This document shows, in pieces, positions 1 through 64,000 of a stretch of 64,000 bases of DNA. The notes beneath the pieces are model-generated. The model was not told the DNA's origin and searched no databases. It worked only from the letters and a program-made list of their open reading frames with translations. A program made the translations under genes and the position numbers. Position 1 is the first letter of the stretch. Each line of letters opens with the position of its first letter. This DNA comes from Sneathiella glossodoripedis JCM 23214 (GTDB taxonomy: Bacteria; Pseudomonadota; Alphaproteobacteria; Sneathiellales; Sneathiellaceae), in NCBI RefSeq assembly GCF_000616095.1, contig NZ_BAMS01000001.1:744001-808000 (forward strand), read 5' to 3'.

Positions 1-1115
1 GGCCAGCTCCCTTGGATACCGGAACTGGCACAAGAGGGCCGGGAACTCTCTGAAAAATTACAGCAGTTCGATATTGCGGAAATTTCAGCGGCACTGGCGA
101 GCGAAGGACATAATAAACTGGTGTCCATGATGTCAGGAATAGCGAAGTATCGAAAACATCCTTATAAACGGCAGGAAAGTCAGCACCCGATTATATGGTC
201 AAAGGGTAATATCAAGCTGAACGACTGCGCTCCTGATCTTGGACAAAGCTCTCCCATACTGTTGATGGTTCCGTCTTTGGTGAACAGAGCCTATATTTTG
301 GACCTGATGCCGGGAAACAGCTTAGTGGAGGCGTTGAGGGAAGCGGGAATTCGGCCGTTACTCATAGACTGGGGAGAGGTCGACCCTGATGAAAAGGAGT
401 ATTCCTTGATGATTATATTCTGAATGTCCTAGGACCGGCATTGGATTTTGTTAAAGTAAAGTTTGTGGGCACCCCTATTCATTTATTTGGATATTGTATG
501 GGAGGTACGCTCTGTGTTGCGCTCAGCCATTTCCGGCAACAGGACTTCAAAAGTTTTGTCGCAGTAGCAACACCTTGGAATTTTCATGAAGGACTGGGGC
601 TGGCTGCAAAAAACTTCCTTAATAACGAAGCTTTCTGGTCGGCTTTGCTAAGTGGTTTTCAGGAACTTCCTGTTGATATATTGCAGGCATTTTTTACGTC
701 ACTCGATCCCAATCTATGTATGAACAAGTTTGAACTTTTTGATCGAATGGATCAGGCTTCCGAGCGCGCAACAGTTTTTGTTGCACTTGAAGATTGGCTG
801 AATGATGGTGTTCCGTTGGCGCCAAAAGTTGCACAAGCCTGCTTCGTTTCATGGTATGGTGAGAATGCGCCATCGAACGGCCAGTGGTCCGTAGGGGCAG
901 AGTTGATTAATCCGAAGAATATAACAATTCCGTCATTAATTGCTGTACCATCAGCGGATAAAATTGTTCCGCCTGCTTCAGCGAAAGAATTGGCCTTGCA
1001 GTTACCAAATTCAGAGTTACTTACTGTAGGAAATGGTCATATTGGAATGATGGTCGGGCGTGGGGCGCGTCAAAATTTATGGCAGGATGTTATTGACTGG
1101 ATCAGAAATATGTAA
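1..1115 (+). CDS. phaC: PhaC-like polyhydroxyalkanoate synthase / alpha-beta hydrolase (5' partial, frameshifted)
   Basis: The gene enters from the left edge in frame 1, runs to a stop at 421-423 and continues in frame 3 from about 409 to 1115. Restoring one G after the TTG at 406-408 gives a continuous family-like stretch (LDDYILNVLGPALDFV). The joined product has the PHA synthase lipase-like box GYCMGGT with the nucleophilic Cys, an Asp in PSADKIVPP and a His in GNGHIGMM, which together make the Cys-Asp-His triad. Visible length is about 371 residues, closer to short PhaC-like hydrolases than to class I synthases of about 600. It precedes phaA and phaB on the same strand, so a role in polymerising hydroxyacyl-CoA into storage granules is likely. 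A hydrolase without polymerase activity is the alternative. Confidence 0.8.
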
Positions 1116-1130
1116 TTAATTTACCGCAGA

Positions 1131-1153
1131 TGCACAATAATTGTTGCATGTGC
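1131..1153. promoter_or_regulatory. Imperfect dyad upstream of phaA
   Basis: TGCACAATAATTGTTGCA is nearly self-complementary around ACAATAATTGT and is followed by TGTGC. It lies in the 143-bp gap between the phaC-like gene and phaA. It could be an operator for a PHA regulator or a weak hairpin after phaC. No binding protein can be named from sequence. Confidence 0.3.
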
Positions 1154-1178
1154 GAATTTAAAAGGTTATTTCGTTAAT

Positions 1179-1244
1179 TGTCGAAAACTATTTCGAAAAT
1201 TGCGAAATAAGAATAATGATTGAATTTTAATTAGTTTTCGAAAA
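1179..1244. repeat. Repeated CGAAA/TTTCG elements before phaA
   Basis: Four CGAAA-containing units occur within 66 bp, including the palindromes TTTCGAAA (1191-1198) and TTTTCGAAAA (1235-1244). The last ends about 15 bp before the phaA start. Repeated palindromic units directly upstream of phaA suggest a regulator-binding array. The surrounding A/T-rich DNA could produce part of this by chance. Confidence 0.3.
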
Positions 1245-1258
1245 ATGAGAGGTCTGCA

Positions 1259-2430
1259 ATGGATGTTGTAATTACAAGTGCGGCACGGACACCGGTAGGT
1301 TCCTTTAATGGTGCCCTTTCCGCTTTGCCCGCCCATAAACTGGGCGAGGTTGCGATACGTGAAGCACTTAAACGGTCACAGGCCAATGGAGCTGATGTAT
1401 CCGAAGTAATTATGGGCCAAATCCTCACTGCAGGCGAAGGTCAAAACCCTGCACGGCAAGCAGCAATTGCCGCGGATTTACCGGTAGAGGTCCCTGCTTG
1501 GGGTGTAAACCAGCTATGCGGTTCGGGTTTGCGTGCCGTTGCGCTTGGCTATCAGGCCGTGTTGAACGGTGATAGCAAGATTGTGGTCGCTGGTGGCCAG
1601 GAAAGCATGAGTCAGGCACCGCATTGCGCTCATTTGCGCAATGGTCAGAAGATGGGAGCGCTGGAATTTACAGACACGATGCTCAAAGATGGCTTGCTGG
1701 ATGCATTTCATGGCTATCATATGGGAAATACAGCAGAAAATGTCGCTGCCAAATGGCAGATCACGAGAGAACAACAGGATGAATTTGCAGCGGCTTCTCA
1801 GGCTAAAGCCGGTAAGGCACAGGAAGAGGGACGCTTTAAAGATGAAATTGTTCCTGTGACCATCAAAGGCCGCAAGGGCGATGTTGTTGTTGAAGATGAT
1901 GAATATATTCGGGCAGGCACCACTGTTGAAAAGCTGAGCGCGCTTCGAACTGCTTTCCAAAAGGATGGGGGCAGTGTTACTGCCGGTAACTCATCGGGAA
2001 TTAATGATGGCGCAGCAGCAGTTGTTATGATGTCCTCAGATGAGGCGCAGGCTCGCGGTTTGGCACCTATGGCTCGTATCGTTTCATGGGCACAAGCTGG
2101 TGTAGATCCGTCGATTATGGGGACGGGCCCAATTCCAGCAAGCGACTGGCGCTGGAAAAAGCTGGCTGGAGCGTTGATGATCTTGATCTGATCGAGGCTA
2201 ACGAGGCTTTTGCTGCTCAGGCTTGCGCTGTGAATAAGGATCTTGGATGGGATACAAATAAAGTAAATGTAAATGGAGGCGCAATTGCTATCGGCCATCC
2301 GATTGGTGCCTCTGGAGCAAGGGTTTTGGTAACATTACTGCACGAAATGCAAAAAAGAGACGCAAAGAAAGGTCTCGCAACTTTGTGTATCGGCGGCGGT
2401 ATGGGAATTGCGATGTGTGTTGAACGGTAA
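1259..2430 (+). CDS. phaA: Acetyl-CoA acetyltransferase (beta-ketothiolase), frameshifted
   Basis: Thiolase condensing two acetyl-CoA to acetoacetyl-CoA, the first step of PHB synthesis. The N-terminal thiolase domain has the nucleophilic Cys in [10 protein letters not shown]. The C-terminal domain has [23 protein letters not shown] and the CIGGGMGIA Cys motif. Frame 2 breaks near 2150 (after PIPAS) and the remainder is in frame 1. One missing base there restores [11 protein letters not shown] and a 390-residue product, normal for the family. A GAGAGG-type ribosome site precedes the ATG at 1259. It is followed after 29 bp by phaB, so the two are likely cotranscribed. Confidence 0.9.
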
Positions 2431-2459
2431 CTTTCATTACAACTGAGGATGATAGGGAT

Positions 2460-3181
2460 ATGGGCAGAGTAGCAATTGTAACAGGCGGTACACGTGGAAT
2501 TGGCGAAGCCATTTCTGTAATGTTGGCAGAAAAAGGTTATAAAGTTGCTGCGAATTACGGCGGTAACGATGAGCGGGCCAAAGCCTTTACTGAGCGCACT
2601 GGAATAGCATCGTATAAATGGGATGTTTCCGATTTTGACGCCTGCGTTGAAGGCGTTGCAAAAGTGAAGGCGGATTTGGGGCCGGTTGAAATCGTAGTGA
2701 ATAACGCTGGTATCACCCGCGATGGGACTCTGCACCGAATGGATAAACAGTCCTGGCAGGAAGTCATCGATACGAACCTTGGCTCCTGTTTCAATATGTG
2801 CAGGGCAACCATTGAAGATATGAGAGCAGCCAAATTTGGCCGTGTTGTCAATATCGGATCAATTAATGGTCAGGCAGGGCAATATGGACAGGTAAATTAC
2901 GCTGCTGCCAAATCTGGTATTCATGGTTTCACCAAAGCTATGGCGCAGGAAGGGGCGGCACAGGTATAACCGTAAATGCCATAGCTCCGGGTTATATCGA
3001 TACTGATATGGTTGCTGCTGTTCCGTCCGCAGTTCTTGAAAAAATTGTTGCTAAAATTCCGGTGGGTCGTCTTGGTAAGGCTAGCGAGATTGCAAGAGGC
3101 GTTTGCTTTCTTGTCGCAGACGAAGCTGGTTTCATAACCGGTTCCACCCTGTCCATCAATGGTGGACAGCATATGTATTAA
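2460..3181 (+). CDS. phaB: Acetoacetyl-CoA reductase (SDR family), frameshifted
   Basis: NADPH-dependent short-chain dehydrogenase reducing acetoacetyl-CoA to 3-hydroxybutyryl-CoA. The Rossmann motif is TGGTRGIGEAI near residue 8. The NNAGITRDGTL segment and the catalytic YxxxK (VNYAAAKSG) are present. The frame breaks at about 2963: CAGGTATAA gives an early stop, whereas CAGGGTATAACC continues as GITVNAIAPGYIDTDM and ends SINGGQHMY at 3181, giving 240 residues. The C-terminal half is complete in the second frame. It ends the pha gene set and is followed by a hairpin terminator. Confidence 0.9.
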
Positions 3182-3208
3182 GTCGGGCCCTGTCTAACCG
3201 ACTTGAAG

Positions 3209-3245
3209 AAAAGGCATGTTCGTCCTCCCTGGGCGCATGCCTTTT
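3209..3245 (+). terminator. Rho-independent-like terminator after phaB
   Basis: AAAAGGCATG (3209-3218) pairs with CATGCCTTTT (3236-3245) across a 17-nt loop. The right arm supplies a short T run. It lies 27 bp past the phaB stop. Confidence 0.6.
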
Positions 3246-3322
3246 CGCTTGTTTGTCGAGCGTGAGTTGAACTAGTTTATCCAAAACATCGACACTCATG
3301 CACACCGAATTAGCTCTCTTTG

Positions 3323-4219
3323 ATGACACGAAAAAAAGCAACACTTCTTGGCCTGCTCGCTATATTGCTATGGGCATTACTGGCTCTATTTACCGTTTAT
3401 ACCGGAGATATCCCGCCATTCCAGCTTACAGGAATGAGCTTTGCCATAGCTTTTCTGCTAATTGCGGTAAAATGGGTCGTTAAAGGAGAGAACGTCTCCG
3501 CCTATTTTAGGTTGGATGCCAAATTATGGTTGCTTGGTGTTTGCGGTCTGTTTGGATACCATTTTTTCTATTTTATGGCGCTTAAATCAGCCCCGCCAGC
3601 GGAAGCAGGATTAATCGCCTATCTGTGGCCGCTTCTGATCGTAATTTTTTCTGCTTTTCTTCCGGGTGAAAAACTGTACTGGTTCCACGTAGCAGGAGCA
3701 TTTATCAGTTTGGCGGGTGCAGCATTACTCATCACAAAGGGGCAGGATTTGCAACTTGATCCAACTCATACCCCGGGATATCTCGCCGCTTTCGCATGCG
3801 CATTCATATGGTCAGGTTACTCCGTCCTAAGTCGCAAGTTTTCTCAGGTGTCAACGGATGTTGTGGGGGCATTCTGTTTGTTGACGGCGGTGCTATCAGC
3901 GGGATGTCACATCATATTTGAGCAAACCGTATGGCCGGGTGATCTAATCGCGTGGTTGGCAGTGCTGGGACTTGGGCTTGGTCCGGTAGGTGGTGCGTTC
4001 TTCCTATGGGACATAGGTGTAAAACACGGGGATATTCAAGGTCTTGGCGTTTTGTCTTATCTGTCGCCATTGTTATCAACAATTCTGCTTGTTTTGTTAA
4101 GCGGAGTTGAGTTTAGCTGGCCACTATTATGGGGATGCCTCTTAATAACTCTGGGCGCTATTGTAGGATCGCTCCGTATTTTTCGGGACCTGCTACATAA
4201 CAGGCCCCGCTCAGGTTAA
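3323..4219 (+). CDS. DMT/EamA-family exporter, YddG-like
   Basis: Polytopic inner-membrane protein of 298 residues with about ten hydrophobic segments in two EamA repeats. The N-terminal stretch LLWALLALFTVYTGDIPPFQL is typical of the YddG branch, whose members export aromatic amino acids; the substrate here is inferred only from that resemblance. I start at the ATG at 3323 rather than the TTG at 3320. No strong ribosome site is visible. It converges on gloA with a 9-bp gap. Confidence 0.8.
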   Translation: MTRKKATLLGLLAILLWALLALFTVYTGDIPPFQLTGMSFAIAFLLIAVKWVVKGENVSAYFRLDAKLWLLGVCGLFGYHFFYFMALKSAPPAEAGLIAYLWPLLIVIFSAFLPGEKLYWFHVAGAFISLAGAALLITKGQDLQLDPTHTPGYLAAFACAFIWSGYSVLSRKFSQVSTDVVGAFCLLTAVLSAGCHIIFEQTVWPGDLIAWLAVLGLGLGPVGGAFFLWDIGVKHGDIQGLGVLSYLSPLLSTILLVLLSGVEFSWPLLWGCLLITLGAIVGSLRIFRDLLHNRPRSG

Positions 4220-4228
4220 GTGACGGGC

Positions 4229-4648
4229 TTACCATTCACCTGTATTTTCCATGCTTGCCCAAGGTTCAGCTGGGGGGAGTGCGTCCCCTTTTTGGAGCAA
4301 TTCGATGGAAATGTTGTCTGGTGAGCGCACGAAAGCCATCCGCCCGTCTCTTGGGGGTCTGTTAATTGTGACGCCTCTTTCCATCATATGCTGGCAAATT
4401 GCGTAAATATCATCAACTTCGTAGGCCAGATGGCCGAAATTACGGCCGCCGCTATAGGTTTCCGGATCCCAGTTGTAGGTGAGTTCAATCTGCGCATCTT
4501 CCTGCCCTTCAGGTGCCAGAAAAACGAGCGTAAAGCGGCCTGCTTCAACTTCTTTTCTGCGAACTTCCTTTAGCCCAAGGCTATTGCAGTAGAAATCAAG
4601 GCTGGCTTCCAGGTCTGTTACCCGGACCATAGTGTGTAAATATTTCAT
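4229..4648 (-). CDS. gloA: Lactoylglutathione lyase (glyoxalase I)
   Basis: Converts the methylglyoxal-glutathione hemithioacetal to S-lactoylglutathione. The 139-residue product is a single VOC-fold unit with the four metal ligands in place: His5, Glu55, His73 (FGHLAYEV) and Glu116 (ISIELLQ). It lies 17 bp downstream of gloB on the same strand, so both steps of the glyoxalase pathway are probably cotranscribed. Confidence 0.93.
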
Positions 4649-4665
4649 TTCTTTATGTACTCTGG

Positions 4666-5436
4666 TTAAAAGTTGTCTTTTCGTGACCTGATCTCGGCGA
4701 AAATGTCGATCAGGTTTGAGCCCCTCATTCCAAGTGTTTCCTGAATATAATCACTGTCTGGTCTAAGAAAAGGATTGGTTCGTTTTTCATCAGCCAGTGT
4801 GGATGGCACTGTCGGCTTATTGGCACCCCTTAACTTTACAATCTCTTCATATCGGTTCTGCAGATCAGTATTTTGCGGCTCAACGCTTAAGGCAAATTTT
4901 GCGTTTGCTTCTGTGTATTCATGGGCGCAATAAATTTGGGTGGTATCAGGAAGCGTTTTTAGTTTGGATAGACTTTCCCACATTTGAGCTGGTGTGCCTT
5001 CGAAGAGGCGCCCGCAACCCAAAGCAAATAGGGCATCCCCGCAAAATAGTGCATTGGACTGTTCAAACCAGTAAGCGATATGGCCAATTGTGTGCCCTGA
5101 AACATCAAAAATTCTGGCGTTTGATTCCCCAAACTCATAGACGTCTCCGTCACTGAGTTGGACATCGATCCCCGGTATTCTGCTGGCATCACTTTTTGAT
5201 CCGACAATTGTGCAGCCTGTTTTCTCTTTGAGGTCCAGATTGGCACCTGTGTGATCCATATGATGGTGAGTGTTGAGAATATGGGTCAGTTTCCATCCCA
5301 ACTCATTCAGTTTGTCCAAAACGGGATCACTAACGGCCGGGTCTACAATTGCAACTTTATCGCTTGCTATATCCTTGATCAGATAAAGATAGTTATCATG
5401 TAATACTGGGATTTGATGAATTTGCAGTTTGCTCAT
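4666..5436 (-). CDS. gloB: Hydroxyacylglutathione hydrolase (glyoxalase II)
   Basis: Hydrolyses S-lactoylglutathione to lactate and glutathione. It is a 256-residue metallo-beta-lactamase-fold enzyme with THHHMDH at residues 56-62 and the further metal-binding segments [28 protein letters not shown] and [13 protein letters not shown]. The C-terminal glyoxalase II domain (RTNPFLR) is present. Length and motifs are standard. It is the first gene of the gloB-gloA pair and is divergent from the methyltransferase gene at 5488. Confidence 0.95.
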
Positions 5437-5487
5437 TTGTCTCAGACTTTTATGCTATTATTTTGAATGTTGCTGGTAGTATAACCC

Positions 5488-6252
5488 ATGATGCGCCCTG
5501 ATGTCATAGACTTGCGGAAATTTTACCATACCCGTCTGGGTGTCGCAGTGCGTAAAGCACTGGTTCGTAAAATTCGTTTGCTATGGCCTGATATTTCAAA
5601 TTTCAGGTTGTTGGGGTTAGGATATTCGACGCCTTATCTTTATCCATTTCGCAGCGAAACAGAACGAACAATCGCACTAATGCCAACTCAGCAAGGGGTG
5701 ATTCACTGGCCTCATGGCGGACCTAGCCTGGTGGGACTTAGTGATGAAAACTCGTTGCCACTGCCAGATAACTCTGTTGATCGCATTATCCTTGTTCACG
5801 GCCTCGAAAATACAAGAGAGGCTGATGAGGTGCTCGAGGAAGTCTGGAGAGTATTAACCTCCAGTGGGAAAGTTTTGATCATTGTGCCCTCTCGTGGTGG
5901 ATTGTGGGCGAGAATGGAGAAAACGCCCTTTGGTCATGGGTATCCTTTCTCGGATAAACAACTGCGGCGGCTGCTTCGAAATAATATGTTTACCTATGGT
6001 GATATTCAGGGTGCGCTTTATTTTCCGCCAAGTGGTGCTCGTCTTAACCTGCGTATGGCGCGGTTTCTTGAAAAACTGGGGGAGAAATGGTGGGCTCGAT
6101 TTAGTGGTGTGCGTATAATCGAAGCTGAAAAACAGATTCTCGCCATCCCGGAAGAGCCGATGCGCAAAAAGAAGCTAAGACCTTTGATCGCACCGGCCGC
6201 GGTACCCATTGGAACGGTTACCAGCAATATGAAGTGTGATGAGGAAATCTAA
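5488..6252 (+). CDS. Class I SAM-dependent methyltransferase, substrate unknown
   Basis: A 254-residue cytosolic methyltransferase of the type often found divergent from gloB in alphaproteobacteria. The SAM-binding loop is RLLGLGYSTPYL (residues 40-51), followed by an acidic second motif around SVDRIILVHGLENTREADEVLEEVWRVL. ATG codons occur at 5488 and 5491; either may be used. The 3' end overlaps the 3' end of metW by 35 bp (convergent). The methyl acceptor cannot be told from sequence. Confidence 0.8.
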   Translation: MMRPDVIDLRKFYHTRLGVAVRKALVRKIRLLWPDISNFRLLGLGYSTPYLYPFRSETERTIALMPTQQGVIHWPHGGPSLVGLSDENSLPLPDNSVDRIILVHGLENTREADEVLEEVWRVLTSSGKVLIIVPSRGGLWARMEKTPFGHGYPFSDKQLRRLLRNNMFTYGDIQGALYFPPSGARLNLRMARFLEKLGEKWWARFSGVRIIEAEKQILAIPEEPMRKKKLRPLIAPAAVPIGTVTSNMKCDEEI

Positions 6253-6892
6253 TGTTTTCCTGGCTTTCCAGCATAAAAACACACTGCGCGGCGAAAAAAT
6301 TCGCCCGGCGACTGGTAAAGGGATAAGAGAGAACTTTGCCATCATTTCCAACGATGATTGATTGTTGGATGCGGATATTCAGCTCTTCGCACAGGACCGT
6401 GAAATCTCTTAGAGTGCAAAAATGAATATTCGGAGTTTCATACCAGGCATAGTCGAGTGAGCTGGTCATTGGCATTCTGCCCTTGAATGCCAGGTAGGTG
6501 CGGCATCTCCAATAGGCAAAGTTTGGAAAGGAGACCACCGCCTTTTTACCAACCCGTAGCAATTGTTCCATAACCAATTTGGGTCTATGTGTAGCTTGCA
6601 AGGTCTGGCTCAGAATTGCGTAGTCGAAGCCTTTATCAGGATAGTCACTTAAATCTGCATCGGCGTCCCCCTGCACAACCGACAGGCCTTTGCGAACACA
6701 GGCGTTGACACCTGCCTGACTAAGCTCGATCCCCCGGCCGTCCACCTGTTTGGTTTCAACCAGATGAGAGAGAAGCGTGCCATCAGCGCAACCCACATCC
6801 AGGACGCGGCTGCCAGGTTCCACCATCTGCGCGATCAGTTGTAAATCAACACGAATATCTTGAGGGCGGGTCAAGGTTGTGTTTTCAATCAT
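6218..6892 (-). CDS. metW: MetW methionine biosynthesis protein
   Basis: A 224-residue methyltransferase-fold protein that partners MetX in the acetylation route to methionine. SAM-motif I is [16 protein letters not shown] (residues 34-49). Family signatures [12 protein letters not shown] and [12 protein letters not shown] are present. It overlaps metX by 4 bp (ATGA), indicating translational coupling. The last ~15 residues ([10 protein letters not shown]) go beyond the usual end and lie in the convergent overlap with the upstream methyltransferase. Confidence 0.93.
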
Positions 6893-8034
6893 GTGCTTAA
6901 CCCCCTGCTTATGGCGGTAGACTTCAAAAAGCCACCTATCGTTTGCAGCATTTCAGGTGTATCCAATAGAAATGCGTCATGTCCTTTGTCAGTTTCAATT
7001 TCAACGAAACTTACATTTGCAGCGGCGGCGATTAATGCGCGTACAATGTCTTTGCTTTCTGTTGTAGGGAATAGCCAGTCACTTGAAAAAGACACAACGC
7101 AAAATCTGGTTTTTGTATCTTTGAAGGCGAGTGGAAGTGATCCGCCGTGATCCCTCGCAAGGTCGAAATAGTCCATGGCCCTTGTAATATAAAGGTATGA
7201 ATTGGCATCGAAGCGGTCTACGAAGTTAATGCCTTGATATCTTAAGTAACTCTCCACCTGAAAATCTGCGTCAAAGCCATATGTTAAACTGTCGCGATCC
7301 TGAAGGTTGCGTCCGAATTTCCGATGCAGGGCTGATTCAGACAGATATGTGACATGCGCTGCCATTCTGGCAACCGCAAGTCCTGCGCGCGGGTTTTTGT
7401 CCTGCTCCAGATATTTGCCCCCTAGCCAATCTGGATCAGCCATGACCGCCTGTCTGCCCACTTCATGAAAGGCGATGTTTTGAGCAGAATGTTTTGCCGC
7501 GGTTGCAATCGGTATGGCACTAAAGCAGCGTTCAGGATAAGCGCTGGCCCATTGGAGAACTTGCATGCCTCCCATTGATCCGCCAATGACCGAAAACCAG
7601 GTTGGTATTTCCAGATAATCCTGTAACAGCGCCTGTGTTCGCACCATATCGCCGATGGTAATAATCGGAAATTCAAGCCCGTATGGCTTGCCTGTTTCGG
7701 GGTTTATATCTTTTGGCCCGGTTGTGCCCATGCAGCCGCCCAGTACATTTGAGCAAACTATAAAATATCGATTGGTATCCAGTACTTTGCCTGGGCCAAT
7801 CATGATATTCCACCAGCCATCTTTTCCGGTCAGAGGTTGTCTGCTTGCGGCGAACTGGTCACCGGTTAGGGCATGGCATACAAGAATGGCATTGCTGCGA
7901 TCTTCGTTCAACGTACCGTAGGTGTTGTATGCCACGGTGATGTCGCTCATCATAGCCCCACAGTCCAGTGGCATCGGAACCTCGGTTCCCAATTTCACAG
8001 TGTGATGATTTGGTTCTGTGGGGATAATTGACAC
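6889..8034 (-). CDS. metX: Homoserine O-acetyltransferase
   Basis: Acylates L-homoserine with acetyl-CoA at the first committed step of methionine synthesis. The alpha/beta-hydrolase nucleophile elbow is GGSMGGMQ. The acid and base are Asp in SSDWLFP and His in KGHDAFLL. The frame extends to a GTG at 8052, but the GTG at 8034 has an AAGAG-type ribosome site about 8 nt upstream and gives [16 protein letters not shown], fitting the family better. It is followed by metW with ATGA overlap. A long inverted repeat lies in its leader at 8099-8166. Confidence 0.93.
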
Positions 8035-8098
8035 GACAACGACTCTTTTCACAAACAGTGGTTAGAAATATCTTTGTTTTAGGTTATTTTGCTGGTAG

Positions 8099-8166
8099 CT
8101 AGGTTCCTGACTTATTAAACAGTCTCATGCTTTTCCATGGGCCTCTTTAATAAGTCCGGACCCTAG
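8099..8166 (-). promoter_or_regulatory. 21-bp inverted repeat in the metX leader
   Basis: Arms 8099-8119 and 8146-8166 are complementary at 19 of 21 positions and enclose a 26-nt loop. The structure sits about 65 bp upstream of the metX start, inside the divergent metX/chorismate-mutase gap, and no T run follows in the metX direction. It could be an mRNA leader structure controlling metX or a palindromic operator. I could not match it to the SAM-II, SAM-V or SAM/SAH riboswitch patterns I know. Confidence 0.45.
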
Positions 8167-8268
8167 GGTGGATGAGCAATAACTGTCAATATTTTCTGCA
8201 GTCTTAGGGCATATATTGTCAATACGGGTCGGATTTTAACAACTAGTGTCGTATTTCAGGGCTGAAAC

Positions 8269-9129
8269 GTGTCAAAAACAAATAAAAAACTTGAAGAATT
8301 GAGGGCTGAGGTCGATCGTCTGGACGCTGAACTTCTGTCTGTGCTGGAAAAAAGAATTGCGATCGTCAAGGATATTGCCGCGGCTAAAGAAGACGATGAT
8401 ACACATTTGGCGTTCCGGCCAGGCCGAGAAGCGCAAGTGATGCGGGGCATTCTGGAAAAGCATAAGAGTGATTTGTCTGATGCGGTAGTGGCGAGTATCT
8501 GGCGAGAAATTATCTCTGCTGTGTGTCGCATGCAGAAACCACAATCAGTGTCCATAACAGCGCCTGAAAAGTCAGTTGGATACTGGGATCTGGCACGGAT
8601 GCATTTTGGCAGCGGTACACCGATGAGTTTGCATAAATCCCCAACCGTTGTCCTGCGGGATGTGTCAACCGATCCCACAAAATTGGGTTTGATGCCCTGG
8701 ATAAATGTGGAGCGGGACAACTGGTGGGAGCATCTGGCTCAAGGAGGAGACACAGTCCCAAAAATTCTGGCCGCTTTGCCCTTTGTTCAAAATGAAACAG
8801 GTGCCTTTGAAGATTTGAATGCGCTTGTTATCGGCCAAGCTGAACCGGAACCTTCAGGCAATGATGTGACATTGTTTGTTGTAATGACGCAGGATGAAGT
8901 GAGTAGAGCGCGGCTGAATGAGTTTTTGAATAAGTCTGGTATAGGGGGACATTGTTTGGACAGCAGATCCCCAGCGGTTGAGGAGGGTGACTGGCTGCAT
9001 TTATTCCAAGCACCGGATTTTATCCGTCAGACTGATCCCCGTCTTGAAAAATTTGCTGAATTAATTGGGGATTCTGTAATTAAAACAGTTGTACTGGGTG
9101 CCTATGCGGTCCCAATAACGCAAAGCTAA
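8269..9129 (+). CDS. Chorismate mutase with degenerate prephenate-dehydratase-like C-terminus
   Basis: Residues 1-95 form an AroQ-type chorismate mutase (LEELRAEVDRLDAELLSVLEKR, then FRPGREAQVM), converting chorismate to prephenate. The remaining ~190 residues begin VGYWDLARMHFGSGTPM, which resembles the start of prephenate dehydratase, but I see no dehydratase Thr-x-Arg catalytic motif. I recall the same arrangement in related alphaproteobacterial proteins. It starts at GTG 8269 after a GGGCTGA-like site. It is followed by hisC and tyrC, so it feeds phenylalanine/tyrosine synthesis. Confidence 0.82.
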   Translation: MSKTNKKLEELRAEVDRLDAELLSVLEKRIAIVKDIAAAKEDDDTHLAFRPGREAQVMRGILEKHKSDLSDAVVASIWREIISAVCRMQKPQSVSITAPEKSVGYWDLARMHFGSGTPMSLHKSPTVVLRDVSTDPTKLGLMPWINVERDNWWEHLAQGGDTVPKILAALPFVQNETGAFEDLNALVIGQAEPEPSGNDVTLFVVMTQDEVSRARLNEFLNKSGIGGHCLDSRSPAVEEGDWLHLFQAPDFIRQTDPRLEKFAELIGDSVIKTVVLGAYAVPITQS

Positions 9130-9149
9130 GCGTTCGAAAGTTATCTAAA

Positions 9150-10244
9150 ATGTCATCATTGTTGCCTACACCGAAACCCGGTATTCTGGATATAACCCCT
9201 TATGTTGGTGGAAAATCAACAGGGGGTTCAGGTCAGACAGTCGCAAAACTTTCTTCTAATGAAACGCCGTTGGGCGCTAGTACAAAAGCCAAAACCGCTT
9301 TGAAGGAAATGGCTGACAAGCTGCATCTTTACCCGGACGGTGGATCAACTGCACTTATTGAAGCAATTGCAGAGGTTCACAAGCTTCCAACCGACAGGTT
9401 AATCTGTGGGAACGGCTCTGATGAACTTTTGTCATTGATTACAAATGCCTACGCCGGACCTGGTGATGAAGTTCTTTTTTCGCAGCACGGATTTCTTGTG
9501 TACGAACTGGCTGCAATGGCCAATGGGGCGACGCCAGTTAAGGCCCCAGAGCAGAATTTGACAACAGATGTTGACGCGTTGTTAGCTGCGGTTACAGACC
9601 GTACAAAAATTCTATTCTTGGCTAATCCCAATAATCCAACAGGAACCTATATATCTGCAGATGAGGTTGCTCGTCTGCATGCTGGATTGCGCAGCGATAT
9701 TCTGTTGGTACTGGACGCAGCATATGCGGAATATGTTCGCAAGCCCGATTATGAATCAGGTGCGAAACTGGTCGCGGAGAATGACAATGTGATCATGACC
9801 CGGACATTTTCCAAAATATATGGCTTGTCTGCTTTACGGTTGGGTTGGGCGTATGGCCCGTCACATGTGATTGATGTATTGCATAGAGTTCGCGGTCCAT
9901 TCAATGTGAATGCGGCTGCCCATGCAGCGGGTATTGCTGCTGTAAAAGATCAGGAATTTGTAGAAGCTGCGGTCGCTCATAACGACAAGTGGATACCCAT
10001 CCTAACCCAGAGCCTGCGTGGAATGGGTCTTGGGGTCACAGATAGTGTGGGTAACTTTATTTTGATTGATTTTGCCGGCACAGGAAAAGAGGCGTCTGCT
10101 GCTGATCAATATTTAAGTGATCGAGGGTTAATCTTGCGCAGCGTGGCGTCATATGGTTTGCCGACCTGTTTACGGATGTCTGTGGGAACCGATGATGAAA
10201 ATCGTGCCGTAATTGATTGCCTGAAAGAATTTCTGGAAGCCTGA
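9150..10244 (+). CDS. hisC: Histidinol-phosphate / aromatic aminotransferase
   Basis: PLP-dependent fold-I aminotransferase of 364 residues. Visible motifs are SNETPLG (substrate loop), ANPNNPTGTY, the Asp-Ala-Tyr segment LDAAYAEYV and the PLP lysine in TRTFSKIYGLSALRLGW. It lies between chorismate mutase and tyrC, so it probably serves aromatic amino-acid transamination as well as, or instead of, histidinol phosphate. The 20-bp and 3-bp gaps to its neighbours suggest one operon. Confidence 0.93.
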   Translation: MSSLLPTPKPGILDITPYVGGKSTGGSGQTVAKLSSNETPLGASTKAKTALKEMADKLHLYPDGGSTALIEAIAEVHKLPTDRLICGNGSDELLSLITNAYAGPGDEVLFSQHGFLVYELAAMANGATPVKAPEQNLTTDVDALLAAVTDRTKILFLANPNNPTGTYISADEVARLHAGLRSDILLVLDAAYAEYVRKPDYESGAKLVAENDNVIMTRTFSKIYGLSALRLGWAYGPSHVIDVLHRVRGPFNVNAAAHAAGIAAVKDQEFVEAAVAHNDKWIPILTQSLRGMGLGVTDSVGNFILIDFAGTGKEASAADQYLSDRGLILRSVASYGLPTCLRMSVGTDDENRAVIDCLKEFLEA

Positions 10245-10247
10245 AAA

Positions 10248-11186
10248 ATGAGTGAAAAAGCGTCCGTCATATTTCCAAAAATGGCATTGATCGGAATTGG
10301 ACTGATCGGCTCTTCTATCGCACGTGCTGCCCGTAAACATGGCTTGGTTGAGCAAATTGTCTGTTCTGCGCGGACACATGATACACGAAGGGTCGCGCAG
10401 GAGCTTAAGCTGGTTGATCAGGCTTTTGAACAGGCCATCGATGCGGTTAAAGATGCGGATCTTGTGATTTTATGTACGCCTCTTGGAACCTATAGCAAAC
10501 TGGCTGAAGAAATTGCTCCTCATCTGAAGAAAGGGGCGCTCCTCACTGACGTTGGGTCCGTAAAGCAGATGGTTGTGGATGCGATCGAGCCACATATTCC
10601 TGATGGGGTTGATTTTGTTGCGGCGCATCCAGTTGCGGGTTCTGAAAAATCAGGCCCAGCGGCGGGCTACGCGGATCTGTTCCGTAATAGATGGTTGATA
10701 ATTACCCCCTCTGCCAAGTCAACAGATGCTGCAATTGATAAACTATCCCGCTTTTGGTCTGAAATGGGCAGCAACGTGGAAAGAATGGATCCAGCCCATC
10801 ATGATCTGGTTCTGGCTATTACATCGCATGTTCCGCATTTGATTGCCTATAACATTGTGGGGACCGCTGATGAGCTGTCGGAAGTGACACGGTCCGAAGT
10901 CATTAAATATTCTGCAGGTGGTTTTCGGGATTTTACCCGTATTGCTGCTTCAGACCCGACTATGTGGCGTGATGTTTTTTTGAACAATAAAGATGCAGTT
11001 CTCGAAATGCTCGGCAGGTTTACAGAAGATCTGACTGCGTTGCAGCGGGCTATTCGCCGTGATGATGGGGACACATTATTTGAAGTTTTCACCCGCACAC
11101 GGGCCATTCGCAGACAGATTATTGATGCTGGTCAGGAAACAGCAGAGCCAGATTTTGGTCGTGCTGCGACGCATGAGGATGAATAA
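10248..11186 (+). CDS. tyrC: Prephenate/arogenate (cyclohexadienyl) dehydrogenase
   Basis: NAD(P)-dependent oxidative decarboxylation of prephenate or arogenate on the way to tyrosine. The Rossmann motif ALIGIGLIGSSIARA is at residues 13-27. TyrA family motifs TDVGSVK, AAHPVAGSEKSGP and SHVPHLIAYN follow. At 312 residues it is the monofunctional type without a fused mutase, consistent with the separate mutase gene upstream. It starts 3 bp after hisC and converges on the DUF2125 gene. Confidence 0.92.
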   Translation: MSEKASVIFPKMALIGIGLIGSSIARAARKHGLVEQIVCSARTHDTRRVAQELKLVDQAFEQAIDAVKDADLVILCTPLGTYSKLAEEIAPHLKKGALLTDVGSVKQMVVDAIEPHIPDGVDFVAAHPVAGSEKSGPAAGYADLFRNRWLIITPSAKSTDAAIDKLSRFWSEMGSNVERMDPAHHDLVLAITSHVPHLIAYNIVGTADELSEVTRSEVIKYSAGGFRDFTRIAASDPTMWRDVFLNNKDAVLEMLGRFTEDLTALQRAIRRDDGDTLFEVFTRTRAIRRQIIDAGQETAEPDFGRAATHEDE

Positions 11187-11187
11187 C

Positions 11188-12249
11188 CTAGAACAAGGGT
11201 GACAGACGGAACAGTTTGAGTGGGCCGATATAAAATGCTTGATCCTGCAAACTTACCGGGACTTCGATAAACCTGTTTCCTTTCTTGTCGGTTTTTGCCA
11301 GCAGATTAAGCGCAAATAGAGCACTCTTCATATCCTTTTCATTCATGCCCTTGGTTGTCGCAAGAAGACTGAAAAGCTCGCTAAAGCCTTCAACCTTCGT
11401 ATTAAATGCTCCTAGCAGGTAGTTGTCCTGATCCAGGGTAAGGCTACCAGTTGTCTCAAGTTTGCTTTGCCCCCATTTAACCGTTGCGTCGGTAATGTCG
11501 ATAACTCCTCCTTGATCGCGCCATTTCTGAAGGCTTGCTCGATCTTTAAAGTCTTTAAACTCTGCTGCAGTTTCAGCCAGAATACTGACCGCATCAATGG
11601 TAGGGCCAAGAGGATTTTTTTCGAGTGAATTGAGGTAAAGCTCACTTGCTCGTAATGCTATTTGTTGAAAGTTGGATGTTTTGAGCTCATTTGCGGATGC
11701 ATCTGATCCTTCTGTGTTCAGGGCCCGTTGTTCGCTACGCGTATGTAGTTGAATTCTTTGCGCAGTTCCACTGCCAATAAGGTTGCCGTCGAACGTAACA
11801 TTCCCAAAATCAATCGCCAGTTTTTCCACTTCCTGTGCAGAATTCAAGGTGACACTGGCGAGGGCCTTTTCCGGTAAAATATTTGCAGATTTTTTGTCTC
11901 CGCTCTTTTCTATGAATTCATAATCAATTTTACCAGAACTTCCCAATATCATATGGGACAGGTTCCAAGGTTGGGCAATTGCCCAGATTTCAGGTACAGA
12001 TGCTCTTTGCATGGGGGAGCCATTGGGATAGCTCTCTCTTATGAGGAGCGAACTTGCCGATAAGTGTATTCGATAAGGAAAGCCCTCCACTTTTACCGGG
12101 GAATGTTCAATTTCAACCCCTTTGCTCCGTTGCGACTCTTTCCAGCGTTCCAATGCAGTCACCGACTGATCAGCCAAGAGATTCCACCAGTAAATATAAC
12201 CGCCTGAAAGACCAGTGAGAATGACGATTGCTGTGATAAGAATTCGCAT
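11188..12249 (-). CDS. DUF2125 membrane-anchored protein, function unknown
   Basis: A 353-residue protein with an N-terminal membrane anchor or uncleaved signal (MRILITAIVILTGLSGGYIYWW), then a long extracytoplasmic domain of the DUF2125 type with VEGFPYRIHLSAS near residue 65. The open frame extends to 12351, but I start at the ATG at 12249 because the hydrophobic anchor begins there. It is convergent with tyrC (1-bp gap). The family often sits near ChaC and prephenate dehydrogenase in alphaproteobacteria. Function unknown. Confidence 0.75.
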   Translation of the reverse strand: MRILITAIVILTGLSGGYIYWWNLLADQSVTALERWKESQRSKGVEIEHSPVKVEGFPYRIHLSASSLLIRESYPNGSPMQRASVPEIWAIAQPWNLSHMILGSSGKIDYEFIEKSGDKKSANILPEKALASVTLNSAQEVEKLAIDFGNVTFDGNLIGSGTAQRIQLHTRSEQRALNTEGSDASANELKTSNFQQIALRASELYLNSLEKNPLGPTIDAVSILAETAAEFKDFKDRASLQKWRDQGGVIDITDATVKWGQSKLETTGSLTLDQDNYLLGAFNTKVEGFSELFSLLATTKGMNEKDMKSALFALNLLAKTDKKGNRFIEVPVSLQDQAFYIGPLKLFRLSPLF

Positions 12250-12345
12250 GAATTTTGCTTTGTCTCTATTGCTTGAGCTTTTCAGCGTCACTCTATAAGT
12301 TGAATGGAAAACTGTCACTGACTTTCCTTGGAAACCTTCTTCAGA

Positions 12346-13248
12346 ATGCATCAGAACCCATCAAACCAACTGGAAAAATATGCAATCGCGTCAATGCCGA
12401 TGCTGTTTGTTTTTCTGTGGAGTACCGGCTTTATAGGAGCGAAACTGGGCTTGCCTTATATTGAGCCAATGACATTTCTTGCTGTTCGGTTTGTCGCGTG
12501 CAGTCTTTTATTTTTACCATTTGTATTGATGGCATCGACCCGTTGGCCCGCCAGTTGGGTTGACGCCGCTCACATTGGATTTGCGGGCTTGTTGATGCAC
12601 GGTGGGTATCTTGGGTCGGTATTTTGGGCAATCAGCCTTGGTGTACCCGCAGGTACATCTGCGCTGATTGCCGGGATTCAACCCCTTATAGTTGCGGCAT
12701 TGGCGGGATTTGTCCTTAAAGAGACAGTAACAGCACGTCAGTGGGTAGGTCTGTTTGCTGGGTTGGGCGGAGTTTTTCTGGTTGTCGCGAACAAGCTTTC
12801 TTTAAGCGAGGGGAGCATGTTTGGATATGTGCTGTGTTTTATTTCACTGTTCAGTATGTCCATCGGAACCCTTTATCAAAAGAAATTCTGTGCTGACATG
12901 AGCCTCAAGAGCGGTAACTTTATCCAGTTCGTGGTTGCAAGCCTTTACTTCATACTTTTGTCATTCGTCATGGAAGAGCAGGTAATCACATGGTCGGGCG
13001 AGTTGGTTTTCGCCTTGTTGTGGCTTGTATTTGTTCTATCTTTGGGGGCAGTGTCATTGCTATATTTGCTGCTTCGAAAAGGGGCCGCATCGAGTGTTTC
13101 GAGTTTGTTTTTTCTTGTCCCTCCATGTACTGCTGTGGTTGCTTTTATCCTTTTCGACGAAAGGCTTGGGGGTAACTCCCTTATTGGAATGGGGATTGCA
13201 ATTTTTGGGGTTGCGCTGGTTAACTTTCCGGTTAAAAAAAGAGCATGA
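12346..13248 (+). CDS. DMT/EamA-family transporter
   Basis: About 300 residues with ten predicted membrane helices and two EamA repeats (FLWSTGFIGAKLGLPYIEPMTFLAVRF; GVPAGTSALIAGIQPLIVAAL). The frame opens at a TTG at 12328; the ATG at 12346 is preferred. The gene overlaps chaC by 4 bp (ATGA), so the two are translationally coupled. Substrate unknown; coupling to a glutathione-degrading enzyme hints at a small peptide or amino-acid-like metabolite, which is only inference. Confidence 0.8.
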   Translation: MHQNPSNQLEKYAIASMPMLFVFLWSTGFIGAKLGLPYIEPMTFLAVRFVACSLLFLPFVLMASTRWPASWVDAAHIGFAGLLMHGGYLGSVFWAISLGVPAGTSALIAGIQPLIVAALAGFVLKETVTARQWVGLFAGLGGVFLVVANKLSLSEGSMFGYVLCFISLFSMSIGTLYQKKFCADMSLKSGNFIQFVVASLYFILLSFVMEEQVITWSGELVFALLWLVFVLSLGAVSLLYLLLRKGAASSVSSLFFLVPPCTAVVAFILFDERLGGNSLIGMGIAIFGVALVNFPVKKRA

Positions 13249-13862
13249 GAAACTACGACTTGGTTTTGGAACCTGATTTGCCACCTGTTGATTATCCGCT
13301 GCCTGATCTGCCAGACGGGGAGGATTTATGGATATTCGGTTATGGCTCTTTGATGTGGCGGCCGGGATTTGAGCATAAGGGAATTGTTGATGCTCAGCTC
13401 TTTGGGTACCACCGGGCATTTTGTGTCACATCCGTAGTTCACAGAGGCACGGCCGAAAATCCCGGACTTGTATTGGGGTTGGACCGCGGAGGCTCCTGTC
13501 GTGGTAAAGCAATTTGCTGCCCCGCGGAGATACGAGAGCCCGTCATTGATTATTTGTACAGGCGCGAAATGGTGACCAGCGTTTATGTCCCCAAAATGGC
13601 ACAAATCAAGCTTCTTCAATCCGGGGAAAGGGTAACTGGCCTGACTTTTATTGCTGATCCAAACCATCAGCAATATGCGGCGGGCCATAGTATCGAAGAG
13701 GCAGCCAATATTATCGCAAAGGCATCAGGACGTGGCGGCCCTAATGTTGATTATCTGCGGAGCACTCTGGAGCATCTGGACGAATTCGGAATCAAAGATG
13801 GTCCGTTGCACGCCATAATGCAGACAATTACCAAGCGATATAAGTTTTCTGCAGAAAATTAG
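13245..13862 (+). CDS. chaC: ChaC-like gamma-glutamylcyclotransferase
   Basis: Degrades glutathione to 5-oxoproline and Cys-Gly. The 205-residue product carries the family loop IFGYGSLMWRPGFE at residues 30-43, the region HRAFCVTSVVHRG and the segment YLYRREMVTSVY, which holds the expected catalytic Glu. Its ATG overlaps the TGA of the upstream DMT gene. Its stop overlaps the stop of the convergent DUF1127 gene by 4 bp. Confidence 0.9.
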   Translation: MRNYDLVLEPDLPPVDYPLPDLPDGEDLWIFGYGSLMWRPGFEHKGIVDAQLFGYHRAFCVTSVVHRGTAENPGLVLGLDRGGSCRGKAICCPAEIREPVIDYLYRREMVTSVYVPKMAQIKLLQSGERVTGLTFIADPNHQQYAAGHSIEEAANIIAKASGRGGPNVDYLRSTLEHLDEFGIKDGPLHAIMQTITKRYKFSAEN

Positions 13863-14071
13863 AGGCTTGTCCGAGCAGCAACTTTCGGAATATCGGCGCG
13901 AACCAGTCCAATATCTTCCAGCTCCGTATCGCTAAGTAATGATAGGGCTTTTGCTGTTTTGTAGGCGCGATATTTCCGCACCAGCATGAGGCTCATCTTT
14001 GCGGCGAAAGCACGAAAGCTGCCGTCGATTGGAGTTGCCGAGTTTGTGTGGTTTACTGCGTGAAAAGACAT
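13859..14071 (-). CDS. Small DUF1127-family protein
   Basis: 70 residues beginning MSFHAVNHTN at 14071. That start has a strong GGAGG ribosome site 6 nt upstream; the longer frame to 14149 has none that I can see. The C-terminal motif LSLLSDTELEDIGLVRADIPKVA is the YjiS/DUF1127 signature. DUF1127 proteins are short Arg-rich proteins, several linked to RNA or stress responses. The exact function here is unknown. Confidence 0.8.
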   Translation of the reverse strand: MSFHAVNHTNSATPIDGSFRAFAAKMSLMLVRKYRAYKTAKALSLLSDTELEDIGLVRADIPKVAARTSL

Positions 14072-14236
14072 TTTACATCCTCCAGAAAAATACTGGCCCT
14101 CATGTATTATCAGAAACTGAAAGTTGCACGTGCCATTATTCTCAACCACCTATGCAGAAACTGCATGGCTAAATTAGGACTGCCTTAATAAATGTATTTA
14201 TATGGCCCTGTTCAAGGGAGTGTTGTGAAGATATGA

Positions 14237-14252
14237 TGTTGTGCGCGCAACA
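14237..14252. promoter_or_regulatory. Operator-like palindrome upstream of a DMT gene
   Basis: TGTTG-TGCGCG-CAACA is a 5-6-5 inverted repeat lying 21 bp before the ATG at 14273 and overlapping the expected promoter/leader. It resembles a dimeric repressor site. No regulator gene is adjacent. Confidence 0.3.
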
Positions 14253-14272
14253 CCGATAATAAGGATTAAAAC

Positions 14273-15181
14273 ATGGTGGCTGCTGATCAGACGACAACTC
14301 CAGCGAAATGGCCTCAAACGGGGGATCTGTTCCTGATCGCCTCGGTCTTTGCATGGGGAGTCAATTTTCCGATTGCCAAGTTTGTCCTGGAATATATGTC
14401 ACCGCTGGTATTCTCCTCAACGCGATATTTTACCGCCTCCGCTATTCTTTTCTCACTCGTTTATTTCAGCGGCCAATCGTTACGCATTTCATTGAAAGAA
14501 GCGGTGCAACTGTTTGTAATAGGTCTTTTGGGAATTGCTCTTTTTCAGGGAGGATGGGCATATGGACTTAATCTGACCACAGCGTCAAAGGCCTCAATTT
14601 TGGTGGCGACATCGCCTGTATTTGCAACATTGCTGGTACTCTTGAGGGGGGAGCGAACCTCTATTCTGGGCTGGGCTGGTATATTGGTTTCACTCGGTGG
14701 TGTGTTTATCGTTATCAATAACAGTTTTACCGAAGTTACAGTTTACGGTGGCAGTATTATTGGTGACCTTTTTATCATTGGGGCATCTTTTGTGTGGGCA
14801 ATTTATACAATTGTTTCAGGCCCTATGGTTGTGCGCCGAGGACCAATATTTGTAACGGCTTGGGCAATGCTGTTTGGTGCCATAATCTTGTTTTGTGCTG
14901 ATATGCCCGCCATGATTTACACTGAGTATCAAAATATTCCTCTTGAGGGCTGGATCGCTTGGTCTGTAACAGCACTGCTTGGCGCTGCACTCGCATTCGT
15001 TTGGTATTGTTCGGGCATTAGCAGGCTTGGTGTCGCGCGGGGTATGTCATACAGTTTTCTTATTCCTATTATTGCGATTTCAACTTCTGTCCTCTTTTTC
15101 GATGAAAGCTTTTCATTGATCCAGATAATCGGAGTTGCAGTTGTGTTAGGTGGTATACATCTAACTCGAAAAAGCCGGTAA
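14273..15181 (+). CDS. DMT/EamA-family transporter
   Basis: 302 residues with ten hydrophobic segments in two EamA repeats; the first begins LIASVFAWGVNFPIAKFVLEY and the second includes LGAALAFVWYCSGISRLGVARG. An AAGGA site precedes the ATG by 7 nt. It appears to be a single-gene unit. Substrate cannot be inferred. It is the third of four DMT proteins in the window. Confidence 0.83.
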   Translation: MVAADQTTTPAKWPQTGDLFLIASVFAWGVNFPIAKFVLEYMSPLVFSSTRYFTASAILFSLVYFSGQSLRISLKEAVQLFVIGLLGIALFQGGWAYGLNLTTASKASILVATSPVFATLLVLLRGERTSILGWAGILVSLGGVFIVINNSFTEVTVYGGSIIGDLFIIGASFVWAIYTIVSGPMVVRRGPIFVTAWAMLFGAIILFCADMPAMIYTEYQNIPLEGWIAWSVTALLGAALAFVWYCSGISRLGVARGMSYSFLIPIIAISTSVLFFDESFSLIQIIGVAVVLGGIHLTRKSR

Positions 15182-15204
15182 CTGCACTGAGTCTGTGCAA
15201 AAAA

Positions 15205-15966
15205 TTATTGCGTATATTTTAGTAGGATTCTACGTACCTCTGCCCCTTCGTTTTTCGCGATGAAATCACTAAGGATCTGAGCGTATTTCTTGGAGTTTTC
15301 GCCATCAGGTGTGAAAGCTATATAAATATCTTCTGTCGCATAAACGCCTGCAGGCCTGACAGGGTTTTTGTTTAGAAGTCCTTTTAGCGAATACAGAAAT
15401 ACCAATCGGTCCTCGATTAACGTGTCGATTCGTTGTCCAATCAACATTTGATACATACGTTTGAGCGGCGCGGTTCCACTGATTACGGAAATATTTTCTG
15501 AGTTGGATGCGTTCGGGGCAATATAGCGGGTCTGAAGATCTCCATATGAATAGCCGTTAATCACACCCAGAGACCGATTTTTTAGAGATTCCAGTCCTTG
15601 GTAAAACCAGTTGTCATCCTTACGAACATAAAAAGTGTGTTCTGCCTGAGCAAGAGGGGCATCGGGAAACACGAAGTCAGGGGTTTCTTCACGTCCTGTT
15701 CCTACCAGGCCATCAATTAATCCGTTTCGAACCGCTTTAATCGCTCTTGCCCATGGCATTTCAGTGTAATTTACCGTGTAGCCTTCTGCCTCAAAAGCTT
15801 CAGTGGCGATTTCGATCAGAATGCCTGGCGAAGAAGAATCTGCCTCGCAGTTATAAGGGCACCAAGGGTCTGCGGCGAGCGTGATGGTTTGCTCAGAAGC
15901 AGCAATTGAAATCCAACAAAGTTGGAAAAACGGAATTAAACATAAAAGTCTCAGTAAAATATTCAC
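15205..15966 (-). CDS. Orphan periplasmic solute-binding protein (SBP family 3)
   Basis: 253 residues with a cleavable signal peptide (MNILLRLLCLIPFFQLCWISIAASE) and an amino-acid-type binding fold: LAADPWCPYN, GILIEIATEAFEAEGYTVNY, MPWARAIKAVRNGLIDGLVG. No permease or ATPase gene is nearby, so it may act with an unlinked transporter or as a sensor protein. It is transcribed away from the Fur-box operon. It resembles the second orphan binding protein at 45044. Confidence 0.8.
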   Translation of the reverse strand: MNILLRLLCLIPFFQLCWISIAASEQTITLAADPWCPYNCEADSSSPGILIEIATEAFEAEGYTVNYTEMPWARAIKAVRNGLIDGLVGTGREETPDFVFPDAPLAQAEHTFYVRKDDNWFYQGLESLKNRSLGVINGYSYGDLQTRYIAPNASNSENISVISGTAPLKRMYQMLIGQRIDTLIEDRLVFLYSLKGLLNKNPVRPAGVYATEDIYIAFTPDGENSKKYAQILSDFIAKNEGAEVRRILLKYTQ

Positions 15967-16117
15967 TGCTTCTGCTTTGTGCTCAAAATGGTACTAGATA
16001 GTGAGTTTGGATTAAGAAAGGGTAATTGCCGCAGCAAAAAAATGCTCTTTTCTATTCACAAGGAGATAACAGAATTCGTCGATAAAGCAATAATTCGCGT
16101 GAAGCCATTTTTGCTAT

Positions 16118-16132
16118 TGATAATGATTATTA
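16118..16132 (+). promoter_or_regulatory. Fur-box-like operator
   Basis: TGATAAT-G-ATTATTA matches the 7-1-7 Fur palindrome (TGATAAT-N-ATTATCA) at all but one position. It sits 59 bp before the porin ATG at 16191, at the head of the imelysin operon. That position suits iron-dependent repression. Confidence 0.65.
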
Positions 16133-16190
16133 AAAGCGATATTCAAAAGCTTCATATCTTGTAATTTTTTCCACATTCGAGGGGTTTGTT

Positions 16191-17249
16191 ATGCGGCAAT
16201 TGCTGGTGCCATCATTGGCAGCACTACTAGTTCATCTATCATCTGGGGCTTTGGCCGAAACTAAAAGCTATCCAAATATTTCTGGTGCATTCACTATTGA
16301 GGTGCAGGATGACTGGACCTATGAGTCCGACGATGAAGCTGCAGAAATTAACGATCTATATCCGACGTTGACGCTTGAAACGCAATTCGCTTTTACACCT
16401 GAATTGTCAGTTAATCTGGAAGCCACGCTCGAGCCTGTGGAAGATGCGGCCGATGATCGTGAATTTGAGGATCTCGGCGGCTATGTAAACGTGCTTACAG
16501 TAAACTACGATACAGACAGATTTTCTCTGTACGCAGGTAAATTTGGGGCAAATTTTGGTACCGCTTGGGATGCCGCACCGGGGTTATATGGCTCTGATCT
16601 CACTGAAGATTATGAGCTTGCAGAAATGCTTGGTGTGGGTGGTAGCTTTAATTTCCAGGCGGCTGGAAATCACACGATTTCAGCCAGCAGTTTCTTTTTG
16701 GATACCACGTTTTTAAGTGATTCAGCTTTCAATAGCCGTGGACCTGTCAAAGAGTCTGATGGTGGCGTAGCAAATACTGAATCTCTGTCTTCTTTCGCCG
16801 TGGCGCTTGATGGTGGGTTCTCCTCATTGGAAGGGCTCACCTATCATCTTGGTTTTTCCTCATTAAAGGAAGGGGATGATGGTGACACATCTCAGTTGGG
16901 ATATGTAGTCGGTGCACAATATGAGCTGCCAATTACGGAAAAGATCACGTTTATCCCCATCGCCGAGTATGCCTATCTGGATGATGCAGGCGGAATAGAG
17001 GGAGATTCTGCCCAGTATTTCACCGCTGGCGGTGCTTTGGAATTTGGAAACTGGACTCTGTCGACAACCTATCAGGGGCGTGAGCTGGAGACATCAGGTT
17101 CAACTCAAAATGATTATGTTGTGGATGTAACAGCCGGATACAGCTTTGACTTCGGTTTGGGAGTAGCTGTGGGATATCGGCTGGCAGAAGAAGAGGACGT
17201 GGATAGTCGCGGTCTGGGCGCACTTGTCGAATATACAATCGAATTTTAA
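16191..17249 (+). CDS. Outer-membrane porin-like beta-barrel, first gene of the imelysin operon
   Basis: 352 residues with a signal peptide (MRQLLVPSLAALLVHLSSGALA) and alternating amphipathic strands ending in a C-terminal Phe (VEYTIEF), the usual signal for outer-membrane barrel insertion. Acidic, Gly-rich loops are common, for example YESDDEAAEIND. GAGGGG lies about 8 nt before the ATG. It lies between the Fur-box-like site and imelysin genes, so it may pass an iron form across the outer membrane; this is inferred from context. Confidence 0.75.
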   Translation: MRQLLVPSLAALLVHLSSGALAETKSYPNISGAFTIEVQDDWTYESDDEAAEINDLYPTLTLETQFAFTPELSVNLEATLEPVEDAADDREFEDLGGYVNVLTVNYDTDRFSLYAGKFGANFGTAWDAAPGLYGSDLTEDYELAEMLGVGGSFNFQAAGNHTISASSFFLDTTFLSDSAFNSRGPVKESDGGVANTESLSSFAVALDGGFSSLEGLTYHLGFSSLKEGDDGDTSQLGYVVGAQYELPITEKITFIPIAEYAYLDDAGGIEGDSAQYFTAGGALEFGNWTLSTTYQGRELETSGSTQNDYVVDVTAGYSFDFGLGVAVGYRLAEEEDVDSRGLGALVEYTIEF

Positions 17250-17265
17250 GGACTGGATAACTACC

Positions 17266-18543
17266 ATGAATATCAGATGTTTATTTCGAAACGTCGCGAT
17301 CGCAGGTCCAATCATTGTGACACTTGCAACAGGTACAGCCAACGCTGGCGACAAGGATGCTGTTGTCAGCACTTATGCCGATATCGCTGAGGCAGTTTAT
17401 GAAGATAGCCTGCTAACAGCGGAAGCTTTGCGAGCAAGCATCAAGTCATTGATTGAAAACCCTTCGGAGGCGACATTGACTGCAGCTCGTGCGGCCTGGA
17501 TCGCTTCGCGGGTCCCATACCAGCAAAGCGAAGCCTATCGTTTTGGAAATCCATTGGTGGATGAGTGGGAAGGCAAGGTGAATGCATGGCCACTGGACGA
17601 GGGATTAATTGATTACGTCGATGCTTCATATGGAAATGAATCAGATGAAAATGCGCTATACACTGTCAATGTGATTGCCAATAAAACTTTGACAGTAAAC
17701 GGGCGTCAATTGGACGCCACCAGTATTACACCTGAATTTCTCGCCAATACTCTTCATGAGGCTGAAGAAGTCGAGGCTAATGTGGCAACCGGCTATCATG
17801 CTATCGAATTTCTTTTGTGGGGGCAGGACTTGAACGGTACGAATGCTGGTGCTGGAGACAGGCCTTACACAGATTTTGATCAAACCAATTGCACCAATGG
17901 TAATTGTGATCGCCGGGCTGCATACTTGATGGCGGCTGTGGATTTGTTGGTTTCCGATCTGTCAGAAATGGTCGATTTGTGGCGCGTAGGTGGTCAGGCG
18001 CGGGCATATGTGACTAACAATCCAGACCAAGGCATTGTTGCAATTCTGACCGGTATGGGATCGCTCTCATATGGGGAACTGGCGGGTGAGAGAATGAAGC
18101 TCGGGTTATTACTCAAGGATCCGGAAGAGGAGCATGACTGTTTTTCCGATAATACCCATAACTCTCACTATTTTGATCAAATTGGTATTCGGAATGTCTA
18201 TACAGGCCATTACAAACGGATAGACGGTTCAGTTGTCTCCGGAAAATCTGTCTCCGAGCTTGTTCAGATAGTGGATCCAAAACTTGATCAGGAAATGAGA
18301 CAAAAGCTTGATGATGCCGTTTTTGCAATGGCTGTTTTGAAGTCGCGCGCAGAAAGCGTTGAAGCGTATGACCAGATGATTGCCGAGGGAAATGTGGATG
18401 GTAACACTGTAGTTCAGAACGCCATTGATGCACTTGTTACCCAGACGCGATCCATTGAGCGCGTGATTACGGCTTTAAATTTGGTAAATATTGAAATTGA
18501 AGGCTCTGATAGCCTCGATAAGCCTAATTCAGTTTTTCAATAA
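17266..18543 (+). CDS. Imelysin-family periplasmic iron-regulated protein (IrpA-like)
   Basis: 425 residues with a signal peptide (GPIIVTLATGTANA) followed by an imelysin/M75 domain. The family GxHxxE motif is intact (GYHAIEFLLWGQD). The imelysin fold is helical and is related to the EfeO domain of ferrous/ferric uptake systems. I start at ATG 17266, which opens the signal peptide; an upstream start at 17224 would overlap the porin. The gene follows the porin by 16 bp. Confidence 0.88.
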   Translation: MNIRCLFRNVAIAGPIIVTLATGTANAGDKDAVVSTYADIAEAVYEDSLLTAEALRASIKSLIENPSEATLTAARAAWIASRVPYQQSEAYRFGNPLVDEWEGKVNAWPLDEGLIDYVDASYGNESDENALYTVNVIANKTLTVNGRQLDATSITPEFLANTLHEAEEVEANVATGYHAIEFLLWGQDLNGTNAGAGDRPYTDFDQTNCTNGNCDRRAAYLMAAVDLLVSDLSEMVDLWRVGGQARAYVTNNPDQGIVAILTGMGSLSYGELAGERMKLGLLLKDPEEEHDCFSDNTHNSHYFDQIGIRNVYTGHYKRIDGSVVSGKSVSELVQIVDPKLDQEMRQKLDDAVFAMAVLKSRAESVEAYDQMIAEGNVDGNTVVQNAIDALVTQTRSIERVITALNLVNIEIEGSDSLDKPNSVFQ

Positions 18544-18559
18544 CTGTTTTACTGTGTGG

Positions 18560-18593
18560 TTGTCTGGTCGTTTCTATGAAAATGGCCAGACAA
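18560..18593 (+). other. Intercistronic hairpin after the first imelysin gene
   Basis: TTGTCTGGTC and GGCCAGACAA form a 10-bp stem (one G-U pair) with a 14-nt loop, in the 78-bp gap before the DUF1111 gene. Only a weak T run follows. It may be a partial terminator or an mRNA-stabilising structure giving the first two genes higher expression. Confidence 0.5.
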
Positions 18594-18621
18594 TTTAACG
18601 CTGCTTCTGGTTTCTTTAAAA

Positions 18622-20133
18622 ATGCTGTTTCAGAATAAAATCCATCTAACTCTTGTCCTTCTCGTCAATGTGGCCTCCTCAATAGCGGTGGCAGATACCC
18701 CGTATCGAGGCGATTTGACGGCTGACGAGCTGAATCGCGTTTTCGCGGTTACAAAGCTGACAAGTGACTTTAGTCAGGCTGAACGATTTGAAGCGATGTC
18801 TGGAGGAGCCGCAACGTCAAGCCGGTCTCCAGACGCTGATGCATTTTCTCAGTTTTCTGCAAATCTTGGGTTTGAGGGTGAGGAGAAATTCAAGCTTGGA
18901 AATGGACTATTTCGAAAGTTGTGGGTTTCTTCACCTTCCTCTACACAGGCATCTGATGGTCTGGGACCGTTGTTTAACGCGCGATCCTGTCAACGATGTC
19001 ATTTGAAGGATGGTCGCGGACATCCTCCTGAGCATGACGCTGACAGTGCTGTTTCAATGTTCTTAAGACTTTCTGTCCCTCCGCAATCGGAAAAGGAAAA
19101 ACGACTGATCGAGACAGGTGAAAAGCAGATCATTCCAGAACCTACATACGGCACTCAGCTACAGGATTTAGCCATTCCAGGAGTACCGGCTGAAGGTAAG
19201 ATGAAGATCACTTACACCGAGATAAAGGTCGCCCTTTCCGGCGGTGAAGTTATTAGTTTACGTAAGCCTGAATATTCAATCATCGAGAAAAAATACGGCC
19301 CTTTGCATCCTGATGTACTAATTTCCCCGCGGATTGCTCCGCCAATGGTTGGTCTTGGGTTGCTGGAAGCAATTCACGATGCGGATATACTTCAACAAGC
19401 TGATCCTGATGATGTTGATTTGGATGGCATTTCAGGCCGTGTCAGTTGGGTAGGGTATGAGCATAAAAAAATTGGGCGATTTGGATGGAAAGCTTCAACG
19501 GCTTCAGTTTTACAGCAATCTGCAGATGCTTTCGCTGGCGATATTGGAATTTCCACTCCGCGCGCCATGCGCCCTTGGGGTGATTGCACATCACTTCAAA
19601 CGCAATGTTTGAACCAGCCAACAGGTGTTCAGAAAAACCTTGGAGATAGTGAAGCGCCCGATCCCGTATTGGAACTGGTTACGTTCTATTCAAGTAATCT
19701 GGCAGTACCGATCCGTCGTCGGGTTGCAAATACGTCAGTATTGTCTGGTAAAAAGGAATTTTACGAAATTGGTTGTGTGAAATGTCACCGACCTAAATTT
19801 GTTACCAGTAAAAAGGCAGTACAAAAAGAACATCGGTTTCAACTGATCTGGCCATATACGGATTTGTTGCTACACGATATGGGTGAGGGACTGGCGGATG
19901 GTCGGCCTGTTGGTAGCGCATCTCGCCGTGAATGGCGAACAGCTCCGCTCTGGGGTATTGGACTAACCAAGCTAGTTAATGGTCACACTTATTTTTTACA
20001 TGATGGTCGTGCCCGTAATCTAACGGAAGCCATATTATGGCATGGCGGTGAAGCGGAAAACTCACGGCAAGCGTTTATAGAACTTCCTCCTGAGCGGAGG
20101 AAGAATCTGATCCAATTTTTGGAGTCCTTGTAA
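18622..20133 (+). CDS. Di-heme c-type cytochrome / DUF1111 (thiol oxidoreductase-like)
   Basis: 503 residues with a signal peptide (NKIHLTLVLLVNVASSIAVA). Two heme-binding motifs are present: CQRCH (RSCQRCHLKDGRGHPP) around residue 130 and CVKCH (IGCVKCHRPKF) around residue 388. This is the di-heme oxidoreductase family found beside imelysins in iron-regulated operons. A periplasmic redox role on iron is plausible but unproven. The next gene starts directly after its stop. Confidence 0.88.
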   Translation: MLFQNKIHLTLVLLVNVASSIAVADTPYRGDLTADELNRVFAVTKLTSDFSQAERFEAMSGGAATSSRSPDADAFSQFSANLGFEGEEKFKLGNGLFRKLWVSSPSSTQASDGLGPLFNARSCQRCHLKDGRGHPPEHDADSAVSMFLRLSVPPQSEKEKRLIETGEKQIIPEPTYGTQLQDLAIPGVPAEGKMKITYTEIKVALSGGEVISLRKPEYSIIEKKYGPLHPDVLISPRIAPPMVGLGLLEAIHDADILQQADPDDVDLDGISGRVSWVGYEHKKIGRFGWKASTASVLQQSADAFAGDIGISTPRAMRPWGDCTSLQTQCLNQPTGVQKNLGDSEAPDPVLELVTFYSSNLAVPIRRRVANTSVLSGKKEFYEIGCVKCHRPKFVTSKKAVQKEHRFQLIWPYTDLLLHDMGEGLADGRPVGSASRREWRTAPLWGIGLTKLVNGHTYFLHDGRARNLTEAILWHGGEAENSRQAFIELPPERRKNLIQFLESL

Positions 20134-21237
20134 ATGGTAACTTTATATAAGCAGATTTCAAAGTTTGTCGTGGCGCCTGTTCTGCTTGGTTTTCTCCTTG
20201 TGCCTGTTTCCATTGCCGATCCAGGCAGAGCCGAGCAACAGAAAATAGTGATTAATGCTTATGTCGATGGATATGTGTTGCCCGCCTATCAGTCTTTCGT
20301 GGAGGAGACAAAACAACTCACTAAGAAGCTCAAAATGTTGTGTGAGGATAGGCAAGAAGAGCGGCTGGTGGATGTGCAGATGGCCTTTACTTCATCGGTA
20401 TTGGGATGGTCTCGGGTTTTACCGGTTCGCTTTGGTCCTATCCGACTGCATAACCGGATGGAAAGAGTGTTTTTCTGGCCTGACACGAAATCAAGAGTCT
20501 CAAAACATACTTCAAGATTACTTCAGGAATTTGAGGGTAAAGACATTGATTTCACTCATCGTAGCATCGCTGCGCAAGGACTTCCAGCCCTCGAATATTT
20601 ATTGTATTCCAGCATTTCTCGAAATCTCCTCGACGCTGAGAAGCCAAATTGCGGAGTTGCCGTAAGTATCAGCAAAAATATATACCGTATTGCGACTGAT
20701 ATTTTGGCTGAATGGAACGGCGACGATGGATACCGTGCAGTCGTATTGTCTCCGGGTCCTGAAAATCAAACTTACAGAACTGCTGATGAAGCCCTTGCCG
20801 AGATTTTAAAATCTACTTCAGAAATATTGCAGCTGATTGCCTCTTCCATGCTTAATAGCAGTCTTCAGGGGTCCCCGGATGACGCGAAAGCAAAGCGGGC
20901 TCCATTTTGGCGATCTGACCTCACCTTGCAAAGCTTGCAAGTAACTCTAGGCACAGTGAAAACCTTTGTTCTGGAAGCTCATTTCTCGTCCTTGATGAAA
21001 AAAGAAGATCAGGGACTTGGAAAAAATCTGATATTTGAACTTGATCAGGCTTTAGGCGTTTTCTCGGATATACATTTAAAAAATACGTCATGGGTGGAAT
21101 TGGTAAAAACACCAGAGGGCCACGCCCAATTGACTTATCTGACCAATCCGGTGCTGGGCGCACATAATTTGCTGGCAGAAGAAATATCTCAGGCTATGGG
21201 CATTAACGTAGGGTTTAATTCGCTTGATGGAGATTAA
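20134..21237 (+). CDS. Second imelysin-family protein, motif-degenerate
   Basis: 367 residues with a signal peptide (VVAPVLLGFLLVPVSIADP) and an imelysin-type helical domain. In place of GxHxxE it has GLPALEYLLYS, so the His of the signature is missing while Gly and Glu remain. Its ATG abuts the DUF1111 stop, and it overlaps the DUF1513 gene by 11 bp. Two dissimilar imelysins flanking a di-heme protein is the usual layout of this operon type. Confidence 0.82.
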   Translation: MVTLYKQISKFVVAPVLLGFLLVPVSIADPGRAEQQKIVINAYVDGYVLPAYQSFVEETKQLTKKLKMLCEDRQEERLVDVQMAFTSSVLGWSRVLPVRFGPIRLHNRMERVFFWPDTKSRVSKHTSRLLQEFEGKDIDFTHRSIAAQGLPALEYLLYSSISRNLLDAEKPNCGVAVSISKNIYRIATDILAEWNGDDGYRAVVLSPGPENQTYRTADEALAEILKSTSEILQLIASSMLNSSLQGSPDDAKAKRAPFWRSDLTLQSLQVTLGTVKTFVLEAHFSSLMKKEDQGLGKNLIFELDQALGVFSDIHLKNTSWVELVKTPEGHAQLTYLTNPVLGAHNLLAEEISQAMGINVGFNSLDGD

Positions 21238-22314
21238 TCGACGCGCTTTTTTGGGGACACTATTAGCGACCTCATTAATACCCCTCTCTTTTGATGCATT
21301 AGCTATTAAAAACAGATCAATATTGTTGGCCCCATTTCGAAGCCAAGCTGGTTACTTCTTGGGGTTTTTGAATAGATCTGGACAGTTGGAAGCGAAAATA
21401 AAGCTACCTTGGCGTGGGCATGGGTTAGCGATTTCACCAAAAATTGGACAGGCCGTTCTATTTTCGCGTCGTCCTGGCCGGTTTGCTGTTGTCATTAATC
21501 TGATGACACATGGTATTCAGTATGAATTTGCAACACCGGCCAATCGCCATTTTTATGGTCATGGGGTTTTCTCGAGCGACGGCAAATATCTGTTTGCGAC
21601 AGAAAATGACTTTGAAAATGAAAGAGGCGTGATTGGTATTTATGACGCCCAGAAAAATTACATTCGTGTTGGGGAATACCCTAGCTTCGGGATTGGTCCG
21701 CACGAGATCATCCTCTCCCGCGATGGAAAGACCCTTATTGTTGCGAACGGTGGAATATTAACGCACCCGGATTTTCCCCGACAAAAACTGAACCTGTACA
21801 ATATGAGCCTTCCATCTGTTTTCTTGATCAAAAGACAGGAATGAAAACTGGTTGGGTAGCGCCAGCAGATAATTTTAAGCAAGTTTCCTTGCGCCATTTA
21901 TCGGAGGATGCGGACGGAAATATCTGGATTGCAGGGCAATATGAAGGTGATAGGTCTGGTCCTTTTCCTGTAGTCGCTGTTTGTGTGTCGCGGCGGAAAA
22001 TAAATTTCATTGAATATGAAGAGAAATCGCGCTCACTGGTGAAAAACTACGCTGGTTCCATTACCGTAAACCCGTTAAATAATCAGGTTGCAGTCACCTT
22101 TCCAAGAGATAACAGAGCGTTACTATTCGACAGTTCTGCCACCGCGAACCAAAAGATTTCAGCCTCTCAAGATATCTGCGGTGTCGTTACAGTGGGCAAA
22201 GATTTTATTTTCAGTAATGGACGGGGAGATATATCCACCCAAAACCGACATTTAACCCATCATGAAGGTCTTGCTTTCGACAATCATTTAGCGCTGTCTT
22301 CTGCTTGGATCTGA
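21227..22314 (+). CDS. DUF1513 protein, Tat-exported, beta-propeller-like (frameshifted)
   Basis: The N-terminus MEINRRAFLGTLLATSLIPLSF carries a twin-arginine signal. The body has repeats such as GHGVFSSDGKYLFATEND and GIGPHEIILSRDGKTLIVANGG, typical of the DUF1513 propeller-like family. Frame 2 breaks near 21808. Adding one C to AGCC restores MSPSICFLDQKTGMKTGW and carries the gene in frame 1 to 22314, about 362 residues. I use ATG 21227 rather than TTG 21224. It is the last gene of the imelysin operon. Biochemical function unknown. Confidence 0.85.
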
Positions 22315-22327
22315 TTTAGAGTTATCA

Positions 22328-24655
22328 TCAGCTACATTTAGAAAATCCACAGGCAGTGCAGGTATCGCAACCTTCGCTTTTTAGTAATGCAGCTTCCCCA
22401 CATTCAGGACATTGCCGTTGTAGACCAGATAGCTTTTGATTAGTGGATTGATCCATAGCCTGAATATGTGATGTTGTTTTTTCACTCTTGTCCGTCTGTT
22501 GAGGAAGAAAGCCAATTTGCACAAGATGTGTTTCAATTACATCGCCGATGGCTGCCAGCAAGGAAGGGACATATCTACCTTGCATCCATGCACCTCCCCG
22601 TGGATCAAATACAGCCTTTAACTCCTCCACGACAAAACTAACATCGCCCCCTCGTCTAAAGACCGCTGAAATCATTCGCGTTAACGCGACGGTCCAAGCG
22701 AAATGCTCGACATTTTTGGAGTTAATAAAGATTTCAAATGGTCGGCGACGCCCATCCTGAATAATGTCATTGAGCGTAATATACATGGCGTGATTGCTTT
22801 CTGGCCATTTCAGCTTGTAGGTTTGCCCCGGAATTGTACCCGGCCGGTCCAGTGGTTTTGTCATATATACAATGCCGCCTGCCTCGTAATTATCCTGTGG
22901 TCTGGGCTCGGGCTCGTTTAAGGGGAGGCTTGCCTGAGCTGAACTTTCCGGGTTGGTAGCAGCACTGTTCTCCAAAACAGCACCCGTGACATCATTGGGG
23001 CGATATGTAGTGCATCCTTTACAGCCCATTTCATAGGCTTTTAAATAAATATCCTTGAAGCTTTCAAAGCTGATTTCTTCTGGGCAATTAATTGTTTTTG
23101 AAATGGAGCTATCGATATATTCCTGAATTGTCGCCTGCATTTTGACATGGTCCATCGGAGTGAGGACCTGAGCATCTACAAAATAATCAGGAAGAGGCGT
23201 GGTATCCCCCTTAAGTCTTCTATACAATCGATAGGCATAGTCGGAGACTTCTTCAGATTTACGACTTCCATCAGGCATAAGAACATTGCGGGTATAGGTG
23301 AAACTGAATACCGGTTCTAATCCACTTGATACATTGTTTGCGAGTAAGGATATTGTCCCTGTTGGAGCGATAGAAGTGACAAGCGCATTGCGAATGCCAT
23401 GTTTTCTGATGCCATCGACAATATCGTCATCAAGCTGGCGAATGGTTTCTCCCGAAAGATAGGCGTCCTTATCAAAAAGTGGAAAAGCCCCCTTTTCTTC
23501 AGCCAGATCAATGGAGGCCTGATAGGCTGCGCGTTGAAATTCTTTCATCCATTGATGGGTAAGTGAAATGGACTCATCTGATCCGTAGCGACGGCCGCAC
23601 ATGATCAGTGCATCGGCTAAGCCCGTAATGCCGAGCCCGATCCGTCGTTTTGCTTTTGCTTCGTTTTCCTGCTCCGACAGTGGAAATCCAGACACATCGA
23701 TCACATTATCCATCATGCGAACGGATGTTCGCACTGTCTCACGAAGTGTTTCCATATCCAAGTGAGCGTTGTCTTCGAAGGGGGCACGAATGAGGCTGGT
23801 CAGGTTAATGGATCCCAGCAGGCAGGCACCATAAGGAGGCAAAGGTTGTTCCCCGCATGGGTTGGTCGCGGAGATATTTTCACAATAATGCAGGTTATTT
23901 CTGGCGTTAATTCGGTCAATAAAAATCACGCCGGGTTCTGCATATGCGTAAGTCGAGCGCATAATTGCGTCCCAAAGTTCGCGGGCTCGGATCGTTTTAT
24001 ACTGGGTTCCCTTGAAAACCAGATCCCATGGATCGTCTTTTTGGACTGCCTCCATAAAATCATCTGTAACAAGTACAGATAGATTAAACATTCGCAAGCG
24101 ACCAGGATCCTGCTTCGCTGCTATGAAATCCAAAATATCCGGATGATCGCAGCGCAAGGTCGCCATCATAGCGCCACGGCGGGAGCCGGCACTCATGATG
24201 GTGCGGCACATGCTGTCCCAGACATCCATGAAACTCAATGGGCCTGAAGCGTCTGAGCCCATACTTTTGACCGGGGCTCCTTTGGGCCTGATCGTGGAAA
24301 AATCATACCCGATACCGCCGCCCTGTTGCATGGTCACGGCGGCTTCTTTGAGGTTGTCGAAAATGCCGCCCATATCATCGGGGATTTCACCCATTACAAA
24401 ACAATTGAAAAGAGTTACCCGGCGTTTTGTGCCAGCCCCGGCAATAATGCGTCCCGCCGGCAGGAATTTATAATCCTGCAGGTTTTTAAAGAATTCATCG
24501 CTCCAGTAAGCCTTGTCTTCTTCTACTTCAGCAAGTGCGGTGGCTATTCTCTTCCAGGTATCTTCGACTTTGCCTTCCACGTAAGAACCATCGGACGAGC
24601 GAAACCGGTATTTCATGTCCCAGATTTGTTTTGATATGGGGGCAAGTGCAGTCAT
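22328..24655 (-). CDS. nrdJ: Adenosylcobalamin-dependent (class II) ribonucleotide reductase
   Basis: Reduces ribonucleotides to deoxyribonucleotides using AdoCbl to form the thiyl radical. Of 775 residues, the active-site elements visible are LFNCFVMGE (substrate Cys), the NPCGEQPLPPYGACLLGSIN loop with radical Cys and Glu, and APTGTISLLANNVSSGLEP. A Cys-rich C-terminal tail (CPECGEAALL...CTACG) ends the protein. AGAGGG lies 5 nt before the ATG. I see no clear NrdR-box pair in the 98-bp leader. It depends on the corrinoid adenosylation step supplied by pduO at 57546. Confidence 0.95.
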   Translation of the reverse strand: MTALAPISKQIWDMKYRFRSSDGSYVEGKVEDTWKRIATALAEVEEDKAYWSDEFFKNLQDYKFLPAGRIIAGAGTKRRVTLFNCFVMGEIPDDMGGIFDNLKEAAVTMQQGGGIGYDFSTIRPKGAPVKSMGSDASGPLSFMDVWDSMCRTIMSAGSRRGAMMATLRCDHPDILDFIAAKQDPGRLRMFNLSVLVTDDFMEAVQKDDPWDLVFKGTQYKTIRARELWDAIMRSTYAYAEPGVIFIDRINARNNLHYCENISATNPCGEQPLPPYGACLLGSINLTSLIRAPFEDNAHLDMETLRETVRTSVRMMDNVIDVSGFPLSEQENEAKAKRRIGLGITGLADALIMCGRRYGSDESISLTHQWMKEFQRAAYQASIDLAEEKGAFPLFDKDAYLSGETIRQLDDDIVDGIRKHGIRNALVTSIAPTGTISLLANNVSSGLEPVFSFTYTRNVLMPDGSRKSEEVSDYAYRLYRRLKGDTTPLPDYFVDAQVLTPMDHVKMQATIQEYIDSSISKTINCPEEISFESFKDIYLKAYEMGCKGCTTYRPNDVTGAVLENSAATNPESSAQASLPLNEPEPRPQDNYEAGGIVYMTKPLDRPGTIPGQTYKLKWPESNHAMYITLNDIIQDGRRRPFEIFINSKNVEHFAWTVALTRMISAVFRRGGDVSFVVEELKAVFDPRGGAWMQGRYVPSLLAAIGDVIETHLVQIGFLPQQTDKSEKTTSHIQAMDQSTNQKLSGLQRQCPECGEAALLKSEGCDTCTACGFSKCS

Positions 24656-24753
24656 GTAGACCCTCTGGCATATAAAGAACCAATAGTCTCCAATACTATA
24701 CGTTAAATTGGTATAATAGACAAATGGAATAACCGAAAAGATATTCTAAGTCA

Positions 24754-25485
24754 TTATTTTGAAAGATATTTTTCTTTACTCTCTTGTACGAGGCGGCGGC
24801 TGTTTTCATCAATGCTTTGCTTTAGCTGAGCCATAAATTCTGCTCGCTTCAGTCCCGTTTCAATCGGCGGAAGAAATTCAATAATGATCACGCCGGGCCT
24901 GCAAATGAATTTTTTTCGGGGCCAGAATAGACCTGTATTGAGCGCAACCGGGATCACGGGTGTATCCAACTTTGAATAAAGAGCAGCAATACCGGGCTGG
25001 TAGTCTCGTTCCTCATCGATATCTGTACGCGTTCCTTCCGGAAAAATAACGATTTGACGTTGATCCACCAAAGCTTGTTTTGCCTGTTCGATCATTGACC
25101 GCAAGGCAGCCGCGTGACCTTTACGGTCAACTGCTATCATTTTTGTTTTACGGCAGTACCAACCGTATACTGGAATATTCAGCAATTCCTTTTTCAGGAC
25201 CATTGCCGGGTCCCTGACCAGCCAGTGAAATGCCATCGTTTCAAAGGCGGATTGATGTTTGCAGGCGATAAGAGCTTGCTGTTTTGGAAGATTTTCTAAT
25301 CCTCTCACTTCCACAGTCAATCCACACAGGTATTTCATGAGAAACATGATGCCCTTTGTCCATTGTGTCTGGCCGCGGACAATCCATTTTCGATCAACTA
25401 CAAGAAATGGGATGAAAATCAGGTTCATGAAAATTGACCAGATCCAAAAACAGATAAAAAACAAAACTGATCTGATACGTGTCAC
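24754..25485 (-). CDS. plsC: 1-acyl-sn-glycerol-3-phosphate acyltransferase (PlsC family)
   Basis: 243 residues with an N-terminal membrane segment (VLFFICFWIWSIFMNLIFIPFLVV), then acyltransferase motifs: KHQSAFE (HX4E here, where HX4D is usual) and FPEGTR. It transfers an acyl chain to lysophosphatidate in phospholipid synthesis. It overlaps the YdcF-like gene by 4 bp. The Asp-to-Glu change in the catalytic box is conservative, but activity should not be assumed. Confidence 0.88.
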   Translation of the reverse strand: MTRIRSVLFFICFWIWSIFMNLIFIPFLVVDRKWIVRGQTQWTKGIMFLMKYLCGLTVEVRGLENLPKQQALIACKHQSAFETMAFHWLVRDPAMVLKKELLNIPVYGWYCRKTKMIAVDRKGHAAALRSMIEQAKQALVDQRQIVIFPEGTRTDIDEERDYQPGIAALYSKLDTPVIPVALNTGLFWPRKKFICRPGVIIIEFLPPIETGLKRAEFMAQLKQSIDENSRRLVQESKEKYLSK

Positions 25486-26090
25486 TGAGTGTCTCCGGCC
25501 ATGGCAACTCTTTCCAGATTTGCGCGGATTAGGCTGATTAGATATTTGTTGAATTCTGATGCGAGAATGAAAGCAGTTGCCGGCTTACGCCACCAACCGT
25601 CGAGTTCCAGAACATCGTTGATTGCGGCATGGGCGTAAAGTGTTTTATTGGGCATCTGACGTTTTAATTCTACAAGGCTTCGGGGCATATGATAGGCGCT
25701 TGTGACCACTATCAGGCTACTAAAGTTATTTTCAGATGCCCAAAGTGAAGTTTCATAGGCATTTCCTACTGTATCCTTTGCAATGCGGCCCAGATCGACG
25801 CAACAATCCATGATTTTTGTACTCTCCCCCATTGCCTGTCGCAGGGTTTCAGCACTAATTTCACTATTAACGCCCGATATTAGAACTCGTTGTGCGGCAC
25901 CTGTTTTCAGCAGGTCCAGACCAAGCTTGAGCCGTGCCGGTGTACCGGTTAAAACAACAATCCCATCAGCGGATTGAACAGAACTGTATTCAGGATCCTT
26001 TATTTCTTCCACATACCCCAGAAAACCGCCAAGCCAGAGGAGAATGACGGCAATAACCATTCGAATTAGTATGGAAGCCCCGGATCTCAT
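25482..26090 (-). CDS. YdcF/DUF218-family membrane protein
   Basis: 202 residues with an N-terminal membrane segment (ILIRMVIAVILLWLGGFLGYV) and a DUF218 domain: SADGIVVLTGTPARL, RVLISGVN, DTVGNAYETSLWA and VVTSAYHMPRS. The family includes proteins affecting envelope or peptidoglycan metabolism; the precise role is unknown. It overlaps plsC and the HAD gene by 4 bp each, so plsC-ydcF-HAD-ftsX-ftsE form one tightly packed unit. Confidence 0.85.
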   Translation of the reverse strand: MRSGASILIRMVIAVILLWLGGFLGYVEEIKDPEYSSVQSADGIVVLTGTPARLKLGLDLLKTGAAQRVLISGVNSEISAETLRQAMGESTKIMDCCVDLGRIAKDTVGNAYETSLWASENNFSSLIVVTSAYHMPRSLVELKRQMPNKTLYAHAAINDVLELDGWWRKPATAFILASEFNKYLISLIRANLERVAMAGDTQ

Positions 26091-26635
26091 ATGAAGCGCC
26101 CATCTTCAATCAAATCAACCGCTTTACTTAAGTTCGCTGCCACGGAAACAGGCAATAGATCTTTGAGGGTACCATCCGCTTGTGTTTTTCGGCCTTTACC
26201 CGTTTGCACAAGGAGTCTGTGCACGCCGCATCCATACGCTGCCTGCAAATCCCGAAGGCTGTCCCCAATCATGATGGTGTTCGATGGAGTGGTTTTAAAA
26301 TCCTCCATTGCCTTGGTTAACATCCCGGAGCCGGGTTTGCGCATGGGAGTTTCCGCCCAAGGGGCATCAGGAGCATAATAGATCTGATCAATGGAGCCAC
26401 CGGCCCGCGCAATTGCATCCAGCATTTTGGCGTGAATGCTGTGCAGTCTTTCTTCGTTGATAATGCCACGCCCAATGCAGGACTGGTTCGTGGCAATAAC
26501 CACTCGATGGTTTCTTGATTTAAGGCGGGCGATAGCGTCAACTGTTCCTTCTATCAGGACCAGTTCTTCGGGCGATTTGACAAAATCCGCCCTGTCCTCG
26601 TTTATAACGCCGTCTCTGTCCAAAATTACCAGCAC
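26087..26635 (-). CDS. HAD-IIIA phosphatase, GmhB-like, without zinc ligands
   Basis: 182 residues with HAD motif I LDRDGVINED, motif II ATNQSCIGRG and motif III MIGDSLRDLQAA, the pattern of heptose-bisphosphate phosphatases. The loop where GmhB normally carries Cys/His zinc ligands reads YYAPDAPWAETPMRKPG, with no Cys or His. It may therefore be a zinc-less heptose phosphatase or act on another sugar phosphate. It lies 1 bp from ftsX and overlaps the DUF218 gene by 4 bp. Confidence 0.82.
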   Translation of the reverse strand: MLVILDRDGVINEDRADFVKSPEELVLIEGTVDAIARLKSRNHRVVIATNQSCIGRGIINEERLHSIHAKMLDAIARAGGSIDQIYYAPDAPWAETPMRKPGSGMLTKAMEDFKTTPSNTIMIGDSLRDLQAAYGCGVHRLLVQTGKGRKTQADGTLKDLLPVSVAANLSKAVDLIEDGRFI

Positions 26636-26636
26636 A

Positions 26637-27524
26637 CTACATCATCCGTTTTAAACTGCCCAATACAATTAGCCTTACCGTAATCGTCGTTAGAATAACC
26701 ACCAGAACGGGGATCATTGCAAGGGCAATCCACCCTTCAAACATCATGGAAGGAGCGGAAATCAGGCCAGCCTCCAAGCGATCAGCAAGCCAAGCCAGAA
26801 CTTGCATCACAAGAATGGCAATTGCAAGGCCAGGCAAAGCACCAAAAAGACTGAGGCGTGCAAAATAATTTTGAAATTGTTTTGCGATGTAACTGTCCTT
26901 GGCGCCAATCAGGTGGAGGACTTCGATTATCTCCTGATGCATAACCATCCCTGTCCGAGCTGCAAACACGATAATAATGACTGTTACAATGCTGATCAGC
27001 ATCATGATTATCGCGGCAATCGTTTGAACGCTCCGCGCTAGTAAAATCATTTTATCAAGCCAAGGCCGGTGGGTATTAAGGACAGCTCCGGGGACTTCAC
27101 TTGCCAGCTTTTTAGCTGCGGCCAACAGATCAACTGCACTATTTTCGGAAATGGTGACTTCAATTAATCGGGGCAATGGCAACTGTTTTATAACATCTGT
27201 ACGGCCCAGATAAGGAGCAAGAAGTTCCGCTGTCTCATCCAGACTAAGTGCACGGACATTCTCCAGTCCGGGAATGGATCGTAGTACGGAAACTGCTTTC
27301 TCCATTTTTGCTGACAGATCAATAGAGCTGTCGTGAGCAATTTCAACTGTCAGATTACCACTCACTGCTGCTGACCAGTTTCCGATTGCAGAGTTGATGG
27401 AAAATAAACCTATCAGAGCCAGAGAGGCCAAAAATACCATTGTTGCAATTACGACCGGCAGGTATCGGCTTGATGCATCTTTTTCAAGCTGCAACTCGGG
27501 TGATATTCCGAAAAATCTACTCAC
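26637..27524 (-). CDS. ftsX: Cell-division ABC transporter permease FtsX
   Basis: 295 residues with FtsX topology: one N-terminal helix (VIATMVFLASLALIGLFSI), an extracytoplasmic domain of about 110 residues (NLTVEIAHD... EVPGAVLNTHRPWLD) and three further helices near residues 165-290. It couples FtsE ATPase activity to peptidoglycan hydrolase activation at the septum. It overlaps ftsE by 4 bp. Confidence 0.92.
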   Translation of the reverse strand: MSRFFGISPELQLEKDASSRYLPVVIATMVFLASLALIGLFSINSAIGNWSAAVSGNLTVEIAHDSSIDLSAKMEKAVSVLRSIPGLENVRALSLDETAELLAPYLGRTDVIKQLPLPRLIEVTISENSAVDLLAAAKKLASEVPGAVLNTHRPWLDKMILLARSVQTIAAIIMMLISIVTVIIIVFAARTGMVMHQEIIEVLHLIGAKDSYIAKQFQNYFARLSLFGALPGLAIAILVMQVLAWLADRLEAGLISAPSMMFEGWIALAMIPVLVVILTTITVRLIVLGSLKRMM

Positions 27525-28219
27525 ACCCCACTCCGTTTGTACTGTGATAGATACTCTTGAGCTGTTGCAAAATGAAGGGTGTTTGATCGCAGATACATAA
27601 CCGGATACTGAAATTTTTGAATCAAGCCAATATCGTGGGTTGCAATAACAACAGTCGTTCCCAACTTGTTCAATTCCTGAAACAGATGCATCAACCGAAG
27701 TCCCATCTCCGGATCCATGGACCCGGTCGGTTCGTCCGCAATCAGCAACTGTGGCCTGTTGATCACAGCCCGGGCAATGGCGACACGTTGCTTCTCACCG
27801 CCTGACAGGGTCGGAGGGCGAGCCTGCATTTGATGACCGAGTCCCACCCAGTTTAAAAGCTCCGTGACGTTTTTTTCAATTAACTCTTCGTCCGCTTCTG
27901 CGATTCGCAGGGGCAGTGCCACATTTTCAAGCGCCGATAGGTGATCCAGCAGACGAAAGTCCTGAAAGACAACACCAATTTTGCGCCGAAATGAGGGAAG
28001 ATCGCTTCGCTCAAGTCTACTAACTTCCTGCCCAAAAAGCGTCAGGAGGCCTCTGCTCGGCCGGTGAGACAGAGCCAGAAGTTTGAGCAGCGAGCTTTTT
28101 CCAGCTCCTGTTGGGCCGGTCAGGAAGTGAAAAGATCCGGATGCCAGATGCATATTGATATCACGCAGGACTTCAGGCCCCATGCCATATCGCATTCCGA
28201 CATTTTCAAATATGACCAA
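27521..28219 (-). CDS. ftsE: Cell-division ATP-binding protein FtsE
   Basis: ABC ATPase with Walker A TGPTGAGKSS, signature LSGGEKQRVAIARA and Walker B LLIADEPTGSMD. The frame extends to an ATG at 28249. A TTG at 28219 is preferred because GGGGAGGG lies about 6 nt upstream, and the product then begins VIFENVGMRYGMGPEVLRD, as FtsE proteins do. It is the promoter-proximal gene of the ftsE-ftsX-HAD-ydcF-plsC run. Confidence 0.93.
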   Translation of the reverse strand: MVIFENVGMRYGMGPEVLRDINMHLASGSFHFLTGPTGAGKSSLLKLLALSHRPSRGLLTLFGQEVSRLERSDLPSFRRKIGVVFQDFRLLDHLSALENVALPLRIAEADEELIEKNVTELLNWVGLGHQMQARPPTLSGGEKQRVAIARAVINRPQLLIADEPTGSMDPEMGLRLMHLFQELNKLGTTVVIATHDIGLIQKFQYPVMYLRSNTLHFATAQEYLSQYKRSGV

Positions 28220-28348
28220 ATGGCCCTCCCCTAAAAAAACGAATGGCAAAGATAATCTAAAGTGGATTTATTGCATAGTCTTGTGCATGTTCATTCTTGC
28301 GCCTATAACTCATGAACGTTTAACCCATGGACGGATCGTTTCTAACCC

Positions 28349-29095
28349 ATGATATTGACTTGCCCATCCTGTTCAACACGATATTCGATTGATGCTGCAT
28401 CCATCGGTCCTGAAGGCCGTTTGGTGAAATGCGCTAAATGTGGTCATAAATGGCGTGAATTTCCGCCTGAGGATCTGCCAAAGCAGGTTCAGGAAGAGCC
28501 GGAGCCGCAGCCCGACGTGGCTGCACCGCAGGCAGGGACGCCCGACTCAGGCGGTGAAGATGCCACGATGAGTATCGAAGCCATGACGAGGGCTTCAAAA
28601 AAGCGTGAAGAGCAGCGAGCAAGGAAAAAGAAAATCCGACGCAGAATTCTGGGTTGGGTGCTGTTTGTTCTTATTCTGGCAGGTATCGGTGTTGGTGGTT
28701 ACTACGGCCGAAATACAGTCGTTCAATTCTGGCCTGCGTCCGCCAAATTGTACCAGAAGATGAAGCTGGATGTGAAAACAGCCAATAAATTGGGGCTGGA
28801 AATACGTGACCTGGAAAACAAATCAGTTTCAGAAAATGGGGTGACTCGTTTAACCGTTTACGGAAAAATTGTGAATATCACTGGAGAGGACCAGCCTGTA
28901 CCACGGATCGGTATTCAATTGGTGGATTCAAATGGCTTACATGTGTATAGCTGGAGCACTTCTGTAGAGCAGACAACTATCCCTGCGTGGGAAACCATCG
29001 AGTTTTCCTCCAGTATGAACCAGCCTCCAGAAGAAGCGAAGCATGTGAAAGCACATCTTATTGCCCCCAAAAAGTTGGGGCAGGAACAGAATTAG
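28349..29095 (+). CDS. Zinc-ribbon (MJ0042) / DUF3426 membrane protein
   Basis: 248 residues. Residues 1-38 are a four-Cys zinc ribbon (TCPSCSTRYS ... VKCAKCGHKW). An acidic/Pro-rich linker follows, then a basic stretch and one membrane helix (ILGWVLFVLILAGIGVGGYYG), then an extracytoplasmic DUF3426 domain (TVYGKIVNITGEDQPVPRI). It sits divergent from ftsE and upstream of hpt, a frequent alphaproteobacterial arrangement. Function not established. Confidence 0.85.
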   Translation: MILTCPSCSTRYSIDAASIGPEGRLVKCAKCGHKWREFPPEDLPKQVQEEPEPQPDVAAPQAGTPDSGGEDATMSIEAMTRASKKREEQRARKKKIRRRILGWVLFVLILAGIGVGGYYGRNTVVQFWPASAKLYQKMKLDVKTANKLGLEIRDLENKSVSENGVTRLTVYGKIVNITGEDQPVPRIGIQLVDSNGLHVYSWSTSVEQTTIPAWETIEFSSSMNQPPEEAKHVKAHLIAPKKLGQEQN

Positions 29096-29134
29096 TTTTA
29101 CGGCTGCCGTTGGGCGCCGAGAGTGGAGAAAGTC

Positions 29135-29674
29135 ATGGCTACTCATGAGCCAAATATCGAAGTCCTGTTTTCAAGTGCGGATATTGAGGCACGCAATCGG
29201 GAACTTGCTGAGCAAATCGAACAGGATATGGGTTCGGATATTCTTGTGATTGCCGTTCTGAAAGGCAGTTTTGTTTTCGCTGCTGATCTGATCCGCGCTT
29301 TGCATCATGCAGGGGTAAAGCCACAGATTGATTTCATGGCGCTGTCCTCATATGGGGACAAGAAAATCAGTAGCGGTACAGTGGTGATTACCCGCGATAT
29401 TATGGATACGGTTAAAGACAGAAAAGTTCTGCTCATTGACGATATACTTGAATCAGGGCGAACCATGGAATTTGCCGCTCGCGAATTACTCGATCGTGGG
29501 GCTTCAATGGTCAAAACATGCCTGATGCTGGACAAGAAGGGCAAGCGGGTTGTGGATTTCGAAGCGGATTTCGTAGGCTTTGATTGTCCGGATCTGTTTG
29601 TGATCGGGTATGGTCTGGATTATGCTCACTATTACCGTGAGTTGCCGTATATCGGGCATATTGTTGGTGACTAA
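29135..29674 (+). CDS. hpt: Hypoxanthine phosphoribosyltransferase
   Basis: Purine salvage enzyme using PRPP. The PRPP-binding motif is VLLIDDILESGRTM near residue 100, and VIAVLKGSFVFAADL is the N-terminal phosphate-binding loop. I start at ATG 29135 (MATHEPNIEV), with GGAGAAAG upstream. The GTG at 29123 lies within that ribosome-site region. Product is 179 residues, typical for the family. It is followed by cpdR. Confidence 0.93.
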   Translation: MATHEPNIEVLFSSADIEARNRELAEQIEQDMGSDILVIAVLKGSFVFAADLIRALHHAGVKPQIDFMALSSYGDKKISSGTVVITRDIMDTVKDRKVLLIDDILESGRTMEFAARELLDRGASMVKTCLMLDKKGKRVVDFEADFVGFDCPDLFVIGYGLDYAHYYRELPYIGHIVGD

Positions 29675-29691
29675 GGGGAAGCCGGGGGGAA

Positions 29692-30102
29692 ATGGCACGA
29701 ATTCTAGTTGCAGAAGATGAAGCCTCATTAAGGGAATTTGTTCAGCGAGCACTCGTTCATCATGGACATGATGTCACTGCAGTCCGTGATGGAGCCGAGG
29801 CACTTCATCTACTGCAGGGTGAAGAAGAGTTTGATCTTTTGTTGACTGATATTGTGATGCCCGTCATGGATGGAATAGCCTTATCCCTTAAAGTCGCTAA
29901 AGAATTGCCAGAGCTCAGGATTTTGCTCATGACGGGATATGCTGCTGAACGACAGCGCGCTTATAACCTAGATGATTTAATCTATGATGTGGTTGCAAAG
30001 CCATTTACTCTGACTGAAATTTGCGACAAAGTAGAAGATGCACTGCGGTCGGTTAAATCGTCGACTGCTCCTGCAACAACAAAAGATCAAGGGTTGAGCT
30101 AA
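29692..30102 (+). CDS. cpdR: CpdR-like single-domain response regulator
   Basis: 136 residues: a receiver domain only, with the acidic pocket AEDE (residues 7-10), phosphoacceptor Asp53 (LLLTDIVMPVMDG), Thr in LLMTGYAAE and Lys in VVAKPFTL. In Caulobacter and relatives CpdR, in its unphosphorylated form, controls ClpXP localisation and proteolysis in the cell cycle. Position next to hpt supports the assignment. Confidence 0.87.
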   Translation: MARILVAEDEASLREFVQRALVHHGHDVTAVRDGAEALHLLQGEEEFDLLLTDIVMPVMDGIALSLKVAKELPELRILLMTGYAAERQRAYNLDDLIYDVVAKPFTLTEICDKVEDALRSVKSSTAPATTKDQGLS

Positions 30103-30177
30103 CGTCAAGCACCTGCTTGTTGACCCTGATTAAATAAGAAAAAGCGTGTAAAGCGCCTTAAAAAAAGGATTTAATTA

Positions 30178-31344
30178 ATGTCAATAAATGGCAAAGCCTA
30201 TATTGCCGGAGCTTTCGAGCATCCAGTAAGAAATGCTGTGGATAAATCCCTTGCCCAGTTGCACGCTGAATGTGCAAAAGGGGCACTTGAGGATGCAGGT
30301 CTGACCAAAGATGATGTCGATGGGTATTTTTGTGCCGGTGATGCACCGGGGCTGGGTCCACTGGCATTAGCAGATTATATGGGACTGAAATTGCGCCATG
30401 TGGATAGCACGGAAACAGGTGGCTCTTCCTATCTTGTGCATGTGGCGCACGCCGCCGAAGCAATAGCGCTTGGTAAATGTAGTGTGGCCCTCATTACCCT
30501 TGCAGGGCGTCCAAAAGCGGAAGGGATGGCAACAGGAACCGCCCCGCGTGATTATGGGGCGTCTCCTGATGTTGCCTTCGAACTTCCTTACGCTCCAGTT
30601 ATTACCAACATGTATGGTATGTGCGCCATGCGGCACATGCATGAGTTTGGAACAACCAGCGAGCAGTTGGCCTGGATCAAGGTGGCGGCTTCCCATCATG
30701 CGCAGCATAATCCAAATGCCGTGCTGAAAAATGTAGTGACAGTTGAAGATGTGGTAAATTCACCAATTATTGCGGACCCTCTGCATCGTCTTGACTGTTG
30801 CGTTATTAGCGATGGTGGTGGTGCACTGGTTGTTGTGTCTCCGGAAATTGCAAAAAGTCTAAAACGGCCTCTCGTAAAAGTTAAAGGGGCTGGCGAAGCG
30901 CCTAAACATCAAATGGGTGGGCGTGTCGACCTGACTTATTCTGGTGCAGCATTTAGCGGGCCAGCGGCATTTGAGGAAGCTGGTGTTAAGCCTTCTGACA
31001 TTAAATATGCGTCCATTTACGACAGTTTTACCATTACGGTCCTGATGCAAATCGAAGACCTTGGGTTCTGCGCAAAAGGGGAGGGCGGTAATTTTGTATC
31101 AGATGGAAACCTGATCTCGGGCGTGGGCAAGTTGCCGTTCAATACTGATGGCGGCGGACTTTGCAACAATCATCCCGCCAACCGCGGTGGTATGACCAAA
31201 GTTATCGAAGCCGTGCGACAGTTGCGTGGTGAAGCACACCCTGCGGTTCAGGTTGAGAATTGTGATTTGGCTTTGGCGCATGGAACAGGCGGGTCACTGG
31301 GGACACGTCATGGCAGTGCAACTTTGATTTTGGAAAGGGAATAA
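30178..31344 (+). CDS. SCP-x-type thiolase-like protein lacking the nucleophilic Cys
   Basis: 388 residues with a thiolase fold of the lipid-transfer/SCP-x branch. Where thiolases have Asn-Cys-Ala-x-Gly, this protein reads DSTETGGSSYL, so the acylated Cys is absent. The His region (LCNNHPANRGGM) is kept, and the C-terminal Cys motif is replaced by AHGTGGSLGTRHG. With the DUF35 partner 2 bp downstream it resembles thiolase-fold aldolase/DUF35 pairs such as Ltp2-type systems. It is probably not an ordinary acetyl-CoA acetyltransferase. Substrate unknown. Confidence 0.75.
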   Translation: MSINGKAYIAGAFEHPVRNAVDKSLAQLHAECAKGALEDAGLTKDDVDGYFCAGDAPGLGPLALADYMGLKLRHVDSTETGGSSYLVHVAHAAEAIALGKCSVALITLAGRPKAEGMATGTAPRDYGASPDVAFELPYAPVITNMYGMCAMRHMHEFGTTSEQLAWIKVAASHHAQHNPNAVLKNVVTVEDVVNSPIIADPLHRLDCCVISDGGGALVVVSPEIAKSLKRPLVKVKGAGEAPKHQMGGRVDLTYSGAAFSGPAAFEEAGVKPSDIKYASIYDSFTITVLMQIEDLGFCAKGEGGNFVSDGNLISGVGKLPFNTDGGGLCNNHPANRGGMTKVIEAVRQLRGEAHPAVQVENCDLALAHGTGGSLGTRHGSATLILERE

Positions 31345-31346
31345 AA

Positions 31347-31742
31347 ATGACAGAACAAAAAATCTTCCCCGCGCCGTCAGTTGATCCGGAAACCAAGGAG
31401 TTCTGGGCCGCAACGAACGAGAATAAATTGCTGGTCAGATATTGTAACTCCTGTGAAAGCTATCACCATTACCCGCGAACCATTTGTCCTCACTGCGGTA
31501 GTGATGATACGAGCTACAAGCAGGCATCTGGTACAGGAACAATTTATTCCTATAGTGTCATGCGCCGGGCGAAAGAACCTTATGCGATTGCATATGTGAC
31601 GTTGGATGGGATGGGTATTTCCATGATGACCAACATAATAGATTGCGATTTTGATGCGCTGGAAATTGGTCAGTCCGTGAAATTGAAATTTTCGCCCACT
31701 ACCAGCGATGATGTTCGTTTACCAACATTTACACCCGCTTGA
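31347..31742 (+). CDS. DUF35 OB-fold protein with rubredoxin-like zinc ribbon
   Basis: 131 residues. The N-terminal zinc ribbon has ligands CNSC and CPHC (residues 33-52), followed by an OB-fold (GTGTIYSYSVMRRAKEPYAIAYVTLDG). DUF35 proteins commonly pair with thiolase-like enzymes and bind or present acyl-CoA. The ATG is 2 bp after the thiolase-like gene, implying a stoichiometric complex. Confidence 0.85.
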   Translation: MTEQKIFPAPSVDPETKEFWAATNENKLLVRYCNSCESYHHYPRTICPHCGSDDTSYKQASGTGTIYSYSVMRRAKEPYAIAYVTLDGMGISMMTNIIDCDFDALEIGQSVKLKFSPTTSDDVRLPTFTPA

Positions 31743-31756
31743 TACAATGACGAACT

Positions 31757-31791
31757 GATTTGCGAAAGCAATTGAAAAGCTTTCGCAAATC
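31757..31791 (+). terminator. Perfect 13-bp stem-loop after the DUF35 gene
   Basis: GATTTGCGAAAGC and GCTTTCGCAAATC pair perfectly across a 9-nt loop, 14 bp past the DUF35 stop. No T run follows, so it is an incomplete intrinsic terminator or a 3' stabilising element. The remaining ~250 bp up to livH shows no gene. Confidence 0.5.
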
Positions 31792-32039
31792 GGATGATTG
31801 CTCAACTGTTTCCGTTTTGTGAAATTTCCACACCTTTTTTCGGTAATATTTAAACTAATCTTGCTTTGTTGCGGGTGAAATGTGCCTATGGTCACAACTC
31901 GCTTGCTTCTGGGCAAAAATGTGGCATACGCTATGGATAAAATTTTACCCTTATAAAATGGGGCGCGAAGTCGCGGAGGGAAACCGACGGCTTCAAAAAT
32001 GGAATATGTGGCATCAATTAGGACAGGGAGAGGTGCCTT

Positions 32040-32975
32040 ATGGAGTATTTTCTGCAGCAGTTGATCAATGGGATCACGCTGGGTTCGATCTATGGTCTTA
32101 TCGCCATCGGCTATACGATGGTTTATGGGATTATTGGAATGATCAATTTCGCCCACGGTGATATTTTCATGGTGGGCTCGTTTATTGCACTGATTGTTAT
32201 TACGGCACTTGGCATTACGGTAGCCTCAGGGGCCGGAGTTATAATCGCGGCACTTATTCTCGTACTAATATGTGCCATGTTAATTTCTTCAGCCTATGGC
32301 TGGACTTTGGAACGGCTTGCTTACAGGCCACTTCGCGGATCATTCCGTCTGGCTCCGTTGATTACAGCAATCGGTGTTTCGATAGTTCTTCAAAACTACA
32401 TTCAGATTGCTCAGGGTGCACGTGTTAAACCTCTGCAGCCCATCATTACTGGTGGCCATACGATTATGAAACGTGTGGATGAAGCTGGCGAGTTTGTTGT
32501 TCAGATTTCCAATATTCAAATATTGATAATCGTGACCACGCTCGTTCTGATGGGAATTTTTTCACTTATCATTGCGAAGACGTCACTTGGCCGCGCGCAA
32601 CGTGCCTGTGAGCAGGACCGTAAAATGGCATCCCTGTTAGGCATCAACGTTGACAGAACCATCTCAACAACCTTTGTGATGGGCGCAGCTCTGGCTGCTG
32701 TGGCGGGGCTTATGTTCCTGCTTTACTATGGCGTAATTGATTTCTTTATCGGGTTTGTCGCTGGTGTTAAAGCGTTTACTGCAGCGGTTCTCGGCGGGAT
32801 TGGGTCTTTGCCAGGAGCTATGCTGGGTGGGCTGGTCATCGGGTTGATTGAAACTTTCTGGTCGGCTTATTTCTCTGTTGAATACAAGGATGTTGCAGCG
32901 TTTGCCATGCTTGCAATCGTGTTGATTTTTCTGCCTCAGGGATTACTCGGCAAGCCGGAGGTTGAAAAAGTATAA
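32040..32975 (+). CDS. livH: Branched-chain amino-acid ABC transporter permease LivH
   Basis: 311 residues, inner-membrane permease with about eight helices, beginning MEYFLQQLINGITLGSIYGLIAIGYTMVYGIIGMINFAHG as LivH proteins do. GGGAGAGG lies a few nt before the ATG. It overlaps livM by 1 bp (TAATG). First gene of a high-affinity branched-chain amino-acid or amide uptake operon whose binding protein gene is at the 3' end. Confidence 0.93.
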   Translation: MEYFLQQLINGITLGSIYGLIAIGYTMVYGIIGMINFAHGDIFMVGSFIALIVITALGITVASGAGVIIAALILVLICAMLISSAYGWTLERLAYRPLRGSFRLAPLITAIGVSIVLQNYIQIAQGARVKPLQPIITGGHTIMKRVDEAGEFVVQISNIQILIIVTTLVLMGIFSLIIAKTSLGRAQRACEQDRKMASLLGINVDRTISTTFVMGAALAAVAGLMFLLYYGVIDFFIGFVAGVKAFTAAVLGGIGSLPGAMLGGLVIGLIETFWSAYFSVEYKDVAAFAMLAIVLIFLPQGLLGKPEVEKV

Positions 32976-34303
32976 TGAGCAGTCAAGTCTCTTCAGGGGC
33001 GGGCCTTTCTCCCGCAATGATGGCCAAGGATCTGCTCGTAGCCGGTATTCTTGCAGCAGCTATTTTTGGCACAACTCTTGGATTTAAAACCGAAACGGCT
33101 GTTGGCGGTCTTTCGCTTGAATACAAGATGGGCCTGGCGGCATCTTCAATTGCCATTGTGGTAGTTGGGCGTTTGCTATTGTGGTTGACCCTATGGCGTA
33201 AGGGCCCGGGGACAGGCAGTGCAAGTTCTGTCGCTGATTCCGTATTTAACGGGGTTGTCAGCCTGTTTGAAGGCCGGACAAAAATTCTGGGTATTGCGGC
33301 ATTGCTGTTTGCGCTTGTTTTTCCGTTCCTGCCCTTCGCTGACAGATATTGGATTGATCTGGCAATTCTGATCCTCACTTACATTATGTTGGGTTGGGGT
33401 TTGAATATCGTTGTGGGGCTTGCCGGGCTTCTGGACCTTGGATACGTGGCCTTTTATGCAATCGGGGCCTATTCTTACGCACTGCTGGCGCATTATTTTG
33501 GCTTTTCTTTTTGGATGTGTTTACCGTTGGCGGGTATTCTCGCTGCGTTTTGGGGGATAATTCTGGGGTTCCCTGTTCTGCGTCTGCGCGGAGATTATCT
33601 TGCAATCGTAACACTTGCGTTTGGTGAAATTATCCGTGTTGTCCTGCTCAACTGGTATCAGTTTACGGGTGGCCCGGATGGGTTGTCTGGTATTCCGCGT
33701 CCAACCTTTTTCGGTCTTCCCTTCAAGCGGGGAGAGGGGAATTTTGCGGATGTGTTCGGGCTGGATTATTCATCAATACACCGAATAATATTCCTCTATT
33801 TCCTTATTCTCGCACTTGCACTTTTGACAAATTTTGTGACGAACCGGTTGCGCAGATTGCCTATCGGCCGAGCTTGGGAAGCTTTGCGTGAAGACGAGAT
33901 TGCGTGCCGTTCACTTGGCCTGAATACAACCATGGTAAAGTTGTCCGCATTTGCAATCGGAGCCATGTTCGCAGGTTTTGCCGGCTCTTTCTTTGCAACG
34001 CGTCAGGGCTTTATTTCTCCAGAAAGTTTTACCTTTATCGAGTCAGCTCTGATCCTTGCGATTGTGGTGTTGGGGGGCATGGGATCACAAGTGGGTGTGG
34101 TCATCGCCTCCATTGCATTGATCGGCGGATTTGAGTTTTTCCGTGAAGCTGAACAATTCAGAATGCTCATCTTTGGTCTGGCTATGGTCGTGATCATGGT
34201 CTGGAAGCCGCGTGGTCTTGTCTCCACTCGTATACCTTCCATCTTCCTGAAAGAGAAAAAGGCCGTGTCCTCAGACATGGTTGCACAAGGGGAGGGACAC
34301 TGA
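32975..34303 (+). CDS. livM: Branched-chain amino-acid ABC transporter permease LivM
   Basis: 442 residues. The C-terminal ~300 residues are the LivM permease domain (GLNIVVGLAGLLDLGYVAFYAIGAYSYALLA; GDYLAIVTLAFGEIIRV). About 120 N-terminal residues with extra hydrophobic segments precede it, making this longer than E. coli-type LivM; such long versions are common in alphaproteobacteria. It starts in the livH stop. Confidence 0.92.
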   Translation: MSSQVSSGAGLSPAMMAKDLLVAGILAAAIFGTTLGFKTETAVGGLSLEYKMGLAASSIAIVVVGRLLLWLTLWRKGPGTGSASSVADSVFNGVVSLFEGRTKILGIAALLFALVFPFLPFADRYWIDLAILILTYIMLGWGLNIVVGLAGLLDLGYVAFYAIGAYSYALLAHYFGFSFWMCLPLAGILAAFWGIILGFPVLRLRGDYLAIVTLAFGEIIRVVLLNWYQFTGGPDGLSGIPRPTFFGLPFKRGEGNFADVFGLDYSSIHRIIFLYFLILALALLTNFVTNRLRRLPIGRAWEALREDEIACRSLGLNTTMVKLSAFAIGAMFAGFAGSFFATRQGFISPESFTFIESALILAIVVLGGMGSQVGVVIASIALIGGFEFFREAEQFRMLIFGLAMVVIMVWKPRGLVSTRIPSIFLKEKKAVSSDMVAQGEGH

Positions 34304-34304
34304 C

Positions 34305-35174
34305 ATGGCAAAATGGGATGAAAATGTTCTGCTGTCAGTAGAACACCTGAGTATGCGTTTTGGCGGCCTGCTGGCTGTAAACGATTTGTCCTTTAACGTT
34401 GGACGGGGCGACATTACGGCGCTAATCGGACCAAACGGAGCTGGGAAAACAACAGTTTTTAACTGCATTACAGGTTTTTATAAGCCAACAGAGGGAATGA
34501 TCACGGCTCGTCATGAGGATGGTCAGACTTTCCTGTTGGAGCGTATGGATGATTTTAAAATTCCAAAACGGGCCAAGGTTGCGAGAACATTTCAAAATAT
34601 TCGTCTCTTTGGTGGGATGACGGTTCTGGAAAATCTGATGGTCGCGCAACATAATCCGTTAATGATAGCATCCAATTTCACTATCGGTGGAATTTTGGGA
34701 TTGTCTGGCTTTAAAAAGGCGGAAAATGAGGCAGTCGAGCTCGCTAAATATTGGATGGATAAAGCAGGACTAACCTATCGCGCAGATGATGCCGCCGCTG
34801 ATTTGCCATATGGTGAGCAACGCAAGCTGGAAATCGCGCGGGCGATGTGTACGCGTCCAAAACTACTGTGTCTGGATGAGCCGGCGGCCGGTTTGAACCC
34901 TCGCGAATCCGAAGAACTCAACAGTCTATTGCTGTTTATTCGCGAAAAGGAAAATACAGGTATCCTGCTTATCGAACACGATATGAACGTGGTGATGGAA
35001 ATTTCCGACCATGTGGTGGTTCTGGATTATGGCGTAAAAATTTCTGACGGCACTCCGGATGAAGTGAAAAATGATCCGAAAGTGATTGCTGCCTATCTGG
35101 GTGTGGATGACGATGAAGTTGACGAAGTTGAACACCAGATTGAACAAACAGCTGGTTCACAGGAGGGGGCATAA
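34305..35174 (+). CDS. livG: Branched-chain amino-acid ABC transporter ATPase LivG
   Basis: 289 residues. Walker A is IGPNGAGKTT, signature LPYGEQRKLEIARA and Walker B LLCLDEPAAGLNPRE, followed by the switch His in LIEHDMNVVM. It starts at ATG 34305 directly after the livM stop, with GGGGAGGG upstream. The C-terminus is extended and acidic (VDDDEVDEVEHQIEQ). Confidence 0.93.
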   Translation: MAKWDENVLLSVEHLSMRFGGLLAVNDLSFNVGRGDITALIGPNGAGKTTVFNCITGFYKPTEGMITARHEDGQTFLLERMDDFKIPKRAKVARTFQNIRLFGGMTVLENLMVAQHNPLMIASNFTIGGILGLSGFKKAENEAVELAKYWMDKAGLTYRADDAAADLPYGEQRKLEIARAMCTRPKLLCLDEPAAGLNPRESEELNSLLLFIREKENTGILLIEHDMNVVMEISDHVVVLDYGVKISDGTPDEVKNDPKVIAAYLGVDDDEVDEVEHQIEQTAGSQEGA

Positions 35175-35176
35175 TC

Positions 35177-35906
35177 ATGGCTGATACACCACTTCTGCAG
35201 ATTAAAAATGTTGAAACTTTTTTATGGCAAAATTCAAGCTTTGCGGGGCGTGAGCCTTGATGTTTATGAAGGGGAAATTGTAACCCTTATTGGCGCTAAC
35301 GGTGCGGGAAAGTCCACACTGATGATGACGATTTGCGGTGATCCTCGAGCCTCAAGTGGTCAAATCATTTATAAGGGTGAGGATATCACCCATGTGCCGA
35401 CCCATGAAATCATGCGCCGTGATATTGCTCAGTCACCAGAAGGTCGGCGGATATTTCCGCGTATGACGGTTCAGGAAAACCTTCTCATGGGGGCCGCGGT
35501 TACAGATCAAACCCATCTAGAAGAAGATTTTGCGCGTGTGTTTGAGCTTTTCCCTCGTCTTAAGGAACGTCGGGAGCAGCGCGGGGGGACTTTGTCTGGA
35601 GGGGAGCAGCAAATGCTTGCCATCGGCCGCGCGCTGATGGCGCGACCTAAACTTCTGCTACTTGATGAACCGTCTTTGGGGTTGGCACCACTTGTCGTTA
35701 AGCAGATTTTTGACGTCATCAAGGAACTTAATGAAAAGGAAGGGCTAACCGTATTTCTAGTGGAACAAAACGCCTATCATGCCTTGAAACTGGCTCATAA
35801 GGGGCATGTAGTCGTGAACGGTGCCATTACCATGAGCGGAACTGGCAAAGAGTTGCTCGCCAAAGAAGAAGTTCGGGCTGCATATCTTGAAGGAGGAGCG
35901 CACTAA
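35177..35906 (+). CDS. livF: Branched-chain amino-acid ABC transporter ATPase LivF (frameshifted near start)
   Basis: Starts MADTPLLQIKNVETF at ATG 35177, 3 bp after livG. A T6 run at 35218-35223 then throws the frame. With T5 it reads NVETFYGKIQALRGVSLDVYEGEIVTLIG, the normal LivF N-terminus. The rest is intact: Walker A IGANGAGKST, signature LSGGEQQMLAIGRA, Walker B LLLLDEPSLGLAP. An alternative start at 35208 gives a product missing about ten residues, but the upstream peptide is family-like, so an extra T is the simpler reading. Confidence 0.9.
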
Positions 35907-36253
35907 TGGGAATTCTTTGGGAAAACAGTGCTGCTGCATTTTTTATTTTTACGGTGTTGATTGCTGGTGGCGCAGCCTTCATGTCTGGCAAGGCGTTGGC
36001 TTCACAATGGCGTTCAATCTGGCATCCAATTCGCTACATGCTGTTGCTTGGACTTGCGGATCGGTTCTTTCATTATGCACTGTTTGATGGAACTTTGCTT
36101 TCACTGCACTATTATATAGTGGATACAGCAGTGTTAATCGCTATTGCACTCCTTTCCTATCGCTTGAAGCGAGTGCAGCAGATGGTTTCTCAATATCCCT
36201 GGCTTTATGTCAAAAAGGGGCCTTTTGCTTGGGGAGAGAAGCAGCCGTCTTAA
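35906..36253 (+). CDS. DUF6867-type small membrane protein of the liv operon
   Basis: 115 residues with three to four hydrophobic segments (AAAFFIFTVLIAGGAAFMSG; YMLLLGLADRFFHYALF; DTAVLIAIALLSY). Its ATG overlaps the livF stop (TAATG) and it precedes the binding-protein gene. This small protein recurs between livF and livJ in alphaproteobacterial operons, suggesting an accessory role in the transporter. No function is known to me. Confidence 0.75.
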   Translation: MGILWENSAAAFFIFTVLIAGGAAFMSGKALASQWRSIWHPIRYMLLLGLADRFFHYALFDGTLLSLHYYIVDTAVLIAIALLSYRLKRVQQMVSQYPWLYVKKGPFAWGEKQPS

Positions 36254-36373
36254 TATCTGCACAATATACAGGTATTATTTGTAAAAATACTCTTTGCAAA
36301 TCAGTGATTTTAAGACAATCATCGCATTAGAGTGGTTTTGGAAGATTTACTAAAAACTAGGGAGACAAGTTAA

Positions 36374-37471
36374 ATGAAAAAACTTCTATTAGCTGCGACC
36401 GTATTATCCGCAGGCATGCTGGCATCAGCCAGTGCATGGGCTGATATTCAGATCGCGACAGCAGGCCCAATGACAGGTCAATATGCAAGCTTTGGTCAGC
36501 AGATGAAAGCTGGTGCAGAGCAGGCAGTTGCTGATATCAATGCTGCAGGCGGAATTAACGGTGAAAAACTGGTTTTGACAGTCGGCGACGATGCTTGTGA
36601 TCCGAAACAGGCTGTTGCGGTTGCCAACCAGATGGTTTCCAAAGGCGTTGTTTTCATGGCAGGCCATTTCTGCTCAGGATCTTCAATTCCAGCGTCAAAA
36701 GTGTATGAAGAAGAAGGTATCATTCAGATCTCACCTGCTTCTACAAACCCAAAACTGACAGACGAAGGTGGTCCGAATGTTTATCGTGTCTGCGGTCGTG
36801 ACGATCAGCAGGGTCAGGTAGCTGGAAAGCTGTTGGCGACAGAATATAAAGGCAAAAACATTGCCATCCTGCACGATAAAACAGCTTACGGTAAAGGTCT
36901 TGCAGACCAGACAAAAGCTGCCATGGAGAAAATGGGCGGTGCGCCAGCAATGTATGAAGCTTACACCGCTGGTGAGAAAGACTACACAGCACTTGTTTCT
37001 AAAATGAAACAGAGCAACATTGATGTCGCTTATGTTGGTGGTTACCACACAGAAGCTGGTCTGATTGTTCGTCAAATGCGCGATCAGGGCATGAAAACTC
37101 AGCTGGTTTCCGGTGATGCGCTGGTGTCTGCTGAATACTGGTCAATTACAGGTGATACTGGTGCAGGTACATTGTTCTCCTTCTCACCAGATCCACGTAA
37201 AAATCCCGCTGCCTCAAAACAGGTTGCTGCATTTAAAGCTAAAGGTGTAGATCCGGAAGGATATGTTCTCTACACTTACGCCGCTGTGCAAGCATGGGCA
37301 CAGGCTGCAAAAGCTGCAGGTACAGCGGATCCAGAAAAAGTTATGGCTAAGTTGAACAGCATGAAATTTGATACCGTTCTTGGTAATCTGTCATTCGATG
37401 AAAAAGGTGACGTTACATTGCCAGGTTATGTTTGGTACGAATGGAAAAATGGTACATATGACTACCGTTAA
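36374..37471 (+). CDS. livJ: Branched-chain amino-acid ABC transporter substrate-binding protein
   Basis: 365 residues. The signal peptide MKKLLLAATVLSAGMLASASAWA is followed by a LivJ-type bilobed binding domain (IQIATAGPMTGQYASFGQQMKAGAEQAVADINAAGGINGEKL; FMAGHFCSGSSIPAS; ALVSKMKQSNIDVAYVGGYHTEAG). GGGAGA precedes the ATG. It lies 120 bp after DUF6867 and ends at a strong terminator, so it may also be transcribed from its own promoter. Ligand could be Leu/Ile/Val or a related amide. Confidence 0.92.
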   Translation: MKKLLLAATVLSAGMLASASAWADIQIATAGPMTGQYASFGQQMKAGAEQAVADINAAGGINGEKLVLTVGDDACDPKQAVAVANQMVSKGVVFMAGHFCSGSSIPASKVYEEEGIIQISPASTNPKLTDEGGPNVYRVCGRDDQQGQVAGKLLATEYKGKNIAILHDKTAYGKGLADQTKAAMEKMGGAPAMYEAYTAGEKDYTALVSKMKQSNIDVAYVGGYHTEAGLIVRQMRDQGMKTQLVSGDALVSAEYWSITGDTGAGTLFSFSPDPRKNPAASKQVAAFKAKGVDPEGYVLYTYAAVQAWAQAAKAAGTADPEKVMAKLNSMKFDTVLGNLSFDEKGDVTLPGYVWYEWKNGTYDYR

Positions 37472-37487
37472 GTTGCCATAGCGACAG

Positions 37488-37519
37488 AAAACCCCGCGAT
37501 GTCGTCGCGGGGTTTTTTT
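37488..37519 (+). terminator. Rho-independent terminator after livJ
   Basis: AACCCCGCGA (37490-37499) and TCGCGGGGTT (37505-37514) form a GC-rich 10-bp stem with a 5-nt loop, followed by T7. It closes the liv operon. Confidence 0.9.
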
Positions 37520-37520
37520 A

Positions 37521-37706
37521 TTATAAAACGACTTGGGTTTTCTTCATAAGCTGCTCAATCAAGTCCACAACCTGAACATTTACCTTCGCCCTTGCCTGTT
37601 GCATCACAGTTTGAAGATCAGGGTTTTGTAGGTTCATCTGATTGGGGTAAAAGCTATGCAGGGCCTGCATTAACAGGTGCGTGAACCCAGCCTGTAAGGC
37701 CCGCAT
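37521..37706 (-). CDS. Possible small hypothetical protein
   Basis: A 61-codon frame between the livJ terminator and tRNA-Leu. The product begins MRALQAGFTHLL and ends in a helical, amphipathic stretch (KVNVQVVDLIEQLMKKTQVVL) that looks more protein-like than random sequence. No clear ribosome site precedes the ATG. I do not recognise a family, and it may be a chance frame. Confidence 0.3.
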   Translation of the reverse strand: MRALQAGFTHLLMQALHSFYPNQMNLQNPDLQTVMQQARAKVNVQVVDLIEQLMKKTQVVL

Positions 37707-37755
37707 TCATGTCGTCTGAGAACCGGTTTCCAAATATAGATGATATAAAAAGATA

Positions 37756-37841
37756 TGGTGCCCCTGGCCTGACTCGAACAGGCACGCCCTAAGGACAACA
37801 GATTTTGAATCTGTCGCGTCTACCAATTCCGCCACAGGGGC
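37756..37841 (-). tRNA. tRNA-Leu (CAA)
   Basis: On the minus strand the acceptor arm GCCCCTG pairs with CAGGGGC and ACCA is encoded. The anticodon stem ACAGA/TCTGT encloses TTCAAAA, anticodon CAA (codon UUG). A class II long variable arm and a T loop (TTCGAGT) between CCTG and CAGG are present. The length of about 86 nt fits tRNA-Leu. Confidence 0.95.
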
Positions 37842-37926
37842 TAATCCGTGGAAGTAGACGCACTATAGCGATGAATTTAGTGGGGTCAATATCCGCTTTT
37901 CGCTTTTTGCAGAAAAATGAGGCGCA

Positions 37927-38640
37927 TTAGTCGAGAGTTGTCAAAATTGTATAGCCTGAACCCCGGACCGACTTGATCATTTGGGTTTTATTTTCATCAA
38001 TTTCCAGCTTTTGTCTCAAACGCCGAACAAGTGCGTCAATATTGCGACTATTTTCACGCAGTTCTTTGTTAAAGATCTGTTTGCTCAAATGATCCCGGCT
38101 GACAGGTTGGCCCGGTGTTTCCAGCAAAATGCGAAGAAGCTGAAATTCGGCCATTGTAAGAGGAACATCTGAGCCGTCCGGTGCAGCCAGTTTGTGGTGC
38201 GGTAAATCAAGTTCCCAACCGGAAAAATTGACCAGCGTTTTGACGTCAGTATTTTTGCCGTTTTTTTCTTTATTACCGGACGAGCGCCGAATTACACTTT
38301 TGATCCGGGCGAGTAATTCGCGACGATTATAGGGTTTTGCCACATAGTCGTCCGCACCCATTTCCAGACCAATAATCAGATCAACACTTTCACCCTTACC
38401 AGTCAGGATTATAACACCGACATCGGACCTTTCTTTGAGATAGCGTGTCAATGCCAGCCCATCTTCGTCCGGTAGCATTAAATCAAGCAGCACCAGATCG
38501 AAATTATCTGATGCGAACACCTGACGCATTTCTTCTGCTGTCGCAGCTTCGGAGACTATATAATTTTCGCGTTCCAGCGTTTCACGTAATACATCACGTA
38601 ATTCAGCCTCGTCGTCGACAATTAGTATCTTCTGCATCAT
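37927..38640 (-). CDS. OmpR/PhoB-family response regulator (orphan)
   Basis: 237 residues: receiver domain (VDDE at residues 8-11, phosphoacceptor Asp53 in LLDLMLPDEDG, Lys in VAKPY) and a winged-helix DNA-binding domain (LTMAEFQLLRILLETPG ... NIDALVRRLRQKLE ... VRGSGYTI). No sensor kinase gene is adjacent, so the partner is elsewhere. Translation may begin at either of two adjacent Met codons. Confidence 0.92.
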   Translation of the reverse strand: MMQKILIVDDEAELRDVLRETLERENYIVSEAATAEEMRQVFASDNFDLVLLDLMLPDEDGLALTRYLKERSDVGVIILTGKGESVDLIIGLEMGADDYVAKPYNRRELLARIKSVIRRSSGNKEKNGKNTDVKTLVNFSGWELDLPHHKLAAPDGSDVPLTMAEFQLLRILLETPGQPVSRDHLSKQIFNKELRENSRNIDALVRRLRQKLEIDENKTQMIKSVRGSGYTILTTLD

Positions 38641-38876
38641 TGGGGTGTTCTGTCCTCACTCAGAGTTGCGTATAAGGGCACTTTCATCCCACACAACCAT
38701 CCTGTAATAAAAAAGTTACAAAATCAATAGTATGCTTGTATTCAATTAAATTCTTTTCATCTAATAGAGTAAAATCCAAAGGTATCATAACTGAAATCTG
38801 TCCGTTTATAACTTGCGATTTATTTAAAAACTCAATTAGATTGTGACAAGTGTGTATTAGACCTTGGACTTGGTGA

Positions 38877-39458
38877 ATGATTCGTAAACTTTATGATTAT
38901 ACAATGGGCCTTGCTGCCAAACCACAGGCAAAGGGCTTTTTGGCAACAGTTTCATTCATCGAGAGTTCTGTTTTTCCAATCCCACCAGATGTCATGTTAA
39001 TTCCGATGGTATTGGCTAACCGTAAAGAGGCATGGAGAATTGCTGCCATATGCAGTGTCTTTTCTGTGTTGGGCGGCATATTGGGTTATGTGATCGGATA
39101 TTATTTTTTCCAGCTCATTGGAGAGCAGATTATCGCCTTTTATGGCTATCAGGATAAATTCCTGCGCTTTGCCAGCGGATATTCAGAGTGGGGGGGCTGG
39201 ATAGTCGGGTTTTTTGGCCTGACACCCTTTCCCTATAAAGTGATTACCATTGCCAGTGGGGCGGTAAGCCTCAATCTTGGCATGTTTATCTTTGCCTCTG
39301 TCGTCTCTCGCAGCGCCCGGTTTTTTCTCGTTGCATGGTTGTTGCATAAATTTGGGGAGCCAATCCGGGAATTTATCGAAAAATATCTCGGCATACTGAC
39401 GATCCTGTTTTTTATTCTCTTGTTCGGCAGCTTTGTGCTTCTTAAATATGTGTTCTAA
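38877..39458 (+). CDS. yqaA: YqaA/DedA-family membrane protein
   Basis: 193 residues with four to five hydrophobic segments and the SNARE-associated/DedA motif region (FIESSVFPIPPDVMLIPMVLA; GLTPFPYKVITIASGAVSLN). Members are inner-membrane proteins linked to lipid transport and envelope stability. It lies upstream of dsbB and coq7, likely in the same transcript. About 235 bp of A/T-rich DNA with no visible gene precede it. Confidence 0.85.
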   Translation: MIRKLYDYTMGLAAKPQAKGFLATVSFIESSVFPIPPDVMLIPMVLANRKEAWRIAAICSVFSVLGGILGYVIGYYFFQLIGEQIIAFYGYQDKFLRFASGYSEWGGWIVGFFGLTPFPYKVITIASGAVSLNLGMFIFASVVSRSARFFLVAWLLHKFGEPIREFIEKYLGILTILFFILLFGSFVLLKYVF

Positions 39459-39479
39459 CAGGTGGGTGCAGGTGCGGAT

Positions 39480-39992
39480 ATGAGCAGGCTCTATGACAAT
39501 GCGTTGGTGGTTTCACTGTTTGTCAGTGTTGCTGTTTTAGTTGCGGTGTTTGTGGCGCAATATGGGTTCGATCTGAAACCATGTGTTCTATGCGTTTATC
39601 AACGCTGGCCTTATGGCGCAGTTATTCTGTTAAGCATACTTGGCATCCTAGCCTCCCGTTATGTGCAACGAAAATATCTGCTTTTGATATGTGCGCTCGC
39701 TTTTGCCACAACCGCTTCAATTGCCTTTTACCATGTAGGGGTTGAGCAGCACTGGTGGCTGGGAACATCATCCTGTACGGCTGATGCAGGAAAAGTTAAT
39801 TCACTCGCGGAGTTAAAGGCTCAGATTATGGCGGCTCCCATCACCAAATGTGATGAAATTGCATGGCAATTATTTGGCATTTCAATGGCGGGGTATAACT
39901 TTATACTGGCGGCATTAATGGTAATCTTCACGCTTTTGTCTGCTAAACGCGAATTTATGAAAGAGGATGAGCATGACGGCCCAAAAAGTTAG
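39480..39992 (+). CDS. dsbB: Disulfide bond formation protein DsbB
   Basis: About 170 residues, four membrane helices, with the quinone-proximal CxxC (LKPCVLCVYQRWPY) and a second periplasmic Cys pair (SSCTADAGK... ITKCDE). It reoxidises periplasmic DsbA and passes electrons to quinone. I prefer ATG 39480 to the in-frame GTG at 39462. The 3' end overlaps coq7 by 26 bp. Confidence 0.88.
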   Translation: MSRLYDNALVVSLFVSVAVLVAVFVAQYGFDLKPCVLCVYQRWPYGAVILLSILGILASRYVQRKYLLLICALAFATTASIAFYHVGVEQHWWLGTSSCTADAGKVNSLAELKAQIMAAPITKCDEIAWQLFGISMAGYNFILAALMVIFTLLSAKREFMKEDEHDGPKS

Positions 39993-40557
39993 TAAGGAAA
40001 CAGCGAAACGCCGAACTGGCGATGGCCGCCAGCCAGGTGATTTGAACAAGGAAGAGCTTCTTGAGCGAATGATCCGTGTCGATCACGCCGGTGAGTTCGG
40101 AGCAGTCCGCATTTACGAGGGACAATATGCGGTTTTGAAAAACACCGATCAGGCCGAGACCATTAAGCATATGATGGAGCAGGAAGTCGTTCACCGTGAG
40201 AAGTTTGAACAACTGATTTCGGAAAGACGCGTTCGCCCTACTATCCTGTCACCCCTGTGGCACGTTGCCGGATTTGCGCTTGGCGCAGGCACCGCGATGC
40301 TGGGAAAAGAAGCCGCTATGGCATGCACAGAAGCTGTTGAAGAAGTCATCGATGAGCATTATCAGCAACAGATAGAGATGCTTGGGGATGACGAAAAGGA
40401 ACTTAAGGAAACGATCCAGAAATTTCGCGACGAAGAAATCGAGCACCGGGACATCGCCCGGGAAAAAGGGGCTAGTGAAGCCCCGGGCTATGAACTTTTA
40501 ACTGGTGCTGTAAAAGCAGGTTCGAAACTGGCTATTTGGTTATCTTCGCGGGTTTAA
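39967..40557 (+). CDS. coq7: Demethoxyubiquinone hydroxylase Coq7
   Basis: 196 residues, a di-iron carboxylate enzyme for the C6 hydroxylation in ubiquinone synthesis. Iron ligand segments: HAGEFGAVRIYEGQ, EQEVVHREKFE, EEVIDEHYQQQ and DEEIEHRDIA. ATG codons at 39967 and 39973 both lie inside the dsbB coding region. Linkage of a quinone-dependent oxidoreductase and a quinone biosynthesis gene is sensible. Confidence 0.93.
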   Translation: MSMTAQKVSKETAKRRTGDGRQPGDLNKEELLERMIRVDHAGEFGAVRIYEGQYAVLKNTDQAETIKHMMEQEVVHREKFEQLISERRVRPTILSPLWHVAGFALGAGTAMLGKEAAMACTEAVEEVIDEHYQQQIEMLGDDEKELKETIQKFRDEEIEHRDIAREKGASEAPGYELLTGAVKAGSKLAIWLSSRV

Positions 40558-40564
40558 TGCTGCT

Positions 40565-41293
40565 TTAAGGAAAGTCGCAGCGAGTTACTGTAATACTCGC
40601 AAAACTTTGGCGCCCTTTGACAATATTGAAACGGTATTCGTTTGTACCAAAAACCAGACTTTTCTGAATTGGAAGCAGACCTTCCAATTTCTCGCTTCTC
40701 CCGCCCAGTTGGGTAAAGGTGATCGTGACCGCTTTGGTTGGGTCGTACCAGGCTTCCGGTTTCCCTTCTTCATTCAGGGTCGGTTCACCGTCACCGGTAA
40801 CCGTAACAGTTCCATTTCCAAGGCTGATCGAATTGTCAGGGGATTGGTAGATCGGAGTATTGACAATGAAGCGCTTGGTTTCGGGATTTTCATCGCATCT
40901 GCTCTTGTTCTGAACAAGTGAAATCACGTTTAGCAGCCGCGTTGCATCAACACCATCTTCCATTCGCGCTCGCACCAGGTCCAGAATTTCCAGTGTCGGG
41001 CCCGTAGGGATTTCTTTTTCAAATCGATCCCGCCAAGCGCGCGCCTCAGTTAAGGCAGCGCTCTGTTTGTCCATTGCAGCTCTGATTTTTTCATTCAGAT
41101 TAGTGTTTTCCTGCGCCAGGATATCAAGTTGATCCTGATAATTGGCAACACGTCTGTCGGCTTCGGATTGGCCTTCAAAATATCCATAAGCGCCCGCACC
41201 ACCCAGAAGGCAAATATAGAACAGGAACTTAAAAAATTTATTGCGGCGCTCCCGCGCCTTTTTCTTTTCAGAAAGGCCTAGTCCGTAATTCAT
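40565..41293 (-). CDS. Conserved-looking membrane-anchored protein, function unknown
   Basis: 242 residues: a basic cytoplasmic start (SEKKKARERRNK), one membrane helix (FLFYICLLGGAGAYGYF), a coiled-coil stretch (residues 45-90, YQDQLDILAQENTNLNEKI) and a C-terminal soluble domain with two Cys that could pair (NKSRCDENPE and VTRCDFP). The architecture suggests a periplasmic-facing protein anchored in the inner membrane. I do not recognise the family. It converges on coq7. Confidence 0.7.
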   Translation of the reverse strand: MNYGLGLSEKKKARERRNKFFKFLFYICLLGGAGAYGYFEGQSEADRRVANYQDQLDILAQENTNLNEKIRAAMDKQSAALTEARAWRDRFEKEIPTGPTLEILDLVRARMEDGVDATRLLNVISLVQNKSRCDENPETKRFIVNTPIYQSPDNSISLGNGTVTVTGDGEPTLNEEGKPEAWYDPTKAVTITFTQLGGRSEKLEGLLPIQKSLVFGTNEYRFNIVKGRQSFASITVTRCDFP

Positions 41294-41409
41294 GATGTTG
41301 TCACTGTTACTGGAAAAATACGAGGAATATCTACGCCCTGTATTACTAGGTCAACTGATCAAACGCAAGAGAGGAGGTTTGTTCTGTAACAATTGATCGG
41401 TATTTAGGT

Positions 41410-41961
41410 CTAATCCAGCAACTCTGCGTCCCAATATAGAAAGTCTCTCCAGCTCTCATGTAAATAGTTTGGAGGAAAATGACGTCCCATTTCATTGAGG
41501 TTTTCAGCAGATGGAATATAGGGCTTAATTTTTGGAAACATGCGCGCTTCCTTCGGAAGGCGTCCGCCTTTTTGCATGTTACATTTTGCGCAGGCAGTTG
41601 TAATATTCTGCCACGATGTTTGACCACCTAGGCGTCTGGGAAGTACATGATCGAATGTCAGATCATCTTCAGATCCACAATACTGACAGGTAAACCCGTC
41701 TCGTAAAAACAGATTAAATCGTGTGAAAGCAGGTTGTCGTTTGCGTTGAACATATCGTTTCAGACAGATGACACTTGGAAGGCGCATTTCGAAAGTAGGC
41801 GAGTGCACCACACGGTCATATTCAGAAACTATATTAACCCGACCCAGAAATACTGACTTTAGCGCATCCTGCCATGACCACAGCGATAAGGGAAAATAGC
41901 TGAGGGGGCGGTAATCTGCGTTTAAAACCAGAGCAGGAAAATGTTCTGCTGACGCTGTCAC
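41410..41961 (-). CDS. HNH endonuclease family protein
   Basis: 183 residues. The HNH/zinc core is RDGFTCQYCGSEDDLTFDHVLPRRLGGQTSWQNITTACAKCNMQKGGR, with CxxC pairs and the DH of the beta-beta-alpha metal motif. The N-terminal VLNADYRPLSYFPLSLWSWQDALK is typical of the widespread stand-alone HNH family found in most bacteria. It is probably a housekeeping nuclease of unknown target rather than a mobile homing enzyme, because no intron or intein is present. Confidence 0.88.
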   Translation of the reverse strand: MTASAEHFPALVLNADYRPLSYFPLSLWSWQDALKSVFLGRVNIVSEYDRVVHSPTFEMRLPSVICLKRYVQRKRQPAFTRFNLFLRDGFTCQYCGSEDDLTFDHVLPRRLGGQTSWQNITTACAKCNMQKGGRLPKEARMFPKIKPYIPSAENLNEMGRHFPPNYLHESWRDFLYWDAELLD

Positions 41962-42090
41962 TGATCACAAGCCTCTTGTAAGGATAGGTGATAACAGTAG
42001 TTTGGCGCGCAATGACTAAAAAATCAAACCCTAATACAGTATTTTGTGTTAATCTTTTGTGACCCTACTGTATATCGGGCGGATTGCGGG

Positions 42091-42723
42091 TTATTTGCCC
42101 AAACGGGTCGATGGCTTTACCACATCAGAATAATATCGCCAGAGAATTCGCGCACCTAATGTGCGATAGGGGCGTAGCGGTTCTGAATACGCATCCATTA
42201 ATGACACATCGGGCCGTGTATCGAGATTTTTTAAATGTTGCATCGCTGTTTGCAGGGCGACATCCCCAGCGGGCCAAATATCCTGCCGGTTCAGGCAACT
42301 AATAAGATAAATCTCAGCAGTCCAGCGGCCAATCCCTTTAACCGAAATCAACGCGTCAATTGCGTCCTGGTCGCTAAAATCTGACAGCGCATCCAAATCA
42401 AGACGCCCCTCCAGAATTTCGTTGGCGAGTGAAAGGCAATATCGGGCTTTTGGATGGCTGAGCCCAAATGACTTCAATTCATCCTCTTGATAACCCAAGA
42501 GGGTTATTGGGGTAAAAGGAGATACCGCGTCGGTCAACCTTTTCCATATAGATGCAGCACTGGCCAGAGAGACTTGCTGTTCTATAATAATCTGGCATAA
42601 ATGCTTAAAACCAGCTGGTTTGTAGCGACTCGGAAGAGGAGAAATCAATCCAAGAGCGCGTTCAAAGTCTAGATCATTACGGCGGATGTGGTCGATGGCT
42701 TCAGCACATGGTTCATCACGCAT
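42091..42723 (-). CDS. AlkA-like DNA-3-methyladenine glycosylase II
   Basis: 210 residues from ATG 42723, whose codon lies just past the ctpA stop (TGA-A-ATG), indicating translational coupling. A longer start at 42816 would run through ctpA. The HhH-GPD core is SVKGIGRWTAEIYLISCL followed by the catalytic Asp in WPAGDVAL. It excises alkylated bases in base-excision repair. The N-terminal domain of full-length AlkA is reduced, as in other short bacterial homologues. Confidence 0.85.
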   Translation of the reverse strand: MRDEPCAEAIDHIRRNDLDFERALGLISPLPSRYKPAGFKHLCQIIIEQQVSLASAASIWKRLTDAVSPFTPITLLGYQEDELKSFGLSHPKARYCLSLANEILEGRLDLDALSDFSDQDAIDALISVKGIGRWTAEIYLISCLNRQDIWPAGDVALQTAMQHLKNLDTRPDVSLMDAYSEPLRPYRTLGARILWRYYSDVVKPSTRLGK

Positions 42724-42724
42724 T

Positions 42725-44011
42725 TCATTGCATATTGGCTGTTGCCGCTGTCTGAACAGATAAGTGGCAATTGAGAACGGATCCGGCCCGTGCGATGGGT
42801 GCCAGTTCATCTTCATTTGCCTGTGAAGAGTCAGTAATGTCGGGTTTTATGCCTACTCCATTGAAAGAGGCTTTACCTCCTGCGGTAAAGCGACCGGTTG
42901 TCAGGCGAAGGCCACCCCCATTGTCCAGATCAAACAATGTTTGCATGGTGCCTTTTCCATAACTGGTTTGGCCCATAATCTTGGCGCGCTCCTGTCCCTG
43001 CAAGGCCCCTGCAACAATCTCAGCGGCAGAGGCGGAACCATTGTTGATCAGAACAACAATGGGTTTTCCGTTGATGCGGTCGCCAGGTACGGCATCTTCT
43101 TTGGAAAAAGCGTGACCTCTGTTTTCAGCGGCAAAAATATTGCCCTGTTCCAAAAACTGATCGGCTACATCGACAGCGGATGTGACAAGACCGCCCGGGT
43201 TATTGCGCATGTCCAGAATTACGCCGCAAAGAGAGCTGCCTAATTTGGCGTTAAACACGTCGAGTGCCTCATCAACACTCTCCGAGGTTTTGCGATTGAA
43301 TGTCTGGATACGAATATATCCAACATCTCCATCAACACGATATTCTACCGGTTCGATGTCGACAGCTTGGCGTCGGATTTTCAGCCGAATAGGTTCTGAA
43401 ATATTTTCGCGTACTATCGTTAGCTCCGCCAACGATCCTTCCGGGCCACGCAATTTTTCAACTGCTTTAATCAGGGACAGGCCCTTGATGGGCGATCCAT
43501 TAAGGTGAGAAATGATATCGTTGGGTTGAATGCCTGCTTTTTCTGCGGGTGATCCTTTGATCGGTGTAATTACCGTCAATTTACCATCTCGCATTTCAAT
43601 TCGAACGCCAAATCCGACAAACTTACCTTCAAGATTATCCTGATACCTTTGGTAGGCTTCGGGAGTCATGTAAGCTGAATAGGGGTCGAGGGACGAGAGG
43701 ACTGCATTAATCGCCAAAGTGAGGGCTTCTTCGTCACTTTCACGGCCCATTGCCAACTCTTTCAGTGCCACATCAACAAGTTTATCGGGGTCGACTTCAT
43801 CGACATAACGCTCTTTCATACGCAACAATGCTTCTGAAAAAACTTTGCGGTCACTGCGCGTAAACTCACCATGTATCGGGTCACTGTTATATTCAGCTAC
43901 GAACCGTTCTAACGCACCTTCTATTGATCTGTCCTTAGCAAAGGGCAGGGTGCAGGCGGTCAGTAGCAGAATTACATTTGCAACTATTAAGGTTTTGCGA
44001 AGCATTGGCAC
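42725..44011 (-). CDS. ctpA: C-terminal processing peptidase (S41), lipoprotein
   Basis: 428 residues. Lipobox LLTAC follows a short hydrophobic signal, so it is probably a lipoprotein. An N-terminal helical region precedes a PDZ domain (GFGVRIEMRDGKLTVITPIKGSPAEKAGIQPND). The S41 protease domain has the catalytic Ser in NNGSASAAEIVAG and Lys in SYGKGTMQ. It cleaves C-termini of periplasmic or envelope substrates. Downstream gene alkA-like is coupled. Confidence 0.92.
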   Translation of the reverse strand: MPMLRKTLIVANVILLLTACTLPFAKDRSIEGALERFVAEYNSDPIHGEFTRSDRKVFSEALLRMKERYVDEVDPDKLVDVALKELAMGRESDEEALTLAINAVLSSLDPYSAYMTPEAYQRYQDNLEGKFVGFGVRIEMRDGKLTVITPIKGSPAEKAGIQPNDIISHLNGSPIKGLSLIKAVEKLRGPEGSLAELTIVRENISEPIRLKIRRQAVDIEPVEYRVDGDVGYIRIQTFNRKTSESVDEALDVFNAKLGSSLCGVILDMRNNPGGLVTSAVDVADQFLEQGNIFAAENRGHAFSKEDAVPGDRINGKPIVVLINNGSASAAEIVAGALQGQERAKIMGQTSYGKGTMQTLFDLDNGGGLRLTTGRFTAGGKASFNGVGIKPDITDSSQANEDELAPIARAGSVLNCHLSVQTAATANMQ

Positions 44012-44133
44012 CCGAAGAGAGTTAATAAACTGTTAATTAAGCTAGCCACTCGTCGTCCTTGTTGCAAGGGAAGTTGCGTAAAATTCTGATTTTCCAGTTC
44101 TGTTTTTGCACACATGAGGTTAAAACAGCGTTT

Positions 44134-44988
44134 ATGACAATCGTAACCCGTTTTGCCCCCAGCCCTACCGGCTATTTACATGTTGGTCACGCTTACTCTG
44201 CATCCCTTGCTTATCAAAAAGCGAAGGGCGCGGGGGGGCGATTCATTCTGCGAATGGAAGATATCGACGGCACCAGGTGCCGGGCGGAATTCGAAGATGC
44301 AATTTTCGAGGATCTCGCCTGGATCGGCCTTGAATGGGAGCAACCTGTTCGGCGCCAAAGTGAGCATTTGGATGACTATGCCGCTGTGTTGGAGCGCTTG
44401 TTTGCACAGGAACTGATTTATCCCTGTTTTTGCACGCGCAAAGAAATTGCCGCCGAGATTGCCAGAAGTCATTCCGCGCCGCATGGCCCCGATGGCCCGC
44501 TTTATCCCGGAACCTGCAAGGAACTGAGCGCGGATGAACGCGAAGCGAATTTTTCAAAAGGACTGCCATACGCATTGCGATTGGATATGAGCAAGGCCCT
44601 CGACAAAGCGGATGTATCTTCACTGTACTTTGAAGAATTAGACAAGGGTTTCATTCAATGCGATCCAGAGCGTTTTGGCGATGTCGTCCTGGCCCGCAAG
44701 GAAACCCCTACAAGTTACCATCTAGCAGTAACTTTGGATGATGCCTTGCAGGGAGTTTCACTGGTTGTTCGCGGACAGGATCTGTTTGAAGCGACGCATC
44801 TGCACCGGCTTTTGCAGCATTTGCTTGCATTACCTACTCCCAAATATCTGCATCATGGGCTGGTAAGTGATATAAAAGGTCGCCGGCTAGCTAAACGCGA
44901 CAAATCTGCCACCCTTAAAGATATGCGCGAAAACGGCTACAGCCCCGAAGACATCAGAAAGTTGATCGGCTTCTCTGTTAAATATTAG
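44134..44988 (+). CDS. gluQ: Glutamyl-Q tRNA(Asp) synthetase
   Basis: 284 residues starting at ATG 44134 (MTIVTRFAPSPTGYLHVGHA). It is the class I catalytic core with the HIGH-like HVGHA and KMSKS-like LAKRDKS motifs and the Cys-rich segment PCFCTRKE, but no anticodon-binding domain; the short length separates it from GltX. It attaches glutamate to queuosine of tRNA-Asp. The frame continues upstream to 44059, but conservation begins here. Confidence 0.92.
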   Translation: MTIVTRFAPSPTGYLHVGHAYSASLAYQKAKGAGGRFILRMEDIDGTRCRAEFEDAIFEDLAWIGLEWEQPVRRQSEHLDDYAAVLERLFAQELIYPCFCTRKEIAAEIARSHSAPHGPDGPLYPGTCKELSADEREANFSKGLPYALRLDMSKALDKADVSSLYFEELDKGFIQCDPERFGDVVLARKETPTSYHLAVTLDDALQGVSLVVRGQDLFEATHLHRLLQHLLALPTPKYLHHGLVSDIKGRRLAKRDKSATLKDMRENGYSPEDIRKLIGFSVKY

Positions 44989-45043
44989 ATTTACATGAAT
45001 GAAAAGTGCTATGCTGGTGTAAAGACAATCGAAAGTGGTAATC

Positions 45044-45817
45044 ATGTCTTTAACCTGTGTCAAACGTTGGATGATTGGTGCTGCTGTGCTGTGCCAGATC
45101 GTTTTTGCGCTTCAGCCCTTGGATGCTTACGCCAATGACTGCGTAGAAATGCGTGCTTCGGGCCCGCCTGTTTGGCCGCCCTATGTTATCCCGGGCAAGG
45201 ATAGTAAGTTGCGGCACGGAATTGCTTTTGATTTGGCCAAAAACATATTTTCTGGCCTCAACGTTAAATTTGTACAGGACGCTCCCAAGCCATGGCGCCG
45301 CGTTGTCAGGGAATTGAAAAATGGGGATATCGATTTTGTAGTTGCGATTTTGGATGATGCTGAGCGGCGTGAGCATTTCGAATACTCCATCCCGTGGACG
45401 TTTGACACCTACGCGGTCATTAAACTGCGGGGCGGTGACTGGGATTACAGTTCTGTAGAAAGTCTAAAAGGGCGCCTTGGTGCGTATTATTCTGGGATCA
45501 GATTACCCCCTCCGTTGAACAAGATTATGACCGATGGATATAAAGTTGCATCGGTATCAATCGTCCGTAACCTGTACCGCATTTTATTGGAACGGCGTGT
45601 TGATTATCTGGTGGTGTCGGTGAAGTCTTTTTTTGAACTGATGCCCGACATTTACGAGAGAGAGGAGTTCCAGATCTTGGAAAAATCCTCAGTTCATTTG
45701 CCAATACATATGGCTTTTTCCCTAAAATCGAAATGCCGAAAATATCTAAACAGTTTGAATGCGGCGCTGCGAGACTATCGAGCGAAAACAGGGGTTGGGC
45801 GCGACCAGGTAAATTAA
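45044..45817 (+). CDS. Orphan periplasmic solute-binding protein (SBP family 3)
   Basis: About 257 residues with a signal peptide (WMIGAAVLCQIVFALQPLDAYA) and an amino-acid-type binding fold (RHGIAFDLAKNIFSGLNVKFVQ; RRVVRELKNGDIDFVVAILDDAERREHFEYS). I start at ATG 45044. No permease is linked. It is similar in kind to the protein at 15205, so this genome has several stand-alone binding proteins. It borders the variable patch to its right. Confidence 0.78.
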   Translation: MSLTCVKRWMIGAAVLCQIVFALQPLDAYANDCVEMRASGPPVWPPYVIPGKDSKLRHGIAFDLAKNIFSGLNVKFVQDAPKPWRRVVRELKNGDIDFVVAILDDAERREHFEYSIPWTFDTYAVIKLRGGDWDYSSVESLKGRLGAYYSGIRLPPPLNKIMTDGYKVASVSIVRNLYRILLERRVDYLVVSVKSFFELMPDIYEREEFQILEKSSVHLPIHMAFSLKSKCRKYLNSLNAALRDYRAKTGVGRDQVN

Positions 45818-45862
45818 ATTCACGAGTGAAAAGGAAATATTGCTCCGATAACTGGGCGTTGG

Positions 45863-45994
45863 ATGGATGCAATGATTACACCGATTTACCCGGCTCTAGT
45901 GGCTATCTTGATGGTGATAATGTCAACCTTGATTGCCATTGCACGTCGGCGCAATCTCGTTTCAATAGGAGATTCGCACCGAGTAACCAGATAA
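45863..45994 (+). pseudogene. Truncated, decayed MAPEG-family gene
   Basis: A 43-codon frame gives MITPIYPALVAILMVIMSTL followed by IAIARRRNLVSIGD, the N-terminal helix and loop of a MAPEG (glutathione/eicosanoid-type membrane) protein of about 130 residues. It stops where the family continues with an Arg-rich, Phe-containing second segment. In another frame just downstream, IREQFSKFSII (about 45990-46022) resembles that next segment. The remaining ~90 residues are not found before 46166. I read it as a gene remnant. Confidence 0.5.
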
Positions 45995-46142
45995 GAGAAC
46001 AGTTTAGCAAATTTTCAATAATTAGGTGATATATTGTAACTTAATAATGTAAAAATATCTCATAACATCGAATTATGTAGATAATGTCCGGCCTGATAAC
46101 TATTCTTATATTAGAGAGCCCCGAATTTTCTAAAGGAGAAGA

Positions 46143-46160
46143 ATGTTTAATTTGGAGTAA
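46143..46160 (+). other. Five-codon minicistron before the 211-residue hypothetical gene
   Basis: AAAGGAG (46132-46138) is followed by ATG TTT AAT TTG GAG TAA. Its GGAG and stop lie just ahead of the next ATG at 46166. This could be a translational-coupling leader or coincidence. Confidence 0.25.
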
Positions 46161-46165
46161 GTGAA

Positions 46166-46801
46166 ATGAACTATATGAATGGTGAAAACCCTCCAGGGTC
46201 CTTAGCGAAGATCAATGATCGGAATTCACTTAGTCAATTAGTTGAAGCGAATTCCGAACCCATAACATTTTATAAGTTTTCGACTAGAATTAATGGACGG
46301 GAACAACTGCATGAAATTTCAGAGGATACAAACTTCATTATATGCAAAGATGAGGACACCCTAAGGGCTTACCTCAGATCAAAACGCCCGCCGCCCTTTT
46401 TGCACTTCCCATGTTATGCTCAATCAGCATTTTTAACGGAAACTCTACTATATTCAGGCCCCGATAGATCAGCCGCTCATCAAATATGCAGGCTGACAAA
46501 ATACATTGAAAGTCGGAAGAATTTTCAGTTGCCGGAGTTGGCGCGAAGCAGTTCAAATACGTTTTTGTTCAAAGGGTTTGGGTATTGGATCAGTGAAATC
46601 AATGATGACGTTGTTTCAGTCCGCAAACCAAACGGCTCTGAGTTTCAGAAATTTGAGCAGTTGGCGTCCGCATTTGTGGTCGTGTATGCTTTGTTTCTGG
46701 CGAGTTTTGATGGCGAACCAAGCGCTCGATTTGCCGAAGAGGATGTAACTGACCAATCTCGGTTCAATAGGCCTGTTAACAGAGATAATTTTTTAAATTA
46801 G
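46166..46801 (+). CDS. Hypothetical protein, unrecognised
   Basis: 211 residues with no signal peptide or membrane helix. Central stretches FIICKDEDTLRAYLRSKRPPPFLHFP and KYIESRKNFQLPELARSS suggest a folded cytosolic protein. Two Cys occur in FPCYAQS and HQICRLTKY. GGAG lies 9 nt before the ATG. The DNA here is more A/T-rich than the flanks, and the gene is convergent with the XRE regulator (23-bp gap). I recognise no family. Confidence 0.6.
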   Translation: MNYMNGENPPGSLAKINDRNSLSQLVEANSEPITFYKFSTRINGREQLHEISEDTNFIICKDEDTLRAYLRSKRPPPFLHFPCYAQSAFLTETLLYSGPDRSAAHQICRLTKYIESRKNFQLPELARSSSNTFLFKGFGYWISEINDDVVSVRKPNGSEFQKFEQLASAFVVVYALFLASFDGEPSARFAEEDVTDQSRFNRPVNRDNFLN

Positions 46802-46824
46802 GCTCCAAATTGGTGCTGAATGTC

Positions 46825-47181
46825 TCATTTACTCTCAAATCGTTTTGCTAATGATTTAGTGAGCACGACGAGTGCGGCTCGTTCTTCTTTTGGCAATTCG
46901 CGAAAGTCGGTTAATAGTTCATCGACTTCTGGTAAGTCCTTGTATTTATTCAGAACATTTGGCGGGAATAGTTGACTTGGACTAATCTGTAGGACCTTGC
47001 TAATTTCGTACAGGCGACCAACAGACAATTGCTGACGCCCATCTTCATATCTTTGAATCTGTTGAACGCTAAGATCAAGTTGTTTTGCAAGATATTCTTG
47101 GGTGAGTTTTTGTGCTTTTCTTATCTTTTTTATTGAAGATGCTATGTGAAGGTTAACTTCGTTAAGTTCTTTGCTATCCAT
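46825..47181 (-). CDS. XRE-family helix-turn-helix regulator
   Basis: 118 residues from ATG 47181, with GGGGAG 5 nt upstream. The DNA-binding domain covers residues 10-70 (IRKAQKLTQEYLAKQLDLSVQQIQRYEDGRQQLSVGRLYEISKVLQI). The C-terminal third is acidic then basic (LTDFRELPKEERAALVVLTKSLAKRF), probably for dimerisation. A structured leader of about 160 bp lies upstream (47252-47340). Targets are unknown. Confidence 0.88.
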   Translation of the reverse strand: MDSKELNEVNLHIASSIKKIRKAQKLTQEYLAKQLDLSVQQIQRYEDGRQQLSVGRLYEISKVLQISPSQLFPPNVLNKYKDLPEVDELLTDFRELPKEERAALVVLTKSLAKRFESK

Positions 47182-47630
47182 CAACACTCCCCTTCTAATT
47201 CAAGGCAATGTCGCCACAAAGTCTGCGGCTATGAATTTCAAAAAATAGGTTTGAAAAAAATCGACGCTTCATGCTCGGTATTGAGTATGAAGCCCTCTTA
47301 TTTGATTGAATGCAGGCCTGTGAATTGCTCCGCATTCAATTTGCAACTTCAAAATTTGGCAGTGCGCTCAAATTTGAGTAACGAAAGAACATATTATAAT
47401 GAAGAGCTAAATAATCAAGTATTAGAATGTATAAAATTTGTAATTTTTGTAACCAATGGTTGTAGATTAAGTATAGTTTAATACAAAAATGTTCTTTTTT
47501 GTATTTTTGTTAACAAAATAGGGAGAATTTACTCGAAAGAAAATGACGTGATAGTTAAGATGTAATAGTTAGTACAAAATAAAGTGATGTAGTTTCTGGA
47601 AAATAGTAAAAGACTTATGGCGGATAAGCG
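47182..47630. other. 449-bp gene-free A/T-rich interval
   Basis: Between the XRE gene (leftward) and the next rightward gene I see no convincing coding frame. It holds two hairpins near the XRE end and A/T-rich runs toward 47630. A promoter for each flanking gene is expected here, but none stands out clearly. Confidence 0.5.
47252..47340 (-). ncRNA. Tandem hairpins, candidate small RNA or leader ahead of the XRE gene
   Basis: Read on the minus strand, ATTGAATGC/GCATTCAAT (47332-47340 with 47305-47313, 18-nt loop) is followed by GCTTCATACTC/GAGCATGAAGC (47283-47293 with 47266-47276, 6-nt loop) and then T7 at 47254-47260. The second hairpin plus T run resembles an intrinsic terminator, but 5 nt separate stem and T run. 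It could be the end of a short RNA or an attenuator in the XRE leader. Confidence 0.3.
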
Positions 47631-48167
47631 ATGTCTGACGACGGCGAAAGCGATGGTGGGGGAGGGTATTTTCAAATTCGTCCAATCGGGATTACCGGCT
47701 TTTTCTTCGATTTGGCAAGGTTTGAAATTCTTCACCGGCCAGATTTGCTGCCTTTTTCTGACCCACTCTTGATTAAAGTCATCGAAAAAATTGCTCCAAT
47801 ACACCATCGAAATAATGTTGATATATTTTCGAGGCCTTACGTCACCGGGATTTTGACAATGGCACGGGATGTTTCGATTTGGACACATGAGCAAATAGAT
47901 GATTCATCTGCGCAATTGATCCCTGTTGGCGAAACGGGGTTTTCAATTCTAAAACGCCGACCCTGTGAAGATGAAAAAGACCCATATAATCTCGTCGAGT
48001 TGGTCAACGATAGTGTTCTCAACGATTTGGAAGATGTCTATTGGGTGATTGCGTTGGGAAAATTATTGAGATCCCATTACATTGAAGGCGTCGATATATT
48101 TGATAATTTATATCAAAATGCCCTAATGTATCGATTGGGTGATGCAGAAAAAAATGAAATCAACTGA
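47631..48167 (+). CDS. Hypothetical protein, unrecognised
   Basis: 178 residues with an acidic, Gly-rich start (MSDDGESDGGGG), then FDLARFEILHRPDLLPFSDPLLIKVIEKIAP and a mixed alpha/beta middle (GILTMARDVSIWTHEQID; IPVGETGFSILKRRP). The C-terminal half is helical and acidic (DLEDVYWVIALGKLLRSHYIEGVDIFDNL). No signal or membrane segment. GGCGGATAAG sits just before the ATG. I recognise no family. It belongs to the same accessory patch as the 46166 gene. Confidence 0.55.
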   Translation: MSDDGESDGGGGYFQIRPIGITGFFFDLARFEILHRPDLLPFSDPLLIKVIEKIAPIHHRNNVDIFSRPYVTGILTMARDVSIWTHEQIDDSSAQLIPVGETGFSILKRRPCEDEKDPYNLVELVNDSVLNDLEDVYWVIALGKLLRSHYIEGVDIFDNLYQNALMYRLGDAEKNEIN

Positions 48168-48231
48168 AAGTAAAGTGTTGAAACATATAGTTTATTTTTC
48201 TCTTGCATTATTTATTAAAATAATCTAATTG

Positions 48232-48241
48232 ACCGTTCGGT
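48232..48241. promoter_or_regulatory. TetR-type operator-like palindrome
   Basis: ACCG-TT-CGGT, in the context TTGACCGTTCGGTT, resembles sites of TetR-family acyl-CoA and drug regulators. TTGGTTTCAA (48241-48250) and TTGAAACCAA (48300-48309) form a further inverted repeat. No sizeable rightward gene follows before 50714, so the target is unclear. Confidence 0.3.
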
Positions 48242-48375
48242 TGGTTTCAATTTGAAGGGTATGTTGAACAGTAAACGGCTTGTTCTCGCCCGTATATAGT
48301 TGAAACCAAAACGGCTTACTTTGAATTTTACGATGAGTGAGCTCGTAAACGCCTAAGTGCTGTAGGCTTGACCTG

Positions 48376-48426
48376 GAAGAGGAGAGATTATCTGTACCCC
48401 TCCCCCAAGTGATGTCTCTCCTCTTC
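48376..48426. terminator. Perfect 12-bp inverted repeat downstream of ecm
   Basis: GAAGAGGAGAGA and TCTCTCCTCTTC pair perfectly across a 27-nt loop. It lies 26 bp past the ecm stop, and a T-rich TTTCTTC follows on the plus strand. It may end ecm transcription or a rightward transcript from 48.2 kb. Confidence 0.5.
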
Positions 48427-48451
48427 TTTCTTCGGTAGTAACCGTTAAACC

Positions 48452-50467
48452 TCAGGCCGGTTCGCTTTCCTGATCCAGGACGATATCAACCATGTCCGAC
48501 ATAATATCCTCCATTTTAAAATCTTTAGGAGTATAGACCGCTTTAACTCCGCTGCGTTTGAGAGCTGTAGCGTCTTCGGGTGGGATGATGCCGCCGACCA
48601 CGACCGGAATCTTGTCAAGATTTGCCGCTTTCAACCGTTTGACAACATCCGTTGCCAGCGACAGATGTGAACCTGATAGGATGGAAAGCCCGATCATATG
48701 AACTTTTCCTTCCTTTGCGGATGTGACGATCTGCTCTGGTGTCAGTCTGATCCCTTCATAAACAACCTCCATCCCGCAATCCCTTGCAGAAACGGCAATT
48801 TGTTCTGCTCCATTTGAATGGCCATCAAGGCCCGGTTTACCAACCAGTACTTTGACAGGGCGACCCAGTCGTTTGGCGGCATTGGCAACTTTATCTCGCA
48901 ATTCTTCGCTGGCAGCGGGGTTGTTGGACGGGGCGGCGCTTACTCCTGTGGGGGCTCGGTACTCTCCATAAACGGAGCGCAAAGCTTGTGACCACTCGCC
49001 GGTTGTGACCCCAGCTTTTGCGGCTTCAATGGAAGCTGGCATGATATTTTGTCCGGATGTGGCGGCATTCTTCAGTGCTTTAAGGGCTGCCGCTACTTTC
49101 TTTTCATCTCGTTGGGCGCGCCATGCATTCAAGCGTTCGATCTGTTCGGCTTCAGCTTTTGGGTCGACCGTCATAATGCCGCCATCGCCAGCCTGCGTTA
49201 GCGGTGAAGGAGTGGATTCGGTGAATTTATTCACGCCCACAACGGTAATGTCGCCTGAAATGACAGATTGGACGCGGTTGGTATTTGACTGTACCAACGC
49301 TTCTTTCAAATAGCCGCTCTCTACGGCGGCTACTGCGCCTCCCATTTTTTCAATAAGCGCCAATTCTTCCCGTGCGGCCTGTTTTAGCTCCTCCACCTTT
49401 CTGTCAATTTCAACGGATCCATCGAATATATCGCCATATTCCAATAAATCGGTCTCGAATGCGACAATTTGCTGAAGTCGCAAGGACCATTGCTGGTCCC
49501 AAGGGCGCGGTAGACCTAGCGCCTCATTCCAGGCGGGTAATTGTACAGCACGTGCGCGTGCCTTTTTGGATAAAGTTACCGCCAGCATTTCCAGCAGGAT
49601 ACGATAAACGTTGTTTTCTGGTTGCTGTTCTGTCAGGCCGAGTGAGTTGACCTGTACGCCATAGCGAAAGCGGCGGAATTTTTCGTTTTCGACTTTATAT
49701 CGCTCCAGAAGGATCTCATCCCACAAGTCCACGAATGCTCGCATCTTGCACATTTCGGTGATAAAGCGAATTCCGGCATTGACGAAAAAGCTGATTCGGC
49801 CGGTTGCCGCTGGAAAATCCTCGGCACTGATTTGACCGGAATCCCGCACGGCATCCAGAACCGCAATCGCTGTGGCCAGTGCGAATGAAAGTTCCTGAAC
49901 CGGCGTGGCCCCAGCTTCTTGCAAATGGTAGGAGCAGACGTTGGTTGGATTCCACTTGGGAACTTCCTTGTATGTGAAGCTGACGACATCTGTAATCAGC
50001 TTCATGCTGGGGGCTGGCGGGAAGATATATGTTCCACGGGACAAATATTCTTTAATGATGTCGTTTTGTACTGTTCCTTGCAGGGATTTTCTGTCAGCAC
50101 CCTGTTCCTCCGCCACAGCGATATAGAGCGCCAGTAGCCACGCCGAAGTCGCGTTGATCGTCATGGAGGTGTTCATTTTCTCCAGCGGGATTTGATCAAA
50201 AAGGGTCCGCATATCCCCCAAGTGGCAGATCGGAACACCGACTTTGCCGACTTCTCCGCGAGCAAGTACATGATCCGAATCGTACCCGGTTTGAGTTGGT
50301 AAATCAAAAGCAACAGAAAGACCGGTTTGACCTTTTCCCAAATTGGTTCTGTAGAGCTCGTTTGATGCTTGAGCAGAGGAATGACCCGAGTAGGTTCGAA
50401 ATAGCCAGGGGCGGTCCTTTTTGACTTCAGATGCAGGTTTTTCAGTGTTTTCGCTCATCTTGCTCAT
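48452..50467 (-). CDS. ecm: Ethylmalonyl-CoA mutase (MeaA type)
   Basis: AdoCbl-dependent isomerisation of ethylmalonyl-CoA to methylsuccinyl-CoA. Of 671 residues, the catalytic barrel has RPWLFRTYSGHSSAQASNELY, SVAFDLPTQTGYDSDH and NVCSYHLQEAGATP, the Ecm/MeaA signatures rather than MCM. The C-terminal B12 domain has the His ligand in GKPGLDGHSNGAEQI, then LSILSGSH and VVGGIIP. It is divergent from ccr with a shared 246-bp promoter region, tying it to the ethylmalonyl-CoA pathway. Confidence 0.94.
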   Translation of the reverse strand: MSKMSENTEKPASEVKKDRPWLFRTYSGHSSAQASNELYRTNLGKGQTGLSVAFDLPTQTGYDSDHVLARGEVGKVGVPICHLGDMRTLFDQIPLEKMNTSMTINATSAWLLALYIAVAEEQGADRKSLQGTVQNDIIKEYLSRGTYIFPPAPSMKLITDVVSFTYKEVPKWNPTNVCSYHLQEAGATPVQELSFALATAIAVLDAVRDSGQISAEDFPAATGRISFFVNAGIRFITEMCKMRAFVDLWDEILLERYKVENEKFRRFRYGVQVNSLGLTEQQPENNVYRILLEMLAVTLSKKARARAVQLPAWNEALGLPRPWDQQWSLRLQQIVAFETDLLEYGDIFDGSVEIDRKVEELKQAAREELALIEKMGGAVAAVESGYLKEALVQSNTNRVQSVISGDITVVGVNKFTESTPSPLTQAGDGGIMTVDPKAEAEQIERLNAWRAQRDEKKVAAALKALKNAATSGQNIMPASIEAAKAGVTTGEWSQALRSVYGEYRAPTGVSAAPSNNPAASEELRDKVANAAKRLGRPVKVLVGKPGLDGHSNGAEQIAVSARDCGMEVVYEGIRLTPEQIVTSAKEGKVHMIGLSILSGSHLSLATDVVKRLKAANLDKIPVVVGGIIPPEDATALKRSGVKAVYTPKDFKMEDIMSDMVDIVLDQESEPA

Positions 50468-50541
50468 AATAATCTTTCGCCGTTAAACTACAATCGGGTC
50501 ACTTATTTCTTATTTGTTTTCCCAAACGTAATATCATATCT

Positions 50542-50580
50542 TTGTGTTGCGGCGCAAAAAAAACTTGCGCTGCGTCACAA
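50542..50580. promoter_or_regulatory. 16-bp inverted repeat in the ecm-ccr divergent promoter region
   Basis: Arms 50542-50557 and 50565-50580 are complementary at 13 of 16 positions with a 7-nt A-rich spacer. The left arm contains the exact 5-1-5 palindrome TTGCG-G-CGCAA (50547-50557). It is 75 bp from the ecm start and 134 bp from the ccr start, well placed to coregulate both. Methylobacterium ccr is controlled through a palindrome by the TetR-type CcrR; whether this is an equivalent site is unknown. Confidence 0.5.
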
Positions 50581-50713
50581 GGTTTGTAATCTGCCTATTA
50601 TTAACGTTGGAGACACGTTTTACGAAGAAAAAAATGATGCGCTGCGGTATAGTATTCTGTGGCGTGCAGGATATCAGGCCTGCGAATGATTAATTGAGAA
50701 GAGGATTCAAGTG

Positions 50714-52018
50714 ATGTCTGCGAGCGAAGCCGTTACCCCAACTGACCCAGCAACCCTGACTTCTGGTGCGCCCGTCAAGGATCTTTATGAGGTTGGTGAA
50801 ATTCCGCCGCTCGGCCACGTGCCGTCCAAAATGTACGCTTGGTGCATTCGCCGTGAACGTCATGGTGTTCCTGAAAAAGCAATGCAGGTGGAGGTGGTTG
50901 ATACACCGACACTGGACAGCCACGATGTGCTTGTTTTGGTAATGGCTGCTGGTGTGAACTACAACGGTGTATGGGCAGGCTTAGGTGAGCCGATTTCCGT
51001 TTTTGACGTTCACGATCAGCCTTATCACATTTGCGGCTCCGATGCTTCAGGTATTGTGTATGCGGTTGGCAGCAAAGTGACCCGCGTTAAGGTCGGTGAT
51101 GAAGTCGTGGTTCATTGTAATCAGGACGATGGGGATGATGAGGAATGTAACGGTGGTGATCCGATGTTTTCTCCCTCCCAGCGTATCTGGGGTTACGAGA
51201 CACCGGATGGGTCTTTCGCGCAGTTCTGTCGGGTGCAGGATCGTCAATTGATGCCACGCCCAAAGCATCTGACCTGGGAAGAAAGTGCCTGCTATACACT
51301 GACACTTGCCACTGCCTATCGTATGCTCTTTGGTCATCGTCCTCACATCCTGCGTCCCGGTCACAATGTCCTGGTTTGGGGTGCATCTGGCGGTTTGGGC
51401 TCATTTGCGGTGCAGATCTGTGCGGCAGCGGGTGCAAATGCCATCGGCGTAATTTCCGACGAATCAAAACGAGATTTTGTCATGTCACTTGGTGCTAAAG
51501 GGGTCCTCAATCGGAACGATTTCGATTGCTGGGGACAACTGCCCAAAGTGAACGGCGAAGGCTTCTCGGAATATATGAAGAAGACTCGCGAGTTTGGTAA
51601 GGCTATCTGGGAAATCACAGGCAAAGGTAATGATGTTGATTTCGTCTTTGAACATCCCGGTGAAGCAACATTTCCAGTCTCCTGTAATGTGGTGAAACGC
51701 GGCGGAATGGTTGTTTTTTGTGCGGGTACAACAGGCTTCAACCTGACGATGGATGCGCGGTTTGTATGGATGCGCCAAAAGCGTATTCAAGGTAGCCATT
51801 TCGCGAACCTGAAGCAGGCTTCGCAGGCCAACAACATGGTTATCGAGCGTCGCATTGACCCTTGTATGTCAGAGGTTCTTCCTTGGGACGATATCGCCCG
51901 GGCACATACCAAAATGATGAATAACGAGCATAAACCGGGCAATATGGCAGTACTTGTTTCTGCTAAATATCCTGGGCTTAGAACTTTTGAAGATGCGATT
52001 GAAGCCGGGAACGCTTGA
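50714..52018 (+). CDS. ccr: Crotonyl-CoA carboxylase/reductase
   Basis: NADPH-dependent reductive carboxylation of crotonyl-CoA to ethylmalonyl-CoA, the key step of the ethylmalonyl-CoA pathway. 434 residues of the MDR family: MYAWCIRRERHGVPEKAMQ and GVNYNGVWAGLGEPISVFDVH near the N-terminus, nucleotide-binding VWGASGGLGSFAVQI, and FEHPGEATFPVS, which bears residues of the CO2-binding site. ATG 50714 follows GAAGAGG; a GTG at 50711 is also in frame. mcd follows on the same strand. Confidence 0.95.
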   Translation: MSASEAVTPTDPATLTSGAPVKDLYEVGEIPPLGHVPSKMYAWCIRRERHGVPEKAMQVEVVDTPTLDSHDVLVLVMAAGVNYNGVWAGLGEPISVFDVHDQPYHICGSDASGIVYAVGSKVTRVKVGDEVVVHCNQDDGDDEECNGGDPMFSPSQRIWGYETPDGSFAQFCRVQDRQLMPRPKHLTWEESACYTLTLATAYRMLFGHRPHILRPGHNVLVWGASGGLGSFAVQICAAAGANAIGVISDESKRDFVMSLGAKGVLNRNDFDCWGQLPKVNGEGFSEYMKKTREFGKAIWEITGKGNDVDFVFEHPGEATFPVSCNVVKRGGMVVFCAGTTGFNLTMDARFVWMRQKRIQGSHFANLKQASQANNMVIERRIDPCMSEVLPWDDIARAHTKMMNNEHKPGNMAVLVSAKYPGLRTFEDAIEAGNA

Positions 52019-52074
52019 CGTTCCCGCGAATATCAGTACAGATATCTTCAAAAAACAAGAAAAAGCGAAAATTT

Positions 52075-53754
52075 ATGACATCAGAGAATTCCAGCCTCAT
52101 TCTTGAGGGGCTTGATCAGTTATGTGCCGCGGCCCTTGATGCTGCTGACCGACTGAAACAACAGGCCATTAAATCAGTTGCCGCCATCACCGAAGGTGAA
52201 AATGGACGGGTGAGCGCAAAACTCGTAGAGCAAAATCAGTATGCAACGCACGGTCTGGCTTGGCTCGTCACCTATGTGGAAACGTTAAAAGAAACGTTAC
52301 ACTGGAGCCGTTCCTTGCGTGCAGAAGGCAAGCTGGGTGAGCTGGAGCAGCTTATGTTGCAGGCTGGATTCGCTGAATATCTGGCTCAAATGAAGGGCGG
52401 AATTCCGATGACATTGGGTGAGATTATTCGCCCTTTGGACTTGAATATTCCGGCAGAGGCAATCGCAGAGTTTGAAACAGCCGAAGTTCAGAAGCTTGTG
52501 AGAGAGGGTTATGGACCGGATGTGAAGATGCGTCTTGCAACCCTCATTGCAGAAGGAATGGATACAGGTCATTTTGGTGATCCTTGTCTGGATGAAACCT
52601 ATTCAATGATCCGCGACCAGTTCCGCCGTTTTGCGGATGAAGAAGTCATGCCATATGCCCACGAATGGCATTTGAAAGACGAGCTTATCCCACGCCCTGT
52701 CGTAGACAAGATGTCGGAGCTTGGTGTGTTCGGACTTACAGTTCCAGAGCAGTATGACGGTCTTGGGCTTGGAAAAATGTCCATGTGCGTAGTATCCGAA
52801 GAACTGTCTCGAGGTTATATCGGCGTGGGGTCTCTTGGGACACGCTCCGAAATCGCAGCCGAGTTAATTCTGACAGGCGGCACGCAGGCTCAAAAAGACA
52901 AATGGTTGCCGTTGATCGCAACGGGGCAGATTTTGCCAACCGCTGTGTTCACTGAGCCAAATACCGGATCAGATCTGGCCTCTTTACGCACACGTGCGGT
53001 GAAAGATGGCGATGTCTATAAAATCACTGGAAACAAAACCTGGATTACGCATGCCGCACGCGCTGATGTAATGACTTTGTTGGCGCGCTCCAACCCTGAC
53101 GAGCCCGGTTACAAAGGCCTGTCCATGTTCCTTGCTGAAAAACAGCATATGACAGAGGATGAGGATTTCCCAACCGAAGGAATGACTGGCGGTGAGATCG
53201 AGGTTCTTGGCTATCGCGGCATGAAAGAATATGAGCTTGGTTTTGACAATTTCGAAGTCAAGGCGGAAAACCTGTTGGGTGAAGAAGAAGGAAACGGCTT
53301 CAAGCAGTTGATGCAAACCTTCGAAAGTGCCCGTATTCAAACGGCTGCCCGCGCTTTGGGTGTTGCGCAAAATGCGATGGAACTGGGCATTCGATATGCG
53401 TTGGATCGCGTTCAGTTCGCGCGGCCAATTATTGAATTTCCGCGTGTTTCCGGGAAACTCGCCTTTATGGCAGTGGAAATCATGATGGCCCGTCAGCTGA
53501 CATACGCATCTGCACGTGCCAAGGATGAAGGGCGTCGTTGTGATCTGGAGGCGGGTATGGCCAAGTTGCTGGGCGCACGGGTCGCCTGGTCCGCTGCTGA
53601 TAATGCATTGCAGATTCATGGCGGTAACGGTTTCGCTCTTGAATATCCCATTAGCCGGGTGCTGTGTGATGCACGTATTCTGAACATTTTTGAAGGCGCT
53701 GGTGAAATTCAGGCGCAAGTGATTGCCCGTCGTCTTCTCGATGGTGCTAACTAG
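52075..53754 (+). CDS. mcd: Methylsuccinyl-CoA dehydrogenase (acyl-CoA dehydrogenase family)
   Basis: FAD enzyme oxidising (2S)-methylsuccinyl-CoA to mesaconyl-CoA. 559 residues from ATG 52075. An N-terminal ~160-residue helical extension, characteristic of Mcd, precedes the dehydrogenase domain (FGLTVPEQYDGLGLGKMSM; TEPNTGSDLASLRTRA). The catalytic Glu lies in FEGAGEIQAQ near the C-terminus. It lies 56 bp downstream of ccr and ends at a strong terminator. Electrons go to ETF (genes at 58310-59986). Confidence 0.92.
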   Translation: MTSENSSLILEGLDQLCAAALDAADRLKQQAIKSVAAITEGENGRVSAKLVEQNQYATHGLAWLVTYVETLKETLHWSRSLRAEGKLGELEQLMLQAGFAEYLAQMKGGIPMTLGEIIRPLDLNIPAEAIAEFETAEVQKLVREGYGPDVKMRLATLIAEGMDTGHFGDPCLDETYSMIRDQFRRFADEEVMPYAHEWHLKDELIPRPVVDKMSELGVFGLTVPEQYDGLGLGKMSMCVVSEELSRGYIGVGSLGTRSEIAAELILTGGTQAQKDKWLPLIATGQILPTAVFTEPNTGSDLASLRTRAVKDGDVYKITGNKTWITHAARADVMTLLARSNPDEPGYKGLSMFLAEKQHMTEDEDFPTEGMTGGEIEVLGYRGMKEYELGFDNFEVKAENLLGEEEGNGFKQLMQTFESARIQTAARALGVAQNAMELGIRYALDRVQFARPIIEFPRVSGKLAFMAVEIMMARQLTYASARAKDEGRRCDLEAGMAKLLGARVAWSAADNALQIHGGNGFALEYPISRVLCDARILNIFEGAGEIQAQVIARRLLDGAN

Positions 53755-53784
53755 ATAAAAAGTCGGTTTGTGTGTTGACTATGT

Positions 53785-53812
53785 GGGGCTGCTGTTATGC
53801 AGCCCCTTTTTT
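53785..53812 (+). terminator. Rho-independent terminator after mcd
   Basis: GGGGCTGC (53785-53792) and GCAGCCCC (53799-53806) with a 6-nt loop, followed by T6. It closes the ccr-mcd unit. Confidence 0.9.
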
Positions 53813-53868
53813 ATTGTCCTGACATTTATCGCTACTTACAGTGATTGAAAATCTGTAAAGGACTGAAA

Positions 53869-55146
53869 ATGAAGCAGGCACCATACTGGTGGGATCAAGC
53901 ACCCTTATCAACCGGATTAACAAATTTCCCGACTGCAAAAAGCGATGTTGTGATTGTTGGCTCTGGGTACACAGGTTTGTGTGCAGCTTTGGTACTGGCA
54001 CGAGGGGGAGCGACAGTTACGGTAATTGAGGCGGGCAAGCTTGGCGAAGGAGCGAGCAGTCGAAATGGCGGTATGGTTGGTCCCAGTTTTCACAAACTGG
54101 GTGTTCGCGGATTACAGGCCGAATTTGGGAAGGAAAAAACAAATGAAATCCTGCGCGAAAGTGTAGGGTTCGTTGATTTCATGAAGCAGTTTCTCAAAGA
54201 CGAAGCCATTGATGCTGATTTCCAACAGGTCGGTCGTTTTCGTGGTGCCATGAGCGGTGCGCATTTTGACGCGATGGCACGAGAGTTGGAAAACCTGCAG
54301 GAGGCTTGTGATGTTCAAGGGCACATGGTCGAGCGTAAAGATCAAGGTCGTGAAACAGGGAGCGATCGTTTTCATGGCGGCGTTGTCTATGAACTCGATG
54401 GTGGCTTGCATCCGGCGAAATATCACGCGGCACTCGTTCAAAAAGTGAAGGATGCGGGTGTCCATTTGGTTAGTGAAACAACAGTTCTTGAGTTAGAGCG
54501 ACTCAATGCTTCTATGCTTGTAAAAACAACGCGCGGAAATGTTCAGGCGCGTGAGGTCGCTATTTGTACCAATGGATATACCGGCAACCCATTTTCGGAT
54601 CTGAAAAAGCGGATATTGCCGCTTAGAAGTGCACTCGTCGCGACCGCTGAAATACCTGTGGATGTGATCAACAGGTTAATGCCAAAGCGTCGTATGTATG
54701 GGGATAGTCGCCGGATTATCGCCTATTATCGAACGTCCCCTGATGGAAAGCGAATTCTGTTTGGTGGGCGTGCGTCCGGTTATCATGAAAATACAGCTCG
54801 AAATGTGCGTATTCTCAGAAATTCCATGAGTGATATATTTCCGGAACTGAGAAATATCGAACTTAGCCATGCGTGGTCTGGTCTCGTTGCCTATACTTTT
54901 GATCACACTCCGCATATTGGCAATATGGGTGGATTGCATTTTGCAATGGGATATTGCGGCTCAGGAGTTGCCCGCTCTTCTTACTTTGGTACAAAGCTGG
55001 GATATAAAATCCTCGGTAAATCTGAGGAAGGCCGTACTGTTTTTGATGATATTCCAATGCGGGGACGCCCCCTGTATTCAGGAACCCCTTGGTTTATGCC
55101 TGCTGTTCTGACATGGCACCGAATTGCGGACAGATTAGGTTTTTAG
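53869..55146 (+). CDS. FAD-dependent oxidoreductase (DAO/gamma-glutamylputrescine oxidase-like)
   Basis: 425 residues from ATG 53869, with AAGGA upstream. The FAD-binding motif is VVIVGSGYTGLCAALVLARGGATVTVIEAG near residue 25. SSRNGGMVGPSFH is the DAO-family loop, and WSGLVAYTFDHTPHIG lies near the C-terminus. The pattern fits amine oxidases of the PuuB type acting on small amines or amino acids; the actual substrate is unknown. The 3' end overlaps YihY by 4 bp (convergent). Confidence 0.82.
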   Translation: MKQAPYWWDQAPLSTGLTNFPTAKSDVVIVGSGYTGLCAALVLARGGATVTVIEAGKLGEGASSRNGGMVGPSFHKLGVRGLQAEFGKEKTNEILRESVGFVDFMKQFLKDEAIDADFQQVGRFRGAMSGAHFDAMARELENLQEACDVQGHMVERKDQGRETGSDRFHGGVVYELDGGLHPAKYHAALVQKVKDAGVHLVSETTVLELERLNASMLVKTTRGNVQAREVAICTNGYTGNPFSDLKKRILPLRSALVATAEIPVDVINRLMPKRRMYGDSRRIIAYYRTSPDGKRILFGGRASGYHENTARNVRILRNSMSDIFPELRNIELSHAWSGLVAYTFDHTPHIGNMGGLHFAMGYCGSGVARSSYFGTKLGYKILGKSEEGRTVFDDIPMRGRPLYSGTPWFMPAVLTWHRIADRLGF

Positions 55147-55991
55147 CATTCTGTGCCGGGAAGTTCATTTACATCCTTTGGATTCTCTCGGGGGCTTAAA
55201 TCCGCCTTATAGTTAAACCCAAGTACCGCGGTGATTGTCGCTCCGAGTAAGACCAGAATCCAGCAAACATATAACCAGATTAAGAATAACGGCAGAATCG
55301 AAAGCGCACCGTATATCATTTGATAACTGGGAAATAACATTAGATACAGTTTGAAGAAATACTTCCCTGCAACAAATAGCGAAGCTGAAAAAGCAGCGCC
55401 GATTGCTGCATGGCTCCAGAGTACAAGACGGACCGGAACCAGCCTGTAAAGCAACCAAAGTATGAAAAAGGTAATTAAAAAGGGGATGAGAAACCGAAAG
55501 TAATCTACATATGCCTGTAATGAAATGCCACTTGCCTCTTCTGTCAGGCTGGCGATCCAGCGAACCAATGTCAAACTGCTAGCTAGCGCAACTGGTCCGG
55601 CTAACAATAACAGGCTATAGGCGGTTATTCGTTTGAAAATATTCCGGGTTGTTTTTGCCTGCCAGATTTGCGTGAAGCTGGCTTCGATACTTTGAAATAA
55701 CAATAATGCCGTTAAGGCCAGACCAATCAGGCTGAAAAATGTAAGCTCCCCAGCGTTCAAAATAATGTCCTGTAGAATATCGTAAACATGAACGATTGTT
55801 GCTGGCAGCAGGTTATCAAACAGAAAGAAGATGATGTCATCCTGCAAGGAATAGAAGGCGTCTACATAAGTGAGAAGCGAAAGGGCCAGAACGACGAGCG
55901 GAACCAGCGCCAATAAGGTTTGGTAGCTCAGGGCCGTCGCCATGCGCAGGCAATTTTGCTGAAAAAAGTGTTTCCAGCATTGCGTATGCAA
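55143..55991 (-). CDS. YihY/BrkB-family membrane protein
   Basis: 282 residues with about six membrane helices and the signature RMATALSYQTLLALVPLVVLALS at the N-terminus, plus YGALSILPLFLIWLYVCWILVLLGA near the C-terminus. The family was once called RNase BN-like but is a membrane protein of unclear function. The C-terminal tail is soluble (NYKADLSPRENPKDVNELPG). Confidence 0.87.
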   Translation of the reverse strand: MHTQCWKHFFQQNCLRMATALSYQTLLALVPLVVLALSLLTYVDAFYSLQDDIIFFLFDNLLPATIVHVYDILQDIILNAGELTFFSLIGLALTALLLFQSIEASFTQIWQAKTTRNIFKRITAYSLLLLAGPVALASSLTLVRWIASLTEEASGISLQAYVDYFRFLIPFLITFFILWLLYRLVPVRLVLWSHAAIGAAFSASLFVAGKYFFKLYLMLFPSYQMIYGALSILPLFLIWLYVCWILVLLGATITAVLGFNYKADLSPRENPKDVNELPGTEC

Positions 55992-56099
55992 CTTCAGAAT
56001 TTCTTCCAGAAACCTAAAAATGACTCACCTTACGCATCTGTAGCTTACATTTCTTCTGCCAATCCGTACGGCCAGACCTGCTATAGCTCCGTCGTTCGG

Positions 56100-57272
56100 T
56101 CACACAACGTTAATCTCGCGAACAGCAGAGCCGTTTATCAGCCGTTCAAATTTGAAACAGGACAAATCCAGTGTGCGATATTCGTTGAACAGAAGCAACT
56201 CGGCGATTGCACGGCCAACTGCTGGTGACTGTTGCAATCCATGCCCAGAAAAGCCATTTGCAAAGTAAAAATTTGAAATTTCCGGATGTGGACCGAGTAC
56301 GGCATTTTGATCCAGAAGGGTATAGGCGTAGTGCCCCGCCCACGCATTTTCGAGCTTGATGGCTTCGAAAACCTTTACTCTATGAGCAAGAACAGGCCAG
56401 ATATGTTCTTCAAACCAGCCATAATCAACATCAAAATCCCGACAGTCAGGGTCCTTGTCCGCAGTGGGGGAGCATCCAGTAATAAATTGGTGTCCTTCGG
56501 GCCGAAAATAGACTCCGCTTGGATCGATTGTCAGCGGGCATCGTTCAATTTCTTCCCTGCAACTGAACGAGTATACAAATCTTTTTTTGCTTCGAACCTC
56601 CAGTTCAATACCTGCCATTTTTGCGATCTGATCAGCATAGGCGCCTGCCGCATTTACGAATTGTCCTCCAGAGATACAAGCACCGGATGCGAGTGTGGCT
56701 GACGTTATTTTCCCATCACTTATCGTAAGTGCTGTCACTTCATCTTTTACATAGGAAACACCCTGAGAAATGGCTTTTTTGCGAAAGGCTTGATTCAGCC
56801 CATATGCATCCAGCCAGCCTTCACCTTCAAGTCCAACAGATCCTCCAGCCAGATCAGATACATTCATCCATGGGTAAGCTTTTGCAAGATCCTCTGGATC
56901 AAGCAGGGCTACGGGTACATTTTCCCGTTTTTGGATTTCATGATTGTTATAAAGTACAGGGATCTGGTGATCTTTTGCTAAAAACAAATATCCGCCTTCG
57001 GTAAAGCTGACATCAACTTTCTCACCATCAATTCCCAAATGGGTGGAAATATCCCGTAAAAATTCCACAGCGAATTGGGAAATTCTGATGTTTTCTGGCG
57101 TAGAAAACTGTTGGCGAATCCCTCCAGCAGAACGGGCAGTCGATCCAAACTGATAGGAGCTGTCTTTTTCAATCACGGCAATTGACGTATCACTGCCAGC
57201 AAACTTGCTCAGGAAATATGCAATCGCGGAACCAACCACTCCGCCGCCTATAATGACTACATCATGCTTCAT
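56100..57272 (-). CDS. FAD-dependent oxidoreductase (DAO family, FOXRED1/sarcosine-oxidase-like)
   Basis: 390 residues starting MKHDVVIIGGGVVGSAIAYFL with the dinucleotide-binding GxGxxG motif. STARSAGGIRQQFSTPENIRIS is the family loop, and ENAWAGHYAYTLLDQNAVLGPHPE and FANGFSGHGLQQSPAVGRAIAELL complete the fold. It probably oxidises a secondary or N-methyl amino acid. Substrate unknown. It is unlike the 53869 protein in the C-terminal half, so they are not recent duplicates. Confidence 0.83.
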   Translation of the reverse strand: MKHDVVIIGGGVVGSAIAYFLSKFAGSDTSIAVIEKDSSYQFGSTARSAGGIRQQFSTPENIRISQFAVEFLRDISTHLGIDGEKVDVSFTEGGYLFLAKDHQIPVLYNNHEIQKRENVPVALLDPEDLAKAYPWMNVSDLAGGSVGLEGEGWLDAYGLNQAFRKKAISQGVSYVKDEVTALTISDGKITSATLASGACISGGQFVNAAGAYADQIAKMAGIELEVRSKKRFVYSFSCREEIERCPLTIDPSGVYFRPEGHQFITGCSPTADKDPDCRDFDVDYGWFEEHIWPVLAHRVKVFEAIKLENAWAGHYAYTLLDQNAVLGPHPEISNFYFANGFSGHGLQQSPAVGRAIAELLLFNEYRTLDLSCFKFERLINGSAVREINVV

Positions 57273-57341
57273 ATTGTGATCTCTGTGCCTGTTTTGGTAA
57301 TGCTGCTTGGTAGGGCGATCAATATGTGCTAAGCGAAAAGG

Positions 57342-57536
57342 ATGATCAACTATTTCATTATTGCTGCTGTAATTGCGACAGCGCTTGTCGTTCTGTTAGG
57401 GGTCCTGAATATGGGCCGTCAGGGTGAAAACAGAAGACTGACAAGCAACAAACTTATGCGCCTGCGGATTGTTATGCAGGCAATTGCCATTGCGCTCGTC
57501 ATGATCGGTCTAGCTTTAGGCCTTAATGAAGGATAG
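57342..57536 (+). CDS. Twin-transmembrane HIG1-domain small protein
   Basis: 64 residues with two helices (FIIAAVIATALVVLLGVLNMG; VMQAIAIALVMIGLALGL) separated by a basic loop (ENRRLTSNKLMRLR), the HIG1 pattern associated with cytochrome oxidase assembly. It lies 9 bp upstream of pduO, a pairing often seen with etfBA in alphaproteobacteria. Confidence 0.8.
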   Translation: MINYFIIAAVIATALVVLLGVLNMGRQGENRRLTSNKLMRLRIVMQAIAIALVMIGLALGLNEG

Positions 57537-57545
57537 TGCTGGAAT

Positions 57546-58109
57546 ATGGTGAAGCTGACGAAGATTTACACTCGCGGGGGTGATAAGGGGCAGACGTCTC
57601 TGGGTAACGGCGCCCGTGTATCAAAAGATGATTGCCGCGTTGATGCTTACGGTGATGTAGACGAGCTTAATTCCATTATCGGAGTGGCAAGATTGCACTG
57701 CAACACAGATGTCGACGAAATTCTGGGCCGAATTCAGAATGACCTGTTTGATTTAGGGGCGGATTTATGTACTCCCTACGAAGAGAATCCCAAATATCCT
57801 CCCTTGCGTATTGCAGAACAACAGGTTGAACGTCTGGAGCAGGAAATCGATTCGTTGAATCGTGAGCTTTCACCGCTAAATTCCTTTATTCTGCCAGGTG
57901 GAACGCCAGTAGCGGCACATTTGCATCATGCTAGGACAGTTTGTCGCAGGGCTGAACGGAGAATGGTTTCCCTTGCAACTGTTGAAGAAATAAACGAAAT
58001 TTCAATACGTTACGTAAATCGGCTTTCGGATTTACTCTTTGTTTTAGCTCGCTATACCAATGAAAAAGGGGCGTCAGATGTACTTTGGGTCCCTGGGGCA
58101 AACAGATAG
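57546..58109 (+). CDS. pduO: PduO-type cob(I)alamin adenosyltransferase
   Basis: 187 residues. It transfers the adenosyl group of ATP to cob(I)alamin, making AdoCbl. The N-terminal ATP-binding segment is IYTRGGDKGQTSLGNGARVSKDD, and the active-site helix is HHARTVCRRAERRMVSL. Its product is the cofactor of Ecm (48452) and NrdJ (22328). Confidence 0.94.
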   Translation: MVKLTKIYTRGGDKGQTSLGNGARVSKDDCRVDAYGDVDELNSIIGVARLHCNTDVDEILGRIQNDLFDLGADLCTPYEENPKYPPLRIAEQQVERLEQEIDSLNRELSPLNSFILPGGTPVAAHLHHARTVCRRAERRMVSLATVEEINEISIRYVNRLSDLLFVLARYTNEKGASDVLWVPGANR

Positions 58110-58309
58110 CCTTTAATCCTTTCAAATGATCGTTTAAAACACCGGTGGGGCATTGAAATAAATAGGTCGCGCTGTTTGTTTGACAGATTGTCATTTGCTA
58201 ATTATTGTGCGCTGCCGAAAAAGAAAGTTAAACGCCCCCCCTTAACGGATGCAGGTATGTGAATAATCTGTAGGACCGAAGGGCCATTTGGCTTGGAGAA
58301 AACCGATCC

Positions 58310-59058
58310 ATGAAAGTTCTCGTCGCTGTTAAGCGTGTCGTAGACTACAATGTGAAAATTCGCGTTAAGGCGGATAATACAGGTGTAGATCTCGCAAACG
58401 TTAAAATGTCTATGAACCCCTTCGATGAAATTGCCGTCGAAGAAGCCCTCCGTCTAAAAGAAGCTGGTAAAGCAACAGAAATTGTTGTTGTTTCCGTTGG
58501 CCCGCAGGCCGCGCAGGAAACAATCCGTACAGCCCTCGCTATGGGTGCTGATCGCGGTATTCTGGTTAAAACAGATGCCGAAGTTGAGCCACTTGGCGTT
58601 GCAAAAGTGCTTAAAGCTGTAGCGGCTGAAGAAAATCCTGATCTGGTGATCGTGGGTAAGCAGGCCATTGACGATGACAGCAATCAGACAGGCCAGATGT
58701 TTGCAGCATTGATGGGCTGGTCACAGGTACATTCGCCTCTGAAGTTGATTTGGGCGATGGTACTGTCAAAGTGACACGTGAAATTGACGGTGGCTTGCAG
58801 ACAGTTGATCTGAAAATGCCAGCTGTTGTTACAACCGATCTGCGCTTGAATGAGCCAAGATATGCGTCCCTGCCAAATATCATGAAAGCCAAGAAAAAGC
58901 CGATTGATGAGAAAGATATCGCTGATCTGGGTATCGATGTGGCTCCTCGCCTGACAACGCTGAAAGTCACAGAACCTGCCAAGCGTGAAGCTGGTGTTAT
59001 GGTTGAAAGCGTTGCAGAGCTTGTATCCAAACTTAAAGATGAAGCGGGGGTTATCTAA
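58310..59058 (+). CDS. etfB: Electron transfer flavoprotein beta subunit, frameshifted
   Basis: EtfB binds AMP and, with EtfA, carries electrons from acyl-CoA dehydrogenases to the quinone pool. Motifs: [16 protein letters not shown] at the start, [15 protein letters not shown] (AMP region) and the EtfB signature ending in [13 protein letters not shown]. The frame breaks near 58727. Adding one G (CAGGTACA to CAGGGTACA) restores [20 protein letters not shown] and a 249-residue product. TTGGAGA precedes the ATG. The last base overlaps the etfA start. Confidence 0.93.
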
Positions 59059-59986
59059 TGACTGTACTGGTTTATGCTGATCACGATAATGCTGCGCTTG
59101 GTAGTGCAACATTGAACACGGTAACTGCAGCCGCGGCTCTTGGTGGTGATATCCATGTATTGGTTGCTGGTGCTGGTTGTGCCGCCGTTGCCGAAGAGGC
59201 TGCAAAAGTAAATGGCGTTGCCAAGGTTATTCTGGTTGACGATGCAATTTACGAAAATGCGCTCGCAGAAAATGTGGCTGATCTGATTGTTGGCATGGCT
59301 GACAGCTATGACGCAATTTTGGCGCCAGCGACAACTGTTGGTAAAAACGTACTGCCTCGCGTTGCTGCTCTTCTTGATGTTGCTCAGATTTCCGAAATTA
59401 CTGAAGTTGTCTCTGCAGATACTTTCGTCCGTCCGATTTATGCGGGTAACGCAATGGCAACAGTTCAGTCTTCCGATGCCAAGAAAGTAATCACAGTTCG
59501 CGCAACTGCCTTTGCTGCAGCCGCCGCAGAAGGTGTTCCGCTGCTGTTGAAAATGCTTCCGCTGCTGCCGATGCTGGCCTCTCAACCTTTGTTGGTGCCG
59601 AGCTTTCCAAATCAGAACGTCCTGAGCTTACATCTGCTAAGGTTGTGATCTCAGGTGGTCGCGGCATGCAGTCAGGGGATAACTTCCACCTGCTTGAAGC
59701 TGTTGCTGACAAGCTGGGCGCTGCTGTTGGTGCGAGCCGTGCTGCGGTTGACGCCGGCTTTGTTCCTAATGATTATCAGGTTGGTCAGACAGGTAAGGTT
59801 GTTGCTCCTGAGCTATACATTGCTGTTGGTATTTCCGGTGCGATCCAGCATCTGGCAGGTATGAAGGACAGTAAAGTAATTGTCGCAATCAACAAGGACG
59901 AAGAAGCACCGATTTTCCAGGTTGCGGATTATGGTCTTGTTGCCGATCTCTTTAAAGCGTTGCCAGAACTGGAAGAAGCGCTTTAA
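59058..59986 (+). CDS. etfA: Electron transfer flavoprotein alpha subunit, frameshifted
   Basis: FAD-binding subunit of ETF. The N-terminal half reads [22 protein letters not shown]. The C-terminal FAD domain has [36 protein letters not shown] and [13 protein letters not shown]. The frame breaks near 59535; one extra G (GGTGTT to GGTGGTT) restores [39 protein letters not shown] and about 309 residues. It overlaps etfB by 1 bp. Confidence 0.93.
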
Positions 59987-60053
59987 TGACTTGTGTTTGC
60001 GGTAATTGCGAAGCTATGATCCTCTGTCTCACTCCAAGGCAGGATGATAAGTG

Positions 60054-60926
60054 ATGATTAACAAAGTTGGCGTTATTGGTGCCGGTCAGATGGGCAATGG
60101 TATTGCTCATGTAATGGCAGTTGCGGGCTATGATGTTTTTTTGAAAGACGTGGGAGAGATTCAGCTCGAGCGGGCTTTGTCCGTTATCGATAATAATCTC
60201 AAGCGTCAGGTAGGTCGCGGCAAGCTTGAAGATGCGGACAGAGTTGCAGCTCTCGCTCGAATCAAGCCTGTTTTAACCGATGATTATCTGGCTGAAGTTG
60301 ATCTTGTGATCGAGGCGGCGACAGAGAATGAGGAAATTAAAAAAGCCATTCTTGCGCCGCTGGGTCCACAGCTTAAGCCTGAGGCAATTATCGCAACAAA
60401 CACATCTTCGATTTCTGTAACCCGCCTCGCGGCGGTGACGGATCGACCCAGTCAATTCATGGGGATGCACTTCATGAATCCGGTTCCCGTGATGAAGCTG
60501 GTAGAGCTCATTCGCGGCATTGCGACCAGTGAAGAGACGTTTAATGCTATTCGTGATCTTTCGGTCAATTTGGGAAAAACTCCTACTCCTGCGGAAGACT
60601 TCCCGGCCTTTATCGTGAACCGTATTCTGTTGCCGATGATCAATGAGGCGATTTATACCTTGTACGAAGGTGTGGGTTCGGTTCAGGCGATTGATACAGC
60701 GATGCGACTTGGTGCCAACCATCCAATGGGCCCCCTGCAGCTTGCCGATTTTATCGGGCTTGATGTGTGTCTTTCCATCATGCAGGTTCTATATGAAGGC
60801 CTCGCAGATACGAAATATCGTCCCTGTCCGCTTTTGGTGAAATATGTAGAAGCAGGTTGGCTTGGTCGCAAGTCCAATCGGGGGTTCTATGATTATTCAA
60901 CGGATACACCGACACCAACGCGATAA
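60054..60926 (+). CDS. hbd: 3-hydroxybutyryl-CoA dehydrogenase
   Basis: 290 residues. The NAD-binding motif VGVIGAGQMGNGIAHVMAVAGYDV lies at the N-terminus, the catalytic His in MGMHFMNPVPVM, and the C-terminal dimerisation domain includes RLGANHPMGPLQLADFIGLD. It interconverts acetoacetyl-CoA and (S)-3-hydroxybutyryl-CoA, feeding crotonyl-CoA formation for ccr. ATG 60054 is preferred to GTG 60051. It lies 67 bp after etfA and ends at a terminator. Confidence 0.93.
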   Translation: MINKVGVIGAGQMGNGIAHVMAVAGYDVFLKDVGEIQLERALSVIDNNLKRQVGRGKLEDADRVAALARIKPVLTDDYLAEVDLVIEAATENEEIKKAILAPLGPQLKPEAIIATNTSSISVTRLAAVTDRPSQFMGMHFMNPVPVMKLVELIRGIATSEETFNAIRDLSVNLGKTPTPAEDFPAFIVNRILLPMINEAIYTLYEGVGSVQAIDTAMRLGANHPMGPLQLADFIGLDVCLSIMQVLYEGLADTKYRPCPLLVKYVEAGWLGRKSNRGFYDYSTDTPTPTR

Positions 60927-60948
60927 CACAGGTTACGTATTAGGCATT

Positions 60949-60982
60949 AAAACCCGCAAACGATTGTTTTGCGGGTTTTTTT
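60949..60982 (+). terminator. Rho-independent terminator after hbd
   Basis: AACCCGCAAA (60951-60960) pairs with TTTGCGGGTT (60968-60977), 7-nt loop, followed by T run to 60982. It also lies at the 3' end of the convergent DMT gene and could serve both. Confidence 0.9.
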
Positions 60983-61901
60983 ACGACTGTTTAAGCGCGG
61001 TAATTATTGGTCTCTTGTATTTTTCCTGACTGAAAACTGCAGTTAGAATAATACCGGGAGTCAACAGCAGCAGGCTGATCCAGACCCATAAATTCACTTC
61101 TTCACCCAGTATTAAATATCCCAAAATTGCGGCAATACTGGGCACCCCCGACATGAAGGCAGCAGCCGTCGGAGCACCGATATGCCTCACCGCAAATGCG
61201 ACCAGCAGCAATCCAACAAGCGTTGCGAGAACACCCTGATAAACCCCTTGAAGCAGAATTTCAGACAACGTCGCTTCATGAACGCCAGTGGGGAGAAAAA
61301 AGTACCAGACTGGCACCAGAATAACTGCGTTTACGACTGAGCTGCAAAATAGGATTTGACTGGGCGTCAGTAACCACAATTTGGAAAACACCATGTAGAG
61401 TGCGAATAACAGGCCGGAAAAAAGAAATAGCAAGTCACCCAACCACATCAGATTTTCGCCCTCCCCTGATCCACTGCTGCCAAAAAGGGTGAGTGCCGCC
61501 CCGGTAATTATCAGCGCAGCGCCACCATATTGAACCCGATTGGGATGTTCTTTAAAACAGACCCAGCCAAGAAGCAGTGTAATCGCTGGCAGCGCCCCGT
61601 TCATGAAAATACCGCCATGTGCTGCCGGGGCCAGCTCGAACGCCAGGAAAACGGCAAGGATATAGGGAATACCGGCCAGTTGGCTGGTTATGAGAAGACG
61701 GGGCAGACTAAGTGTTTTCCAGGGCTTGTAGCGCAGCAGAAATGGAAAGGTAATCAACGCCGATACGCCATATCGTAAGACCGCGATATCATAAATTGTC
61801 AGCGGTGATGTCGCACCGGAACGAGACGTCACTATCCATCCCGACCACATGCAAACGACCACCATAATAGCAATATAACCCAGCGTTTTTTGTGTCGGCA
61901 T
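60981..61901 (-). CDS. DMT/EamA-family transporter
   Basis: 306 residues with ten hydrophobic segments in two EamA repeats (IAIMVVVCMWSGWIVTSRSG; LAFELAPAAHGGIFMNGALPAITLLLGWV; AVRHIGAPTAAAFMSGVPSIAAILGYLILGE). The stop lies in the hbd terminator. Substrate unknown. Fourth DMT protein in the window. Confidence 0.82.
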   Translation of the reverse strand: MPTQKTLGYIAIMVVVCMWSGWIVTSRSGATSPLTIYDIAVLRYGVSALITFPFLLRYKPWKTLSLPRLLITSQLAGIPYILAVFLAFELAPAAHGGIFMNGALPAITLLLGWVCFKEHPNRVQYGGAALIITGAALTLFGSSGSGEGENLMWLGDLLFLFSGLLFALYMVFSKLWLLTPSQILFCSSVVNAVILVPVWYFFLPTGVHEATLSEILLQGVYQGVLATLVGLLLVAFAVRHIGAPTAAAFMSGVPSIAAILGYLILGEEVNLWVWISLLLLTPGIILTAVFSQEKYKRPIITALKQS

Positions 61902-62016
61902 GAAGCGTCTTTCGGTTGGTTTTTCGTTATGCGCCTGTTCCAGATAGGTACCAGTATTTGCCCAAAAGGCGCAAGGTTTATTGGTCTGAACTGCGCGTTG
62001 AGCGACCTTTATGCAT

Positions 62017-62048
62017 AAAAAAAACCGGCTTCTTGCGAAACCGGTTTT
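62017..62048 (-). terminator. Rho-independent terminator after the thiolase gene
   Basis: Read leftward, AAAACCGG and CCGGTTTT (62041-62048 with 62021-62028, 12-nt loop) are followed by a T8 run (plus-strand A8 at 62017-62024). It lies 23 bp past the thiolase stop. Confidence 0.85.
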
Positions 62049-62070
62049 TATTATCTGGTGTCAGGTTGGG

Positions 62071-63255
62071 TTATACAACTTCAAATAACGCTGCACCGCC
62101 CATACCACCGCCAATACACATGGTGCAAACAACATATTTTGCACCGCGGCGTTTGCCTTCGATAAGCGCATGTCCCGCCATACGGGCACCGGACATACCA
62201 TAAGGATGGCCGATTGAAATAGCACCGCCATCCACATTTAGCAGTTCATTTGGAATGCCGAGTTTGTCACGGCAGTAGATAACCTGTACAGCGAAGGCCT
62301 CGTTCAGTTCCCAAAGCCCGATATCATCCATTTTCAGGCCGTGCCGTTTCAGCAGTTTAGGAACAGCAAACACGGGTCCAATGCCCATCTCATCGGGTTC
62401 ACAACCGGCAACGACCATACCGCGGTAAATTCCCATCGGCTCGATATTGTTTTTCTCAGCGTATTTGGAATCCATGATCACGCTGGCGGAGGCACCATCT
62501 GAAAGCTGACTGGCGTTGCCTGCAGTGATAAAGCAGTCTTCACCCAATACTGGTTTCAGTTTTGCAAGATCTTCCAGTGTGGTCTGTGGGCGGTTGCCTT
62601 CATCTTTAGTCAGGGTGACTTCCTCTTCGAGGGTTTCTCCTGTCTCCTTGTTGACCAGTATCTTTGTCGTTGTCATCGGAACAATTTCCTGATCAAATCG
62701 CCCGGCTTCCTGCGCTGCGGCTGTGCGCTGCTGGCTTTGCAAGGAATATTCATCCTGCTGTTCGCGGCTGATGCCATAACGGGTGGCAACTGTTTCCGCG
62801 GTTTTCAGCATAGGGTCATAAATGGCTGGCTTGTTTTGCTCCAGCCATTCGTTGCGACCCCGAAATACGTTCATATGCTCGTTCTGGACAAGGCTGATGC
62901 TTTCAAGACCGCCAGCGACCATTACTGGGACCTGGTCTACAACAACGCGTTGTGCAGCCATTGAAATTGTTTGCAATCCGGAAGAGCAGAAGCGGTTTAC
63001 AGTGGCAGCAGATGTTGTAACCGGCAGGCCAGCACGCAGAACCGCCTGACGGGCAATGTTGCCACCTGTAGCGCCTTCTGGGTTTGCAACACCAATGAGT
63101 GCGTCTTCAACCTCAGCGGGATCAATACCAGCCCGTTCAACAGCATGCTTGATTACATGACCACCCATGTCAGCACCGTGGGTGTTGTTAAACGCCCCGC
63201 GATAGGCTTTGCCAATTGGTGTTCTTGCAGTGGATACGATGACGGCTTCAGCCAT
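62071..63255 (-). CDS. Acetyl-CoA C-acyltransferase (thiolase)
   Basis: 394 residues with all thiolase catalytic parts: [11 protein letters not shown] (nucleophilic Cys), [28 protein letters not shown] and [16 protein letters not shown]. Length and the sequence [32 protein letters not shown] fit FadA-like 3-ketoacyl-CoA thiolases of alphaproteobacteria. It appears as a single-gene unit with its own terminator. It complements phaA. Confidence 0.92.
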
Positions 63256-63407
63256 TTTTGTTTTCTCCTGTTATTTGTTTTTAATTGTGGGGCAGGGCCC
63301 GCTTATCGGGTTAGCTTATATAGGGATCTGCTATATGAAAAGCGGGAATTGCCCAGTCTCTTTAATTTAGGCCCATTTTGCCGCTTAAAATCTGTCCCGT
63401 TCTGATT

Positions 63408-63755
63408 TTACAGAATTTCCAATACGGACTCCGGTGGGCGCCCAACGCGAGCTTTCCCATTATTTAGAACAATTGGGCGCTCAATCAGTTTTGGGTGTGC
63501 GATCATCGCATCAATGAGCTGATCGTCGCTTAAAGATTCGTCCGCAAGGTTATTTTCTTTATATTCAGCCTCTCCTTTACGCATCAATTCTCTAGGGCTT
63601 TTTCCAAGCTTTGCAAGTATATCAACCAGTTCCTCGCGGCTTGGCGGTGTTTTTAGATATTCGATAATTTGCGGCTTTATTCCTTTGTCTTCGATAAGTG
63701 CCAGTGTCTGGCGGGATTTGCTGCATCTTGGGTTGTGAAAAATCTGTACGCTCAT
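63408..63755 (-). CDS. arsC: Arsenate reductase (glutaredoxin-dependent, ArsC family)
   Basis: 115 residues with the catalytic Cys11 in FHNPRCSKSRQTL and the C-terminal phosphate-binding ERPIVLNNGKARVGRPPE. It reduces arsenate to arsenite. No ars transporter or ArsR regulator is adjacent, so it may be a housekeeping ArsC/YfgD-like protein rather than part of a resistance operon. Confidence 0.9.
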   Translation of the reverse strand: MSVQIFHNPRCSKSRQTLALIEDKGIKPQIIEYLKTPPSREELVDILAKLGKSPRELMRKGEAEYKENNLADESLSDDQLIDAMIAHPKLIERPIVLNNGKARVGRPPESVLEIL

Positions 63756-63856
63756 GTGTGTCTCCCCGATGATTTTATTCTGTCAGGCATGCGTAATCAC
63801 AATTGTGTGACAACGGTGACTTGCCTGTTGCGGACTAAAGGAATATGTAATGGGCC

Positions 63857-64000
63857 ATGAGCATACAGACAACTGAAAATGATCCATCTACATTAATCTC
63901 ATCCGGCGCGTCTTGGGTGAGATTAAGCATATTCCGGGACTTGGTTTTTATACTCTTTTGAAAAAAGAGATTTTACGGTTCCTGAAAGTGCCGCTGCAAA
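63857..64000 (+). CDS. Start of an ABC-2-type permease gene (3' partial, probably frameshifted)
   Basis: From about 63915 frame 1 reads GEIKHIPGLGFYTLLKKEILRFLKVPLQ to the window edge, resembling the N-terminus of YadH-like ABC-2 permeases. The ATG at 63857 (MSIQTTENDPSTLISSGAS) is in frame 2 and stops after 34 codons. One missing base near 63913 would join them. The join is inferred; a TTG start at 63910 in frame 1 is an alternative. Confidence 0.4.

Follow-up and report, generated by a model that had tools for sequence, protein, structure and literature searches.

A probable horizontally acquired ORFan islet in place of most of a MAPEG gene between gluQ and ecm in Sneathiella glossodoripedis

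We analyzed a 64,000-nt stretch of Sneathiella glossodoripedis DNA (the window), in which a low-GC region is found between SBP and ecm, the order being SBP, a MAPEG stub, a 211-aa ORF, an XRE regulator (minus strand), a 178-aa ORF and ecm (minus strand). The left flank is an SBP_bac_3-like gene (SBP; 45035-45817, plus strand), recognized by Pfam at 39.4 bits. The right flank is ecm (48452-50467, minus strand), placed by synteny and carrying the name given by the first-pass annotation. Between these genes, GC content and synteny delimit an insert of about 2.46 kb with approximate limits at 45974 and 48440 and no assigned strand; computations on the insert used the span 45979-48440. The GC content of this span is 38.3%, versus 46.9% for the window, and among 616 segments of 2462 bp each the three with the lowest GC start at 45801-46001, i.e. 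at the insert. The composition is atypical, in the way expected of a horizontally acquired islet. The 211-aa protein, the 178-aa protein and the XRE regulator that the first-pass annotation had placed here are all present, as are the large, A/T-rich gaps. No second copy of the stretch was found in the same genome at E 0.001. As a side observation, both occurrences of TGTTAACA in the window fall within the insert; this was spotted post hoc and no claim is built on it.

What remains of the MAPEG gene is an ORF of 43 codons at 45863-45994 (plus strand), of which residues 1-39 correspond to a MAPEG protein of about 131 residues. A profile built from five intact MAPEG proteins of the genus, encoded just downstream of gluQ or SBP, matched the window at profile positions 3-39 of 131 only (i-E 5.7e-10), and it detected none of the later part of the protein in six frames of 45818-48470. 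With 37 of 131 profile positions the gene is a remnant and not a full-length MAPEG (PF01124), in agreement with the earlier description of a decayed MAPEG gene. The Pfam model alone scores the stub at 15.4 bits (E 0.021), below the cut-off of 23.4. The stub corresponds to residues 1-39 of the intact MAPEG proteins of the genus and lacks about 70% of their length; homology ends at 45973, at a Gly-Asp that is conserved in MAPEG. The cut is clean and no stop codon is present within the 39-codon stub. No MAPEG above the Pfam cut-off was found in this genome, and at least one is present in 19 of 24 genomes of the genus, the genome under study being counted among the 24.

The two ORFs without relatives are located on the plus strand, at 46166-46801 (211 aa) and, divergent from xre, at 47631-48167 (178 aa). 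After dinucleotide shuffling of the insert (2000 replicates), ORFs of at least 211 aa never appeared, and ones of at least 178 aa did so in seven replicates. Codon use was scored after training on 46 further long ORFs from the window; against base shuffles, z was 3.1 for the 211-aa ORF, 3.6 for XRE and 4.3 for the 178-aa ORF. The comparison genes SBP (outside the training set) and gluQ (inside it) reached 4.6 and 8.0, and three shadow ORFs gave -0.2 to 0.1. In raw score, the 211-aa ORF (-0.037) and XRE (-0.059) fall below all 46 training ORFs (lowest 0.02), which fits foreign genes and equally fits doubtful ORFs. A GGAG is found eight bases ahead of the ATG of the 211-aa ORF. Judging from ORF length and codon use, we favor the reading of both orphan ORFs as real genes.

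The first-pass annotation was unable to place either protein, and profile searches likewise gave no family. At E 1, neither orphan matched any family of Pfam, PHROGs or PADLOC; the one NCBIfam match, to the 211-aa protein (E 0.14), is far below cut-off. No relatives were detected beyond the genome itself in 60 related genomes (its own and 23 others of the genus included, some of the latter incomplete, down to 56%) or in 398 genomes of the phylum (own included). There were none in phages and plasmids (tblastn, E 0.1), and nothing among PDB sequences below E 0.49. Pattern searches matched seven (211-aa) and 11 (178-aa) stretches of viral contigs and 74 and 75 stretches, respectively, of GTDB genome contigs, none of which was confirmed as a relative; the GTDB contig search reaches only close relatives, and the genome sets overlap in part. 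In 385 genomes of the class, each orphan had one weak match, and both were rejected as chance. The match to the 211-aa protein (L070, E 1.9e-4) crosses the stop of a gene that we take, by reading alone, to be oxidoreductase-like and runs into the spacer that follows, and that to the 178-aa protein (L071, E 0.0025, 45 residues) lies inside a gene that we take, on the same basis, to be thiamine-phosphate-synthase-like. The two orphans show no similarity to each other, and structure prediction without an alignment gave a mean pLDDT of 35 for both.

The regulator between them is an XRE-type protein of 120 aa (46825-47187, minus strand). Like XRE/Cro-CI proteins it has an HTH domain (HTH_3, PF01381) above the Pfam cut-off (54.5 bits versus 23), but all 20 of its listed NCBIfam matches score below the respective cut-offs, leaving it without a named subfamily. 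It also matches the PADLOC restriction-control profiles HTH_VI (E 2.3e-10) and Control_protein (E 3.3e-10), as a generic XRE would too, and repressor-like PHROGs (best E 4.9e-12). Relatives were found in 327 plasmid records (81 covering at least 80% of the query; 34% identity in the best rows), in 65 phage records (23 with at least 80% covered; 32 of the 65 named Caulobacter) and in three viral contigs (L072-L074). The top phage rows show about 28-33% identity over nearly the full length, and the best plasmid and phage rows together about 32-34% over 88-95% of the length. Inspection of the neighborhoods of two relatives revealed transposase fragments (plasmid) and hypothetical genes (phage). 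HTH matches are present in 24 of 24 genomes of the genus, and the XRE therefore proves no mobile source; it is an ordinary member of its family.

The first-pass annotation had also described the gaps as structured, and this applies to two of the three. The gap between xre and the 178-aa gene (47188-47630, 443 bp; z -2.85) and that before ecm (48168-48451, 284 bp; z -4.0) fold better than shuffles, but the first gap (45979-46165) is unstructured (z +0.38). The xre/178 gap contains a terminator-like 12-bp hairpin at 47266-47293 (plus strand; z -4.42 for 47255-47310) and an inverted repeat with 10-bp arms at 47480-47505 (no strand), whose arms are longer than any in 200 base shuffles and which is a candidate XRE operator. 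A long hairpin at 47419-47484 is ordinary (z -1.36 for 47415-47520). In the gap before ecm we find an imperfect 82-nt hairpin with CCGTT/AACGG ends (48233-48314, plus strand; z -2.93), of which no similar copy was found in the genus, and a terminator-like hairpin ahead of the ecm 3' end (48375-48427, plus strand; z -3.76 for 48375-48435). Elsewhere in the genus, 48168-48440 has short matches only, at E 0.019 or more. Neither promoter-like sites (6 versus 8.2 in shuffles) nor terminator-like sites (3 versus 3.5) are in excess. A match to the Rfam PyrG_leader at 47233-47304 (30.5 bits versus a gathering score of 65, E 0.21) was dismissed as chance.

The earlier statement that the region lacks repeats is wrong, as MAPEG breaks off at a direct repeat of 18 bp. 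Copy 1 (45952-45969, plus strand) consists of native MAPEG codons at the break, and copy 2 (46754-46771, plus strand) falls in the last codons of the 211-aa ORF, within its 3' end; the copies are 802 bp apart and identical at 17 of 18 positions. When 300 dinucleotide shuffles of the insert were compared to the MAPEG end, the best match was 15 of 18, reached in nine shuffles. Across the whole genome, no place besides these two matches with fewer than three mismatches; at three mismatches eight others do, and a reversed control pattern has four places. Such a repeat would arise if an insertion had duplicated 18 bp of target sequence, but in that case the rest of MAPEG should follow copy 2. No decayed MAPEG tail was found there (scores as good arise in 142 of 1000 shuffles, and the profile is blank), and the sequences following the two copies have no clear likeness (58 of 1000 shuffles score as well). 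Viewed as a possible att pair, the arrangement has the direct repeat, with no MAPEG found past the distal copy. Either a second event removed the MAPEG tail as xre-178 arrived or the repeat is the scar of another recombination. A GTTAAC beside copy 2 was considered as part of an integron attC site and rejected, since it does not appear to fit the core-site consensus.

To place the insert in the history of the genus, we compared the stretches around gluQ from 23 other genomes, 22 of which span the site. gluQ adjoins ecm in 17 of them (48-130 bp between matched ends), the order is gluQ-MAPEG-ecm in four (G018, G007, G023 and G014), and the sister genome G005 has gluQ-SBP-MAPEG-ecm with MAPEG intact. 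The contig of G016 continues for 1.9 kb past gluQ, into what is presumably a hybrid histidine kinase gene, and ends before ecm. The 211-aa, XRE and 178-aa proteins had no match at E 0.001 at the gluQ stretches of the 23 genomes, and the insert is absent from 22 of 22 spanned sites; among these genomes, with the species represented by a single one, it occurs in one lineage whose relatives have the site intact. These absences agree with the first-pass view of the region as an accessory patch holding an insertion, for which conservation of the four genes in order across the family had been named as counterevidence; no such order was seen in the 23 genomes. SBP at the gluQ locus is 57% identical in G005 and has no match at the other 22 loci. 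The sister G005 is not a close one, its GluQ being 77% identical to that of the window. In a tree of gluQ, ecm and ccr (FastTree, 19 genomes), the window pairs with G005 (support 1.00), and the two form one group with the four MAPEG carriers (support 0.886), every other member of which has MAPEG at the gluQ site; a node inside this group that joins G018 and G007 to G005 and the window has a support of only 0.643.

In the simplest order of events, MAPEG would have been gained in the ancestor of this group and SBP in the common ancestor of G005 and the window, after which the insert would have entered the window's lineage with loss of the 3' part of MAPEG. The replacement of about 70% of MAPEG by the insert most likely followed the split from G005, because no other genome of the genus carries the insert. 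The first-pass annotation had favored an old insertion or a relaxed region over a fresh island. This preference is weakened by the intact MAPEG of G005, by a GC content 8-9 points below that of the window and by the stop-less stub, but 'fresh' in absolute time is likewise unsupported, because the sister is not a close one. The site would provide an ordered history, from gluQ-ecm through the addition of MAPEG and then SBP to the arrival of an ORFan islet with loss of most of MAPEG. Because the site is intact in the sister, the gap between gluQ and ecm offers a clean setting for studying the entry of small ORFan inserts.

We consider it probable that 45974-48440 is a horizontally acquired islet, in which ORFan cargo accompanied by its own XRE repressor replaced the last 70% of MAPEG. 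This reading brings together the presence in a single lineage, the truncation of MAPEG, the low GC, the coding-like ORFs and the 18-bp repeat at the break. Such islets are of a known kind and inserts of this sort are common. Clusters of short atypical ORFans confined to one lineage have been interpreted as probable leftovers of integrative elements (Cortez, Forterre and Gribaldo 2009, PMC2718499), and clusters of two to six genes might, according to that study, be remnants of older or fragmented elements. As in the clusters portrayed there, the insert is a lineage-specific set of short, compositionally atypical genes without relatives, but it has no plasmid or viral gene beside the generic XRE. 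A phage or plasmid may have supplied it. As no mobility gene was recognized and no donor was found, the case for a foreign origin is made by composition and by presence and absence; a homologous element did not turn up either, both ORFans being without relatives in the collections searched. Assembly may have taken two steps, in which a 0.8-kb unit with the 211-aa gene would first have inserted into MAPEG, duplicating 18 bp, and xre-178 would have come in by a second event that also eliminated the 3' part of MAPEG. Against this, the MAPEG sequence predicted after copy 2 was not found. Foreign DNA can also enter a chromosome with homology at one end only, by homology-facilitated illegitimate recombination (PMC3240628), but that process alone would not leave an 18-bp repeat flanking the 211-aa gene.

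The locus might instead have formed without foreign DNA, by truncation of MAPEG and expansion of the gap with drift to low GC, the ORFs being spurious or newly born around a displaced host xre gene. Such decay in place would agree with the failure to find a donor for any part of the insert, with the position of the 211-aa ORF and xre below the training range in raw codon score and with the frequency of XRE genes in the genus. We regard it as unlikely, since relatives have no surplus 2.4 kb at their gluQ/SBP-MAPEG-ecm site, the ORF lengths go beyond the shuffles, the codon z values of the two orphans are high and MAPEG is cut clean. Descent of the insert from a single prophage or integrative element, with the 18 bp of MAPEG as attachment site, an integrase since lost and xre as the old immunity repressor, would account for the repeat, with one copy in native MAPEG at the break, and is consistent with the divergent repressor layout and with the repressor-like PHROGs matches and 65 phage records of the XRE. 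We find this reading improbable as well, since MAPEG fails to resume after copy 2 and the repeat pair does not enclose xre and the 178-aa gene. In addition, the window has a single tRNA gene, which is 8 kb away. No integrase, transposase or phage gene was recognized in the insert, as the first-pass annotation had said for integrase; the orphans have no Pfam or PHROGs match, and beyond the genes described here its ORFs do not exceed 121 aa.

The small XRE beside an orphan could also point to an undescribed family of toxin-antitoxin or defense modules, formed by xre with the 178-aa (or the 211-aa) gene and with the XRE as antitoxin or control protein. Its match to the PADLOC Control_protein is in line with this, but generic XRE proteins match such profiles anyway, and its antitoxin-like NCBIfam matches are all below cut-off. 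Antitoxin-toxin pairs usually form a tight operon, unlike the divergent layout with a 443-bp gap seen here, and neither orphan resembles a known toxin or defense protein (no PADLOC match at E 1, no NCBIfam match above cut-off), which makes a module of this type quite unlikely. The repeat-bounded 211-aa unit is the only odd element of the islet. It is highly improbable that these 802 bp represent a minimal mobile gene cassette, in which a single ORFan would enter a protein-coding target by site-specific recombination driven in trans, leave the 18-bp duplication and acquire a C-terminus of target-like codons. If mobile, which present evidence makes unlikely, the unit would be a new cassette type.

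Within the acquired islet, the layout suggests how the genes might be regulated. XRE-family proteins in general bind inverted repeats in a shared gap and repress in both directions. By analogy with the family, the regulator would repress its own promoter and the divergent 178-aa gene through inverted repeats in the 443-bp gap; control of the 178-aa gene is plausible, and we give the circuit as a whole somewhat less than an even chance. The 211-aa gene runs toward xre from a start region of its own and may or may not belong to the same regulon, and its transcript could terminate at the hairpin at 47266.

At least one MAPEG gene above the Pfam cut-off is present in 19 of the 24 genomes of the genus, and none was found in the whole genome of S. 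glossodoripedis JCM 23214 or likewise in G011, G004, G012 and G016. The break in the MAPEG stub, at the edge of the low-GC insert, carries one copy of an 18-bp direct repeat (45952-45969); the second copy, identical at 17 of 18 positions, lies at the end of the 211-aa ORF (46754-46771). The first-pass annotation does not include this repeat.

The SBP-like gene that precedes the insert (45035-45817) was found at this place only in the sister genome G005 (57% identity) among 23 genus loci compared, and was itself gained between gluQ and ecm. In G016, the place of ecm after gluQ is taken by a gene resembling those of hybrid histidine kinases (2240-4093 of locus L051), at which the contig stops, and therefore the gluQ-ecm gap may be an insertion site used repeatedly. 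While no similar copy was found across the genus, an imperfect 82-nt hairpin at 48233-48314, whose CCGTT/AACGG ends match, is MITE-like in shape.
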